Shown: piece after piece, positions 1 to 64,000 of the stretch
Layout of the letters: each line of letters starts with the position of its first letter
Position numbering within the stretch: the stretch's first letter is position 1
Assembly: GCA_019096065.1 (NCBI GenBank)
Contig: JAGUCH010000004.1
Coordinates: forward strand, 7,998,001-8,062,000
From: Paracyclopina nana
Taxonomy: Eukaryota > Arthropoda > Copepoda > Cyclopoida > Cyclopettidae
Direction of reading: 5' to 3'
Length of the DNA stretch: 64,000 nucleotides
Notes under the pieces: generated by a model
The model's input: the letters and a program-made list of their open reading frames with translations, nothing else
The model's database searches: none
Told to the model about the DNA's origin: nothing
Made by a program: the position numbers and the translations under genes

Positions 1-3000
1 AACAGGGCCACTTTGCTGCAGAGGAGATCAAAAACAGAATGAATCATTTGAAAGATCATTGGACTCTCCTTAAGACAAGGTGCGAACAAAGGAGGCAGGA
101 TTTAGAAGATTCTTTGCAGGCTCATCAGTACTTCTCTGATGCTGCAGAAGCAGAGGCCTTCATGAGAGAAAAAGAGTCCTTGGCAGGCAATGAAGATTGT
201 GGCAAGGATGAAGATTCTGCTGAAGCTCTTCTTAAGAGGCATCAAGCCTTCATGGGTGACCTGGAAGGGTTCAAGAGCACAATTGAGATGCTCAAGGAGC
301 AAGCCACCAATTGTAGGCAGCAAGAAACTCCCATAGTGGACATCACTGGCAAAGAATGTGTAATGGCTCTGTATGACTATACAGAGAAGTCTCCTAGGGA
401 AGTTAGCATGAAGAAAGGGGATGTCTTAACACTCCTGAATTCCAATAACAAGGACTGGTGGAAGGTGGAAGTAAATGATAGGCAGGGTTTTGTTCCTGCA
501 GCCTATGTGAAGAAAATTGATCCAGGGCTAACTGCTTCTCAGCAACAGCTGCTTGATAATAGCTCTGTGTCATCCAGGCAAAGCCAGATTGAAACCTTCT
601 TTGAAAGTGTCCTCACTACAGGGGAAGAGAGGACCAAGAGACTTCAAGAAACCCATCGAGCTTTTGTATTGGTCAGAGAGGCTCAAGAGTTGACCAACTG
701 GATTAAAACTAAAGAGCAGCATGCTTCAACCACTGATGTAGGAGAAGACCTTGAGCAGGTTGAACTCATGCAAAAGAAGTTTGATGACTTCCAGTCAGAT
801 CTCAAATCCAATGAGAAGAGATTGACTGAAATGAATGAAATTGCCATGCAACTTGTCACTCTAGGGCAAACTGAAGCTGCCATTAAGATTCAAACTCACT
901 TGGAAGAAGTGAACAAAAAATGGACTGAACTACAAACCACAACCAATGAACGTGTCATGGCTTTTGAAAGGGCACATGAAGTGCAAAGGTATAATCATGA
1001 TGCTGAGGAAACCAGAGATTGGATCATGGAGAAGTATGAAGCATTGACCATTGAAGATTTGGGGGCTGACTTGAGGGGCGTTCAAGCTTTGCAGAGGAAG
1101 CATGAGGGTCTTGAGAGAGACTTGGCTGCATTAGGAGAAAAAATTGAGAATCTTGAGGAAGGTGCTGCCAAGCTGATCAAGAATCATCCTGGGTCTGCTG
1201 ATGAGATAAATGAAAGAAAAGCAGAGATTCTAAAAGACTGGAAGCAACTCAATGTAACAGCTATGGAAAGGAAAGAGAAGCTTTTGGATTCATATGACTT
1301 CCAAAGGTTCTTGTCTGACTTCAGAGACCTAATGGGATGGATTTCAGGCATGAAGAGCTTGATCAACAGTGAGGAAATGGCCACAGATGTCACTGTTGCT
1401 GAAGCATTGCTTGAAAGGCATCAAGAACATAGAACTGAAATTGACGCCAGAGCAGGAACATTCCAGGTAATACTTTGGCTAAGCATTTGCTTTTTTAGAA
1501 AGCGCCTAATTAGCTTTACTTTTTCTTTAGGCTTTTGAGCTATTTGGTCAGCAGCTTCTACAAGCAGATCACTATGCATCAGTTCAAGTTCAAGAGAAAA
1601 TTGAGTCAATCAAGGAAGCCAGGCAAGACCTGGAGAAAGCCTGGATTGCCCGGCGCATGCAGCTTGACCAATGTCTTGAGCTCCAGCTGTTTTACAGGGA
1701 TTGTGAACAAGCTGAGAATTGGATGACCTCAAGGGAGGCATTCTTGGGTAAGTTAACTTTGGATTCAATTTCAATTTTTCCTAATGCTTTTCCTCAGCAT
1801 CAGATGAAACTGATGGTGGAGATGGTGACACTGTTGAGGCAATGATCAAGAAACATGAGGATTTTGATAAAGCCATTGGCAATCAAGAGGAGAAAATTGA
1901 GTCATTGACAACCTATGCTGATCAGCTTATGTCCTCTGAGCATTATGCAGTCAATGACATCCAAACTAAAAAGGAAGAAGTTCTTGCTAGATGGCAGGAC
2001 TTGAAGCTGGCCTTGATTGACAAAAGGTCCAAGCTGGGAGAATCTCAAACCTTGCAACAATTCTCCAGAGATGCAGATGAAATTGAAAATTGGATGCTTG
2101 AGAAGCTGCAATTGGCTGAAGAAGAATCCTACAAGGATCCAGCTAACATCCAATCAAAGCACCAGAAGCACCAAGCTTTTGAAGCTGAATTGGCTGCAAA
2201 TGCAGAAAGAGTTCAGTCAGTCTTGTCAATGGGACAGAACTTGATTGAGCGCAGGAAATGCACTGGTTCAGAGGAAGCTGTTCAGCAAAGGCTTGAAATG
2301 ATCTCTGAGCAATGGGAAACATTGACCAGGAAGACCTCAGAGAAGTCAATGAAGCTTAAGGAAGCCAACAGGCAGCGAACCTTCATTGCTGCAGTCAAGG
2401 ATCTTGACTTTTGGTTGGGTGAGGTGGACTCTTTGCTGAATACTGATGATTCAGGCAAGGATCTTGCTTCAGTTCAAAACTTGACTAAGAAGCATCAGCT
2501 ACTAGAGGCAGATATCTCCTCACATGAAGAAAGGATCTCTGACATGAACGAGCAAGCCAATTCTTTGGTCAGTTGTGAGCAATTTGACACTGCTGACATT
2601 GACAATAAGCGGAACAAGATTAATCAACATTTTGCCAGGATCAAGGAGTTGGCAAACAGTCGCCAGTCAAGGCTCACTGAAGCAAACACTTTGCACAACT
2701 TCTTCAGAGACATTGCTGATGAAGAATCTTGGATCAAAGAGAAGAAGCTCCTGGTGGGATCTGATGATTATGGAAGGGACTTGAATGGAGTTCTCAATCT
2801 AAAGAAGAAACATAAGCGAATGGCTTCTGAGCTTGCCAACCATGAGTCCACCATTGAGTCAATCCAGACTGCAGGACAAACACTAATTGAAGCCTCTAAA
2901 TATGGTACTGAGGACATTGTCCAAAGGTTGAATGTTTTAGCTGAATCTTGGAATGAGTTGAGAGGGATTAGTGAGACCAGAACAAGAAAGCTGGAGGAAT

Positions 3001-4865
3001 CAATCACCTACCAAAAGTTTTTGGCTACCATTGAGGAAGAAGAAGCTTGGATTTCTGAGAAGCAGCAGCTCTTGTCAGTTCCAGACTTGGGAGAAAACAT
3101 GGCAACAGTCCAAAGTCTTTTGAAGAAGCATGTGGCTTTTGAAAATGACCTCGTGAATCACACCAAGAAATGCACTGACATCAATGTTGCAGGCCAGGAA
3201 CTCATTGAGGCAAAGAACCACCATGCTGACTCCATTGTGCAAAGGTATGCATCTCATGGAATTTAAAAAAATACATTTCTCAATTATTCTCTTTTTAGAT
3301 GTGACCAGTTGAGGAACAAAATGCACAACCTAGGAGAGCTAGCCAATGTTCGAAAGCAAAATTTGCATGATAACTCAGCCTATTTGCAATTCATGTGGAA
3401 AGCTGATGTTGTTGAATCATGGATAGCTGACAAGGAGAACAACATAAAAACTGATGACTACGGGAAGGACTTGTCTAGTGTGCAGACTCTGTTGACAAAG
3501 CAAGACACTTTTGACATTGGACTTGAAGCTTTTGAATCTGAAGGCATTCAAAACATCACTGCCCTCAAGGAGCAGCTGGTTTCATCCGGCCATAGCCAGT
3601 CTTCCTCCATCACCAGGAAGTACGAAGAAGTCATTGGACGTTGGAATACACTGGTTGCAGATTCAAGCAATCGCAAGACCAAGTTGCTTCAAGTTCAGGA
3701 CCAGTTCAGGCAAATTGAAGAGCTATTTCTGACTTTTGCAAAGAAGGCTTCCGCCTTTAACTCTTGGTTTGAGAATGCAGAAGAGGACATGACTGATCCA
3801 GTCAGATGTAACTCTGTTGAGGAAATTCGATCCTTGAAAGAAGCCCATGCCCAATTCCAAGCATCTTTGACTGCTGCCAACACTGACTTTGAGGCCTTGA
3901 TCATGCTTGACAAGCAGATCAAGAGCTACAATGTTGGTGTCAATCCATACACCTGGTTCACTATGCAGGCCTTGGAGGAGACCTGGAGGAACCTCCAGAA
4001 GATCATCAAGGACAGGGAAGTGGAGCTGGTTAAGGAGGAGCAAAGGCAAGAAGACAATGACCAACTAAGAAAGCAATTTGCCAAGCATGCCAATGCATTC
4101 CATGGATGGTTGACTGAGACCAGAGCATCAATGATGGAAGGAACAGGAACACTCGAAGAACAACTGGCATCAATTGCTATCACTGCTCATGAAGTGGCCA
4201 ACAAAGGAGGCGGTGATCTCAAGAAAATAGAAGACTTGGGGTCAATTCTGGAGGAACATCTCATCTTGGACAACAGGTACACTGAACATTCCACAGTGGG
4301 CCTGGCACAGCAGTGGGATCAACTGAACCAGCTGGGTATGAGGATCCGGCACAATCTGGAGCAGCAGATCCAGGCTCGCAATCAATCCGGAGTGACTGAA
4401 GACCAACTCAAGGAGTTCTCAATGATGTTTAGGCACTTTGACAAGGACAAGTCTGGCAAACTGAGCCATGATGAGTTCAAGTCATGCTTGAGAGCACTTG
4501 GATATGACTTACCGGTGGCTGAAGAGGAAGGCGATGAAGAGCCTGAATTTGATGCCATCTTAGCGATTGTGGATCCGAACAAGGATGGCTATGTCAACTT
4601 GCAAGACTTCATGGGCTTCATGATCTCCAAGGAGACTGAGAATGTGCAATCCTTTGAGGATGTGGAGAATGCCTTCAAGACCATCACCAATGAGAGGGAA
4701 TACATCACCAAGGAGGAATTGTATGCCAACTTGAACAGACCGATGGCAGATTATTGCCTTGGCAAGATGACTGGTTACTCTGATCCCAAAACTGGCCAGA
4801 CCATCAAGGATGCCTATGACTACATGGAGTTCATGCACATTCTATTCCAAATTAATGGCAAATAA
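1..4865 (+). CDS. alpha-Spec: alpha-spectrin, 3' part (5' end outside the window)
   Basis: Alpha subunit of spectrin, the antiparallel heterodimer that crosslinks actin beneath the plasma membrane. The exons are 1-1466 (frame begins at base 3), 1531-1747, 1798-3244 and 3299-4865, with GT-AG introns of 64, 50 and 54 bp; all phases join, giving 1,564 residues. The usual family length is about 2,400, so roughly 850 N-terminal residues lie off the left edge. Residues about 118-173 are an SH3 domain ([19 protein letters not shown], then DWWKVEV and [11 protein letters not shown]). About a dozen triple-helix spectrin repeats follow, each recognisable by its W and by KKHxxFE-type heptads. The C-terminus is calmodulin-like: EF loops at residues 1424-1435 ([12 protein letters not shown]) and 1468-1479 ([12 protein letters not shown]), followed by a degenerate pair ending in [11 protein letters not shown]. 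The calpain/calmodulin insert of vertebrate alpha-II spectrin is not evident after the SH3 domain. G+C is clearly higher than in the flanks. Identification is certain; only the exon borders are hand-made. Confidence 0.97.
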
Positions 4866-4905
4866 TTCTCAGTAGCTAATTCACTGCTTTTAGAATCACT
4901 TCTTC

Positions 4906-4911
4906 AATAAA
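4906..4911 (+). terminator. poly(A) signal of alpha-spectrin
   Basis: AATAAA lies 41 bp after the spectrin stop codon, which gives a short 3' UTR of perhaps 65 bp. No competing signal lies closer to the stop. Confidence 0.7.
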
Positions 4912-4930
4912 CATACTTGCACCAACCTCA

Positions 4931-5830
4931 ATTTATTCGATATCATGAAATCATTAGGATACCAACTTAACTACTGCAAAATTGCAGATTTGTGAGCCTT
5001 TTTGTGGGCCACAAAAGTTAATTACCTTTGTGTCAGCAGAAAAAGGTTCATTTGTAAAGTGATCCAATTTTCCACCTGTCATTAACACCTGTATCATTAG
5101 TCTTTGCAACAATAGTTGCAGCAAAAGGAAAAATCTAACTTTTAGCAAGCCATTCTTAACCAGTATCAATAGCAGAGTTTTAGATTATAAAAAACTTGAA
5201 ATTTTTTTGCTCTCACAGGGTTTCCACATGTTTACCTCAAAAAGAGGCCATTTTAGGTAGTTTTAAGTGGCCTAGACAAAATGTGTGGTCCCTTCAGAAG
5301 TTGAAATGCGTTTTGGTCCATTTGTGGTTGCAGAGCATCATTAAAACCGCAAAATGATATTAATGCCCACCATCATGGAAAATAATGGCGATAAATTGGA
5401 AATTCTGGTCACTATGAGAAAAACAACAACAATTTTGTTTTTTCTACACATTCATTTTTGCTGAAGGATGTTCATCATTCATTAAGGTGTGGCCATCACA
5501 CATTTTTTTAATGTAAACAAAATTAGTGCTATTAGGCAAGTTTGAGCTAGTTGCACAACTTCAACTTAGGGCTAGCTTTTTTGGCCTTGCCAAAATTCCT
5601 ACTGTGAACATCTTTTCTGGTAACGCTGCCAAAATGCATTTACAATCTAAAGTTGGCTAATTCAATTACTTATTATGTTTGCAAATTGAGTTGTTTCATG
5701 GCAAAGCCATCAATCAGGTTTTTTGTTACTAAACTTGCTCAATGGAACATGAAATGCCACGTGGCTTTTTTGTTTACATTTAGTAAAGTGGCTCAGCAGT
5801 TTCACATGCATTTGCTTACTTTTGTTGACA
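4931..5830. other. no gene seen
   Basis: AT-rich single-copy sequence after the spectrin 3' end. No ORF has a credible start, composition or splice context, and no tandem repeat is obvious. Confidence 0.5.
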
Positions 5831-5832
5831 TT

Positions 5833-6150
5833 GACCACGTGGTCACTTCTCAAAGAATGATGGTCATTTTTGTTTACTTTTTAATTTGAATGAAGACCAT
5901 TGGCCTAATTTCTTTTCTTTTTTTATTTGAATGATGGCCACGTGGTCACCTTTTTTAACTTTTTAATTTGAATTATGGATGTGTGGTCACATTTCTTTAT
6001 TTTTTAAGATTTGAATGATGGCCACGTGGTCACTTTTCTTTATTTTTTAAGATTTGAATGATGGGCACGTGGTCACTTTTGTTTACTTTTTTAATTTGAA
6101 TGATGACCACGTGGTCACATTTGTTTACTTTTTATTTGAACAATGGCAGC
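5833..6150. repeat. degenerate tandem repeat carrying a CACGTG palindrome
   Basis: Six units of roughly 40-100 bp share a (G)RCCACGTGGTCAC core followed by a T-rich stretch and TTTGAATGATG. Cores lie at 5833, 5936, about 5979 (mutated to GTGTGGTCAC), 6020, 6063 and 6105. The cores at 5833 and 6105 read GACCACGTGGTC, a perfect 12-bp palindrome containing a CACGTG E-box. Units are diverged in the spacer but conserved in the core. Confidence 0.8.
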
Positions 6151-6949
6151 TTAAGTTTGGCTTTTATCCATTTTGCACAAGACTTAAAAAACATCTTCAC
6201 ACATCATTTCCTCAAATACCCATTTTTTTACCAGGAATTTTTCATCTCACATTAACTCAGCATGGGAGTCAAAAATTCATGATTTTATGGATGCTTTGTC
6301 GGTTGTTCAAAGGAGAAAAAAGGGAGATATTTCTGAGCTTGTTTTGACCTTAACAAAATGTGAGCTGAAGAACAATATAAAAGGCTGAATTTACATGAGG
6401 TGATTAATCAAAATGCCACTTCAAGAGATTCATCTTCGCCTATATAGAATTTCATGGCTGTCAAACTTCGGAGCACCCATTTAGCACAATATCATGCAAC
6501 TTGGTGCATAAAAGGTCATCAATTCTCATCTCAAGTGACAACAGAAATAAAATTGAAATTTCCGCCAAAAATACACAATTTTGCACGTTTATGCCAATTT
6601 CAAGGAAGCTTTTTTCTTGGAAGATTGGGAAAACCGCAGCAGACATTTAAAAATTGCAAAGTAGGCCTATTGGCAAAAAAGGGCTAATTATCAAGCCTAT
6701 AATTGCAGTGTATTGTCTTTTTTTGTTTGCTATTCGCACCACGCGCAAAGTTGAACATAATTAGCAGCATATTTGCAATCTCCGAAGAAGAAGAAAACCG
6801 TACTAGTTTTTTTTCTACTATTTTTGACGCGGTCACACTAAAAAGTGCGCCGAGTGAATTGTGCGCACAGTGAGCACAACGCAGAGTTTAAACGCACTGA
6901 AAAATGCGAAATGTATGTTGTGAAAACAGAGTCGGTTGTACAGGTATAT
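6151..6949. other. no gene seen
   Basis: AT-rich sequence. The last 120 bp are richer in CG dinucleotides and contain GTGCGC/GCGCAC words that grade into the next array. Confidence 0.4.
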
Positions 6950-7560
6950 AACTAAGAGTGTGCAATGTTCACTGTCAATGTGTGTACTGCATATATCTTG
7001 AACACTGTGACAATAATTACAATTTATGTGGAGCATACAATGATTTAGTATGTACATTATGTGCCATAATGAATAAAAAGTGTACAAATGTACATTGTGT
7101 ACAAATGTTCATTGTGTACAAATGTCCATTGTGTACAAGTGTACATTGTGTACAAATGTACATCGTACTGTAGATTTGGTACATAGTGTACATTTTGTAC
7201 ACGCTATACATTTGTACTCACTATACATTTGTACACAATGTAACAACTCTACAGAGTGAGCAAAGTTCACTTTGTGTTCAAAATGTACACTGTCTATGTA
7301 GAATGTGTGCAAAATGTACATACAATGTGTACATGAAGTGTTGCACAAAATGTAGTAGAGAGCACACAAACTGTGCATAGTGTACGTAGAGTGTGTACAA
7401 AATGCACAGTGTAAACGAAATATGCAGTATGTAGAAAATGCACACTGTGTAAATAATGTACAGCTTGCGCAAAATGTACAGTTTGTACAAAAAGTTTGGT
7501 GTGTAGACTCTGTTTAGTGAATAAAAATTATACTTTGTGAACAATATGTACATTGAATAT
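6950..7560. repeat. TGTACA-rich minisatellite
   Basis: Degenerate tandem repeats with a unit near 18-20 bp (GTGTACAAATGTACATT type), most regular at 7078-7170. The palindrome TGTACA recurs on both strands, so long cysteine/tyrosine-rich ORFs appear in several frames; these are read-throughs of the repeat. Confidence 0.85.
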
Positions 7561-8379
7561 GTATTATGGATGTGTCTATCAAAAAAATGTCAATGAAGGT
7601 ATATTGCGCAAAAGGTGATTTGTGCGGATGTGTGTAAATTAGATGAACCCGTTCTAGTGTAAACTTTTAATCATTTGATCAGAGTGCAAATTCCTCATCA
7701 TTAATAATAATCCCGGATTTTTTGCCCTTCCCTGTGTGCCATCTTTGTAAATGGCTGCACTTTTTAACAGATCACACATATAATTTTCGATACACATCAG
7801 AATTCATCACTTTTTTGCTGATGTCAATTTTTTCTATCTCTCTGTGAAATATTTGAAGGGGTGTATTTTTTTGGCATTTTTGCATGCATGTTTTGGTCAA
7901 ATTAGAGTCGTTGGCCCCCATAATTCTCATCATTTTCTCTCTCTCTCTTTCAGTTTCACTGCTGGCATGCAAAATATACCACACCAGTATGGCTGTTTTG
8001 GAATCCAATAAAAATGGGCTCACATTCCATCTTTGTGAGTCACACCCATCCAAACTAAGTTTAAATTGTTTTTTTAAGTTCAAAAATATTTATTAGCAAA
8101 ACTGACTCCCTTCAGCAAGGCTCAGATTTTGCCTAGAGTTTTACTATGAGCAAGATTTACATTGTGACATTTATCAAGGTTTGGAACACTTCTACATTTT
8201 TCACTAGGGCTTTGCCACATATAGTCTTTTTGGTCATCAATGTTGTAGGTTATCTAAGGTTTTTAGACTTAGACATAGTTTCTTAAGGGATCTAATAATT
8301 CTTTGGTTCCAAGTTTCTTAGCTAAGTTTCCTAGGTAATCTGTGAAATTAAAGTTTATTAGGTCATGTTTTAACATATC
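7561..8379. other. no gene seen
   Basis: Mostly unique AT-rich sequence. A good polypyrimidine tract and AG occurs at about 7940-7952, but no convincing reading frame follows. The 3' part (8100-8380) contains increasingly clear relics of the AAGGTTTCT repeat. Confidence 0.4.
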
Positions 8380-8570
8380 ATGGCTTTTTAGGTTATCAAG
8401 GTTTCTAAAAGTATCAAGGTTTCTAGAGGTATCAAGGTTTCTAAAGGTATCAAGGTTTCTAAAGGTATCAAGGTTTCTAAGGGTATCAAGGTTTCTTTGG
8501 TTATAAAGGTTTCTAAGGGTATCAAGGTTTCTTAGGTTATAAAGGTTTCTTAAGTAAACAAGGTTTTTCA
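8380..8570. repeat. 18-bp minisatellite (TATCAAGGTTTCTAAAGG)
   Basis: About ten near-identical 18-bp units, with degenerate copies on both sides. Confidence 0.9.
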
Positions 8571-9504
8571 GGTTCAGTCAGTGTATTAGGTTTTCAAGGC
8601 TTCCAAGATAACTATGGATTCTTAGGTTACCAAAGCTATAAAGCTGGATTACTAAGGTCTTTTATCATTATTTTAAAGGACACTATGCATCTTAAAGTTC
8701 TTGGAAGGGACTTACAGATAATTTGAGGAATGTCATGTTTTCTAAAAATTAACAGCTTGACTTCTAGTCGATTTAGCATTAAGAAAAAATTAATAAAATC
8801 CCCATGATAAAATGCATGCAAATTTAGCCAGATGAGGCCAAAAAAAGCTAGTGAAGAATTTTAAAAGGGTGGAAGAGGCAGAAGAAGATTCAAAGTGCAT
8901 TCAAATTGCCTGGTTAAGAAAAAAAGAATACCAAAATGGTGGCCATTTTTTCCCGCATCGCTGTCAATCTCGGGTCAATTCAAGGTGGGCAAAAAGTGGG
9001 TGAAATTAAAAAGCCATGAAAAACAAAAAAGCCCTTTCACTCCTCCAATGCAAATAGAGGATCAATCACGTGGAATTTGGTTTTCACCTTTACCATTCAA
9101 AGTTTTAAAGCACTCAAGAGTGACCAGCAGACTGCTATTGGATTACCTACTGTACTACTATGTTACACAATGGATGGATTTTTGCGGAATCCCCTTGAAA
9201 ACGACCCTACAATGCGGGACACCTTTTTTAAGGCTTACCAAGGCAATTTTATGGCCGATTACGAAGAAAAGGAAGAAAAAATCTGGCCCAACACGAAAAT
9301 GTCACATAATGGCTCCTTGAGGCTAAATTTGTCCAAAGGCAAATTTGAGGCAAACTTGAGGCAAAAATTAAATCATCCATTTCATAATACCTCATTTTTA
9401 GGGTAAAATTAGTCATTATAAGGTTCAATAATTCAGATTTCAAAGGAAAATAACTTATCGAAATTAAGCCAAAAAGACCCAATTTTGGTCAAAATGACAT
9501 ATGG
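8571..9504. other. no gene seen
   Basis: Unique AT-rich sequence. The 141-codon frame at 8895-9320 and an overlapping 109-codon frame lack splice or start context and look like chance ORFs. Confidence 0.4.
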
Positions 9505-9806
9505 TTCAGTTTGAGGCAAAATTCTCATTTTGAAGCAAAATTCTCATTTTGAGGCAAAAATTATCACTTTGAGCCAAAAATTCTCACTTTGAGCCAAAAA
9601 TTCTCATTTTGAGGCAAAATTCTCATTTTGAGGCAAAATTCTCATTTTGAGGCAAAATTCTCATTTTGAGGCAAAATTCTCATTTTGAGGCAAAATTCTC
9701 ATTTTGAGGCAAAATTCTCATTTTGAGCCAAAAATTCTCACTTAGAGCCAAAAATTCTCATTTTGAGCGAAAATAGATCATTTTGAGCCAAAATAGATCA
9801 TTTTAA
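9505..9806. repeat. 19-bp minisatellite (GAGGCAAAATTCTCATTTT)
   Basis: About fifteen tandem 19-20 bp units. The central block is nearly perfect; both ends drift to GAGCCAAAAATTCTCA and GAGCCAAAATAGATCA variants. Confidence 0.93.
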
Positions 9807-10659
9807 GATACAAATATTACTTAAGTCAAATTGATTTATTTTTAGCAAGATCATCAAATTCAACCCATTGCCAAAAAATGTTTGAATAGTCACACGAATC
9901 CAAATAAAGAAGTCCAATGTGGAATTATTGAAAGTGCATTTAATCCACTCATTAGTCATCATTCCTTAATTCTTCTTTATGGAGAAGAGAAGCCCAAAAA
10001 GAAACATGAATGACTTGTATTTCTGCCTCCAAGCCATTTCCCAAGATTATTAAATAATAATGAAGCTAATTTGTCAGCACTTTCAATTAAAAAAAAAACT
10101 TTATTGGTAGCATTAATAATTTCCTCGGCCATTTTTACCCTAAAATATTACAATTTGGTAAGATTTAAAAATATGCACAATTCAAATGATTTTTTGAGCT
10201 TATAATATAATTGAAAATAATCCGAGTCACTTTTAATAAGGGATTCGCGGTCAATGCACAGTGGGGGTGTTTTCCCTATTAAAGTTCTACAATAAATGAG
10301 CTCTTCAATTGAAAATACTTTTTTAAGAATTTTGGATTTTGGGCTGACTTTGGCAATTTTGGGGCACTTAATTAAAAGTGGTAATTGAAAAAAAGGTGCA
10401 AAATCTGCGATGCAGAAATAATTGGCCTTTTTGTGCAACCTTTAGGCTCTTTTGCATCAAGTGTCAACTGGAATTTTCAAGCATGCTCATGAGCATACAT
10501 TGCAAGCTGATTTGCGTCAAAAATGTCAAATTAAGTCAATTCTTGCCAAAATTGACAGATTAGGTGCAATCTTGTCAAAAGAGCCAACAATAACAAAATA
10601 GAAATAAAGTTGAGTGCACAAAATAGCTATAACAGGCTAAAATGAATTAGAATCATTCA
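9807..10659. other. no gene seen
   Basis: AT-rich sequence without a credible gene. CAATGCACAGTGGGGG at 10253-10268 repeats, base for base over 13 positions, the junction of the inverted-repeat element at 23,633; no matching second end was found nearby. Confidence 0.4.
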
Positions 10660-10985
10660 AAGTGAGTCAGATTTCGTCAAAATGAGTCAAAATCTATCTA
10701 AATGAGTAGAAACGTTGCCTTAAAATGACTCAACATCCTCAAAATGACTCAAAATCCTCAAAATTAGTCAAAATCCTCAATATAGTCAAAATCCTCAAAA
10801 TTTGTCAAAATCTTCAATGTAGTCAAATTCCTCAATTTGAGTCAAAAAATCATAAAAATCAGTAAAAATTCTGAAAAGGAGTAACGCATTTAAAATGACT
10901 CAACATCCTCAAAATGATTCAAAATCCTCAAAATGTTTCAAAATCCTCAAAATGAGTCAAAATCCTCAAAAATAGTCAAAATCAA
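10660..10985. repeat. degenerate minisatellite (AATGAGTCAAAATCCTCAA)
   Basis: Repeated AAATCCTCAAAATGAGTC words with a spacing near 17-20 bp, diverged at the 5' end. Confidence 0.8.
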
Positions 10986-11224
10986 TCAAAATATCTGGTT
11001 AGTCAGATTGAAATTCCATGAGCACAATTAGAAATTACAGCTATTTTAATTAGGCGCTCGGAATGAGAATTATGACATTGACCCAGCTCTTAAATCTGTC
11101 AGAAAAAGGTCCAAAAGGAAATCCAAGCTTATCAGATGCAATGGGCAATTTTCCCTATACTATAAAGATAATCACAATAGATATTCACTTACCTTTAATT
11201 TCAAGCAACAAAAAAGCGCCAAAA

Positions 11225-11477
11225 AATGTCAACAAACTAAAAGCGCGCGCGCGCGCGCTCGATTTAAATTGACCTCATTATGTAAACAATCAACAAATAA
11301 GTCACGGGGCTTTTTTCCCGATGCGTTGACGCAAAAAGTGACGCGCGCGCCCGCGCGCAGCTCAAAAGTAAACAAATTGACGCGCGCGCTCAAGCGAATT
11401 CAGTTTTCCGTTGAGTGCGATCTCGTGAAGAGATGAATTTTCAGTTTCAACAGTGAGGGAAATTTCAGTGACATAAC
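11225..11477 (+). promoter_or_regulatory. CpG-rich 5' region of the following ORF
   Basis: In an AT-rich setting this stretch has a (GC)8 run at 11243-11258, further CGCGCG blocks at 11342-11390 and many CpGs. At 11400 TTCAGTTTTCCG contains TCAGT, the arthropod initiator core. The alternating GC run is also a classic Z-DNA former. Promoter function is inferred from position and composition only. Confidence 0.4.
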
Positions 11478-12572
11478 ATGTACTACCCCCATCAGTTTCA
11501 GTGCTGCAGTCACTTTTATTGCCATAATAATGTCGCACCGGTTCACCTCTACCCAACAGCTGCAACGGCAACAAATTTTTCCCAGAGGATCGAGAGTGAA
11601 CGCGATCATCGAAACCGGTTAAGCCAGCACAACAAACCGGTTTCGCTTCGACCCTCCATGAGCTTTGCTCATCGGTTTAACCAGTATGAAGGGAATTGCC
11701 AACAAAGGCCCAAATACCAAACTTTGGACTTGCGAAGGCTGAATTCCAACGAGTTTAACCAGTCTGTGATTTCTAGGCATGACTCGGCTGTTGTCGATTA
11801 TGGCAGATTAACCGGTTTGAAGCGGAAACATGAGTTTAACCAGTCTGTGATGATGGCGAGGCCTGATGGCGGCCACCATCAAAAGGTGTTGAAAACAGCC
11901 AGTTTGAGGCATAACCAGTCTGGTGACTCGTTTGTGACAGTGGCCAAAACGGCCAGTTTGAGGCATCATAACCAGTCCAGTGGCTACCATCCCGACAAAA
12001 GTGGCCGAAGAGTGCCTAAAACAGCCAATTATGGCACAGTTGAGGAGTGGGTGAGCATAAGTGGCCAAAGAGTGGCCAAAACAGCCAGTTTTGACTCCAG
12101 CCACAAGAAGGTGAAGAAACGTCAACAAACAGCTGATTTGAGCCTTAACCAGTCGAGAAGTTTCAATTTGGGCCAGAAAGTCGCCAACTCTGCAAGTTAT
12201 GACACGGTCAATGAGAGCAAGAGGGTGTCAGACAAAAGTGGCCAAAAAGTGCTCAAAACAGCCAGTTTGACCGCAAAGCTGCAGGGGCAATCTGTGGGCA
12301 TTCACAAGCTGATTTTCGACCAGATGAATAATAATGAAGTTAGTGCAAGTGGGTTACCAGATGGCCAACAGTGTTGCCAGAACAAAAGGTTGCTCAGCAC
12401 TGAGGAGCAAAGGAAATTGGTGAAATTCAGGAAGTTTTTGGCCTCAGTCCAAATTGGCAGCAAAAGTGTATTTTTGGACAAAATTGAGGCCATTCTAAGG
12501 AGGCAAAAGAGGCAAGCCAAAAAGTCCATTGTTGATGAGCATGGCTTACCCAGTTCTTCAGTTCAAAGGTAA
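11478..12572 (+). CDS. repeat-bearing basic protein, unrecognised
   Basis: A 364-codon frame with an in-frame stop 9 bp before this ATG and composition unlike the flanking arrays. The N-terminus is rich in His, Tyr and Asn. Residues about 130-275 carry six degenerate copies of a (S)GQ+V(L/A/P)KTAS(L/F/Y) motif spaced 15-45 residues, several followed by HNQS. The last 60 residues are a charged segment (EEQRKLVKFRKFLASVQIG, then ILRRQKRQAKK) predicted to be helical. The frame ends exactly at AAAG|GTAAGT (12,569), a perfect splice donor, so the annotated stop is probably intronic. One candidate 3' exon starts at 12,863 after TTTCTAG (phase fits; 24 codons then TAA), but it lies in repetitive sequence. 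An acceptor at 11,585 could also make a shorter first coding exon. I know no family for it. Whether it is real rests on frame length, motif conservation and the donor. Confidence 0.6.
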   Translation: MYYPHQFQCCSHFYCHNNVAPVHLYPTAATATNFSQRIESERDHRNRLSQHNKPVSLRPSMSFAHRFNQYEGNCQQRPKYQTLDLRRLNSNEFNQSVISRHDSAVVDYGRLTGLKRKHEFNQSVMMARPDGGHHQKVLKTASLRHNQSGDSFVTVAKTASLRHHNQSSGYHPDKSGRRVPKTANYGTVEEWVSISGQRVAKTASFDSSHKKVKKRQQTADLSLNQSRSFNLGQKVANSASYDTVNESKRVSDKSGQKVLKTASLTAKLQGQSVGIHKLIFDQMNNNEVSASGLPDGQQCCQNKRLLSTEEQRKLVKFRKFLASVQIGSKSVFLDKIEAILRRQKRQAKKSIVDEHGLPSSSVQR

Positions 12573-12599
12573 GTCTAGCTTGATTTAATAATTTTACCC

Positions 12600-13110
12600 T
12601 TTAAAGATTATTTATCCTCATTTTTGCCAAAATAGAGCCTATTTTGGCCTAATAGGCTAAAAATATCTAAAAGGGCCCAAAATGGCTGAAAAAAGCCATT
12701 CCTCTATTCATAATTGCCCAAATTAGCCAATTTTGACCTTTTGTAAGGCTTTTTGGCCTGTATTGGTTGACCAATATGGCAGGCAGGTTTCTACTTAAAG
12801 AGGCCAATTTGGACCTTAAAGAAGCCAATTTGACCCATAAAGACTATTTTTCATATTTCTAGTGAGAAAAGGCCCACGGTGGCCAAAAAATGGCTATTGT
12901 GGAGCAAATTTGCGTTTGAAGGGCTATTTTGCCCATAATTGTGCCAATTTGGCCATTTCAGTTGATAAAAGTCCAATTTTAGACAAAAATGGCCATATTT
13001 TGTCTTTTTCAAGCCAATTTTGCAACTTGAGTGTAAAAAGGCCAATTTTGGACAAAAGGAGCCACTTTATAGCAAAAAAGAGCAATGAAGGGCTCATTTC
13101 ACCCAGATGA
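12600..13110. repeat. degenerate GCCAATTTTG/GGCC repeat
   Basis: Loosely periodic AAAAGGCCAATTTTGG-like words. Too diverged to define a unit; this is probably the intron or 3' flank of the preceding ORF. Confidence 0.5.
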
Positions 13111-13494
13111 TATTAAAAAATTAAATTATGTAACTGACATGATTAAACAGCATTTTTCTGATAGTATATCATAGGGCAATAATCATTCTCACTTTATCAT
13201 TGCTACGCGCGAAAAAGGAAGTTGATGTCAAATTCACAGCAAATTGCATTTGCTTGCCTTTTTTTGGCCAGAAAGTGTCATTTCAATAAAAAAAGGTGCG
13301 TGAGAAAATTGCCAATTTTTCCCAGATCACAATCCAAGGAAATTCAAGATGATCATCAATCTCTATCAAAATCATGACGAATGTCACTGTCTGGTAGCAC
13401 TTTTTTGCTGATCAACACTACATGCTTTATAATTGGACTTGTTTTGCCCTTTTTTGGCAATTAACAGGATTTATCCCCTATTTATGGTTTCTGG

Positions 13495-13815
13495 CCTTTT
13501 TTGAATATGTTTGGCCATTTTGATCATTTTTGGCCATTTTGATCATTTTTGGCCATTTTTGATCATTTTTGGCCATTTTTGATCGTTTTTGGCCGTTTTG
13601 ATCATTTTTGGCCGTTTTGATCATTTTTTGGCTATTCTACAGCTTAATTTGATCGTTTTTGGCCGTTTTGGCCTTATAACTAGTTTGATCATTTTTGATC
13701 ATGTTTGGCCAATTTGATCATTTGTTGGCCATTCTGTAGCTTAATTTGATCGTTTTGGGCCGTTTTGTCGCATTTTTTTGCCTTATAACTAATTTGGCCA
13801 TTTTTGGCTGAATTT
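13495..13815. repeat. minisatellite TTTTGATCATTTTTGGCCA
   Basis: About fifteen units of 17-20 bp alternating the palindromes TGATCA and TGGCCA, with GATCG/GGCCG variants and some longer spacers. Confidence 0.85.
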
Positions 13816-14243
13816 GGCCTATTTTGATAATTTGCGGCCAAGATCAATTTGGGCCTCAATTTACCATTTTGGCCGTTTCTTGATAATTTTGCCTGCATTA
13901 ATAATTTTTTTCTTTGTTGCCATTTTTGAACCGTTCTTGGCCTTTTTTCATAATTTCTGGCCTTTTTCTATCATTTTATCATTAAGGTTAATTATTGATG
14001 TTTCTTCTTCTTTTCCCCATAAATTATGATAGCAGAGTCTCCACAATTTGGCCTCTTTTTAACATTATTCAATTTGATGCGTGAACTGATGACAAGTTCG
14101 CCTATTTTGCAACTTTGAACTTTCCTGACCTGTTTTGATCCTTTTTGACATTCCTGCTCAATGACAAAACAAGACAGAGATCATGACCCAGGGCAATTTG
14201 ACATACTTTTTAATGTGCCACTCTAAAAGCTCCCATCAATTCA
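13816..14243. other. no gene seen
   Basis: AT-rich sequence in which the TTTTTGGCC words fade out; nothing else identifiable. Confidence 0.4.
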
Positions 14244-14545
14244 GAGGGTGACCCAATAAAGCACAGACAATCATAAAGACAGGGTGATCCAAAAAATGTA
14301 GGACTTTTAAAAAGAGGCATCAGTAGAAAAAAAGACAAAAAAGGGTGATCCAAAAAATGTAGGACTTTAATAGGCATCAGTAGAAATAAAGACAAAAAGG
14401 GTGATCCAATAAATACTGGAGGCAAAAAAAAGGGTGATAATAATAAATACTGTAATAAATACTGTAGAAAATGGTCCAATTAATGTTAGAAATCCTGCTA
14501 CATCAAGGGTGATGCAAAATTGTTTGCACTAATTGCAGGGTGATC
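14244..14545. repeat. tandem repeat of about 57-60 bp starting GGGTGATCC
   Basis: Units start near 14244, 14281, 14342, 14399, 14431, 14505 and 14538. The two central copies are nearly identical over 55 bp (GGGTGATCCAAAAAATGTAG, then GGCATCAGTAGAAA and AAAGACAAAA); the outer ones are shortened. Confidence 0.8.
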
Positions 14546-15043
14546 CGAGCAGCTAGATTGTAATTAAAAAATTATGCATAAACAACCTGCTTTATGGGCC
14601 CCGCAATTAAAAAGCGCGCGCGCTAAAAAAATTCGCGGAAAAAACGGAAAAATTTGCACATGGCTTCATTATGTCGAAAAGTTCAAATCGTGCCAAACAA
14701 GATGCTCAAAAATGACAGTCATGAGCTATTTTAATGCTAGTCATGAATGTTTTGTTTTTTCTCGTCAAAACATGTTATTTCACTTTTTTTCTCTTGCCCG
14801 GAAAAAACCGAGCTTGAGCTCGAGCTTCATTTTTAAAAGTTGCGCGCCGGTGTAAAAACTTGTGATTAATGAGATCACAGAAATTTCCCATTTCCTGAAA
14901 ATCATCCTCAGTTTTGCACTGAGGGGTAATTTACTTCTCCTCAAGATGATGCCCTCAAAAATGCGACTCGTCCAAGATCTACAGTAGATCTAAATTGCTG
15001 CGCTCCTTTGCTATAAGAGCATTATCCCAATTTATATCAATTT
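14546..15043. other. no gene seen
   Basis: Contains an isolated (GC)5 run at 14614-14623. The 93-codon frame at 14574-14855 has no supporting context. Confidence 0.4.
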
Positions 15044-15250
15044 GAGTCAATTTTAGATCTATTTTAGTCAAATTTAGATCTATTTCAGTCAAATTTAGAT
15101 CTATTTCAGTCAAATTTAGATCTATTTTAGTCAAATTTAGATCTATTTCAGTCAAATTTAGATCTATTTCAGTCAAATTTAGATCTATTTCATTCAAATT
15201 TAGATCTATTTCAGTCAAATTTAGGTCTACTGTAGTTGATTTAGATCTGT
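15044..15250. repeat. 21-bp minisatellite (TTTAGATCTATTTCAGTCAAA)
   Basis: Nine or ten 21-bp units. Because 21 is a multiple of three, the - strand reads NLTEIDL repeats; this is not evidence of coding. Confidence 0.93.
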
Positions 15251-16084
15251 GTAATTGATGAAGACCTATTTTGTCATGTAATTCTTTTTTTAAATGGCAT
15301 TTTGTCTAAATTAGACCTATTTTTTATCTATTGATGTTTAATCTTCTAATTGACATTTTTAGGTCTATTTCAGTTAAAACAATCTAATTATGTCAAAATA
15401 AGATATACTACAAGAGTAAGATAAAACTCTGTTTAATCTAAATTAAGGTCTACAATTATGTCATTTTTATGATGCCACAGTAGATCTCAATTCAACATTA
15501 ATATATTTGAGGCCTATTTTTTCCTCAGTGCTATTTTATGTAACTATTTTTTTTTGGTAGAGGAACTTGAAGCCATTTGTTAGCTGCTTGAGCACAGTGG
15601 TTTTGCAATTTTTAACATAATAACTTGGCATTGTTAACTTAAAAGCTTTTTGCAAATGGCGCTACTTGACTTTTAAATTGTATTATGCAAGCAATATTTG
15701 GCTAAAAAACCCAGAATTTTTCCTTTCTGTTGAGCTTCTCAACTTGTGCCTGATTTTCTTGCAAGTGGCAAGAAAAATTGCAAATTGCTCCTTCAAAGAT
15801 TGGAAAATTACATACACATGAACATTTAGGAGGATATAATCATAATGATCATTCTCTTGATATTGTCATAGTAATTGATACTTTTCAAAGCATTTTCCAC
15901 TTTTATTGGTCTAATTCGCCATTTTCCAGATTTCCAGATTCAGTCACTCTTTATAAGAATCATCTATGTGAGTTGGAATTAAGGCTCAGTTCATCTATGT
16001 GATTTTGCATTCGAAGGGTTATAAATAAGGATCTAACAAATTAAATTCCCAAATTGGATTTGAACACACATTAAACATTGCTAT
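15251..16084. other. no gene seen; GGTCTA words fade out
   Basis: Diverged AGGTCTA/TTAGATCT words continue to about 15500, then unique AT-rich sequence. GAGCACAGTGG at about 15590 resembles the end of the element at 23,633 but has no partner. Confidence 0.4.
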
Positions 16085-16500
16085 AAATCATATTTTACAT
16101 AGATCTTATTCAGAAAAATTACATATCTTCGGAAAAATTAGATCTTATTTTGAAAAATTAGATCTTATTTTGAAAAATTAGATCTTATTTTGAAAAATTA
16201 GATCTTATTTTGAGTTCGGATTTAGATTCGGATAAAGTATAACTTAGATATATTTTAGAAAAAGTAAATCTAATATAAAAAATAGATCTTATTCCGAAAA
16301 AATAGATCTTGTACGGATAAAATAGACCTTGTTCAGAAAAAATGGATTTCATTTAGAAAAAGTAGATCTTAGATTTTATTTAGATCAATAAGATCTAACT
16401 CATATAAAATAAGATCTAAGCATAATAGAATCATATCTAATTCACATTAGACCTAATTCTTCTCAAGTTAGACCTAACACAGCCAAAAATGGACCTTTTT
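16085..16500. repeat. 20-bp minisatellite (GAAAAATTAGATCTTATTTT) with degenerate flanks
   Basis: Four or five near-perfect units at 16125-16215, followed by 280 bp of drifting AGATCTTA/GAAAAA words. Confidence 0.85.
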
Positions 16501-17574
16501 CACATTTAATTTAGATCAATTTCTCCCAGAAGCCAATCAGCAATTTAGATCCATTTTGGGCTGATTTGAGTCAAAATCTAAGGCTCATTGAAAATTCGAA
16601 GCCTAAATTAGATCGATTTTCGTCAATTTTGCATCAATTCGGACGGCGTCATCAAAACTACAATAATGCTGAGAATTGTTAATGAAATTCCACTTTGATA
16701 TTGCAGTAAGAGGCGATGACAAGATCGCGTGCAGACAATAGAACGAATTCCTTCAGCTGCTTAGCCCCAAAGCTAGTGACCCTATAGCATACATAAAGTG
16801 TTACACACAAAATTATTTCCATCTTTGAGCTTTGCTTTTGATGCTCAAAAATAGCCTAAAAACAGCCAAATTGGCCCAAATTCATTTTCCAGCCATTTTT
16901 TGTAATTTAACCGGTATTGGTGTTATTTTTTGGCTTTTTGGCATTTTTTGAAAACAATTGGCTTTTTTTAACATTATTTCACTTTAGTCTTATGAAAAGT
17001 TTCAACATTGACATTTTTTAACTTGACAATTATTCAGGGCATTATTTGTTTTGTTTTGACACTTTTTGGCCTATTTCAGGCACTTTGTCGCCATTTTTGA
17101 CCGATTTGGGGCCATTTTAACGCACTTTTTTCTCGTTGCTGTCAAAAATGCATATATATAAATTGCAAAACCAGAATTAATTGCCTTTTCAAAGCTTGTG
17201 TCATTTCAGTGATTAAAAGGCCATTTTGTGCCATCATTTTTGCTCATTGTCATTATTTACGCGAAACCTTGAGAATTATTTTGGTGATTTATTTCCTTTG
17301 CTAATTACGCGCGGAAAAATTGCATTGAAGCAGGTTAAATATTCATTTAAAAAAAACATGGAAGATAGTTTCACTTCCAGATGAGAGGAAGTTGAAATTC
17401 GAGGCTTATTTCTTAATAAAATCATCATCATCAACTTAATGGCCAATTTTGCCTTGAGCCCAATTTGAACCGAGACAAGATCGAATTTCTGCTCTTTTTA
17501 CACTTTTTAAAAGTGCAGGCAAAAAAACAAACATCAAAATTCATGTTAGCACCAAGTTTGGACACTTGGGACAT
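16501..17574. other. no gene seen
   Basis: AT-rich sequence with scattered TTTTGGC words but no regular array and no credible coding frame. Confidence 0.4.
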
Positions 17575-18425
17575 TCTGGTCTTTTAGGCTAACAATGGGA
17601 CACTTTTGGTGAAAGATTCAGTAAACACTTGAGCGAGATATTATGGGACACTTTATGACATTTATGGACACTTTTGGACGTGAAGGGACACTTAAGGACA
17701 CTGTGAGACACCTAAGGGCTCTTTGGGACTCCTAAGGACACGTTGGGACTCCTAAGGACACTATGGGACACTCTAGAACATTTCATGACATTTTGGGACA
17801 CTTTCGAACACAATGGGACACTTTGGGATACTTAAAGACACTGAAGGACACTTTGGAACACTTTGGCTTTGAGACACTTTAGAACACTTAAGGACACTTA
17901 TTGACATTTGGGGACATTTTAGAACACATAAAGACACTTTGCCTTTGAGACACTTTGGAGCACTTATGGCAACTTTGGGAGACTTTATGGACATGTTGGG
18001 ACAGCTAATGACTCTATTGGACACTCTAGAACATTTCATGACAATTTGGGACACTTTCGAACACAATGGGACACTTTGGGATACTTAAGGACACTTAAGT
18101 ACACTTTGGAACACTTTGGCTTTGAGACACTTAGGAATACTGAAGGCCGCTTTGGGACACTTATTGGCATTTGGGGACATTTTAGAACACTTAAAAGGAC
18201 ACTTAATGACATTTTGGGACACTTTGCCTTTGAGACACTTATGAACACTTAAGGCCATTTTGAGAAACTTATTGGCATTTTGGGACATTTTAGAAGACTT
18301 AAGGACACTTTAAGACACTTTGGGACACTTTGCCTTTGAGACACTTTTGGACACTAAAGGCCACTTTGGGACACTTATGACATTTGTGGACATTTTAGAG
18401 GCAGTTAAGGACACTTTTGAGACAC
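17575..18425. repeat. GGGACACTTT minisatellite with higher-order structure
   Basis: Short GGACACTTT/AAGGACACTT units run for about 850 bp. A longer block of about 110 bp beginning GGACACTCTAGAACATTTC occurs at 17766 and again at 18019, so a 253-bp higher-order period is superimposed. Confidence 0.9.
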
Positions 18426-18949
18426 AAACAATTCATCAAAGTTTTGCTTCTTTGCTTTTTTGTTGTTCACATATTGAACATTTTTGGGACAATATTCAAA
18501 TGAAAGTGTTTTGTTCAAATAGCATAAAAAGAGCATCCTTTTCTTTTGCCTCCTCTGAGCAATTCTAATTCTGCATTTGAAAATGGCAGCTAGTATTTTT
18601 CGATTTAAATCTGTTTGTGCATCATGCCTTATTGTCATAATTGCAAAGCATTTTTTGATGGATGGCCCCAAATCTCTTTGATAAGCCAAATATGTGCAGC
18701 AGCAGCAGCTCCTTTTGTATGCACGCATCTGGTAGCTCTGACGTTGCAAAATACTCGTCAAGTTTAAACAGAAATGAGCTCAGAGTGAGGACTTTATAAT
18801 GATCTTTTCTTGTTCACTTAGGAAAACCGCCAATTGATCATTGGCCATGACCGCATCTTGTCTAGACCTTGTTCCACTTTTTATCAAGTACATCAATACC
18901 TAAGTCGTACAATGGCACTTTGATGCTTTTTATTAAGGTATTTTCATGT
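18426..18949. other. no gene seen
   Basis: Unique AT-rich sequence between two arrays; the 118-codon - strand frame here partly reads array sequence. Confidence 0.4.
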
Positions 18950-20235
18950 ACGGGTGTACTTATGTATGTTTTGGGCGGTATTTTCAAGTTTTTACAAGTG
19001 TACCGCTTTTACAAGTATACTGCTTTTACAAGCGCTCTGTAATAACAAATGTACCGTTGTTATGTGTACTGATGGAACAAGTGCACCGCTTTTACAAGTA
19101 TTTAGATTTTACGAGTGTACCGTTTTTTCGCCAATACTGCTTTTGCAAGAGTTTGCGCTCTTACAAGTGGTACGTATTAATGAATGGACCGTTGTCGCAA
19201 GTTTACCGTTTGAACAGCTGTACCACTTTTACAAGAGTACCACTTTTACAAGAGTAACACTTTTACAAGAGTAACACTTTTACAAGAGTAACACTTTTAC
19301 AAGAGTACCACTTTTACAAGAGTACCACTTTTACAAGAGTACCACTTTTACAAGAGTACCACTTTTACAAGAGTTCCACTATTACAAGAGTACCACTTTT
19401 ACAAGAGTACCACTTTTACAAATGTACCGCTTTTAGAAGAGTACCGCTTTTACAAATGTACCGCTTTTAGAAGAGTACCGCTTTTACAAGTATTAAGATT
19501 TCACGAGTGTACCGTTTTTTCAAGAATACTGCTTTTACAAGAGATCCGCTCTTACAAGTGGCATTAATGAATGGACCGTAGTCACAAGTATACCATTTGA
19601 ACAACTGTACCGTTTTTTAAGTGTACCGCTTTTAAAAGTGTACCGCTTTTACAAATGTACCACTTTTAGAAGTGCACCGCTTTTAGAAGTGTACCGCTTT
19701 TAAAAGAATACCACTTTTACAAATGTTCCGTTTTTATAAGTGTACCGCTTTTAAGGGTGTACCGTTTTCAAAAGTGTACCGCTTTTAAAAGTGTACCGGC
19801 TTTTAAAAGTGTTCCGTATTTGTGACATTGTCACAAGTGTACCGTTTGAGCAAGTGTACTGATTGAACAAGTGTACCGTTTTATCGGCAAAACCGTCTTT
19901 GCAAGTACAGAAACAAGTACGCCATATTTGCTACAGTACATTATTCGAAGTGTACCATTTTAAGATTGTTTGAGGTACACCGGTATAATAAGAGGACCGT
20001 TTTACAAGTGCACAGTTTTTGCTAATGAAGCATTTTTACAAGTTTACTAGTTGCAGAAGTGCACCGTTTTTAAAAGTTCATACTTTTTTGACTGTTTGGT
20101 TTTTTTACAAGTGTACCGTTTTCACAAATGCAACTTTTTTCTTTTGGAAAAAGTACATTCTTTACAAGTGCACCGTTTTTGCAGGTAAACCTACAATTTT
20201 ACAAGGTTGCTGTTTATACAAATGTAATCCTAATT
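18950..20235. repeat. 17-bp minisatellite (ACCACTTTTACAAGAGT)
   Basis: A long array. The core at 19210-19420 is near-perfect; both sides drift (GTGTACCGCTTTTACAA variants) over about 1.2 kb. Confidence 0.92.
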
Positions 20236-20814
20236 TTTAATGTTAAAAGTTTTTTTCAGTTCTATAGGTGATCTCATTCAAGCTGTCAATGGTATTTTTT
20301 CCCTTCTTTTCATCCACTGATTAGATATATATAGTGAAATTGACAATTTGATTCTGCCATTGTTTCTTTTCCCAAAAGTCTGCTTGAGGCTCCAATTTTC
20401 CAATATTGTAATGATCGGTTTCCAGCCCAGCTACAAATCTTGACAGACAAAAAATCAACAAATGCCTTTTTTGATAATTTATTGCTGTACATGCTGTATG
20501 AAAAAAGCCTTGTTTTTTTTACTACAGCATATGCAATTTTTTCATTTTTCATGCTGAGATCAACCTTTTGATCATGACTGTAATTTTTTGCGAATGCTGA
20601 GTCACTGTTTTCTATTATTGGAATGTGGGGAAACGGTATACAATTTCTAAGGCTTTGTTAACTTGCATTTTATGGTGGATAGTTGGTGCGAATAGAGTAC
20701 AATAATTGGCTCTTATGTAACTACGACTCAACTTGTTCAAAGGATTAGTGTCTGGTTGGAAAGTTACTAATTAGTACCAAAAATTAATTCACGGCCAATT
20801 TGAACAATAATTTT
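20236..20814. other. no gene seen
   Basis: Unique AT-rich sequence. An 80-codon - strand frame (20310-20552) has ordinary composition but no splice or promoter context. Confidence 0.4.
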
Positions 20815-21315
20815 TTACCATAAGTGGTCATTTGTATCATATGTGGTCCATTTGTACCATACATGGTACATTTGTGCAATAAGTGGTACATTTGTGCCAT
20901 ATAAGGTACATTTGTACCATATAAGGTACATTTGTACCATGCATGGTACGATTATATCATAGATAGTACATTTGTACAATAAGTGGTTCATTTGTACAAT
21001 ACAAGGTACATTTGTTCCATACATGGTACATTTGAACTATACATGGTACATTTGTACAATAAGTGGTAGATTTGTACAATACAAGGTACATTTGTTCCAT
21101 ACATGGTACATTTGAACTATACATGGTACATTTGTACAATAAGTGGTACATTTGTACAATAAGTGGTATTTTTGTACCAGTCAAGGTACATTTGTAAAAT
21201 AAGTGGTACATTTGTACAGTAAATAGTCGATTTGTACCGTAAATGGACAATTTCTTCTATTAATTGCCCATATGTACCATAAATGATCTATTGAACTCAT
21301 AATTGATCTATTTAA
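20815..21315. repeat. 20-bp minisatellite (CATTTGTACCATACATGGTA)
   Basis: About 25 units of 20 bp. Two consecutive 60-bp blocks near 20995 and 21055 are nearly identical, showing recent duplication of a trimer. Confidence 0.93.
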
Positions 21316-22480
21316 GCCATAATTACGTAGAGCTTGTATTGAGCTTTGAGAAATGCCATGAAGTCCCGCTTGAGGGCGCTGAAGAGACTCGGACATCTAC
21401 GAAAGATTTATGTACTGCAGAAAATAGATTTTGACTTATACTATGCTAGTTTAACTTAACAATAGACAAGTTTTTTGCTCAAAAATATTTCTTGACTATT
21501 TGTCTACATGATTAAGAAGGAAATATATCTATTTGCAACTCAAATTAAAAAATAAAGGCAATAGGTCTGAAAAATAACTCTGAATTGTGGCGTTATTGGC
21601 TGCTAATGGGATGATAACACCATAGCATATCAATACCGCAAATTTTCGCGGAAAAACAAATTCTCGGAAGATCTTGTCTGAGCGAGTACGCACTAATCTT
21701 ATTAGTTCCTCTGTACTGCCCAAGAGACTAGAGAGCTGCGATTTTCACTGGGAGCAAGCACATGCGACTCGACAATTTTTCTTTAAAAACTTTTAGCTTA
21801 TTTTGATTCCAGCCAAAAAACGCGCCAATATTGTGCTACTACTGCGCGCTCTACTGGCGTTCACAACGTCATCTACGGCAGCTTCGGAACTAATTATTGT
21901 TTTGACCAAGCCTTGCGGAATTGGTACATTTGTACAATAATTAGCAATTATAATTGCAAATGAGCCATTTGAGCTTTTTGTACTTTATGAACCAGAAGTG
22001 GCTAATTTGAATGAAAACAACTCATTCCGACCAAAATTGACTTTTTTCTGATTGATTGCACTGAAGCTGATTTAGCCAACTTTTGGCCAAAAGTTAAGGC
22101 TTTTTGGTGATAAATCAGCCAAGTTATTGCTGCTAATTGCCATTGTTGGTTGAGCCTTTTTCACTTTTCACGGACGAGGTGTGAATATTTTTTGCCTCAG
22201 AAAAAGTGGTTTGATTTACGAGCCAATTTAGCTGCAAGTATGGGAAATTCGCGAGGAGCAAGTTCAAGTCCTTCAATTTTGCACAATTTCTCTTTTGGCC
22301 GTTTCTCATCGTAACTGGGGAGAAAATCATGGCTCTTCTGGCAACGCTGCTTAGTGTAAACAAACATTTCGCAGAAAATCGGAACGGAGTGGAATTCTTT
22401 CGTTAAAACATTTTTGAACAAATACGAAAAGCAAATTAAGATCTACGGCGAATTACATCGACGTGAGTAAGTTCAACCAG
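21316..22480. other. no gene seen
   Basis: Mostly unique sequence, slightly richer in G+C at 21580-21900 and 22140-22440, with no frame that can be supported. Confidence 0.4.
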
Positions 22481-22960
22481 GCTGGAAAATCGATCTTAAT
22501 CAGTATTTAATCCGAAATAGATCAAAAATAGATCAAAATGGGATTTCTTCGGCGTGGATTCAAGTTGGATCTACAGTTGGCCTTGATTGGAATTTTAAGA
22601 TCGACTATCAATCCAATTTTGATCGACTTACTCTGTGCAGGTAATTTATTGTAAATTATGATCAATTTTGACCCTTAAATTGTTAATTTGTCGTTGAAGT
22701 CGATTTAAGATCTACTAAAGAACGATTTCAAAATTGTGATACATCCATTTTTGATCACTTTTCGGGTAGTTCTAAATTGCATCTACTTTAAGACCCTTTA
22801 TTTTAAGATCTACACCTCCCAAATTTTTCGTAAATATGTTCAACTCTACCTTAAAATAGGATTTTTTTAATTTACCAAAAAATGGTTTTCTGAATTAAGA
22901 TCTACTCATGAATCGGTGCCTTTCTCAAAATATGTTCTAAAAACTGAAAAAGGTCTACAA
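22481..22960. repeat. very diverged GATCTAC/AAGATC repeat
   Basis: Loosely spaced AAGATCTAC and GATCAATTTTGA words suggest a decayed array; no regular unit remains. Confidence 0.4.
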
Positions 22961-23114
22961 GCTTAATTTTTTGGATCTGGTTTTTGTCAAAATGAATTTA
23001 TGCGTCATTTTGGCACTTTCTGCATATAAACTACCCTCTTTTTGTGATTGTTTGAAGGGTGAGGTGAATTACATGTTATTAGTTTATTGCTCTATCTTCT
23101 GGAACTTGTCTAGT

Positions 23115-23231
23115 TTATGCTGTACAGGTTGGTGCTGAGACTGCTGTGATTTTGTTTACAATTGTTGTGAGGTCTGTCAAGGCTGTAGCTGTTGCTATGG
23201 TCCCTTTAGCAGCATTTGTCACTTCCACAAC
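23115..23231 (-). CDS. possible terminal exon (38 codons)
   Basis: On the - strand a polypyrimidine tract and CAG at 23232 opens a frame VVEVTNAAKGTIATATALT, then VNKITAVSAPTCTA, and a stop. Composition is coding-like and the acceptor phase (0) matches the end of exon 2 of the small secreted-protein gene 1.6 kb upstream. It could therefore be an alternative last exon of that gene, or a remnant of a paralogue. No other exon was found for it. Confidence 0.3.
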   Translation of the reverse strand, partial: VVEVTNAAKGTIATATALTDLTTIVNKITAVSAPTCTA

Positions 23232-23394
23232 CTGGAAAAATCAAAGTGGTTATTGTCAATCTTAATTTTACTCCATTATTGCATTAATTTTGCAGCATTT
23301 TTATGAGCCTGATATGAACCTAATAAGGACTTTTGACTCTTGTCAAGTAAGAAATATTTCAAGTCGACTTTACTTTTTTAGCCCTTTTGAGACT

Positions 23395-23632
23395 TTTTTT
23401 TTGCCAAATCAAGACTTTTTATGCCAAATTAAGATTTTCAGGCAAAATGAAGGCTTTTTAGTCAAAATAAGACTTTTACAGCCAAGTTAAGACAATTAAG
23501 CCAATTAAAGACTTTTTAGCCACATTTAGACTTTTTATGCCAAATTAAGGCTATTTAGTGAAAGTAAAGGCTTTTAAGCCAAAGTAAGGTTTTTAACCCA
23601 AATAAACTATTTTGAGGCAAATTAAGGCAATG
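23395..23632. repeat. 20-bp minisatellite (GCCAAATTAAGACTTTTTA), left part
   Basis: About eleven diverged units. The same array resumes at 24094-24160, so the element at 23633-24088 interrupts it. Confidence 0.8.
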
Positions 23633-24088
23633 CACAGTGGCTCAAAATGCCTTCTTGACGCGCACGGAAAAAAACTCGCAAAATCGTTGCAGTCAATTTT
23701 CATAGGGCCGTAAGCTAAAAGCAGACATTCAGAGCTCCCAAGTCCGCAAATTTCCGCAGCCAATTTTGATGAATAATCATTAAATGTGGTCTGATTGACC
23801 TCTCAGTCATCATAGATAAATTACATTCGATTCCAATCAAAAGTTATGGATGCCCAAGAAATGGAAAAAATAACTATTCTAGCATTTTCCAAGCTGAACA
23901 CTTTTTCAGGCAAAGTTTGATGTTGAAGTCAAATTTGAATCTGTATCTGTCAATTAAAACCAGTTTTGACTATTTCAATTGCTCAGAAGTCAACCAAATC
24001 AGATGACAAAAATTAGTGGTAAAATGGGACTTTGGGCGATTTGGCGGATTTTCTCGTGCGCGTGAAATCGGCTTTTTGACCCACTGTG
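23633..24088. mobile_element. 456-bp inverted-repeat element, CACAGTG ends, 5-bp target duplication
   Basis: Ends are imperfect inverted repeats of about 45 bp: CACAGTGGCTCAAAATGCC on the left, and on the right strand CACAGTGGGTCAAAAAGCC. Both sides continue with an ACGCGCACG block and an A-rich tract. It is flanked by CAATG on both sides (23628-23632 and 24089-24093) and the same minisatellite lies on both sides, so the pre-insertion sequence is evident. There is no coding capacity, so it is a non-autonomous element. A 5-bp duplication with CAC-starting ends is the Transib/RAG-like pattern; superfamily assignment is inference. Confidence 0.8.
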
Positions 24089-24160
24089 CAATGTTAAGCC
24101 AAATTAAGACTTTCAAGCCATATCAAGACTTTATTAAGCCAAATTAGAGCTTTTATGTCC
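24089..24160. repeat. 20-bp minisatellite, right part
   Basis: Continuation of the GCCAAATTAAGACTTT array after the inserted element. Confidence 0.7.
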
Positions 24161-24548
24161 TGTTCATGTACGCCCCAAACTCCTTAGGAAAATGCACGAA
24201 AAACACCTCAAGGAAAGGAGAAAAATTGTCCTATGACAAGCGCCAGCTGATACTAAAAAAATCGGATCGACTTTAAGCCAACTGGAAAGTAAACAAATCT
24301 AATTTGGGCAACTAAGCACTCCGCATTTTAGCCATTTTGGGCAAAATCACTAGTTAAATTTCATCTCTTATCAAAGAAACGTTTAGAAAGCTAGTTTGTT
24401 TTGAAAAAAGGCTGAAAACAATGAGACAAAATAGCAAAAATTGCCATTAAAAACGCTGCTCGGTCCCAAGCTGAACTCGTAGAGTGGCAATCAGCAACAG
24501 ATTCACTTTTCCTTATGACATTTTTTTCCATACCTTGAGGCCTTCTTT

Positions 24549-25477
24549 TTACATGAACAGGGCATTAAAGCTATTAAAGGCTTTGACGCATTTGTTTATC
24601 GATTTTGGCTGTTTTTCTCTCAAAATGCTGACTAATTTTGATACCTTTGTGCAAGTGTTGGATGTGATTGTCTCCAATTTGGACACTCTGCTTCTCAAGC
24701 TGTCAATTTCCACTCGATTGGCCCAAAAAGCAATCCCAGTTGCCACCAAATTTCCCACGCCAACAGCTGCTACTGCCTGCATTGAAAAAAGGATACATTT
24801 TTGAATAAAATGTGGATTTTTCTTTAAAAGAAACTCACTGTGAAAGGATCAGCCAAAATGTCCTGTCTTTCATTCACAAATTTGGTCAGTGCAGCTCCAA
24901 ATTTGGCCAGATTCCTCACCGCTTCTATAACGCCCAAAACGTTTGATTATCTATAGTAATTTTATTTTTCAGCCAAAATTGCTCAGTTTCAGCCAAAATT
25001 GCTCGACTTTAGCCAAACTCACTCAAGGTCATCAGACTTACTCTGTTTCAGCCAAATCTGCAAATATTCTGTCAAAATGGTTCGTTATCAGCCAAAATGG
25101 CTCATTTTCAGCCAAAATGGCTCATTTTTAGCCAAAATGGCTCATTTTCAGCCAAAATGGCTCATTTTCAGCCAAAATGGCTCGTGTTAAGCCAAAATTG
25201 CTCTTTTTCGCAAAAATTACTCTTTGTAAGCCAAAATGGCTCATTTTTAGCCAAAGTGGCTCATTTTCGGCCAAAATGGCTCATTTTCGGCCAAAGTGGC
25301 TCATTTTCAGCCAAAATGGCTCATTTTCAGCCAAAATGGCTCATTTTTAGCGGCTCTCATTTTTCATTTTCAGCCAAAATCTCTCAACCATTTTAAAGTC
25401 TAACCTTGTTTGTCAGCCTGGATGAACGCTGATCCAAAAGTGACAAGCACAATTGCGTTGAAAATCACTCTAGTCAT
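24549..25477 (-). CDS. small signal-peptide protein, three exons, unrecognised
   Basis: Built from splice signals on the - strand: exon 1 25477-25405, exon 2 24924-24839, exon 3 24776-24549 (phases 1 and 0; 128 codons and a stop). Residues 1-20 (MTRVIFNAIVLVTFGSAF, then IQA) form a typical signal peptide. Exon 2 encodes EAVRNLAKFGAALTKFVNER, an amphipathic helix. Exon 3 begins AVAAVGVGNLVATGIAFWA, hydrophobic enough for a membrane segment, followed by a helical SLRSRVSKLETI region and a tail with two cysteines. The product is probably secreted or membrane-inserted. The donors are GTTAGA and GTGAGT. The 480-bp first intron holds a 20-bp minisatellite. No family was recognised. Three consistent junctions plus a signal peptide make chance unlikely, but expression is unproven. 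Confidence 0.65.
24970..25385. repeat. 20-bp minisatellite (AGCCAAAATGGCTCATTTTC), intronic
   Basis: About twenty units containing the palindromic word GCCAAAATGGC; it lies wholly inside the first intron of the small - strand gene. Confidence 0.93.
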
Positions 25478-26039
25478 TTTTTTGTTTGCAAAAGTAGTAA
25501 CTTGTTGTTCACTTTTCTGCAGCTGAACTTGTACTGAACGGTTTCACGCAAAAGTCCTTTGATTTTATAGATCATGTCTTTTCCATGTGGAAAGAAAAAA
25601 ATTAGTGCGGTTTTATGCGCAAAAAAGCATAAAGAGTTGTGTGCCAAATTCTTCAATGCTAAAACACGTGACCACAATGAGAAAATTAGTTATGTTTCTA
25701 CTAGTGCTGTCATTAATATGAGGTCACAATCAAATTAAGAAAACAAAAAGAGAATTTGATAAAAAATACTCAGGCTTTTTTATGCCAAAAAATGTCTGTC
25801 ATGAATTTGACAATGGGAGAAAAAAGAAGAATTTCGTGAGTCTCATCTCCATACACCTTTGGAATTTTTGAATCTTGAAGGTCAAGCCAACTTGTCTGTG
25901 CAAAAAAGGCCCTACAGTTGATGTTTGAATTTTAAGCTTCATAGAGATCTCATTTCAAGTAATCACATAATATATGCTGACAGGTGTTGACTAAACCAAA
26001 CATTAATTACGCTTAAAATCACCTATTCTGAATCATTTA
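25478..26039. other. 5' flank of the small - strand gene; nothing else seen
   Basis: AT-rich. The promoter of the small gene should lie just above 25477, but no TATA or initiator is clear enough to mark. Confidence 0.4.
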
Positions 26040-26515
26040 TGCTCAAAAAGACTCGTTTTGACTCAAAAAGACTCTTTTTTACATAAAAAGCCTTTTAACA
26101 CAAACAGACTCGTTATGAGTCAACATGACTCATTTTGACTCAAAAAGACTCGTTTTGACTCAAAAAGACTCGTTTTGACTCAAAAAGTCTCGTTTTGACT
26201 CTTAAAAGACTCGTTTTGATTCTTAAAAGACTCGTTTTGATTCTTAAAAGACTCGTTTTGATTCTTAAAAGACTCGTTTTGACTCTTAAAAGACTCGTTT
26301 TGACTCAAAAAGACTCGTTTATACTCAAAATGACTCGTTTTGACTCAAAATGACTCGTTTTGACTCAAAATGACTCGTTTTGACTCAAAATGACTCGTTT
26401 TGACTCAAAATGACTCGTTTTGACTCAAAATGACTCGTTTTGACTCAAAATGACTCGTTTTGATTCAAAATGACTCGTTTTGGCTAAAAACGACTCGTTT
26501 TCACACTAAAAGACT
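26040..26515. repeat. 20-bp minisatellite (CTCGTTTTGACTCAAAATGA)
   Basis: About 24 units. Those at 26330-26470 are perfect; the 5' half carries variants with TTCTTAAAAGA. Confidence 0.95.
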
Positions 26516-26949
26516 CAAAATTACCAAAATGGGCTGAAATGGGTCAAAATTGATTGACTCTTCTGTTTCATTTACAAATGTTTCAATGCGGCAATTGATT
26601 TAAATTGGTTGATTTATGATTGTGGGGTGCGGGTGCTTCGCGCGCGCTCACCACCAACATTTAGACAATGGGGATGAATGATGCTTTTTCAAAGGTGCCA
26701 AAAGTGAGCGTGATTCATTATAATGCATATTTACCTAAGAGCTTTGACAGCTGAAATGGTGACTGATTGAGTGTTAATTCATTTCCAAACTTTTCAGAAA
26801 AATTCTCACCTTTTTTTCTTCTTGTTCAGCTGTCACCATAATTGTTAACATTTCAGAGATTTTCAGTCATTTTGGGCTCATTGTGTGTTTTTAGTTTATT
26901 ATTAAAAGTTTGTTTTCCTTGTTGTCATCATCATTAGCTGGGAATGTGC
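26516..26949. other. no gene seen
   Basis: Unique sequence with one CGCGCGCGC patch at about 26639-26647. Confidence 0.4.
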
Positions 26950-27145
26950 AAAAAAAGTCTGATTTGCAAAAAACAGAACTGTGCCTTTTTTAGCTAACAA
27001 TAGAAGTAGTCTGATTCTGCAAAAAATGAAGTGAGTCTTTTCAAGACAATAGAGTCTGATTCTGGAAAAAGTGAACTTTCATTTTGTAGAGTCTGAATCA
27101 AGAAAATGAGAACTGTGCTTTAGTAAAATTAGAGTCTGACTCTGG
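26950..27145. repeat. diverged tandem repeat AGAGTCTGATTCTGGAAAA
   Basis: Four or five units of roughly 45-55 bp with a shared GTCTGAxTCTGxAAAA core and a GTGAACT or GAACTGTG follow-on. Confidence 0.65.
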
Positions 27146-27836
27146 AAAAGTGTTTCCTTTTTATTAAAAAAAGGAATATTTTTTTTCATTGAAATTAGAA
27201 TATTGAATAAATTCCAAGAGAAATTGAATGAAAAGTTTTGTTTTTCATGTGTCATACTCAAGTTTTTATTCTCAGATTAAATTCTGGTGATTTGGAGTCA
27301 TTGCCAAACAATGAGATTTCTTTGGTGCAAAATTCTTCTCTGATGGGTCATAAAATCAAGCTAGCTATTCAAACAATGTGCATAATATCATAAAAAAGTT
27401 TATATTCTGCTTGTGATTTGAGAAATAAACTTCTTTAGCTAAAATTGACTCATAATTGCAGCCAGGACATGAATTTCATGAATGGTAAATAAATCACATT
27501 ACATGGTTACTTGTAACTTCTTTCAGTAGAAATAATGTTCCCTTTGTGCATACAAATTTTGCCCCCAAGCTCATTTCACCTGCCAGCAAAGCACACTGAG
27601 GTGTAAAAAACATGAAAAAAATGTATCGATATTATTTTAAATTATGTATTGTTTTGATTCTAGAAATATTTTTGAACTTCATCAATGGAAAAATATTTTA
27701 ATATTTTTAATGAAAAAACAATAATATATGAATATTAGTGGGTTATTTGGATGGACATTTTTGAAAAATGTCAATTTGATAAAGCAGTTGAAATTGCTTT
27801 AAATTGCGATGCTTTTACTTATTTCAACATAGTAAG
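27146..27836. other. no gene seen
   Basis: Very AT-rich unique sequence, including a block of ATATTTTTAA words at 27610-27740. Confidence 0.4.
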
Positions 27837-28540
27837 GCCATTTTTGGACGAAAAATGTGGAGAAAAGTATTGAGAAGTTTGCCGCAATTTATGCTTTTTG
27901 CTTGATATTTGGGGAAAATATCGAAAATAATGGATCAGGTGAACAGGGCCTAAATCATGAAATGTTTCGTCAATCATGAAATAATTTCATGATTTACATA
28001 ACGATTTCATCGAATTTCACTTTTCATCATTTCTGAACATTTTAGTAATCGAAAGAGTTGAAAAGTGTGAAATGAATGGGCTGTACTAAAATACAAAAGG
28101 TTAGACTCAGTTTTTATCTTTGTTGGCAGTTGTGTTCTTATTGACTTTTAAAGATGTGTTCCACATTTGGAGCCCACTGTGAGCTACTTTATCATTTCAC
28201 TCTGGGCAATTTGGCATCAGGAACAATTTCAAGTCCAATTTTTCAAGGCGGACCTAACGCCCCGTTCACCTGCACCATAATGTTTTTTTAAACCCATAAA
28301 TTCACAAACAAACATATTCGCACTTAGTAATAATGTGAAGAAAAGATCACTACTGAAATTAAATGAAATTATAATGTAAATCATGAAACTATTTCATGCA
28401 CGACAAAACATTTCATGATTTAGGCCCTGTTCACCTGATCCATTATTTTCGATATTTTTGCCAATTAACAAGCTGAAAATTCAAATTGATGGAAATCTTC
28501 CATTGCTTTTTGTCACATTTTTTGGCCCAAATTGGCCTAA
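27837..28540. mobile_element. large inverted repeat with GGCCCTGTTCACCTG cores
   Basis: Two arms, 27837-27995 and 28376-28540, are inverted copies. About 85 bp are nearly identical, from the ATGTAAATCATGAAA block through GGCCCTGTTCACCTGATCC to TTATTTTCGATATTTT; the outer 70 bp are more diverged. A third, weaker core lies at 28256-28283. The core matches the ends of the element at 31891. It may be one fold-back element or two facing elements with a spacer; borders and duplication are unresolved. Confidence 0.55.
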
Positions 28541-29204
28541 ATTCTTTATGAGATACTCATTCATCGCACTTTGAAGCAATGTTGACCGATTTTTTCCTTG
28601 TGATATTTTGCCAAAATATTTTTTGTAATACCGTTAAAAATGTTTTACTATTTTGACGATTTCAAAAATTCTTTAAGCTTAGTTTAAAAATCTAACGACA
28701 CTTTGTAGCATTTCATTTAGCCTGAAAAACTGTAATAATTCTGAATCAGTTGTAAGGCGTGAGTTAGTAAATATTTCTTAAAGTCATAAATATGTGACAT
28801 TTTATGGTTTTTGTGCCAGTATTGAGACATGACAGTTGTGACATTGCTGACCCATAACGAGCTTTGCTCATGTGATTTGTGCCAACAAGATAAGATTTTC
28901 TGTTTGCGAAATGACCAGGGGGTAAAGGCATTTTACCAAAAATCATCCTAAGGTGAAAAAAAACTTCAGACATCTCAATTACCTCATTGTTTCCGTCCGA
29001 TTTTAAGGCCAAATTGCCACATTTATTCACACACAAAGTGGGCCCATGTGCCTGCAAAACTTTTATTGTTTCTGCTTACGTAAGTAAGAAATCTAGCTTT
29101 GAAATAACCTTTTTTGTCGTATGTTGTTATATAAGAATTGTGAAGTTGAAAGCATTATCATTTTTGACGAATCAAGTAATAAGAGATAGGGCAAGAGGTG
29201 ACAT
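28541..29204. other. no supported gene
   Basis: A - strand stretch near 28986-29053 has an acceptor-like TTTTGCAG, about 22 codons (reading CVNKCGNLALKSDGNNE) and a GTAATT donor. It is isolated, so it is noted but not called. Confidence 0.35.
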
Positions 29205-29875
29205 TTTGTGATAATTTGAGTTTTGTGATAATTTGAGACATTTTGAGATACAATGTGACATTTTATGACAATATGAGACTTTTGTGATACAATGTGACAT
29301 TTTGTGATACAACATGACATTTTGTGATACAATATGACATTTTGTGATACTATATGACATTTTGTGATAATATGAGACATTTTGTGATACAATGTGACAT
29401 TTTGTGATACAATATGACATTTTGTGATACAATATGACATTTTGTGATAATATGAGACATTTTGTGATACAATGTGACATTTTATGACAATATGAGACTT
29501 TTGTGATACAATGTGACATTTTGTGATACAATATGACATTTTGTGATACAATATGACATTTTGTGATAATATGAGACATTTTGTGATACAATGTGACATT
29601 TTGTCATAATATGAGACATTTTGTGATAATGTTAGACATTTTGTGAGAAAATGAGACATTATGTGATACTATTTGAGGTTTTGTGATATGACATGACATT
29701 TTGTGATACAATGTGACATTTTATGCTACAATGTGACATTTTGTGTTACACTGTGACATTTTGTGTAACAATGTGACATTTTGTGTAACAATGTGACATT
29801 TTGTGTAACAATGTGACATTTTGTGTAACAATGTGACATTTTGTGTAACAATGTGACAATTTGTGTAACAATGTT
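29205..29875. repeat. 20-bp minisatellite (TTTTGTGATACAATATGACA)
   Basis: Over 30 units. Sub-variants (ATATGAGACA, ACAATGTGACA) recur in the same order in two blocks of about 180 bp. The last 170 bp switch to TTTTGTGTAACAATGTGACA. Confidence 0.95.
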
Positions 29876-29884
29876 AACATTGTG

Positions 29885-30270
29885 AACGAAAGAGTCAGAT
29901 TTTGACTAAACGAGTCAGATTTTTACTAAACGAGTCAGATTTTTACAAAACGAGTCAGATTTTTACAAAACGAGTCAGATTTTGACTAAACGAGTCAGAT
30001 TTTGACAAAACGAGTCAGATTTTGACTAAACGAGTCAGATTTTGACAAAACGAGTCAGATTTTGACAAAACGAGTCAGATTTTGACTAAATGAGTCAGAT
30101 TTTGACTAAACGAGTCAGATTTTGACTAAACGAGTCACATTTTTACTGAACGAGTCAGATTTTTACTAAACGAGTCAGATTGTGTATAACCAATCAGATT
30201 GTGACTAAACGAGTCAGATTGCGACAAAGCGAATCATTTTTGTGGCAAAACGAGTCCGTTTGGTGTCCAA
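29885..30270. repeat. 20-bp minisatellite (ACTAAACGAGTCAGATTTTG)
   Basis: About 19 units, beginning within 15 bp of the end of the preceding unrelated array; the 3' end decays. Confidence 0.95.
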
Positions 30271-31094
30271 ACGAGTCAGTATAAAGAAAATGAGCCTGAC
30301 GGTTGAGTGTTCAAGGATATTGGATAATAATGGGATGATTTCCAGACGTGGACAGAGATTTTCTTCTCCTTGTTGTAATTTTCCAACTTTGTTTCGAGGC
30401 CTGAAGCAAAATGTAGCGAGCCTTTTCACCAAATTAAAACCAAAGCCATTTTGGGGAATTCCATATGTAGATATGAAGCTGAAAATTGATTTTTCTCAAA
30501 AATGAAATTAGAGCCAAATTTGGCAGTTTCAAAATCTGAGGCTAAAATTTTCCTAATCTCCATCTTTTTTTATTTCGTTTTTCAAGATTTTCTGTTAAAT
30601 TGAATGGAGGCAAAATATGTCTATTTTGAAGGGGTGAGAAAACCTGCAGAAAAACAAAGTTGCTGTGGTTTTCAGCTCGAAGACTCTACACAAAAATAAT
30701 CATACAATTATGGCTTTGAGAGTCCATTAGTAACATGCTTAATTGTAAACAATATGATTGTGGTCTTCTTATTTGAAAGAAAAAATAATCTTTGATTTTG
30801 AAACTCGTGAAAACTAAATTCTTTATGATGTTCTGTCAGCTTCTTGAAATTCATGCGAAGTAGGCAAAATAAATAGCTGAAATTCCAATGAGGGGATGGC
30901 AAAAAATGTTTACATGCTATATTTTTTTCTTACTAATAGAAATGCATGTTTGTCACTTTTTTCATGGTGTAAAATATCAGAAAAAGCATTTTAATGAATG
31001 TTAATTAGGAGCCTTTTTGTGATTGAATTTTCGTTATGGTTAGTGACGGAAGTTAAGTGATGGAAATTTGTTTACGGAAGTTTTGCGGCGGTAG
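30271..31094. other. no gene seen
   Basis: Unique AT-rich sequence; an 87-codon frame at 30242-30505 starts in array sequence and lacks support. Confidence 0.4.
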
Positions 31095-31890
31095 TCAACG
31101 TAATTAAGGTAAGTGGCGGAAGTTAAGTAACTGAATATTCATAACGGAAGTTTATGACGGAGTATCAGTGACGTATGTATAGTAACTGGAGCTTGTTGAT
31201 GCCTTAGTGACGGAAGCCCTCTGACGGAAGTTTACTGAAGTAAGTTCACTGATGGAACTTTTCTGACAGAAGTTTACTGAGGGAACTTTACTGACAGAAC
31301 TTTACTGAGGGAACTTTAATGACGGAACTTTCATGACGGAACTTTACTGACGGAACTTTACTGACGGAACTTTACTGACGGAACTTTACTGACGGAACAC
31401 TAATGACGGAACATAAATGACGGAACTTTACTGACGGAACAGAAATGATGGAACATAAGAGACGGAGCTTTAATGACGGAACTTTATGACGGAATTTTAA
31501 TGACGGAGCTTTACTGACGGACCAGAAATGATGGAACATAAGAGACGGAGCTTTAATGACGGAACTTTATGACGTAACTTTAATGACGGAACTTTAATGA
31601 CGGAACTTTAATGACCGAACTTTACTGACGGAACATAAATGACAGAACATAAATGACGGAGCTTTAATGACGGAACTTAAATGACGGAACTTTACTGACC
31701 GAACTTTACTGACGGAACATAAATGACGGAACATAAATGACGGAGCTTTAATGACGGAACTTTAATGACGGAACTTAAATGACAGAACTTTACTGACCGA
31801 ACTTTACTGACGGAACATAAATGACGGAACTTTAATGACCGAACTTTACGGACGGAACATAAATGACGGAACATAAATGACGGAGCTTTA
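31095..31890. repeat. 14-bp minisatellite (GACGGAACTTTACT)
   Basis: More than 50 units of GACGGAACTTTAMT and GACGGAACATAAAT variants, interrupted by the element at 31891-32110 and resuming for about 60 bp afterwards. Confidence 0.95.
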
Positions 31891-32110
31891 GGGCCTGTTC
31901 ACCTGCTTATTATAGCCGTTATTTTGGCAAAATATTGGAGAGAAATACTGAAAAACTGAGAATTTTATTATTGGTGAAGGATGGCTTTTAGTACCAATAG
32001 ATCGATTCCGAAGTCAAAATCTGAAAAATGATTTTACAAATACCGCATTTTGCAAATATCAGCATAATATCGCGCGTTATTTGCTCATAATATTGCAGGT
32101 GAACAGGGCC
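31891..32110. mobile_element. 220-bp inverted-repeat element in the 14-bp array
   Basis: Left end GGGCCTGTTCACCTGC, right end (reverse strand) GGCCCTGTTCACCTGC; both continue to an AATATTAT-like word. Array sequence lies on both sides. TA at 31889-31890 and 32111-32112 would be the target duplication, as in Tc1/mariner-type elements. Non-coding. Confidence 0.7.
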
Positions 32111-32170
32111 TAAATGACGGAACTTTAATGACAGAGCATAAATGACGTAACTTTTCAGACATTTAAAAGT

Positions 32171-32879
32171 GACGGAACTTTGCTGACTGGCGTTTAGCAA
32201 CCACCATATTTTTAATCTAACTTTATTCTATTTATTCTCTGTTCGATATTCATGGAGTAAAGTTTTTCTGCGACGGAACTTGAGTAAAAGCAGAAAAGTT
32301 GGTGTACACAAAATTTGTGAATCTGCGCGAGAGCGAAAGATGAAGCCTGCACCCAAGTACATAAATTAGACCCATACAATGACCACCTTGACTGGTGTAC
32401 AAAGGGGGTGAAATCTCAGTAAAAAGGTGCCAAAATTGGGAATTTAAGGGATGCCAAGAAACGGTAATTTGTCTGCTGCATTATTACTTCGGCGGTCATT
32501 AGTTACTCTGCTAATTGCGCTTTTCAAGGCGTTTCCTACTACGCCATAATTTTGCCCAAAAAATGATCCAAAACGGTGGATTTCCGAAAACCGCCACAAT
32601 CAGCTCAAAAATGCCACTTCGGGCAACTTTGAATGATGGCAAATCATGAGAAAAGTGGTTTTAATAACCGCGCAGATCCAGATCTCGCGGGTTAAAATAT
32701 CGCTTTTTTATTGGCCCAAATGGACAATTAAAAAAGGTAATCATAAAAAGATCTCTGCTGATTTTGATCTTAATGGCAACCTTAATTAATAATAACCCGT
32801 TAAGATGAATCACCTGCGAAAACGATGGGGTGAACAAGAAATATAGCCAAAATGAGTGGCCTCGTATTGTGAAATTTGT
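32171..32879. other. no gene seen
   Basis: Unique sequence of mixed composition, without a supportable frame. Confidence 0.4.
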
Positions 32880-33600
32880 CAAAAATGGCCTCATTTTATT
32901 AAAAACGGCCTCTTTCTGTCAAAAAGAGTCTCATTTTATCAAAAAGGCCTTATTCTGTCTATAATGACCACATTTTATCAAAAACGGCCTCTTTCTGTCA
33001 AAAAGTGCCACATTTTGTCAAAAGTGCCACATTTTGTCAAAAGTGCCACATTTTGTCAAAACCGGCCCCTTTCTGTCTATAATGACCACATTTTATCAAA
33101 AACGGCCTCTTTCTGTTAATAATGGCCTCATTTTATCAAAACGGCCTCTTTCTGTCAATAATGACCATATTTTATCAAAAACGGCCTTTTTCTGTCATTA
33201 ATGGCCTCAATTTATCAAAAAGGCCTCTTTCTGTCAAAAATCGGCCCTACCGCCAAAATTTGCCTGGATTGTCAAAAACAGCTGCATTATGTCAAAAATG
33301 ACCTCTTTTAGTCAAAAACGGCCGCATTCTATCAATAACGGCCTTTATTTGTCAAAGAAGGCTGCAGTATGACAAGAAATTACCTCATTTAGGTTGAAAT
33401 GGTTTTATTTCAAAAAAGCCTTATTTTGTCAAAAAGACCTTTTTTGTCAAAAAAGGCCTTATTTGGCAAAAAGCCATAATATTTTTCAAAAAACGCAATA
33501 CTTTGTCAAAAGTCAAATGGCCTCTATTGATAAAAATGGAATTGCCTCAATTACGGCCAAAAATAGCCTTAATCATTATATGAATCCTTTTGCAAAAAAA
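32880..33600. repeat. about 20/40-bp minisatellite (TCAAAAACGGCCTCTTTCTG)
   Basis: Alternating TTTATCAAAAACGGCCTC and TTTCTGTCAAAAAGTGCC half-units make a 40-bp dimer in places; strongly diverged after 33240. Confidence 0.8.
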
Positions 33601-34473
33601 TAACCTTTTACATTTTTTTACAGGTAAGACAACGTGAAAATATTACATTCATTCCGGAATTGCCCTTAAAAGGTTGAGTGAGTTCTCCACGAAATTGTTC
33701 CGCTTAAAAATCTGCATTTTTTGCTATTTCATTTGTTTCAGTAAGCAAGTTGGTCAACTTTTTGCCCTTTTTATCTAATTACAGTGTCACACACCTAAAA
33801 AAGCCAATTCTTTAATTAGGGAATATTTCATTAAACGTTAACTTAAAAGGTAACATAATAAGTCGTGTTTACTTAATTGGCCACCCACTTTGCCAAAAAA
33901 TGATCAGTTTTCAATTTGAATAGAAAATGTGAGGTGCAATTAAGATCGAATAAGGTCGAAAATTGGTATTTGCGGGGTTACATACATTTTTGTACATTTT
34001 TGTTGGGTTTATGATCGAAAATTGACTGTTTTGGCTTAAATCTTAAACTTAATGGGACAATTAATTTTTTTAAGGATTAAATTCAGATTATGATCGAAAA
34101 TGGTCGAATGCTTTGATCTTATTGGCCAAGCCCAATTTTTCCTCTCTTGACCTTCAAGATGCTGAGAGCAGCTTCTTAATTTATAATTAATTACCTAAAT
34201 AATTAATTATGGTCGTGCAACCATTAACAATGTCGGGCTTGCAAAATTATGGCAAAAAATAAATAAAGCTGATTTATGTTGCTCCCATTTCACGACTTTT
34301 TCAAAGTTATTGAATTTATTTTTGAATAAATGCTGTAAGTACGAAATTTGACCTCCCAAGCTGCAATAGAAGAAAGTTGCTATTATACCATTTTTTTGTC
34401 CTTTGTCAATGTGATCATCATAAACAAGATCTACGCCCATAAAAATCACACTTAAATGTTACTGCTTTTACAG
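33601..34473. other. no gene seen
   Basis: AT-rich with scattered GATCGAAAATTG words at 33945-34110; a TTTTTACAG acceptor at the end leads into the possible exon below. Confidence 0.4.
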
Positions 34474-34630
34474 CGCTGATCTGATTAAAGTTGACAGTAA
34501 ATTGGCGTCAAAACTTGTTCCCATTGAGGAATTTGAGCCACGACGAGAGAATTTCAATGAGGAGAAAGGCTGGTTAGAAAACAAAAACAAAAGTGAAAGG
34601 AAAATTTTGGTTTTTTGTACATTTTGCTAA
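34474..34630 (+). CDS. possible terminal exon (51 codons)
   Basis: TGCTTTTACAG opens a frame ADLIKVDSKLASKLVPIEEF, then EPRRENFNEEKGWLENKN, ending in a stop at 34630. The acidic/basic composition and higher G+C differ from the array that begins 30 bp later. The required phase (2 bases carried over) matches the donor at 12,569, but a 22-kb intron would be out of scale with this genome, so the parent gene is unknown. Confidence 0.3.
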
Positions 34631-34659
34631 CGTTCTTTGCTATTAGTAATTTGTGTACA

Positions 34660-35110
34660 ATTGAAGGTGAAATTGTACAAGTGTGTACATTTTTGTATAA
34701 TTGTGTACATTCTTGTATAATTGTGCACATTTTTGTACAATTGTGCACATTTTTGTACAATTGTGCACATTTTTGTACAATTGTGCACATTTTTGTACAA
34801 TTGTGTACATTTTGTACAATTATATACATTTTTGTACAATTGTGTACATTTTGTACAATTATATACATTTTTGTACAATTGTGTATATTTTTGTACAATT
34901 GTGTACATTTTTGTACAATTGTGTACATTTTTGTACAATTGTGTACATTTTTGTACAATTATGTACAGTTTTGTACAATTGGGTACATTTTTGTACAATT
35001 GTGTACATTTTTGTACAATTATGTACAGTTTTGTACAGTTTTCTTGTACAAGTGTCTACAGTTTTGCACAAGTGTATTCAATTTTTGTTCAATTGTGTTC
35101 AATTTGGCAC
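34660..35110. repeat. 20-bp minisatellite (TTTTTGTACAATTGTGTACA)
   Basis: About 22 near-perfect units with TGTACA and CAATTG palindromes, so long ORFs open in several frames on both strands; these are artefacts of the repeat. Confidence 0.95.
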
Positions 35111-35664
35111 ATTTGTATTGTACAATATTCATTTGAACCATATAGTACTGCATGCCAACTTTTGCACAATTTCGTATTTTTGCACTATTTTTGTACATTA
35201 CTTCTAATTTAGAATATGAATGCATTCCTTCAATTTTATCCATTAGCACAATTTTGCTATTCAATTTTATTGTTCACCATGGCAAAGTGTGCTTTGCCTT
35301 TTTACGTTTGCCACCAATTAAAAAAAAAATCATTTCTGCTCTGTTTGAGTGCGCGCGCCTCTCTTTCTTTTTCTGACAAATTTGGGCCATTTTGATAATG
35401 AGGCACGGCAATAAACGTAGGGCCGAAGCTGGCAAATTGCAGGCTTCACCGCAAAATGCCGTGATCGCTCAACTTTACTGATTTGTGGCTCTAGGGCTGG
35501 AATAAAGCAATTTCATAAAATGCACCTTCTTTACCTATGCAAAACTCTCTTGACTTTGCGTACTTTGACTTTTTTCATATTCAGGCCATTTTCCGCGAAA
35601 ACCACTTACAAACATTTCACAACATTAAAAACATCTCAAAAATAAGATATTATTTTCTAAAGTG
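35111..35664. other. no gene seen
   Basis: Unique sequence with a GCGCGCGC patch at about 35351. Confidence 0.4.
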
Positions 35665-35960
35665 AACAGTAATGTTCAAAAGTGTACAAAATGAACAATA
35701 TTTAACAAAATGTTCAAAAGTATGCAAAAATGTTCAAAAGTGTGCAAAATATACAAAATGTACAAAAGTGTACAAAATGTACAAAATTGAACGAAATAGT
35801 GTAAAATATACAAAAGAGTACAAAATATACAAAATGTACAAAAGTGAACAAAATGTACAAAAGAGTACAAAAATGTTCAAAAGAGTACAAAAATGTTCAA
35901 AAGTGTACATAAGTATACAAAAATGTTCAAAAGTGTACATAAGTGTGCAAAAATGTTTAA
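35665..35960. repeat. 17-19 bp minisatellite (ACAAAATGTACAAAAGTGT)
   Basis: About sixteen units with ATGTTCAAAAG variants. Confidence 0.9.
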
Positions 35961-36444
35961 AGTGAATTTGTTTTCATATTTTTGCAAAGTTTTACATTTT
36001 GAGTTCATTGGCCTGAAATTGTCAAGGTTAATTGCTGCAGAGCGAATTTTCCTTGAAATGTCTGACATTGTTTCCTCATATTCAAATCATAACTCTAATG
36101 GAAGAGTGTTTTCTCAATAAACATTGCAATTTTTTGCTCCACTGGCGTTTGACGGAAAATAAACGTGCCAATTTAATGCAAATTCCTATGATGAAAACTG
36201 TTTTCTCATGTACACATACACAGCACATATTTTTTAGAAGTCTTCATTTCTGGCAAATTGTGGCTGGAATGTCGTAGAATGCTGTGGTGTCAATCATGCC
36301 ATAGACATCTACGCACTGTCGGGGAAAATCTGACAAATCCCTTCAGACCCATTTTGAATTCCCTTGGAGTATTCCCTTTGAAAAACCTTTTCTTAATAAG
36401 TGTTTTTTTAAATTACGCAAAAGTGGGATACTCATAAGAAACAT
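35961..36444. other. no gene seen
   Basis: Short unique spacer between two TGTACA-type arrays. Confidence 0.4.
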
Positions 36445-36920
36445 TTTGTACATTTGTACTCTTTTGTATATTTTGTTCACTTTATAACATTTTGTATACT
36501 TTTGTATATTTTGCACTCTTTTGTATATTTTGCACTCTTTTGTACATTTTGTTCACTTTTGTACATTTTGTACATTTTGTACACTATTGTTCATTTTGTA
36601 CACTATTGTACAGTTCGTACACTATTGTACAAATTTAGTACACTATTGTATATTTTGTACACTATTGTACATTTAGTACAATATTATTCATTTTGTACAA
36701 TAATATTCATTTTGTACACATTTGTACATTTTGTTGACTTTTGTACATTTTGTACACTATTGTACATTTTGTACACTATTGTACATTTTGTACACTATTG
36801 TACATTTTGTGCACTATTGTACATTTTGTACACTATTGTACATTTTGTACACTATTGTACAATTTTGTACACTATTGAACAATTTGTACACATTCGAACA
36901 TTTTTGTACACTATTGTACA
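36445..36920. repeat. 20-bp minisatellite (TTGTACATTTTGTACACTAT)
   Basis: About 23 units. They share the TGTACA and ACATTTTGTAC words with the array at 35665 in inverted orientation. Confidence 0.95.
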
Positions 36921-37352
36921 CTTTTGAAAATAAGGTCTTTTTGAGGGTTTTTGCAGTTAAATGTTTCTAAAAGCATTTTGTATTGCTATACTAAGATTGG
37001 AGAGCCAATTTTAAATTCTTAACATTTTTGGTTTTTTGTGTTTTTTTTGTAACCTTTTATTGCCCCAGTGTGTCACACGCATGACTCTTACTTACTCATG
37101 CCTCAGTCTTCACTTGATTGTAAAGATATTTTGGTGGATAAGCTCAAATAATGTACTTTTCATGCTCAGCAGATAAAATGCCATGTTATTTGAAAAAGTG
37201 CACTTTTGCATGCACAAAAGACACCCATCAGGAAATCCAAGATTTTGTGGTCAGATTTACCACTAATTGTTTCACTTTTTGGCCCCCCCAAAAAACACTA
37301 AACCTTGAAATTTGGCCCTTTTTGAGCTCATTTTTTATTATCCAAGCATAAG

Positions 37353-37358
37353 TTTATT
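37353..37358 (-). terminator. poly(A) signal of the coiled-coil gene
   Basis: AATAAA on the - strand, 40 bp after the stop codon at 37398. Confidence 0.6.
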
Positions 37359-37397
37359 ATAAAATACGCATGAAAACATTGTATCTTATTTTAAAAA

Positions 37398-40282
37398 TTA
37401 AGGTTTTTCATGAATTATTACAATGTCAGGATTGTGATTTTTTGGCTTTGTCAGCTTCATTTGTTTTTCTTTCATTCTGCAAAGTTTTTCCTTCATTTTG
37501 TCAATCTGAAATTTAAAAATGTATTATACTATGAAAAATATTATGATTATTATTAGTACCGATTTCAGTCTTTCATTCAACTCTTCCACAATTGTCCCAT
37601 AATCAGACTTGAAAAAAGTTGACTTAAATTAGATTTTTCATTATTCTTATTTTGGCAAAAAAATATACCTTGAAGTCATCATCATTAAAAGGATCTTTGG
37701 TGATAAGCTCAGCTTCCAATCTCAATTCCAAATCCTATTTTTGAAAAAGTTGACGTAATCAAAAGTAATACAATAATGTCGTGTTAAAATCAACTTGCTT
37801 CAACGTAAATGTGAATCCTCTCATAATCCTCTTGTAAAAGTTTGTGCTCTCTTAGCAAAGCACCATGAACTTCTTCTAACCTTGCCAAATCAGCCTCAGT
37901 CAAAATGAGCCTCTGGAAGTGAACACAATTAAACGCTACCTCAAAAAACGTACCAATCAAGATAGAGTCTCGATGTACAGATTGTCCCATCATTCTCGAA
38001 GTAGATAAAGCTCAAGTAGTAAGAAATGATGGATCGGGCTCCAAGTCAATCTGACTGCGTAAAGCCTTAAGAAGTAAGCTAATGGAGTTTCTGGTTATAA
38101 ATGCCCAAGAAACAAAGGCATGATTTTTGAGAATGTTTATTTTCTCCAATACTGGTGGGACAATCTGAATTTTAAGGCCATGCTGTGCATGATTAGAGCT
38201 ACGGCCAAAATGGGACAACAATGGCCCAATTGGACAACTGCCAATATGTAACGAAATCTGGTGTCCCAATTAGATGAGACATCCCAGCTTTTTAAAAGAC
38301 CAATTAAGACAAATGTCACAAATTTGGCTAAAATCGCATTAAATTTCCCTTAAGCCCAAATAGTCAGTATCCAATGAAGACTAAATGTCCAATTGAAAGA
38401 ATTGATTGACTCAATTGGGCAAACGTCCAAAAGTCATATGTCCCATAAAGTCATATGTCCCATGAAGTCATATGTCCCATAAAGTCATATGTCCCATTAA
38501 GTCGTATGTCCCATTAAGTCGTATGTTCCATTAAGTCATATGTCTTATTAAGTCAATTGTCCAATTAAGTCATATGTTCCATTAAGTCAAATATTTCAAA
38601 TGAGCCCATGTCCCAAATGAGCCCATGTCCCAAATGAGCCCATGTCCCAAATGAGCCAATGTCCCAAATGAGCCAATGTCCCAAATGAGCCAATGTCCCA
38701 AATGAGCCAATGTCCCAAATGAGCCAATGTCCTAAATGAGCCATTGTCCCAAAATGAGCCAATATCCTAAATAAGCCCTTGTCCCAAATGAGCCTAAATC
38801 CTAGATGAGCATATGTCCCAAGTTGGCATTTGTCCCAATTGATCTTTAAGACTAAATGTCCCAACAAGACTTAAAAAGTCTATAGACTGAGGAAATGTCG
38901 TTTATCCTGACCTGTCTGGTTTCTAGAAGTTCATTTTCCAGCCATGTCACTTGATCCATTGCACTGGGCGGCAAGTTCAAGCATCGTGCAAAGCTGGATT
39001 GTAAAAGCATTCTCGAGTCTTGAGGAAATCCAGGAGAGTGTCGGCTCAATTGTAGGCAAGATTTGGGTCTTTCAGAAAATGGCGATTCCACAGTTCTCTC
39101 ACCTGCGCTGATCTGAAAATAAACAAATGCACACCAAAATTCAAAGATAAAAAGTAACTTCTCTTCAACTTGTATGCAAATTGTCCCACCATTAACCAAG
39201 AAAATGAGCATTCTTATTAGTAAAGTTAAACACTTTGTCCCATTTCGGCCTTGGCTCCCATGAGACACAGAGTGGCCTTTAGGTACAGATTGTCCCACCC
39301 TTATTTGAGAAAATATGCATTCAGATGAATCGAGCCAATGTTTCTTACACATTTAATTGTTTATGCCCTAGGATGTCAGCGCACACTTTTTGGGGCTTGA
39401 CGCACTAAGCTCGACTTGGATCTTGATCCGTCATATACTCTATGAAAAGTGGGACAATCTGTATAATGGGACGCTTTGCAGATTCATGCGATATTTGATC
39501 TAGCGTTCAATCATGTTTTTGTTTACAGTCTCATTTTGACTGAGGCTGATTTTGCAAATTGAGAATAAGTTTATGCTGCTTCACTATGATGCGACAAACT
39601 TTTACAATAGGATTAAGAGAGGATTCATATTTCTGTCCAAGCTCGAATATTTGTGGGACAATCTGTACAATTTTTTTTTTAAATAAATGGTACTCACACA
39701 ATCCAAGACTGATTTGAGTTCTTGAATAGTTTGTTGGTGTCCCATGCATTCTTCATTGTTGTTGTAAAACTCAGTTTGCTGCTTCATCAATTCTTCCTCG
39801 AGATCCACCAAAGCTTTGTCCCTTTCCACAATCTCCTGGATGGCTCCAGTTTTCCACTGCCTCAAACTGGCTATTTCTGCTCTTAACCCGTCAATCAGCT
39901 GTTTGTTGAAATCAGCTGTCCCAGTCTCATTTTCAGCCTCATTTTCCTCATCCTCATCTTGATCCTTGATGCTAATACTTGAAATATGAATGGACGAGGG
40001 ACCGGAATCCAAGTCAATCTCCTCGTTTTTTCCTGCAGGTTCCTCAGGTTTGGTAGGGTTAAGGTTTTGAGTGGGCGTTGAGGTTTGCACGGTTTTCTTG
40101 AGGTTGGCATTCTCCATTTGCAACCTTAGAATTTCCTCGCGTAGAACCAAGTTGGACCTACGCAAATCGTCGCACTGATCAACCAGATCGTGGTTGAAAC
40201 AAGCGAGTTGAAATTGCAAGTCATTGTTGTTGTCATGGTGTTCTTCATCTTCTTCTTTCTGAAAATTGTTGTTGTCAGCCAT
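37398..40282 (-). CDS. 373-aa coiled-coil protein, six exons, unrecognised
   Basis: Exons on the - strand: 40282-39698, 39112-38912, 37912-37799, 37734-37669, 37607-37560 and 37505-37398. All junctions are phase 0 and the total is 373 codons and a stop. The N-terminus is acidic (MADNNNFQKEEDEEHHDNN), followed by a heptad-rich helix (LRRSNLVLREEILRLQMEN), a Pro/acidic linker, a second helix (LIDGLRAEIASLRQW to QQTIQELKSVLDC), a Ser/Arg/Pro-rich linker encoded by exon 2, and a C-terminal coiled coil (LARLEEVHGALLREHKLLQ, then ELRLEAELITKD and IVEELNERLKS). The intron after exon 3 uses a GC donor (GCAAGT), the usual non-canonical type. The 999-bp intron after exon 2 contains the 17-19 bp array at 38430. 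The pattern suggests a scaffold or cytoskeletal protein; the LEExHxxLLREH segment recalls Girdin/Daple-type coiled coils, but that is weak. Gene structure is well supported, identity is not. Confidence 0.8.
38430..38850. repeat. intronic minisatellites: 19-bp AAGTCATATGTCCCATT type, then 17-bp AATGTCCCAAATGAGCC
   Basis: Two adjoining arrays sharing the TGTCCCA word: about eight units of AGTCATATGTCCCATTA, then about fourteen units of the 17-mer. Both lie in the second intron of the coiled-coil gene. Confidence 0.93.
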
Positions 40283-40379
40283 TTTCCCAGCTTTTTGAGT
40301 GAAAGCAGCTGATTTTGAGCAAAGTTGCCAAGAAATCTGACTAGAATTGAAGCGTGAAGGTTAATGAGGCTGAATTAAG

Positions 40380-41110
40380 GTCTACTCAGGTAGAGGAAAA
40401 AACTTGGATCTACTGGACATGATTAAGATCTACAAATATCAATTTGAAGGCCATCTAGACATAATTGAGAGCTTCATAAAAAAATGATGGCTAATTTGAT
40501 ATTATTACTGCTAATATTTAAATATCTGCCATAATTGAAGTCTACTTGACATAATTAAGGTCTACTAGACATAATTAATGTATACTAGACATAATTAAGG
40601 TCTACTAGACATAATTAAGGTCTACTAGACATAATTAAGGTCTACTAGACATAATTAAGGTCTACTAGAAATAATTAAGATCTACTAGACATAATTAAGG
40701 TCTACTAGACATAATTTAGGTCTACTAGACATATTTAAGGTCTACTAGACATAATTTAGGTCTACTAGACATAATTAAGGTCTACTAGACATAATTAAGG
40801 TGTATTAGACATAATTAAGGTCTACTTGACATAATTAAGACGTTAAGGTCTACTAGACATAGGCTCAGTCTCTTCTGAAGATTTCATAGTGGCATTGCCA
40901 CGGTCATTATCTATTCTTATGTAGCTCCATCCCAACCTACTCAGTACATAAGAAACGATAATGACCGTGGCTGGGTCACTATGAAATCTCCAGAAGAGAC
41001 TAAGCCATTTTTAAGGTCTACTTGACATAATTAAGACGTTAAGTTCTACATTTCATTAACGTCTACCTTGCATTAAAGTCCTCATTACATTAAGGTCTAC
41101 CTTGCATTAA
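40380..41110. repeat. 20-bp minisatellite (TCTACTAGACATAATTAAGG)
   Basis: About twenty units at 40540-40860, interrupted by a fold-back element at 40862-41006 and continuing as variants with TTGCATTAAGGTCTACC. Confidence 0.93.
40862..41006. mobile_element. 145-bp fold-back element
   Basis: Almost the whole insert is one inverted repeat. The left arm starts GGCTCAGTCTCTTCTGAAG; the right arm, read on the other strand, starts GGCTTAGTCTCTTCTGGAG. Both continue through ATTTCATAGTG and CCACGGTCATTATC to TTCTTATGTA around a loop of about 25 bp. The 20-bp array lies on both sides. Target duplication is at most AT and is uncertain. Confidence 0.7.
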
Positions 41111-41112
41111 TG

Positions 41113-41260
41113 CTCTGTTCATCTACTAACTCCTTAAGGAATCGGAACGCGAAATTCCTTTGCGCAAAGGAATTCTCAGTACATAAACTAGCTGCGTAGA
41201 GTTGTCATTCTGCATGGTTTCGACATTATGCATTCCTTAAGGAACGGTAGATGAACAGAG
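41113..41260. mobile_element. 148-bp inverted-repeat element with CTCTGTTCATCTAC ends
   Basis: Left CTCTGTTCATCTAC and, 20 bp further, CCTTAAGGAA; the right end carries the same words inverted (TTCCTTAAGGAA, GTAGATGAACAGAG). It lies inside the GGTCTAC array. Flanks would rejoin as GCATTAAAGTCC, which also occurs at 41063, so any duplication is short or absent. Ends resemble the GGCCCTGTTCACCTG family. Confidence 0.6.
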
Positions 41261-41710
41261 TATAAGTCCTCCTTACATTAAGGTCTACCTTGCATTAAGG
41301 TCAACCTTACATTAGGGTCTACCTGACATTAAGGTCTACCTTAAAATTAAGGTCCACCTTAAAATTAAGGTCTACCTTAAAATTAAGGTCTACCTTAAAA
41401 TTAAGGTCTACCTTAAAATTAAGGTCTACCTTAAAATTAAGGTCTACCTTAAAATTAAGGTCTACCTTAAAATTAAGGTCTACCTTAAAATTAAGGTCTA
41501 CCTTAAAATTAAGGTCTACCTTAAAATTAAGGTCTACCTTAAAATTAAGGTCTACCTTAAAATTAAGGTCTACCTTAAAATTAAGGTCTACCTTAAAATT
41601 AAGGTCTACCATACATTAAGGTCTACCATACATTAAGGTCTACCATACATTAAGGTCTACTTAGCTCAATTGAGGTCTACAATACATAATTAAGGGTTGC
41701 AATTAAGGGT
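41261..41710. repeat. 18-bp minisatellite (TCTACCTTAAAATTAAGG)
   Basis: Sixteen near-perfect units at 41335-41610 with CATTAAGGTCTACC variants on both sides. TTAAAATTAA and the array word CCTTAAAATTAAGG are palindromic. The - strand VDLNFK ORF is a consequence of the 18-bp period. Confidence 0.95.
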
Positions 41711-42254
41711 CTACCTTACAGTTTGGTTAGTCATTGTTACCCGTCACTTTCGCTCAAAATGGGCCCAAACACGGCCCAAATAAGTTTGTAATTGTCGCCA
41801 TGAGGAAATGTGATGTTGAATTGGAATGCAATTGTGAGGCATGCCCATTTTTTAGGATGAGCCTCGCGCTGCACGTAAAATTGTATTATTTCGGTGGGAT
41901 TTCGTGACAGGTTCAAGTTCAGAGCTGCGATGATGACAACTTTTCATGGCTGGCACTCTCAAGATTTGCCATGACTAATTGCCTCAAACATCTTGTTAGA
42001 ATTTCCGACTTTTGTTCAGCCAATGACTCGACACTGACACTCACACACCTAGATACAGCTCAACCATGCTTCAGAGCAACATTCTTGGTCTGCATAAAAA
42101 AATGAAGTTGTTTGTTGGACATTTTTCAAAAATTAACAGATGAAGTGGGCGCTCTTGGGCAATTTGGGGCAAAATGGGCCTTTAGGGGCAAAGTCTCTTT
42201 TTGGGGGGAAGGGGAGCATTTTTTATGTCTTTTTTAGTAATTTTAGGGTAAATT
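41711..42254. other. no gene seen
   Basis: Unique sequence with somewhat higher G+C, but no supportable frame. Confidence 0.4.
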
Positions 42255-42610
42255 AGGCATTTTTGGGCTACATTGGGCTTTTGGTGGCGAAATTGGGCAA
42301 TATTGGTTTTTTGGGGGCGAAATTGGGCAATATTGGTTTTTTTGGGGGCGAAATTGGGCAATATTGGTTTTTTTGGGGGCGAAATTGGGCAATATTGGTT
42401 TTTTGGGGCGAAATTGGGCAATATTGGTTTTTTTGGGGCGAAATTGGGCAATATTGGTTTTTTTGGGGCGAAATTGGGCAATATTGGTTTTTTTGGGGCG
42501 AAATTGGGCTCTGCGGGGCAAATGGACTTTTGGAGGCAAAATTGGGCTTTTGGGGGCAAAATTGGGCTCTGTGTAGCATATTGGGCTTTTTGGGGGTAAC
42601 ATTAGGCGTT
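42255..42610. repeat. 30-bp minisatellite (GGCGAAATTGGGCAATATTGG core)
   Basis: About eight units of 29-31 bp, each a GGCGAAATTGGGCAATATT word plus a G- and T-run of variable length; degenerate GGGC words continue to 42860. All six frames stay open across it. Confidence 0.93.
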
Positions 42611-43594
42611 ATGGCTAGCAGATTGGGCTCTTTTGAGCAACACTTGAATTTTTGTTGAAAAACAGCTCAAAAAGTAGCTAGTTTTTGTTTTCTTTATGTA
42701 TTAGTCATTTTACGTATTTTTGGCAGAATGGGTTAATTGGGCAAAATGGGCTGTATGTTGGGGGCAAATGTAGTTGATTTTTCCCTAAAAAGAGGGTATT
42801 TTTGGCTCATTTGTAATACACGTTGTGCACTTTTGGAATTATAGGGCAAAGTGGGCTTTTTGGGTCGAAATGTGTGACGACTGGTAAAAGTGGTCATTTT
42901 GTTGCTAAAAAATCTTTTTCTCCCCAATAAAGCCAAGTGCACTCAACCTAAAGCTTAAAAAGAACTAATATTTTGGAAAAAAGCCTTTCTGGTTGGAATT
43001 GGAAAAACCAGTGGATTTTTCTGGAAAGAGACAAAAAATAATGTTTGGAGCCAAAAATAGTGGAGGTTTTTCAGAAAATGCCACTTTGACCCCACATCCA
43101 TCAATGGTGAACTTGAACTTGTTTTTGCATCGATCAAAATCAATCATTTTGCAAATTTCTGGTAACTCTGCTGTTAACGAGTAGCTTCTTCTTCCTGATG
43201 CTCAATTTTTGTAATTCACTACTTCGTCCTTAAAATGTAAATTAATCAATGACTTGAGGGCGTTTTTTATTATGCCCGACAAAAGAATAATGCGACAGCG
43301 TTGCCAGATTGAGCTTTTTTGGTTGCCTCCAAAAACGCAAATTGGAGTCCATAAATCAAGCTGAATTAATTGAATCAGGGGGTGACATGACATGAGCTAA
43401 CAATTTGGCTTTTTCCTGACAATTTTGGCTGATTTCATGGTACAGAGTTACCAGAGTTTTATGAAAGAAGAGATGAAACAAGTTTGGCTTGGTTTGGATG
43501 CTACCAAATAAGAGACAATTCAACAACAGTGCATGCATGAAATTGATTTTTCGGTGCACAGCGGGGCTCACATGGCTCTAAAAAAACTCACCTC
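42611..43594. other. no gene seen
   Basis: Unique sequence; 60-70-codon frames overlap on both strands near 42960-43180 without splice support. Confidence 0.4.
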
Positions 43595-43930
43595 AGAAAA
43601 TATGTGCACCAAGTATTTGAGTACTCAAAGTTTTTTATGTTTTGAAGCCCAGAATTTTGGTACTAAAGTGACATATATCTGTACTTAAAGTGAGTTTTTT
43701 TTCTGTGAACTAAGTCATTTGTGTACTCTGTTTTTTGTGTACTCGAGCCAAACATTTGTGTACTCATAGTAAGTTTTTTTCTGCATGTGAACTAAATCCA
43801 AACATTTGTGTACTCAAGCCAAGTTTTAGTGAACTCAATTTATTTTGTATTTGTTTAATTATGTTCAATCATGGATTCACTTAGGTTGAACTTTTTTAAA
43901 TGATAAACTTAGTATTTGTGAACTTAAAGG
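43595..43930. repeat. diverged repeat TTTGTGTACTCAAGCC
   Basis: Irregularly spaced TGTGTACTC and AAGTTTT words, with a unit near 40 bp in the middle. Confidence 0.6.
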
Positions 43931-45176
43931 TAACTGGTTGTGAACTCTCCTTTTTTGGCCTAATTTTGCGCTCCACAGGCCAAATTGAACAAATATGCCT
44001 TCTTTTTGCTGCTGATGTTGCCACAGTGTGATCTGATATGATAATGGTGCTTCGGTTTATGCCCCAAGCTCAGCATTCAGTCAAGGTTAATCCTTTGGAT
44101 GATCATGAAGAAGAAGATGCTGCCAGCCAAAATACTATAATTAAATAATTTAACATTTATTGCCACCTGTCAAAATCCATGCCAAAAAAATTAAAGTTGG
44201 TAATTACAAAGAAGGCTTTTGCAGCACATACCTGATTATTCTTCAGAATGTAAACTTTGGAAATCAATGTCAAGGTTCGACAGTCAATTTCACCAAAGTG
44301 ACGCTGCGTCACTTTGCGTCACTTATCTTCTTTGAATAATCACCGAAGCAAAAAGTCACTTTGATAACACACAAACTTTGCATCATCTCATCTTCTTCGC
44401 CTATTTTAATACGCATCCATTTAATAAGTTAAAAAAACAATATATCACAATTTTTTTGTAATCAATTGTTTTTCACCCTGATTTTCTTTTTTATGCTGAC
44501 AATTTTTTTGGCATGCTAGCAATTTGGAAAAAATCCATCTTTTGCCCTATGTCATTTGAACTGTGATGGAATCCCTTGAAATTGATAAGTAAGCAAAGAG
44601 ATTTGTATGGGCCCAAAATTAATCTCGATGAAAAGCAATAAGGAACAAAAAAATTGAAATAGATTATTTATTAAAATTGAAGACGAACGTGGACGTTCAT
44701 TGAAATTACGATCCAATATACAGTAAAAATGTGTGTACATACATACCATTTGTGTCAAAGGTCACCGAATTATAATAACAATTCCAGTTAAAAAAGGTCA
44801 ATCTCTGTTTTCATTATGTATGCCATTTATTTTGAATCTGATGAAGCAGAAAGTTTTCATTTGTCATTGTTTCACCTTGCTGAACTTTTGAGCTTGTTTT
44901 AAGTAGATTTTCATTCCACGTAGACAAATTAATCACAACTTCTCATTATTCAACTTGCCAGGCATACACCAAGTTACTCAATTTCAAAGTCATTGCTTTG
45001 AAGAAGTGGCCCACTGGTGCTCTATTTTAGAATACACATTGTGGCATAAAATAATTTGGGAAAACTTGATTTCTGCCATGAAGAAAAACTGCCAATAATG
45101 ACAATGTTTTGAATAGAACAATAATTAACTCAAATTGCCAAACATGGCTCAAAATATTTCGGATGCCTATACCAGG
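43931..45176. other. no supported gene
   Basis: AT-rich. Contains a near-perfect 21-bp palindrome at 44295-44315 (AAAGTGACGC arms) followed by a third GCGTCACTT. A short frame at about 44037 (MVLRFMPQAQHSVKVN, then acidic) has an acceptor-like CCACAG upstream but is too short to call. Confidence 0.4.
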
Positions 45177-45577
45177 AACTACAAACAGAACGCACGCAAA
45201 ACTACAAATAACGGACGCGCACATGGATCTACAAAACTTTTTTTTATTATACCAACCGCACATGGACCTACACTGACCCCACTAAGTGTTTGACATCGCT
45301 TGGCCAAGTTAATAAAAGGGGCTGGCAAATGAGTCACTATGATTTGACACAAATGAGGCATTGCTTTTTTTGACTATAGGCCTACCCGATTTTTTTTGCT
45401 CAGCTCTTCAGGGGCCCCATGGGGTCGCCAAAACACCAAGGATTTTTTCTCTGCGTGGCCGGGAAGTGCCTCAAATTGAGGATTTTTATCCGCCTTGCCA
45501 TCCGCCATTTCGCGAATTTTTTTTTATCCCGGAGTTTTAATTTTTCCGTCAAATTGCCGCGCGTTAATTGCCAACTG

Positions 45578-45646
45578 TGACGTCACGTAAGCTCAAAAAA
45601 AACAAACAGCAACAGCTGCAATGTGCGGCTTGTGCGCACTGCGCAG
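45578..45646. promoter_or_regulatory. promoter-like motifs: TGACGTCA and TGCGCACTGCGCA
   Basis: A consensus CRE octamer TGACGTCA (45578-45585) and paired TGCGCA words (45633-45645, reminiscent of NRF-1 sites) lie in a CpG-rich patch 200-260 bp before the first intron-like sequence of the left arm. Function is inferred. Confidence 0.4.
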
Positions 45647-45839
45647 AATTGGAGGCTCAAATGTCTGAGACTTTTTGGTGATAATTACTGGAAAAAATGA
45701 GCTAAGATAAAACCGGGCCGAATTTCCCGAGATTTTCGGGCCATAACCCGGGCTTAACTGCCGGGAAAAGGAGCCAAGCATTGCCGAGGAAACGCGCAGG
45801 ATTCCCGTGAAAAAGAGGCCACGATTCCTGTGAACAAAG

Positions 45840-46446
45840 GTAAAGTTACTCTTAATTCTTTGTTTGAAATATTCAAAAAAGGATATTTTCAGAGCTCGTT
45901 CAGTGAAGTTAAGCAAAAAAGCCAGAGCTTCCATTAAAATGAGATTCGGCCGTCAAAGCAGCCTCATATTCCTAGACAAGAAGCCTCGGATTCGGCCATC
46001 AAAGCAGCCTCATATTCCTAGACAAGAAGCCTCGGATTCGGCCGTCAAAGCAGCCTCAACATTCACAGTCTGAAAGCCACGGATTTGGCCGTCAAAAAGC
46101 CTCGGATTCGGCCGTCAAAAAGCCTCGGATTCGGCCGTCAAATAACCTCGGATTCGGCCGTCAAAAAACCTCGAATTCGGCCGTTAAAGCAGCCTCAACA
46201 TTCACAGTGTAAAAGCCTCGGATTCGGCCGTCAAAGCAGCCTCAACATTCAGTCAAAAAAAAGCCTTGGAAGATTGCCATGGAAACAATCCATGAGAAAT
46301 TGGCTAAATTCTGGAGGAAAACGGGCCGTAATTCACAAAAAAAAGGCGCCGGAACTTAAAGGAGCCTAGATGCCAAATTCAAAGAGAAAAAGGTAAAATT
46401 ACCCTTATTTCTTTGCTTGAGATATAAAAAAAAAAGATATTTTCAG
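45840..46446 (+). other. exon flanked by two near-identical short introns
   Basis: 45840-45892 and 46393-46446 both run from GTAAA(G/A)TTAC to GATATTTTCAG, are 53 and 54 bp long and align at roughly 85% identity, including the CTTATTTCTTTG-like centre. The 500-bp exon between them has no single open frame, so the transcript may be non-coding or decayed. The second intron leads straight into the 174-bp repeat. Confidence 0.5.
45935..46260. repeat. repeat AGCCTCGGATTCGGCCGTCAA
   Basis: Units of about 21 bp (GCCTCGGATTCGGCCGTCAA) and longer ones of about 60 bp containing AGCAGCCTCAACATTCACAG alternate across the exon-like stretch; G+C is much higher than in the flanks. Confidence 0.85.
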
Positions 46447-47111
46447 CGCCAGTTCTGTGTTAAATTGAAGGCGTGGCCAGGTATGGCTGCAAACCCTTCG
46501 ACATGATACCCAGTCATCAGCCAACATTGTGGAGGCCAAGGATATTTGATGGGCCACGCCTACGGCCTCACAAGCACCCCTCACCTCGGCTGCCTGTACT
46601 ATGGAGTACAGTGGAAACGCAAGACCTTCAATATGACACGAGGGAGGGGCCGAGGCGTGGCTGCTAACCCATGGACTAGTTCACCAGACCTCAGCCAAAA
46701 TTCTGATGGCCAAGGATATTTGATGGGCCACGCCTACGGCCCCACAAGCACCCCTCACCTCGGCTGCCTGTACTATGGAGTACAGTGGAAACGCAAGACC
46801 TTCAATATGACACGAGGGAGGGGCCGAGGCGTGGCTGCTAACCCATGGACTAGTTCACCAGACCTCAGCCAAAATTCTGATGGCCAAGGATTTTTGATGG
46901 GCCACGCCTACGGCCCCACAAGCACCCCTCACCTCGGCTGCCTGTACTATGGAGTACAGTGGAAACGCAAGACCTTCAATATGACACGAGGGAGGGGCCG
47001 AGGCGTGGCTGCTAACCCATGGACTAGTTCACCAGACCTCAGCCAAAATTCTGATGGCCAAGGATTTTTGATGGGCCACGCCTACGGCCCCACAAGCACC
47101 CCTCACCTCGG

Positions 47112-47841
47112 CCAGGACTGCATACCCAACCTTCAAATACTCCCAAAACAAGATCATATCAGAATACATAAATTAGTAAACAAAGCATTATTCATAAAGA
47201 TTTGCTGCACATAAACAATCTGAACAATCTGAACATTCTGAACATTCTGAACATTCAGAACATTCTGAACAATCCGAACATTCTGAACAATCCGAACAAT
47301 CTGAACAATCTGAACATTCTGAACAATCTGAACATTCTGAACATTGTGAACAATCCGAACATTCTGAAAAATCCGAACAATCTGAACAATCTGAACAATC
47401 CGAACATTCTGAACAATCCGAACATTCTGAACAATCAGAACAATCCAAACATTCTGAACAATCCGAACATTATGAACAATCTAAACAATCCGAACATTCT
47501 GAACAATCTGAACATTCTGAACAATCCGAGCATTCTGAACAATCCGAACAATCTGAACATTCTGAACATTCTGAACATTCTGAACATTCTGAACAATCTG
47601 AACATTCTGTACAATCCGAACAATCTGAACAATCCGAACATTCTGAACAATCTGAACATTCTGAACAATCTGAACATTCTGAACAATCTGAACAATCCGA
47701 ACATGTTCAGTTTGTTCAGAATGTTCAGATTGTTCAGATTGTTCAGAATGTTCATAATTCATTAATGCTTTGTTTACTAATTTATGTATTCTTTTATGAT
47801 CTTGTTTTGGGAGTATTTGAAGGTTGGGTATGCAGTCCTAG
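47112..47841. mobile_element. 730-bp fold-back element inside the 174-bp array
   Basis: Ends are inverted repeats of about 90 bp, nearly perfect: CCAGGACTGCATACCCAACC on the left and CTAGGACTGCATACCCAACC on the reverse of the right. Each arm continues through CTTCAAATACTCCCAAAACA to AAACAAAGCATTA. The loop is a 9-bp minisatellite. The 174-bp array continues on both sides with CCCTCACCTCGG (12 bp) present at both junctions (47100-47111, 47842-47853), which would be an unusually long target duplication. Confidence 0.8.
47211..47712. repeat. 9-bp minisatellite (GAACATTCT / GAACAATCC)
   Basis: About 55 units of a 9-bp word forming the loop of the fold-back element. From 47704 the strand flips (TTCAGAATG...), showing the right arm also captured array units in inverted orientation. 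NILN/NNPN-type ORFs are read-throughs. Confidence 0.95.
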
Positions 47842-48022
47842 CCCTCACCTCGGCTGCCTGTACTATGGAGTACAGTGGAAACGCAAGACCTTCAATATGA
47901 CACAAGGGAGGGGCCGAGGCGTGGCTGCTAACCCATGGACTAGTTCACCAGACCTCAGCCAAAATTCTGATGGCCAAGGATTTTTGATGGGCCACGCCTA
48001 CGGCCCCACAAGCACCCCTCAC

Positions 48023-48300
48023 TCCCTTATTTTCCCTTATTTTCCCTTATTTTCAACTTATTATAAGTTTTTTTACGTAAGGTACAAATAAGTTTTTATG
48101 AAAATCTTATTATGAACTTATTTGCCAAAAAAAAAAAAGCGCCTCAATTTATGTCAACTTATTTTCAACTTCAAATAAGTCACTTATTTTGCTGACAATA
48201 AGTCACTTATAAAAGACTTAATAAGATCTTATCAAGGACAATTTATTTTTAACCTTAATGCAATTTTATTAAGTACTTAATAAGTTGCTTAAAATCACTT
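48023..48300. repeat. left subterminal repeats (CTTATTTTC, AACTTATT, ACTTAATAAG)
   Basis: Starts abruptly at the end of the 174-bp array with three CCCTTATTTT units, then many AAGTNACTTAT and CTTAATAAG words in both orientations. The right end of the element has the same words. Confidence 0.7.
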
Positions 48301-48535
48301 CTGGAAGTTCGAATGACTTGGCTAGTAATCGGAATTTCATTTTTTTATAATGAGGTTTTTTAATGTCATTAACAAAGTAAAACGAGAACTTTTGGAAATA
48401 AGCAATGTGTTGGCTTAAAAATGTGTTTATATTTCAATTTAAAATTGTTTCTTTGTTGAATTTTGACAATAGTATTCATAATCTTGATTTTGGAATGTTA
48501 AAATTTTCGCACTTTTTAACAATTTGTTAAAAAAG
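48301..48535 (-). other. 3' flank of the transposase gene
   Basis: AT-rich; no AATAAA on the - strand within 200 bp of the stop. The nearest is at about 48243, inside the subterminal repeats. Confidence 0.4.
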
Positions 48536-51500
48536 TTAAACAATAAAAGACTCGTTTGGAATTGCAAATATCACATTTCCGCAAGTGCCAGCCTTGCACA
48601 TGATTTCTTCAAATTGAATGACTATCTTTGATGGCGCATCATCATTTTTGGCAATTTGTCTTATAAAGACGTCATTTAAATCTAAATCACCGATTTCAGG
48701 GTAGAAGTGGCGTTGCGTTGAGATTTCTTCAGCAAGGAATCCTTCTGGATGGTCATCTGTCAGCTTGTAGTATTTGCCATGATAAGTCGCAACCAAGTTG
48801 TTACAGGCTCTTTTTGGACCCTCACGAATGGACAACTTCACTTTGGGTTTGCAGTTGTGGCGCTTCATGTTATTTATAAATGACTTGGTCATGACTTGTT
48901 TCGCAAAAGAAAGAGTATTTGGAATGATGATCCTTTTAAGGTAGGAGAAGTATCCTTCGAACTTGATTGCAGACATGGTACTTAGCAAACCTTTGCCACG
49001 CACTTGCAAAGTGTGGTTGAAAGCGTGAATATTAAATACGCAATTTTCTTCACCAAAAGCCTTTTCAAATTCTTCATAGAAGCGTTTGTGCCACAAAAGG
49101 GCTTTTTGTTCATTCATTTTGCGCGATATGATGCTATCAGGCATCAAGGCCATACGCACAATGACGACAAAGTAAATCCAAGTTCGACGAACAGAGCGGT
49201 AGACGTCACTTTGCAAAGCTTCATAAAAAGCTTGAAAGCCGCACACAATAATGGCCATAAATTCAACGGCTTTGTAATGAATGAAGCATGAATTCATTTC
49301 TCTTGGACGCCGAGGGAATTCATTTGGAATATCAGTTGCCATCCAAATTGTGTCGAATGCTTTTGAGACGACATTGCCTGCGTCACTTAGCCACTTTTGA
49401 TCTTTTTTCGGCTGGAGCACTAAGGTCATGATAAGGCGGCACACTCCCAAGTTAATGTTGTGCATGGGGTCAACAGGTGAGTCATCGATGATGGAAAAGT
49501 ATTCCAATCTGAGCAGAGGGCTGTATCCCTGAATGCCGTATCGTTTTGATTTCTGGATAGTGCCGGGTCGATCTCTAATAGCTTCCGCTATTTCAATCCA
49601 TTCAGCCATTGTGCGTGGCTTATACTTGGCTGTATAAGAGGGATACGTCATCTTTCGGAATTTCTTGTTGAACTTTCCAACAGCCAAACACCTCTCACAA
49701 GAGAAGTAGCCATTATGGCCAACGAACTCTTTAAATGCAGATCGCATTGGAGTGTCCCCCAAATACTTTCTCACTGTGAAATCGTTAAGAATGGCTTCAT
49801 CAATTATTTTGCTTATCAAATTCAGCATCTTTGTCTCATGTCCCTTTCTCTTAACTTGTATGGCCAATGGCCACACGTCTTGGCAGTCGTTGAACCTTAC
49901 ACATGTGACGTTCATTGATGCATCGCCACTTTTAGTTAAAGGCACGCCATCACTGAAAAGGTCCACTTCTTTCTTCCTGCCTTCCTCACTTTCGAGTGTT
50001 ACGTCATGAATCTTTAGAAAGAACTTGTAAAGTTCAAACAGTGAGACATATGCCCACTCACACATCATCTTGAATCTTGGCCTGGGGAACTCCTTACGTG
50101 GGTATTTGTCCCCTGCATGTGCGTAAGTTTCTTTGTCAACTGTATCAAAGAACTCATAGATCATCTTGATCTTTGGTATTTCCTTTTCGAAGTGCTTTCT
50201 AAGAGTTGGATAGGTGTACCAATCTCTGACGTCAGACATTAAAGCACTGACATAGTTCCAGATGACATTAGCCTGAATTTCTTTTAAGGCCAATTCACTG
50301 CACATTGCCATGTAGTTTTGGTAATAAGCCTCATCTTGTTGCTGTTCTGTTGGCAAATTGTCGAATTCGGCAAAGAGCTCTTCAAACTTTTGCCTACTCA
50401 TTTCACGCAATTTGTGAACTTTAGCATGACCATCGTCTGGGTCTACGTAGTCAGGTGCATTCATGCGCTCATCGACCTCTTGTAGGTATGCGTTGTAGTC
50501 GATATTCTGTGTTCCTTCTGTTGACCGCTCAGATACCTCCGCTGGAGTGCGTTCACCTGTCCTGGCAAGCAGTGATTCACTTACCTGAAAATCAAGAAGA
50601 GTAAAGTCATTATAAAGAAAAAATTGAATGGAAGTTTGTCATTTTACATTGTCATGGGAACTCATTTCATTTTCAGAACCAGTGAAATCTACATCTGCCA
50701 AATCATCATCGCTCCCGCTTTCTGCGTTATCTACAAAATCAGCTCCTTCAAGTACTAGTGGAGCAATGTTGTCGTTATCAACGTTTTCTTCATTTTCGGT
50801 GTCAGAAATTGTGTCACTGGCCTCCTCATCGTAGGAATCATTCACAAAAGTCTTTTCGCCATTTTCGAATAAGGCATTGTTAGCTTTGTTATCAATGTCA
50901 TTTTCATCATCCAATCCCACTATTTCAGGCAATTCTGGACTATCAACAGTGGGATCAATGACCTCTCGTCCAATTGGAGTTATCCTGTTTGATGAGATTT
51001 TTTCACCCGGATACAACTCTTGCGTGCCGAATTCAAGATTGTTGGTAAAGTCGTCATTCAATTCCCCTGAGGATTCGGACTCGTCGGCGTCACTTTGAGC
51101 ATTGTCGCGCACACTGGAAAAAGAATTTAATAAACGATTCGTAAGTGTTAATTAAATTGACGACTCACATATCAATCAATGATCCACTTAGACAGTGATC
51201 ACTACTGTCTCCTTTGGCGTAAGCATCAACACGTTCTTGCTCTCTTTGGCGTCGAATTTGCAGAAGAGCTTCATGTTTAGCCTTTATAACGGCCATGTCC
51301 ACAAACAGACCAGGACGTGGGCTTGGATTTCCAGTTGACGTCGACGGAATACCCAGTAGGTTGTGCGCTGCCCTTTCATACTGACTCCTGTTAAAGAGTC
51401 CCATTAATTCAAATAAAAGCTATGATTTTTTTTAAAAATGCCTTACTCATTGTCGACGCTTAAATTTTGAGTTCGAAGAATTTCTTCTGCACGAATCCGA

Positions 51501-51613
51501 TCTAGTTCTTGTTCGGCTTGCTTGGCGAGAAGTTTCTCTTTCTCACGTTGCAAGCGCTTCCTCTCTGTTGGTCCGAATCGCTTTTTAGGCCTTTTTTCAA
51601 TTTTGCGAGGCAT
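48536..51613 (-). CDS. CACTA/EnSpm-like DDE transposase, four exons
   Basis: Exons on the - strand: 51613-51447, 51387-51169, 51113-50648 and 50584-48536; introns of 59, 55 and 63 bp; phases 2, 2 and 0; 966 codons and a stop. Residues 1-130 are a basic, helical segment (MPRKIEKRPKKRFG at the start). Residues about 130-284 are strongly acidic. The catalytic part starts near 450. Animal CACTA-like transposases share a DG(V/L)PL block, then GHxGYFxCERC, an SPLL..YF block, DxMHxxxLGV and an FEGYF/FEN block. Here these read LFSDGVPL, GHNGYFSCERC, SPLLRLEYF, DPMHNINLGVC and IKFEGYFSYLK. Likely DDE residues are D496, D561 (LGDTP) and E827; the D(2)H motif is D656/H659 and the CxxC pair is C580/C583. 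No internal stop or frameshift. Family placement is from motif memory; catalytic residues are inferred. Confidence 0.85.
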
Positions 51614-52022
51614 TTTTCAATTTCATAGCGACAGCTGACTAGCGGAAAAATGCGATGACGTAGTTGTTGTCGTTGGCGTCGCTACTCAAACAGCGTTGTT
51701 CACGCAACCTATGTTGGTAATTAAAAATGCATTTTAATTAGTTTTCAGCAATCAATTGTGACATTAAATGATGATATCTAATTAGTAATCCCATTTCAAT
51801 TAATGCTAATGATGAATTGATTTGTTTTATTCGGTTACTAACGACTTTTTCGTGAAATAAGTTTTTTTTGTCTTAAAACAACTTACGTAAGTTGACGCAA
51901 GAATATTCTCGAATATTTCAGCTGTCGCAAAATTCAAAATAATTCGTGAATTCACCTGAGGCGAAAATAACGGTCGTCGCCATTGCGATTAAAGTTTAAA
52001 TTTCGACGCTAAAAGGTTCAAA
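51614..52022. promoter_or_regulatory. divergent intergenic region of the transposon genes
   Basis: 409 bp between two start codons facing away from each other, so both promoters must lie here. CpG- and GTCG-rich near the transposase start, AT-rich in the middle. Confidence 0.7.
51901..51919. promoter_or_regulatory. heat-shock-element-like motif
   Basis: GAATATTCTCGAATATTTC fits GAAnnTTCnnGAAnnTTn: three exact alternating pentamers and a fourth with one mismatch. It lies 104 bp upstream of the accessory ATG. Three inverted nGAAn units are the accepted minimum for HSF binding. Confidence 0.5.
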
Positions 52023-55000
52023 ATGAGTTCCCAAGCCCCAAAGGACGAAGCCGGGACAGAATATGATCGCCTTGTGATTCTGTACCTCAACGAGAACCCA
52101 CCGGCCACCCATATCGGCTTAAATGACGAACTTCCCGACGGTCGGACTGTGGCCGAGGCCATTACTTTTGATGCCACCATGCCCTTGAGCAATGCCCAGC
52201 GATTGCGGACCTTTCGCTACAAAGAGAAGGGCGAAGATGGATTCAGAGAGTTTTCTGTCCTCGCTCGTCTTGAAAAAGGTATTAATAAGATTTTCGACGT
52301 TGCGAATGAAGTGCTAATTTCTTCATTACATAGGACTCGAGCTCCACAGGATTCGCGACATAACAAGTCGCATTAATAAGCACTTCAGCGGTGTAATCGA
52401 GGCAAATAAAAGGTTGGCGATGAAATCGTTCGTGGTGAACAATTTCCCTGAAAAGGCCACGGTAAAGTACAACTACCCACAGTTTTTGCCTAGCGGAAAG
52501 GTCATCTACAGCCTATGGAAGGAAACTTCAACTCGCTCCAAGTCTAGGAAGAAGGCTCCTAAGACTGACGATCAAGCTGACTCGGATGATGATTTTAAGT
52601 CGCCGACCAAAAAGGCCCGAAAGGATACAGCGGAGGGGAAAACGCCGGGAAAAGGGAAAGGAGCCAAGACGGGCAAAACTCCGGTAAAGGCTACTAACCC
52701 TTTCTTCAAGAGTCCCCCAAAGAAGACACGAGGAAGAGCATCTAAAGGTGCTGATAAGAGCTTAGAAGCTCCGCCATCAAAGAAAGGCAAAGGCCGCGGC
52801 AAAAAGTCAAAGCCAACCGAGACGCCAACGTCAGCCTCAACAAATGAGCAGACAGAGGATGATCAAGAAATCGTCCAATTGTCATCTTCGTCTGATGATG
52901 CCATTAATAAGGCAAGCGACGCTAGCCAAGAGTCGGCATCTGCCAAAGACAAAGGTGCCGCCGATGATGCTAAAACATCTGATGTTACCGCAGACGCGGG
53001 CGAGATTGACAAGGAGGTAATAAATTAATTAACACCTCTACTATAAACCATAATAATCAATTCTTATGTTTTCAGACGGCGATTGAAGAGGAGGTGCTAT
53101 CCTTGACTCTGCCAGTGATGCAAGATGTGGTCGCTGAAAAAGGAAAACCTTTTGATGAGATGGACGACACCAAAAAAGAGGAAGTCTTGGATCAGGTTCG
53201 GAGCAAGATTAAGGACTTGGAGATGACACTATTCTTGAAGAAAGTCATCGGTGAAATCTACAACGACCTTATTAAGCCGAAAATTGACTCGATTGACGCT
53301 AAAATTGAGGCACTGTCCCAAATGTTCGTGAAGGAGATTACCGAGCTTAAGCAGAAGCCACTTGGCCGAGACGTAAGAGTTTTATTCCCTATTTAACATT
53401 TGAACTTCTAATTGCAAAAGTAACAAATCACTTTCTCAGCGTACGATGGCAATTTGCACTGAGATAAAGGCTCTCCTGTCAAACCTTTCCATTGAAACGG
53501 GAAAAGTTAAAAAGCAAATTGACTTAAACATTGCAACTAATGCCGACGCTAGAGCAAGAGCTTTGTCAATTATTTGCCGTGCAGTCCCCTGGGATTTGAT
53601 GGGACAGGCATGTGACGTCTTTTTTGCCAACCATCTCGTTCAAGACCTACTTGTGGGATACCTAATGCCTTGCTTTAATGGCATCGAAAACGAGATTGAT
53701 TATTACATTGCTAAGGCCGTTTGCCAAAAATTTTTCACAGTCAATGGACTCGCCCACTTGGTGCACAAGCACCCAAAAAGGTACAACTATTTGATATGAC
53801 GGCATCCATTGAAGCAAAGAACTTATAATTATCTTTTTAAGCTGGAAGAAGGCCTACTTCTTTAAGAGGCCTGTGCCAAAATCTCTGCTCAAGTTCATTG
53901 AGACCAGATTAGTCTCACGCCTACGAGAAACTTTTGGAATAGCTGAAGGAGCGGCGTTTGAAAACATGGAAATTATTAAAGACAGAATGTCTGTCAGGAT
54001 GTCTAACGCCAGAACAACCTTAGCTAGGGCTGCCTTCAAAAAGTCAAGGCGAGTTGAAGATGGCGTAGCTGCTTTTTATGACAACGACATGGAGCAATAT
54101 GGCGTTGTTCAGGTAAAGAATTAACTTAAGCTACAATAGAGTAGACACACATGTGAAGTCCTTTTTAATGCAGCATCTTTTGGATGAGCGTGTGCAGCCA
54201 ATGGTCCTTGATGAATACATTGCCAAAGTCATGAACTGCCGTGGTGAATACCGTGATGCCTTGGAAGACGAGGCAGAGGGCCGCTTCAATAAGGAAGCCG
54301 ATGTTGTGGAGCGAGACCATCTTTTCGATGAGTTCAGGAACGAGTCACGCAAAGCTTGGACTGTCAACGAAGTTATTAAGTTGATAATAGCGGCGGCTCA
54401 TACTTTAAAGAAAAATATTTATGAGCTCACTTACGATGAGCTCAAATTCATGCCAAATGTGAGTGAACTTTAAAAATAATTTTTTAAAAATGACATAACG
54501 TGTTATATTTTCAGTTGCCTGAAGTGCATGCTCAGGTATGTGATGAAAACATTGACAATATTGAAGATCTCATCCAGGAGTTCCCTATGGCGCCATTCCC
54601 AAATGTACCGGCAGGTACCCAAGGGAAATCTCCGCGTCGTCCATTTGTGCCGAGTCCTAGGAAATTCCCAGAGGAATACGCCAATCCTGCTAGAAAGGTA
54701 ATTATAAAGTCTTTTATGTCGCCGCAGTGACAATTAAAAATTCTTTCATTAACATGGTCTTGTTACACTAGCAAATTCTTCAAAGCGAATCCTCTGATAA
54801 CGACGACGGCCATAGGGACCTTATGGAAGAAGATACCAGTGAAGAACAATCTGAAGAAATTCTGAGTGATGACCTTAACAAAGGCTTAGTAAAGACGCCT
54901 GATGAGGATACTTCTTCAAATGTATCAGCCACTCCAGCCTCAACTACCGAAATCACTTTTGGCCCAACGGTGGAGACCACTCAAAATGTCAATACCACTT

Positions 55001-55354
55001 TCTTACCTCCGCCAGTGAGTCCCGACCTATTTTTAAGTTTACCTTGCCTTTGAAATAGCCTTCATAATTTTTTAGGCACCCAAATCTCGAGATCTAGTCA
55101 CTGAGAAGGATGTGGCAACATTCATGGAGACTCCAGGTCCGTCGGCAGGAATTCTCTCCCAATTGCTAACTCCGGCAGCAATCGCTGAACAACGTTTCCA
55201 AGAGGAACATAAGAAGAAGATGGCAAAGGAAGCTGAACAGCTAAGGGAGTTCGCCAGACTCAAGAGGGAAGTCGAAATGCGGAAAGAGGCCTTACGAAAG
55301 GCTGAAGAAGAATTCCTCAAGCAAGCTCAGTCTGAGGCAGCCGAAAAGGACTAA
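52023..55354 (+). CDS. 945-aa transposon accessory protein, nine exons, no recognised domain
   Basis: Exons: 52023-52278, 52334-53016, 53076-53372, 53440-53780, 53842-54112, 54174-54458, 54515-54697, 54772-55014 and 55076-55354; introns 55-74 bp, all GT-AG, all phases joining (946 codons with stop). Residues 1-160 are a folded-looking segment (LVILYLNENPPATHIGLND, RIRDITSRINKHFSGVIEA). Residues about 165-310 are Lys/Ser/Pro- and then Asp/Ser-rich, with several nuclear-localisation-like clusters (KKTRGRASKG, KKGKGRGKKSK). Residues about 320-710 are helical with cysteines and hydrophobic blocks (DLMGQACDVFFANHLVQDLL, FFKRPVPKSLLKFIETRL). Residues 712-850 are Pro/Ser/acidic. The last 60 residues are a charged coiled coil (EEHKKKMAKEAEQLREFARL). 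By position it may play the TnpA-like DNA-binding role of CACTA elements; that is inference. A nine-exon frame without a lesion indicates recent selection or recent arrival. Confidence 0.82.
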
Positions 55355-55454
55355 TTACTTTAATATGATATTGATACATTAAAAAAAACATTTCACATTA
55401 CATTACCAACATAACAATTCAATACAATATGTTTCTTAATACCTAAAAACCAAT

Positions 55455-55460
55455 AATAAA
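55455..55460 (+). terminator. poly(A) signal of the accessory gene
   Basis: AATAAA 101 bp after the stop codon, before the right subterminal repeats. Confidence 0.55.
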
Positions 55461-55479
55461 CGGCCAAAAATGAAAAATG

Positions 55480-55776
55480 ACTATTTTTTTAAAAAACTTA
55501 TCGACAGCTTATAAGAAAGCCTTAATAAGATGTTCACAGCCAAAATTTGAAAATGACAAAAATGTCAAAAAACTTACATAAGTTCTTATTAAGACTTTTG
55601 TAAGATTTTAAAATTCCAGATTTTAAGGAGCGGAAAAAATAAGGGTCAACTTATTTCAAGATTTATTGTCAACTTATTTGTCACTTATCACTACATATGT
55701 AGGTGGTAATAAGATTTGATTTTTCATTGATTTCAACAACTTATTCTCGGCTTCAGGCAAGTTGAAAAACTTAGTG
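55480..55776. repeat. right subterminal repeats of the CACTA element
   Basis: AACTTAT, CTTATAAG, CTTAATAAGA, ACTTACATAAGTTCTTA and TCAACTTATTT words match the left block at 48023-48300 in both orientations, ending at AAAAACTTAGTG. Confidence 0.7.
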
Positions 55777-55878
55777 GGGGAACCAAGCGCACTAAAGCTA
55801 CATTTAGCAGATACGCACGTAAACCTACATACAAAGCTGTCAGCACTATGAACACAGATGATTCGCACATGAAACTAC

Positions 55879-56590
55879 ATTTCACTAAACGCACCTAAGG
55901 AAAAATGGAAGTTGCGAGATTGTAGCTGTGTTATTATTACAATTTTCAGCCGCGTTTTTGGCCTCTAGCACACCGCACTGTGTAATAAAGTTTTTGAGTT
56001 AGGACTAGTTTTGGACTCTCTGCGTGTCTCTCTGGTGCGGAATAATGCTTTTGGGTGTGGCACAACAAGTTAAAAATGTCTCATCAGCAAGAGGCATTAC
56101 TTTAAAACTTTAAACAGATGTAAAACAATGATGTTGAAAATATTTCAAGTAATACAAATTATAAATGAATAATTGGGCAATCATAAATAACCAAAGCTGC
56201 ATTCAAGGTAGGTCCTTCTTGAAGCAAGTCAAAACAGCTTAGTTACATCATAAAAAATGAATTAACAGAGTAGCATTGACCAAGATATCCCTTAAATCAG
56301 TAAATAACGCTATACCAAAGATTAGATCAATTTATTATAGTCCAAACCACTTGTGACCAACATGTCATAAGCAGCCACTATTGCCTAAGGCATGTACCTC
56401 TCCATATGCTAGTATAGGTCTGAGACTACTTATGACAAAGAGCTCAAGGACATCTGGACTTGCCACTGGTGCATATGCTGCTAGCAGCTTGAGGCTGCCT
56501 GACCTCAGAGGCTGAGGCTGTTATCTCAAAATTAGCAAGATCTGGTTCTTGTAGCTGAGCAGAGGCCAGTAACATGCAGAAAACAACTCA
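55879..56590. other. interior of the outer element; no gene seen
   Basis: Unique sequence except for one old copy of part of the 170-bp unit at about 55948-56035 (CGCGTTTTTGGCCTCTAGC to GTTAGGACTAGTTTTGGACTC words). Confidence 0.5.
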
Positions 56591-57232
56591 TAGCCTGGTT
56601 TTTACTACTATGGGTGCGTTTTCGCGTTTTTTGGCTCTAGCCAAACGCACCATGTAGTGATGTTTTAGAGTTAGGACCAGTTTTGGACTCCTTGGGACCT
56701 AACTCATGAGGTCCAATCAGCTTTTGGACTTAGAGATGCCTCAAAGTAATTTTTGCCCCATAGCCTTGTTTTCATTACTATGGGTGCGTTTTCGCGTTTT
56801 TTGGCTCTAGCCAAACGCACCATGTAGTGAAGTTTTTGAGTTAGGACCAGTTTTGGACTCCTTGGGACCTAACTCATGAGGTCCAATCAGCTTTTGGACT
56901 TAGAGATGCCTCAAAGTAATTTTTGCCTCACAGCTTGGTTTTTATTACTATGGGTGCGTTTTCGCGTTTTTCGGCTCTAGCCAAACGCACCATGTAGCAA
57001 AGTTTTTGAGTTAGGACCAGTTTTGGACTTCTTGGGACCTAACTCATGAGGTCCAATCAGCTTTTGGACTTAAAAATGCCTCAAAGTAATTTTTGCCTCA
57101 TAGCCTGGTTTTTATTACTATGGGTGCGTTTTCGCGTTTTTCGGCTCTAGCCAAACGCACCATGTAGCAAAGTTTTTGAGTTAGGACCAGTTTTGGACTT
57201 GTTGGGACCTAACTCATGAGGTCCAATCAGCT
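56591..57232. repeat. 170-bp tandem repeat, 3.8 copies
   Basis: Units start at 56591, 56761, 56931 and 57101, exactly 170 bp apart, with few differences. Each carries ATGGGTGCGTTTTCGCG, a CCAAACGCACCATGTAG word and GACCTAACTCATGAGGTCC (AACTCATGAGGT is partly palindromic). It sits between the inverted CGCAC/GTGCG motif arrays. Confidence 0.95.
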
Positions 57233-57649
57233 AACTCATCTATTTCTCTATTTGATTACTAGTTTAATTTTTGTTTTGGTGCGGTTTTTAGTATGGTGCG
57301 TTATGTTGCTATTGGGTGCTTTTCGGTGCTATACGGTGCGGTTTTTTGTATCTACGATTTAGGATAGTCTTACTCTTGTGGATTCTTATGCGCTTGGTTC
57401 ATTGTATATTGATGTGCGTTCGTCCTGTTGTCCAAGTGCTCTTTGATTTGCTTGTAGTTTAGTGTGCGTTTCCGTCATTTGTAGTTCAAGTGCGTTTAGT
57501 TGTATGTAGATTCATGTGCGATTGGGGTTGTTTACATTCTGGCCCAAAAATCTTTGTAGTTTGATGTGCGCTCTGTTTTGTAGTTTCATGTGCGATCAGT
57601 TGACTGTAGGACAAAGTACGCGCCCCCAATATTTCAAAGAATAACAAAA

Positions 57650-58095
57650 AATGACTTGAAGTAACCCACATGTCTTGAATAACTCAATATTAAAAATGAA
57701 GTCACTCAAATGACTAGAATTCACCCAAATGACTTGAATCTTTCCAAATGACTTAAAGTCACCCAGAAGACTTGAAATAAAGCAAAAAGAAATGAAGTCG
57801 CCTAAATGACTTGAAGTTACCTGAATTACTTGAAACCCCAATAACTTGAAGTCGCACTGATGACTTGAAGTCGCTCTTATGACTTGAAATCGCCCAAATG
57901 ACTTGAAGTAATTGGAATGACTTGAAGTCATTAGATTGAAGTAACCCCAATGACCCGAATGAATTGAAGTTATCCTGATGTTGTGAAGTTATCCTTATGA
58001 CTTGAAGTCACCCCGATGACTTGAAGTCACCCCGATGACTTGAACTCACCGTAATGACTTGAACTCACCGTAATGACTAGAAGTCACTCAAATAG
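57650..58095. repeat. 19-bp minisatellite (GACTTGAAGTCACCCAAAT)
   Basis: About 22 diverged units; GACTTGAAGTC is itself a near-palindrome. Confidence 0.88.
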
Positions 58096-58639
58096 CTCTA
58101 AATGACTATAAGTAAATGGCAGAACAGATTCATTTTTCTCTTATACTGTTTCTTAAAGTTGACATTTTGAGTTTTCTTTCCAAAAACAAGGCTTAAAAAT
58201 GGCCTCCTGTTGCAAGCAGAGCCATGCACAAAGATGAAAGTTGACTTTATCTTGATTCAAATTGTTGTATAATGAAAATGCAGTGTAAATCAACTTTTGA
58301 TCCCTCTAATGAAAATCTGACACTGTAAATATTTTATGCTTGACACGGGGCCATTCAAAGGAAAGTGAAACTCGGGCCAGTCCTACATAAATTTCTGGAC
58401 CATTTTAGGGGCCTTTTTTACGATAATTTGAGCTGAAGTCAGAAGAAGAAGATGTCAGATTATGAGACAAAGGCTAATTTGTCATGCTCGTTTTTGCCCG
58501 CAATAATCATAATAATAAACTTTTTTTTGCTTCTGCTGCTCGGGCTGGAGATTTCAACGCGCCAGGCAAAACTGCAGCACCCAATTCTTCCACACTGGGG
58601 AAAAAGGGCGAAAAAAGTTGATCTCTTGATTCAAAATTG
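58096..58639. other. no supported gene
   Basis: A frame beginning at 58452 has a hydrophobic run (PAIIIIINFFLLLLLGLE), but its 3' half is repeat sequence; not called. Confidence 0.4.
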
Positions 58640-59020
58640 GTATTCGGGATCAAAGTTGGCCTTTTATGTCAAATTTGGCCTTTATGTCAAATTGGCCTTT
58701 TTCGGTCAAAATGAGCCTTTTTCGGTCAAAATGAGCCTTTTCCGGTCAAAGTTGGCCTATTTCGGTTTGAATTGGTCTTCATGGGTAAATATTGGTGAAT
58801 TTGGCTCAATATTGGCGAATTTTGGTCAAATTCGGCATTTCGGGATAAGAACTAGCCTTTTATGACATTTGTCAGTAGATCGGCCGTTTACGGTCAAAAT
58901 TGTCCTTTTTTTAATCAAAAATAGTCCATTATTGATCAAAATTGTCCTTTTAGTCAAAATTGCCCGTTTCCGGCCCAAATTGGCCATTTTCGCCAAAATC
59001 GGCAATTATCGGTCAAAATC
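58640..59020. repeat. diverged 20-bp repeat (TTTTTCGGTCAAAATGAGCC)
   Basis: GGTCAAAATTGGCC and GGTCAAATTCGGC words at about 18-21 bp spacing, decaying rightward. Confidence 0.7.
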
Positions 59021-59459
59021 GGCCTTTATGGGCCTTAATGGACATTTTAGCTACATAATTCTACAAAAATCGTCTTTTTACTGCCAAGATCCGCCAAAAA
59101 GGCCCAAATCTGCTATAATATGCCAAAGACCAGCCAAAATTCATGTGGCCGTAAATGTGGTCTTTATTAGAGGAGAGTGGCCTTAAAATAAGTGGTGATA
59201 TTCCCTCTGTGTGCTTACGTGTATAGCGCAATAAAAATAACATTTCCACATAGGCTCGTTTTATTCCTTCCACTGCTGTTTGGAAGAAGAAGAAGAAGAA
59301 GATGCTGCAGCTTGTTAGGAAAACGTGAGCCCTTGTGCATAGAGCAGGTTTACCAAAGCAATCCCCTTTTTAGCATTCAAGGCTCTTTTCTGGCCCAAAG
59401 AGAAGAAAAACGAATTCCTGCCCATTATACAAATTCCTCATTCTCCTCGACGAGCGGTC

Positions 59460-59945
59460 AATTATGATCTACTGGCTAATTAAGATCTACTCAATGTTAC
59501 TCACCCTTTCTCGTGGATGCAGCATATGGTTCAAATTTGAGCTCAGTAGATGATCGATTGTGGGCTGTGATTATGGTCGATTTAGATCTACTGGCTGATT
59601 AAGATCAACTCGACTTTTTTGTGGGTGCAATATGGCAAGAATTTCAGTTCTAATTGATTGAGGGGCGTGATTAAGGTTGATTTAGATCTACCAGCTGATT
59701 AAGATCAACTCGTATTTTCATTGCTTTTTTTGTGGGTGCAATATGATTAGAATTCTTGTTCAAATTAATAGAGGGTCGTGAATAAGGTCGATTTAAGATC
59801 TACTGTCCAATTCAGGCCGATTTCGGTTCTATTTTCTCGTGATTAAGGTCGATTGCTTTAGAACCTGAAAGCATGTAGTCTGAATTTAAGCCTATTAAGG
59901 TCTACAATATAATCTGAATTGGGACTTTTTTGCAGATTAAAAAAA
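59460..59945. repeat. diverged repeat of about 110-120 bp with GATTTAGATCTAC words
   Basis: Three or four units share GTCGATTTAGATCTACTGGC, GATTAAGATCAACTCG and TTGTGGGTGCAATATG. The array is old, since units differ by many substitutions. Confidence 0.6.
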
Positions 59946-60913
59946 AAAGGTCTAATCACCTGAAATTAGCTACAATTAGCGTGATGCAGCTGAGAGTGTT
60001 GATTAATTTTCAGCTTTGACGCATTTTTGATCCCACTAGCTGGGAATTGACGTTAATCGATGTTTTTGTGACACATGTTGAAAAATGGGGAAAAGTTGTT
60101 TTGCTGAGTCATTCCTCAATAATAATCGTCCCACTGCGATGAGTCTGGGAACCCTGCTGGTGCCTAATTGTTATTGAAACATAAAAAATGGCGTTTCCCG
60201 CCAATAAATTTGAATTTTCGCCCGCTCATCTTGATCACTATTACAAAAGGCTAAATTGTCTTTGAACATTCCATCACTTCAAGGCAGCATGAATTATGCC
60301 CCAAAAAAATCGACTCGTGAGATTGGCTCATTTTCACGTCGTGATCGGGTCAAAATCAGGAACCTCATTATTACTCCTTAATGTCAAAGGCATAAAAAAG
60401 ATTTGTTTTCAAATTGACCTTTTTCGTCCGAAAATTGGCCATAATTCTCAGACCAGAAAAATACTGCTTGGTGTTGCATACCGAAAGTAGCCCAATTTCA
60501 ACGAAAAATGCCAAAATCTTTTTTATGTGATCAAAATTGATGAAATACTTTAACAAAGCCAAATTTCTCCAAAAAGTGCCAAAAGCTTGAAAAAATGCAG
60601 CTAATTTATGCAAAAGTTTATTTTCTCACAAAAGAAGCCAATTTCAAGTGGAAAAAGCCAAAATCAATGATCAAATGCCAACATTATTGCTAATGTCATT
60701 TCCAGGATATTGAGCCCCGTTTCCATGGAAAGAGTCAAAAGGTGAAAAATATGGCCACTTTTGAGGTCAACTTTTTTTTTATTGAGTTGAGCAAAAAAAG
60801 TGGCGGGTCTTTGACCGCGCCTTCCTAACATAATGAGAGTCGTGCTATGTAATTTAGGCCAATGTCCATGTGTGAAAGTGCCTAATAATGCCCACTTTTG
60901 CCTGGCCTAACAC
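59946..60913. other. no gene seen
   Basis: AT-rich unique sequence with faint AAAATGCCAAAA words at 60500-60700. Confidence 0.4.
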
Positions 60914-61137
60914 CTATTTAGACCTCCTTTATTTTCTGCCATTGTTTTGCATGTGGAATGCAAGCGCTCAACTCCTTTTTTCGCCCATTTCTTTGCGTTC
61001 GCGACATTTCGAAAAGCCAGCCTGGCCTCATTGTTCGAACTGTCATTTTCGGATGCAAGTAATGAAGAATGATTGTTTTTAACTCTTTTTGCTGAGTTGC
61101 TCTTGCCCCCACCCAAAAGCAGAGCAATTAACTCCAT
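60914..61137 (-). CDS. possible first coding exon (74 codons)
   Basis: On the - strand an ATG at 61137, with an in-frame stop 18 bp upstream, opens MELIALLLGGGKSNSAKRVK, then ENDSSNNEARLAFRNVANAK and KWAKKGVERLHSTCKTMAEN. It ends at AATAG|GTGTTA, a weak donor, or at a stop two codons later. Composition is balanced and unlike the local repeats, but no partner exon or family is recognised. Confidence 0.3.
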
Positions 61138-61269
61138 TTGATGGATTATTGCTTAATTTAGCTGTCAAAACTTTTTTTAAAGCACTGCTAAATTGCTGAA
61201 TTGGCATTTTTAAGCCATTTCTGAGCTATCATATAGTTGATTACTTAATTGATGCATTCAATTTGTCTC

Positions 61270-61510
61270 ATTTGTGAGCTCATAAGATGTCCCATTTTGC
61301 TTGTTTGTCCCATTTCACTGTTCAGTCCTAATTTCACTTGAAGTCCCATTTTGCTTCTCTGTCCCATCATTATATTCTGACCCATTAAAGTTTGCTTGTC
61401 CCATTTCGCTGTTCAGTCCTGATTTCGCTTTTAGTCCCATGTTGCTATGAAGTCTCGTTCTCCTGTTTTGTCCCATTGTAATCGTTTGTCCCGTTTGTCT
61501 CTAGTTCCAT
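61270..61510. repeat. diverged GTCCCATTTTGCT repeat
   Basis: Words of TGTCCCATTTCGCTGTTCA and AGTCCCATTTTGCTT at roughly 20-bp spacing leading into the next array. Confidence 0.7.
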
Positions 61511-61529
61511 TTTACAATTCTATATCATT

Positions 61530-61764
61530 TTTGACAATTGTACCATTTTTGACAATTGTACCATTTTTGACAATTGTACCATTTTTGACAATTGTACCAT
61601 TGTTGACAATTGTACCATTGTTGACAATTGTACCATTTTTGACAATTGTACCATTTTTGACAATTGTACCATTTTTGACAATTGTACCATTTTTGACAAT
61701 TGTACCATTGTTGACAATTGTACCATTGTTGACAATTGTACCATTTTTGACAATTGTACCATTG
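61530..61764. repeat. 18-bp minisatellite (GACAATTGTACCATTTTT), left part
   Basis: Thirteen near-perfect units; three more follow the inserted element at 62362-62420. All frames stay open, giving VQLSKM and TIVKNG ORFs that are artefacts. Confidence 0.95.
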
Positions 61765-62361
61765 CACAGAAGGGTCACTCCTAACAAAAAAGTCGCATCT
61801 ATTTTATAAAAACCGTAGCAAAAGAGACCATTAGAAATTCGTCTCCAATTTGCTACCAAAGCTTCAAAATCACTTTCTTTTATGTTTATGGGTTACTAAA
61901 ATATAAAGTTCTCAAATTTTATTATATGAAGCTTCAGATTTTCTTAATGAATTCTATACAAAATGGTTGCTTGAAAATAAGGAAAAATTAATTTTTCTCC
62001 AGATCCCTTGGACTTCAGCATTCCTCAAAAATACTTTCTAAAAAACACCAGCTGGACACTTTGGAATAATTTAAAGCCTCATTTGTGTTCATATATCTGC
62101 AATCTTTTGAGATTTGGTGTAATTTTTGTTACCCATACATATGGCTTTTTATTGGTATATTTGCCTGTTTTTGATCAAGTAAGGCCAATTCCAGCTTAAA
62201 AGTATAATAATGTGACATTTTTCTGGCTAAGGAATGAGTTTCATACGATTTGGAATAAGATTTATCAAGGTTATGGGAATTTTTACCAGTTTTGAAGTTA
62301 CGCTGCATTTTCGCGTATCTTTCGATGATGCGACTTTCTTATTAGGAATGACCCTAGTGTG
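61765..62361. mobile_element. 597-bp inverted-repeat element with a clean 5-bp target duplication
   Basis: Left end CACAGAAGGGTCACTCCTAA; right end on the other strand CACACTAGGGTCATTCCTAA; both continue to AAAGTCGCATC, about 36 bp in all. CATTG flanks both sides (61760-61764, 62362-62366), and removing the insert plus one CATTG restores the 18-bp array exactly. It has no obvious coding capacity. Confidence 0.85.
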
Positions 62362-62420
62362 CATTGTTGACAATTGTACCATTTTTGACAATTGTACCAT
62401 TGTTATTATTTGTACCATTA

Positions 62421-63779
62421 AACTAATTTCATCTTATTTTGCCCCATTTCTGAAAGTTTGTCCCATTTTCAGGAACTTCATCCTTTTTAGCCTTGTTCTA
62501 TTGGCAATTTCGCCCATTTTAAAAGACCCTTTATAAATACAAATAGCTTTTGCACTGCCTCAAATTTTAAAATGTTTAATGGGGTATTTTCCTCTCTCTT
62601 TCTTTTCAGTAAGGTTGTACATGTAGAATTTCAATTTGGTTCGCATGTGTCGTCAAGGTCTATTTAACAACAGCATTATTAATAATTGAAGCTAATTATA
62701 GCCGAAAATTGAAATCATTAGCACTGAAATGGAAACATCATCATTATTATGTACAAATACTGATTTAGGCTCAAATGTCTACATTAGTTGCTAAAGGAAG
62801 TCCAAATTTTACTTGTTCAGCCAAAATTCCGCGGAATTGCCATAGGTCACTATATGAAAAATTTGGAGCGTGCGCGCGTAGCCCGAGCCCGCCCCCCACA
62901 ATAACAACGCCTATTTTTCTTCCATTTCAGGTAAGCCCAAAACCAAATTTAATTCATCTACTTTTTAAATAAGTCAACTTGAATATGTTTTTCATGCAGT
63001 TTTTAAAAGGCTAAATATGGCTTTTTTTAAAAAGTTTTATTTTTTGGTTGGCAATGTGGAAATAGTCGTGTGTATTGTTCAAGTGGACAGTTTCACAGTG
63101 TTATGGTGAAAGATGGGATGAAGTCTGGTGCCAAAACTTGGGTAATTTATTCAGTGTTTCAAAATCATAATTCAGCTTCTGCTCCAAATGAAGAACTCAT
63201 CTTCTTCACACTGCCATTTCATGCCATTTAATTTCAACTTTGAAGAAAGTGCATTGAAACCTGAAAATCAATTTTTTTTTCAAATCTCAATTCAAAAATC
63301 CAAATTGTCAGCTGATGAGCAATGCTCTGTGTTGTGTGAAATGAAATTCGGCTTAGGCCGATTTTTCAATTAGGCAATCATTGCACATCATGGCAAATGC
63401 ACTTGAAAATGGTGGGAGAAAAATGTGTTTTTGCAGAGAAAAAGCTGATCTTGGATTATGATTGCATCATGTAACGATAAAATGGTCATAGCTGATCGAG
63501 CGGAAATCGCCTTTTTCATCAGCTGTCAAGCTCAATTTCCCTTTTATAAGAAATTTCAATGCCAGCAAAAATAGGGAAATTATTCACCGCACTGAAAAAG
63601 TCGTCAAAATTAGTAGGTTAGTGTCAGCTGATGGCGAGATGAGTCAGCGTTTTTTATTTTGTACATTAATTACCTGCGTTTTGTGCAAGTCATGCTATGA
63701 GCAGCGTAGTCGTCAGCTGATTATTCCATATTGCCCATGTGACACGCAATGAAAAACCTTGTTGAGTTCCATTCTATTT
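62421..63779. other. no supported gene
   Basis: AT-rich with one GC-rich patch at 62868-62900 (GTGCGCGCG, then GCCCGAGCCCGCCCC). A 61-codon frame at 63188 has no context. Confidence 0.4.
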
Positions 63780-63835
63780 TTCGAGCGGAGCGAACTTACC
63801 TCACCATGGAGGCGGCGAGGCCGAGCGAAGCTTTT
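63780..63835 (-). other. GC-rich patch with a possible start codon and splice donor
   Basis: Read on the - strand: CCTCCATGGTGAG|GTAAGT, i.e. a good-context ATG followed 5 bases later by a perfect donor. This could be the first exon of a - strand gene, but the next exon was not found. Confidence 0.25.
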
Positions 63836-64000
63836 AACATTGAAAAATGCTAGAACTGTGCATCTATGCTCTTCATTGGATATTTCCTACTTTTTGCCCC
63901 GAAATCCCCCGCTGTGCTCAGCAAAAGCTTATTTGTCGAGCTCCGCTCAAATAATCCGCGTCTGTATAGCAGCGCTTCCCGCCTTGGACGTCTATCAAAA

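Follow-up and report, generated by a model that had tools for sequence, protein, structure and literature searches.

The window (the whole 64,000-nucleotide stretch of DNA that was analysed) contains at positions 45277..55779 a complete transposon copy of 10,503 bp. This length includes a nested insert; the native length is about 7.77 kb. Judged from its sequence, the element is real and recently mobile. It is very probably an autonomous cut-and-paste transposon of the CMC (CACTA-Mirage-Chapaev)/CMCT (CACTA-Mirage-Chapaev-Transib) group, belonging to a lineage whose ends start with CCC and whose target duplications are 2 bp long, in which gene A encodes the transposase and gene B a partner protein. 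A preliminary description had called it CACTA-type. The DNA transposon identity and the CMC signature behind that name stood, but a plant-type CACTA element it is not.

Element borders and target site

The borders of the copy were shown by the ends of sister copies, a 2-bp duplication and a paralogous empty site. The left terminal inverted repeat, CCCCACTAAGT, occupies 45277..45287 on the + strand, and the right one, at 55769..55779 on the - strand, reads ACTTAGTGGGG on the + strand. The target-site duplication GA lies on either side, at 45275..45276 and 55780..55781, so the matching ends first described, from 45277 to 55779, were recovered with their GA/GA flanks. The perfect terminal inverted repeat is 11 bp only; the string CACTA begins at its base 4, and the outermost bases are CCC. 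At the paralogous empty site, in L071, two bases are present in a single copy (TA there) where the window element has its duplication.

The same features were seen in the related elements. Target duplications of 2 bp were found in 19/19 clade-1 elements, comprising all 16 full-size pairs and 3 of the 22 short ones, and 3-bp duplications in 0/19. In clade 2, the 2-bp duplication was present in eight of ten elements and missing in two. The termini were CCC..GGG in clades 1 and 2 alike, and no 5'-CA..TG-3' termini were found. The latter are described for the CMC/CMCT clade 'in most cases', so in that account they are not strictly defining; the duplication of 2 bp lies within the 2 to 5 bp given for this clade. 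We also considered whether the element truly ends at CACTA, leaving CCC/GGG outside. This was ruled out, as the bases beyond CCC/GGG form a 2-bp direct repeat in 19/19 elements; moreover, the outer CCC and GGG are mutually inverted and therefore cannot be a target duplication.

The subterminal regions are rich in a short motif, in agreement with the AAGT/CTTAT repeats of the preliminary description. In the left region (ACTTAT/ATAAGT-rich, 48047..48340), ACTTAT/ATAAGT occurred in 10 copies when counted over 48023-48340, against a shuffle mean of 0.42 (200 shuffles, maximum 3). In the right region (ACTTAT-rich, 55480..55768) there were 6 copies over 55480-55779, against a mean of 0.30 (200 shuffles, maximum 3). 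The interior (48540-55354) held 3 copies, as in shuffles (mean 3.04).

Copies and recent mobility

Two sister copies share the ends of the window element and place the borders alike, which answers the check for further copies proposed earlier. They differ at 0.35-0.52% over the roughly 3.45 kb compared. The clade-1 end pattern gave 91 matches genome-wide vs 0 in the control, and 76 of these paired into 38 elements, 16 full-size and 22 short; a stricter end pattern gave 0 matches. Altogether, 27 of 145 end-pattern matches (15/91 and 12/54) were unpaired and left uninspected. Three groups of related elements were present in the same genome, with near-identical sister copies and derivatives of 1 to 2 kb. 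The recent activity suggested earlier is borne out by the 99%-identical copies and their clean 2-bp duplications. The motifs of gene A and the copies left behind suggest that its DDE transposase would excise and reinsert the element, and the 22 short elements, which share these ends, were probably mobilised in trans.

The transposase gene

Gene A (48536-51613, - strand) encodes the transposase of 966 aa in four predicted exons (51447-51613, 51169-51387, 50648-51113 and 48536-50584). Splicing of the models for the two genes yielded exactly the 966 and 945 aa first reported, without a stop or frameshift, and all 11 predicted introns were GT-AG and 55-74 bp long. The residues D212, D277, C296xxC299, H520xxxH524 and E543 of gene A were kept in 26/26 aligned rows. 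D, D, C(2)C, H(3)H and E are the motifs described for CMCT transposases (PMC12730594), and from this pattern the conserved residues would be the catalytic ones.

The gene-A frames were well preserved across the genome. Stop-free sequence over at least 575 of 682 residues was found in 52/70 gene-A matches, and the L026/L027 pair gave a dN/dS of 0.06, indicating purifying selection; this was computed on the longest open frames, and their initial codons may contain intron sequence. Near-identical gene-A copies were few per family. The gene pair might on these grounds be regarded as domesticated by the host, which would account for the few copies, the intact frames and the purifying selection together. 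We consider this hardly credible in view of the clean terminal repeats with 2-bp duplications, the near-identical dispersed copies, the short derivatives and the empty site, all of which speak for a mobile element.

Comparison with known families gave little beyond the motifs. At E <= 10, the Pfam listing for gene A contained no transposase model, not even PF02992 (Transposase_21), and neither Mirage DUF1258 nor Chapaev DUF1280 was listed. The superfamily of the transposase, judged by motifs, is supported by the CMC signature in 26/26 rows but not by any listed Pfam transposase family. The published box I motif of Transposase_21 (TRC) occurred in 0/26 gene-A rows, and the spacing from DG to WP was longer than in the published box I wherever both were present. 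For genes A and B there was no significant Pfam match (best listed, Tricorn_C1 at 0.0023 in 5/26 rows and PIN_5 at 0.02 in 1/5), and we took these two matches as chance. In the PDB nothing significant was found for either gene (best E-values 1.7, 0.11 and 0.33). Genome-wide profile searches with PF02992 and PF06869 gave no signal in any control genome and are hence uninformative. Viral contigs and genome contigs searched with the gene-A alignment for relatives yielded nothing usable. A single-sequence structure prediction of gene A, with one window exon as input, reached a mean pLDDT of 33, too low to show the RNase H-like core fold described for CMC/CMCT transposases, and was discarded.

Relationship to known transposons

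The termini of the element are of the animal TRC/EnSpm type rather than those of plant CACTA. According to their published descriptions, plant CACTA elements (En/Spm) likewise have two genes, subterminal repeats and a DDE transposase, but differ in terminal CACTA and 3-bp duplications (PMC4158355, PMC8978399). A strict plant-type CACTA/EnSpm element, with CACTA termini, a 3-bp duplication and a Transposase_21 transposase, is highly improbable here. The CACTA string within the terminal repeat, the subterminal repeats and the presence of two genes would suit it. However, the ends start with CCC, the commoner clade-2 ends, CCCAGCGAACC, lack CACTA altogether, and the 3-bp duplication, the PF02992 match and box I were all missing in the comparisons above.

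The resemblance to the animal TRC elements is closer. SmTRC1 and other animal TRC (CACTA-related) elements, Spongebob/EnSpm-4N1_HM of Hydra among them, are described with CCC termini, 2-bp duplications and truncated derivatives, as found here, and the clade-2 end CCCAGCGAAC is very near CCCAGTCAAC of Aedes and CCCAGCCAAC of Hydra (PMC1636069, PMC4298943). For SmTRC1, its authors give 2-bp duplications in 7/14 copies (PMC1636069, PMC4298943). The shared ends and duplications make it a serious possibility, though a somewhat doubtful one, that the element is a true member of TRC, alongside SmTRC1, Spongebob and their kin, whose transposase has drifted beyond the Pfam model. The protein itself argues otherwise: unlike TRC, gene A has no box I in any of the 26 rows, has a longer DG-WP spacing where both are present, and lists no Transposase_21 match at E <= 10. 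The descriptions of TRC elements used here do not mention a divergent second gene.

The features of the preferred CMC/CMCT assignment recur in other members of the group. Mirage (DUF1258) and Chapaev (DUF1280) are described as having C(2)C and H(3-4)H motifs, but Chapaev differs in its CAC..GTG ends and, generally, 3- to 4-bp duplications (PMC4079192). Sly1-1 of Neurospora crassa, also a CMC element, is reported to have a C(2)C and H(3)H signature and, like our element, a second gene of unknown function (PMC4592977); the two Sly genes are given as NCU09969 and NCU09968. The account of its homologues in Chaetomium places them adjacent and divergently transcribed, like the A-B pair here; Sly1-1 differs in being fungal and 11.5 kb long (PMC4592977).

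The partner gene and the divergent pair

Gene B (52023-55354, + strand) encodes the partner protein of 945 aa in nine predicted exons, namely 52023-52278, 52334-53016, 53076-53372, 53440-53780 and 53842-54112 (exons 1-5), and 54174-54458, 54515-54697, 54772-55014 and 55076-55354 (exons 6-9). Several of these exon borders were found again in two relatives at about 38% identity, L038 and L048, in which the introns hold in-frame stops. Gene B is an orphan, and no known domain matched it significantly. A spacer of 409 bp (51614..52022, from the gene models) separates the two start codons and presumably serves as a divergent promoter.

In the well-studied plant CACTA elements both genes are transcribed in the same direction. 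The back-to-back arrangement reported for the window copy, and described earlier as uncommon in an animal, is present; it was found at 54/63 gene-A loci in the same genome and also in the account of fungal Sly1. It is a recurrent architecture in most related elements and no oddity of this copy. A divergent gene B adjoined gene A at all 44 loci of clades 1 and 2 (21 and 23), while clade 3 had no B match at 9/19 A loci. The 63 A loci were assigned to clades by identity bins, the tree holding only 26 rows; two were set manually (C2:2568791 in clade 2 and, by its ends, C1:6439669 in clade 1). Three clade-2 loci scored 'other' by the script were later reassigned because their nearest B was part of a neighbouring element.

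Position and conservation suggest an accessory role for gene B; the label of a DNA-binding accessory protein, given to it earlier, is unproven. Transcribed from the other side of the short shared spacer, gene B would be a constant partner of the transposase. It would most likely bind the subterminal repeats or regulate the transposase, and may support excision in the way that certain plant CACTA elements use their second protein. Alternatively, gene B might be no transposition factor at all but a passenger, such as a silencing suppressor or host-interaction protein. Such a role would agree with the missing domain match and with the 65 of 122 listed B matches for which no A match lay within 15 kb; rows for a second exon of one gene were left out of the 122. 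We regard it as unlikely, though not far-fetched, since a divergent B stands beside A at 44/44 clade-1 and clade-2 loci and the B matches standing alone may go with A genes that were too divergent for the query or unscored.

Beyond a transposase with an accessory partner, a broader reading is plausible but falls a little short of probable. The elements may represent an undescribed, ancient CMC lineage with an obligatory divergent transposase-B machine, B being a new co-factor family that reads lineage-specific subterminal repeats, in dozens of low-copy, largely intact elements within one animal genome. The literature on animal CACTA-type elements, in the accounts drawn on here, covers ends, fragments and single transposases and details no two-gene animal element. 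One small genome with three element groups is a natural setting in which to ask why a second gene is kept in such elements, and if the protein it encodes coevolves with the subterminal repeats. That the divergent order recurs, and is shared by a fungal relative, suggests that it may matter for transposition to make both proteins in balanced amounts.

Nested insertions in the window copy

The element had been described as apparently intact. This holds for its genes and ends, but not for its 10.5-kb length, which is not native and includes a nested insertion of 2.7 kb. The insertion (45318..48046, 2,729 bp) comes from an unrelated repeat family, and its right edge is uncertain by about 20 bp owing to TTATTTTCCC repeats. 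Its first base is also the first matched base in 28/141 genome matches, itself counted. The possibility that 45318-48046 is native subterminal sequence was ruled out by its absence from both sister copies. The window copy moved recently, after which another repeat landed in the stretch that separates gene A from the left end.

Within the 174-bp array of the nested insert lies a further segment (47110..47843), in which 81-bp inverted repeats flank an 18-bp minisatellite. In the C8 relative L069, among the first 14 matches, the array sequence from either side of this segment continues in one run, and the segment is probably a third-level insertion. In keeping with animal DNA, positions 3-1535 of the window match alpha-spectrin.

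Copies, borders and mobility

The ends and genes of the element were used as queries for copies across the whole genome (92 Mb, 10 contigs), in which the window occupies C4:7998001-8062000. The left end, CCCCACTAAGT, begins at 45277 and the right end, ACTTAGTGGGG, finishes at 55779. The search for further copies proposed in the preliminary description returned two sister copies with these same ends in unrelated flanks, one at C4:1022654-1030424 (7,771 bp) and the other at C8:1056948-1073973 (17,026 bp). The three copies diverged at 0.35-0.52% of sites in the 3.45 kb that were compared.

A 14-position end pattern gave 91 genome matches, against 0 for the reversed control, and 76 of these fell into 38 facing pairs. 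Twenty-two pairs, presumably non-autonomous copies, spanned 1.0-1.8 kb, eight of them exactly 1,353 bp, and 16 were full-size, including 10.5- and 17.0-kb copies carrying inserts. All 16 full-size pairs and three of the short ones were examined for duplications. A 2-bp direct repeat flanked 19/19 and a 3-bp repeat 0/19, which, together with the ends, excluded plant CACTA. In a related repeat on another contig (L071, C7), the two flanks that border the element in the window were joined without it; in place of the window's two copies of GA stands a single pair of bases, TA, which differs by one base. The element has been mobile and has left 2-bp duplications behind. The end of the second clade, defined below, gave 54 matches (0 in the control) and 21 pairs; among 10 elements examined, the duplication was 2 bp long in eight; of the other two, one had a 3-bp repeat and the other no repeat of either length.

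The window copy had been called apparently intact, which does not hold in the sense of pristine. Both sister copies pass from the element's first 41 bp almost immediately to the equivalent of 48047, so the 2,729 bp at 45318-48046, missing from both, are a later insertion. The first 1,183 bp of this insert had 141 genome matches, itself included; 28 of them began exactly at its first base, and it therefore represents a separate repeat family. Inside it lies a 174-bp tandem array, interrupted by an apparent third element that has inverted arms of 81 bp. The family's first 250-310 bp also occurred on contigs C1-C9 in pairs that face each other at distances of about 1.7-3.1 kb. Its features suggest a transposon whose terminal inverted repeats are long and whose interior carries tandem arrays. 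The sister copy on C8 carries an insertion of its own, about 9 kb long, in intron 8 of gene B (C8:1063970-1073252), with a 4-bp overlap at the equivalent of window 55048-55051, such as a retrotransposon might leave.

The putative transposase gene and its partner

Mechanical splicing reproduced both gene models at the lengths originally claimed: gene A (48536-51613, minus strand) with 966 codons and three introns, and gene B (52023-55354, plus strand) with 945 codons and eight introns. The last exon of gene A had at least 70 genome matches (65 of 236 candidates scored), grouped by script into 63 loci, and 52/70 matches stayed open over at least 575 of 682 residues. The window and 25 retrieved rows were aligned (26 rows), and the resulting tree separates, at full support (100/100), 12 rows that form the window's clade from 14 that form a second clade. 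Genome matches to the last exon are the only evidence for a third group, which is 28-34% identical. The terminus CCCCACTAAGT was present 435-660 bp past gene A in 14/14 loci (L002-L015), and CCCAGCGAACCC in 13/15 others (L016-L030); the end of L016 is a variant finishing in CCCACGAACCC.

The gene-A frames are clearly under constraint. Synonymous change was saturated in 8/14 gene pairs compared, with dN at 0.12-0.19, and dN/dS was 0.06 for the pair L026/L027; the value of 0.25 for the three sister copies rests on four differences each. Residues D212, D277, C296xxC299, H520xxxH524 and E543 were invariant in 26/26 rows. No transposase family was among the 11 Pfam families listed at E <= 10 for these rows; the best listed, Tricorn_C1 (0.0023, 5 rows), was taken as chance. 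A PDB profile search with gene A gave a single match, at E 1.7.

Several exon borders of gene B were kept in the relatives L038 and L048, where stop codons fall inside introns, and the clade-2 gene L094 retains one of the introns also seen in these two. By eye, the product is made up of an N-terminal part that is conserved, a lysine-rich linker containing an NPFF-like motif, a core that is likewise conserved (about 412-712) and a charged tail, probably a coiled-coil. Neither the core nor the other pieces had a significant Pfam or PDB match.

Conservation of the divergent arrangement

Matches to two gene-B queries were set against the 63 gene-A loci. The back-to-back arrangement was confirmed, but it is not peculiar to the window copy. 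Counted as sequence matches rather than expressed genes, B was divergent from A at 21/21 loci of the window's clade, at one of them (C9) 13 kb off. The script counted 20/23 in clade 2; the remaining three loci, tandem or adjacent, have a neighbour's B as the nearest one but also a divergent B each of their own, so the figure becomes 23/23. In clade 3, divergent B was found at 10/19 loci, and a match was absent at the other nine among the gene-B matches listed. B genes not found may be search misses, because the first query scored only 48/590 candidates and the second 150/207. At none of the 63 loci was B present solely in a non-divergent orientation. Conversely, for 65 of the 122 B rows listed, no A match lay inside 15 kb (e.g. 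C3:509993, C1:4859922, C2:8446499); these may go with A genes that are more distant, represent a further clade of greater divergence, or be solitary B copies. At C2:2564500-2587300, three clade-2 elements are arrayed in tandem, repeating about every 8.3 kb, and every one of them carries a divergent A-B pair of its own.

The two subterminal regions of the window copy are strongly enriched in ACTTAT, which occurs between them at the frequency given by chance. In relatives, the gene-A side (330 bp each, counted without a shuffle control) had 2-5 copies in L004, L005, L007, L008 and L009; L010, L011, L012, L013 and L015 had none. In L010-L012, ACTGCT, ACTGCA or GCAGTA ranked among the commonest hexamers. 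The subterminal motif thus seems to vary with lineage, as it should if it is recognised by a protein of the element. The gene A product would act as nuclease and strand-transfer enzyme, and the gene B product might help, either as a binder of the subterminal repeats or as a regulator of A's activity; the 409-bp spacer (51614-52022) could drive both genes.

Relationship to known elements

Animal TRC elements are reported to have CCC ends and 2-bp duplications, the latter in 7/14 SmTRC1 copies (PMC1636069); the same ends and duplication size are reported for Spongebob of Hydra (PMC4298943). The clade-2 end is close to those of Aedes and Hydra elements. The TRC box I motif was found in 0/26 gene-A rows, and the element was therefore not classed as TRC; it was placed in the broader CMC/CMCT group. 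Among fungi, the CMC element Sly1 also has a second gene that is transcribed divergently (PMC4592977). In the part of the open-access literature covered, we found no animal CACTA-type element with a divergent second gene. The termini and catalytic signature are known ones, but no Pfam model covers the transposase lineage, and its orphan partner is conserved alongside it in a constant orientation. This conserved two-gene architecture and its breadth should be useful to specialists rather than shocking.

Other features of the window

The first open stretch (3-1535) matched alpha-spectrin (E 2.6e-242), and frames up to 4862, read by eye, look like its continuation; such a gene is consistent with an animal genome. 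Long open frames at 29096-29668 and 34597-35209 consist of short tandem repeats, with units that are CHIVSQN-like and CTIVHIFVQL-like, and are probably minisatellites rather than genes. Immediately right of the element lies a 170-bp tandem array (56587-57226), and a 68-bp part of its unit recurs at 55951-56018, next to the insertion site.
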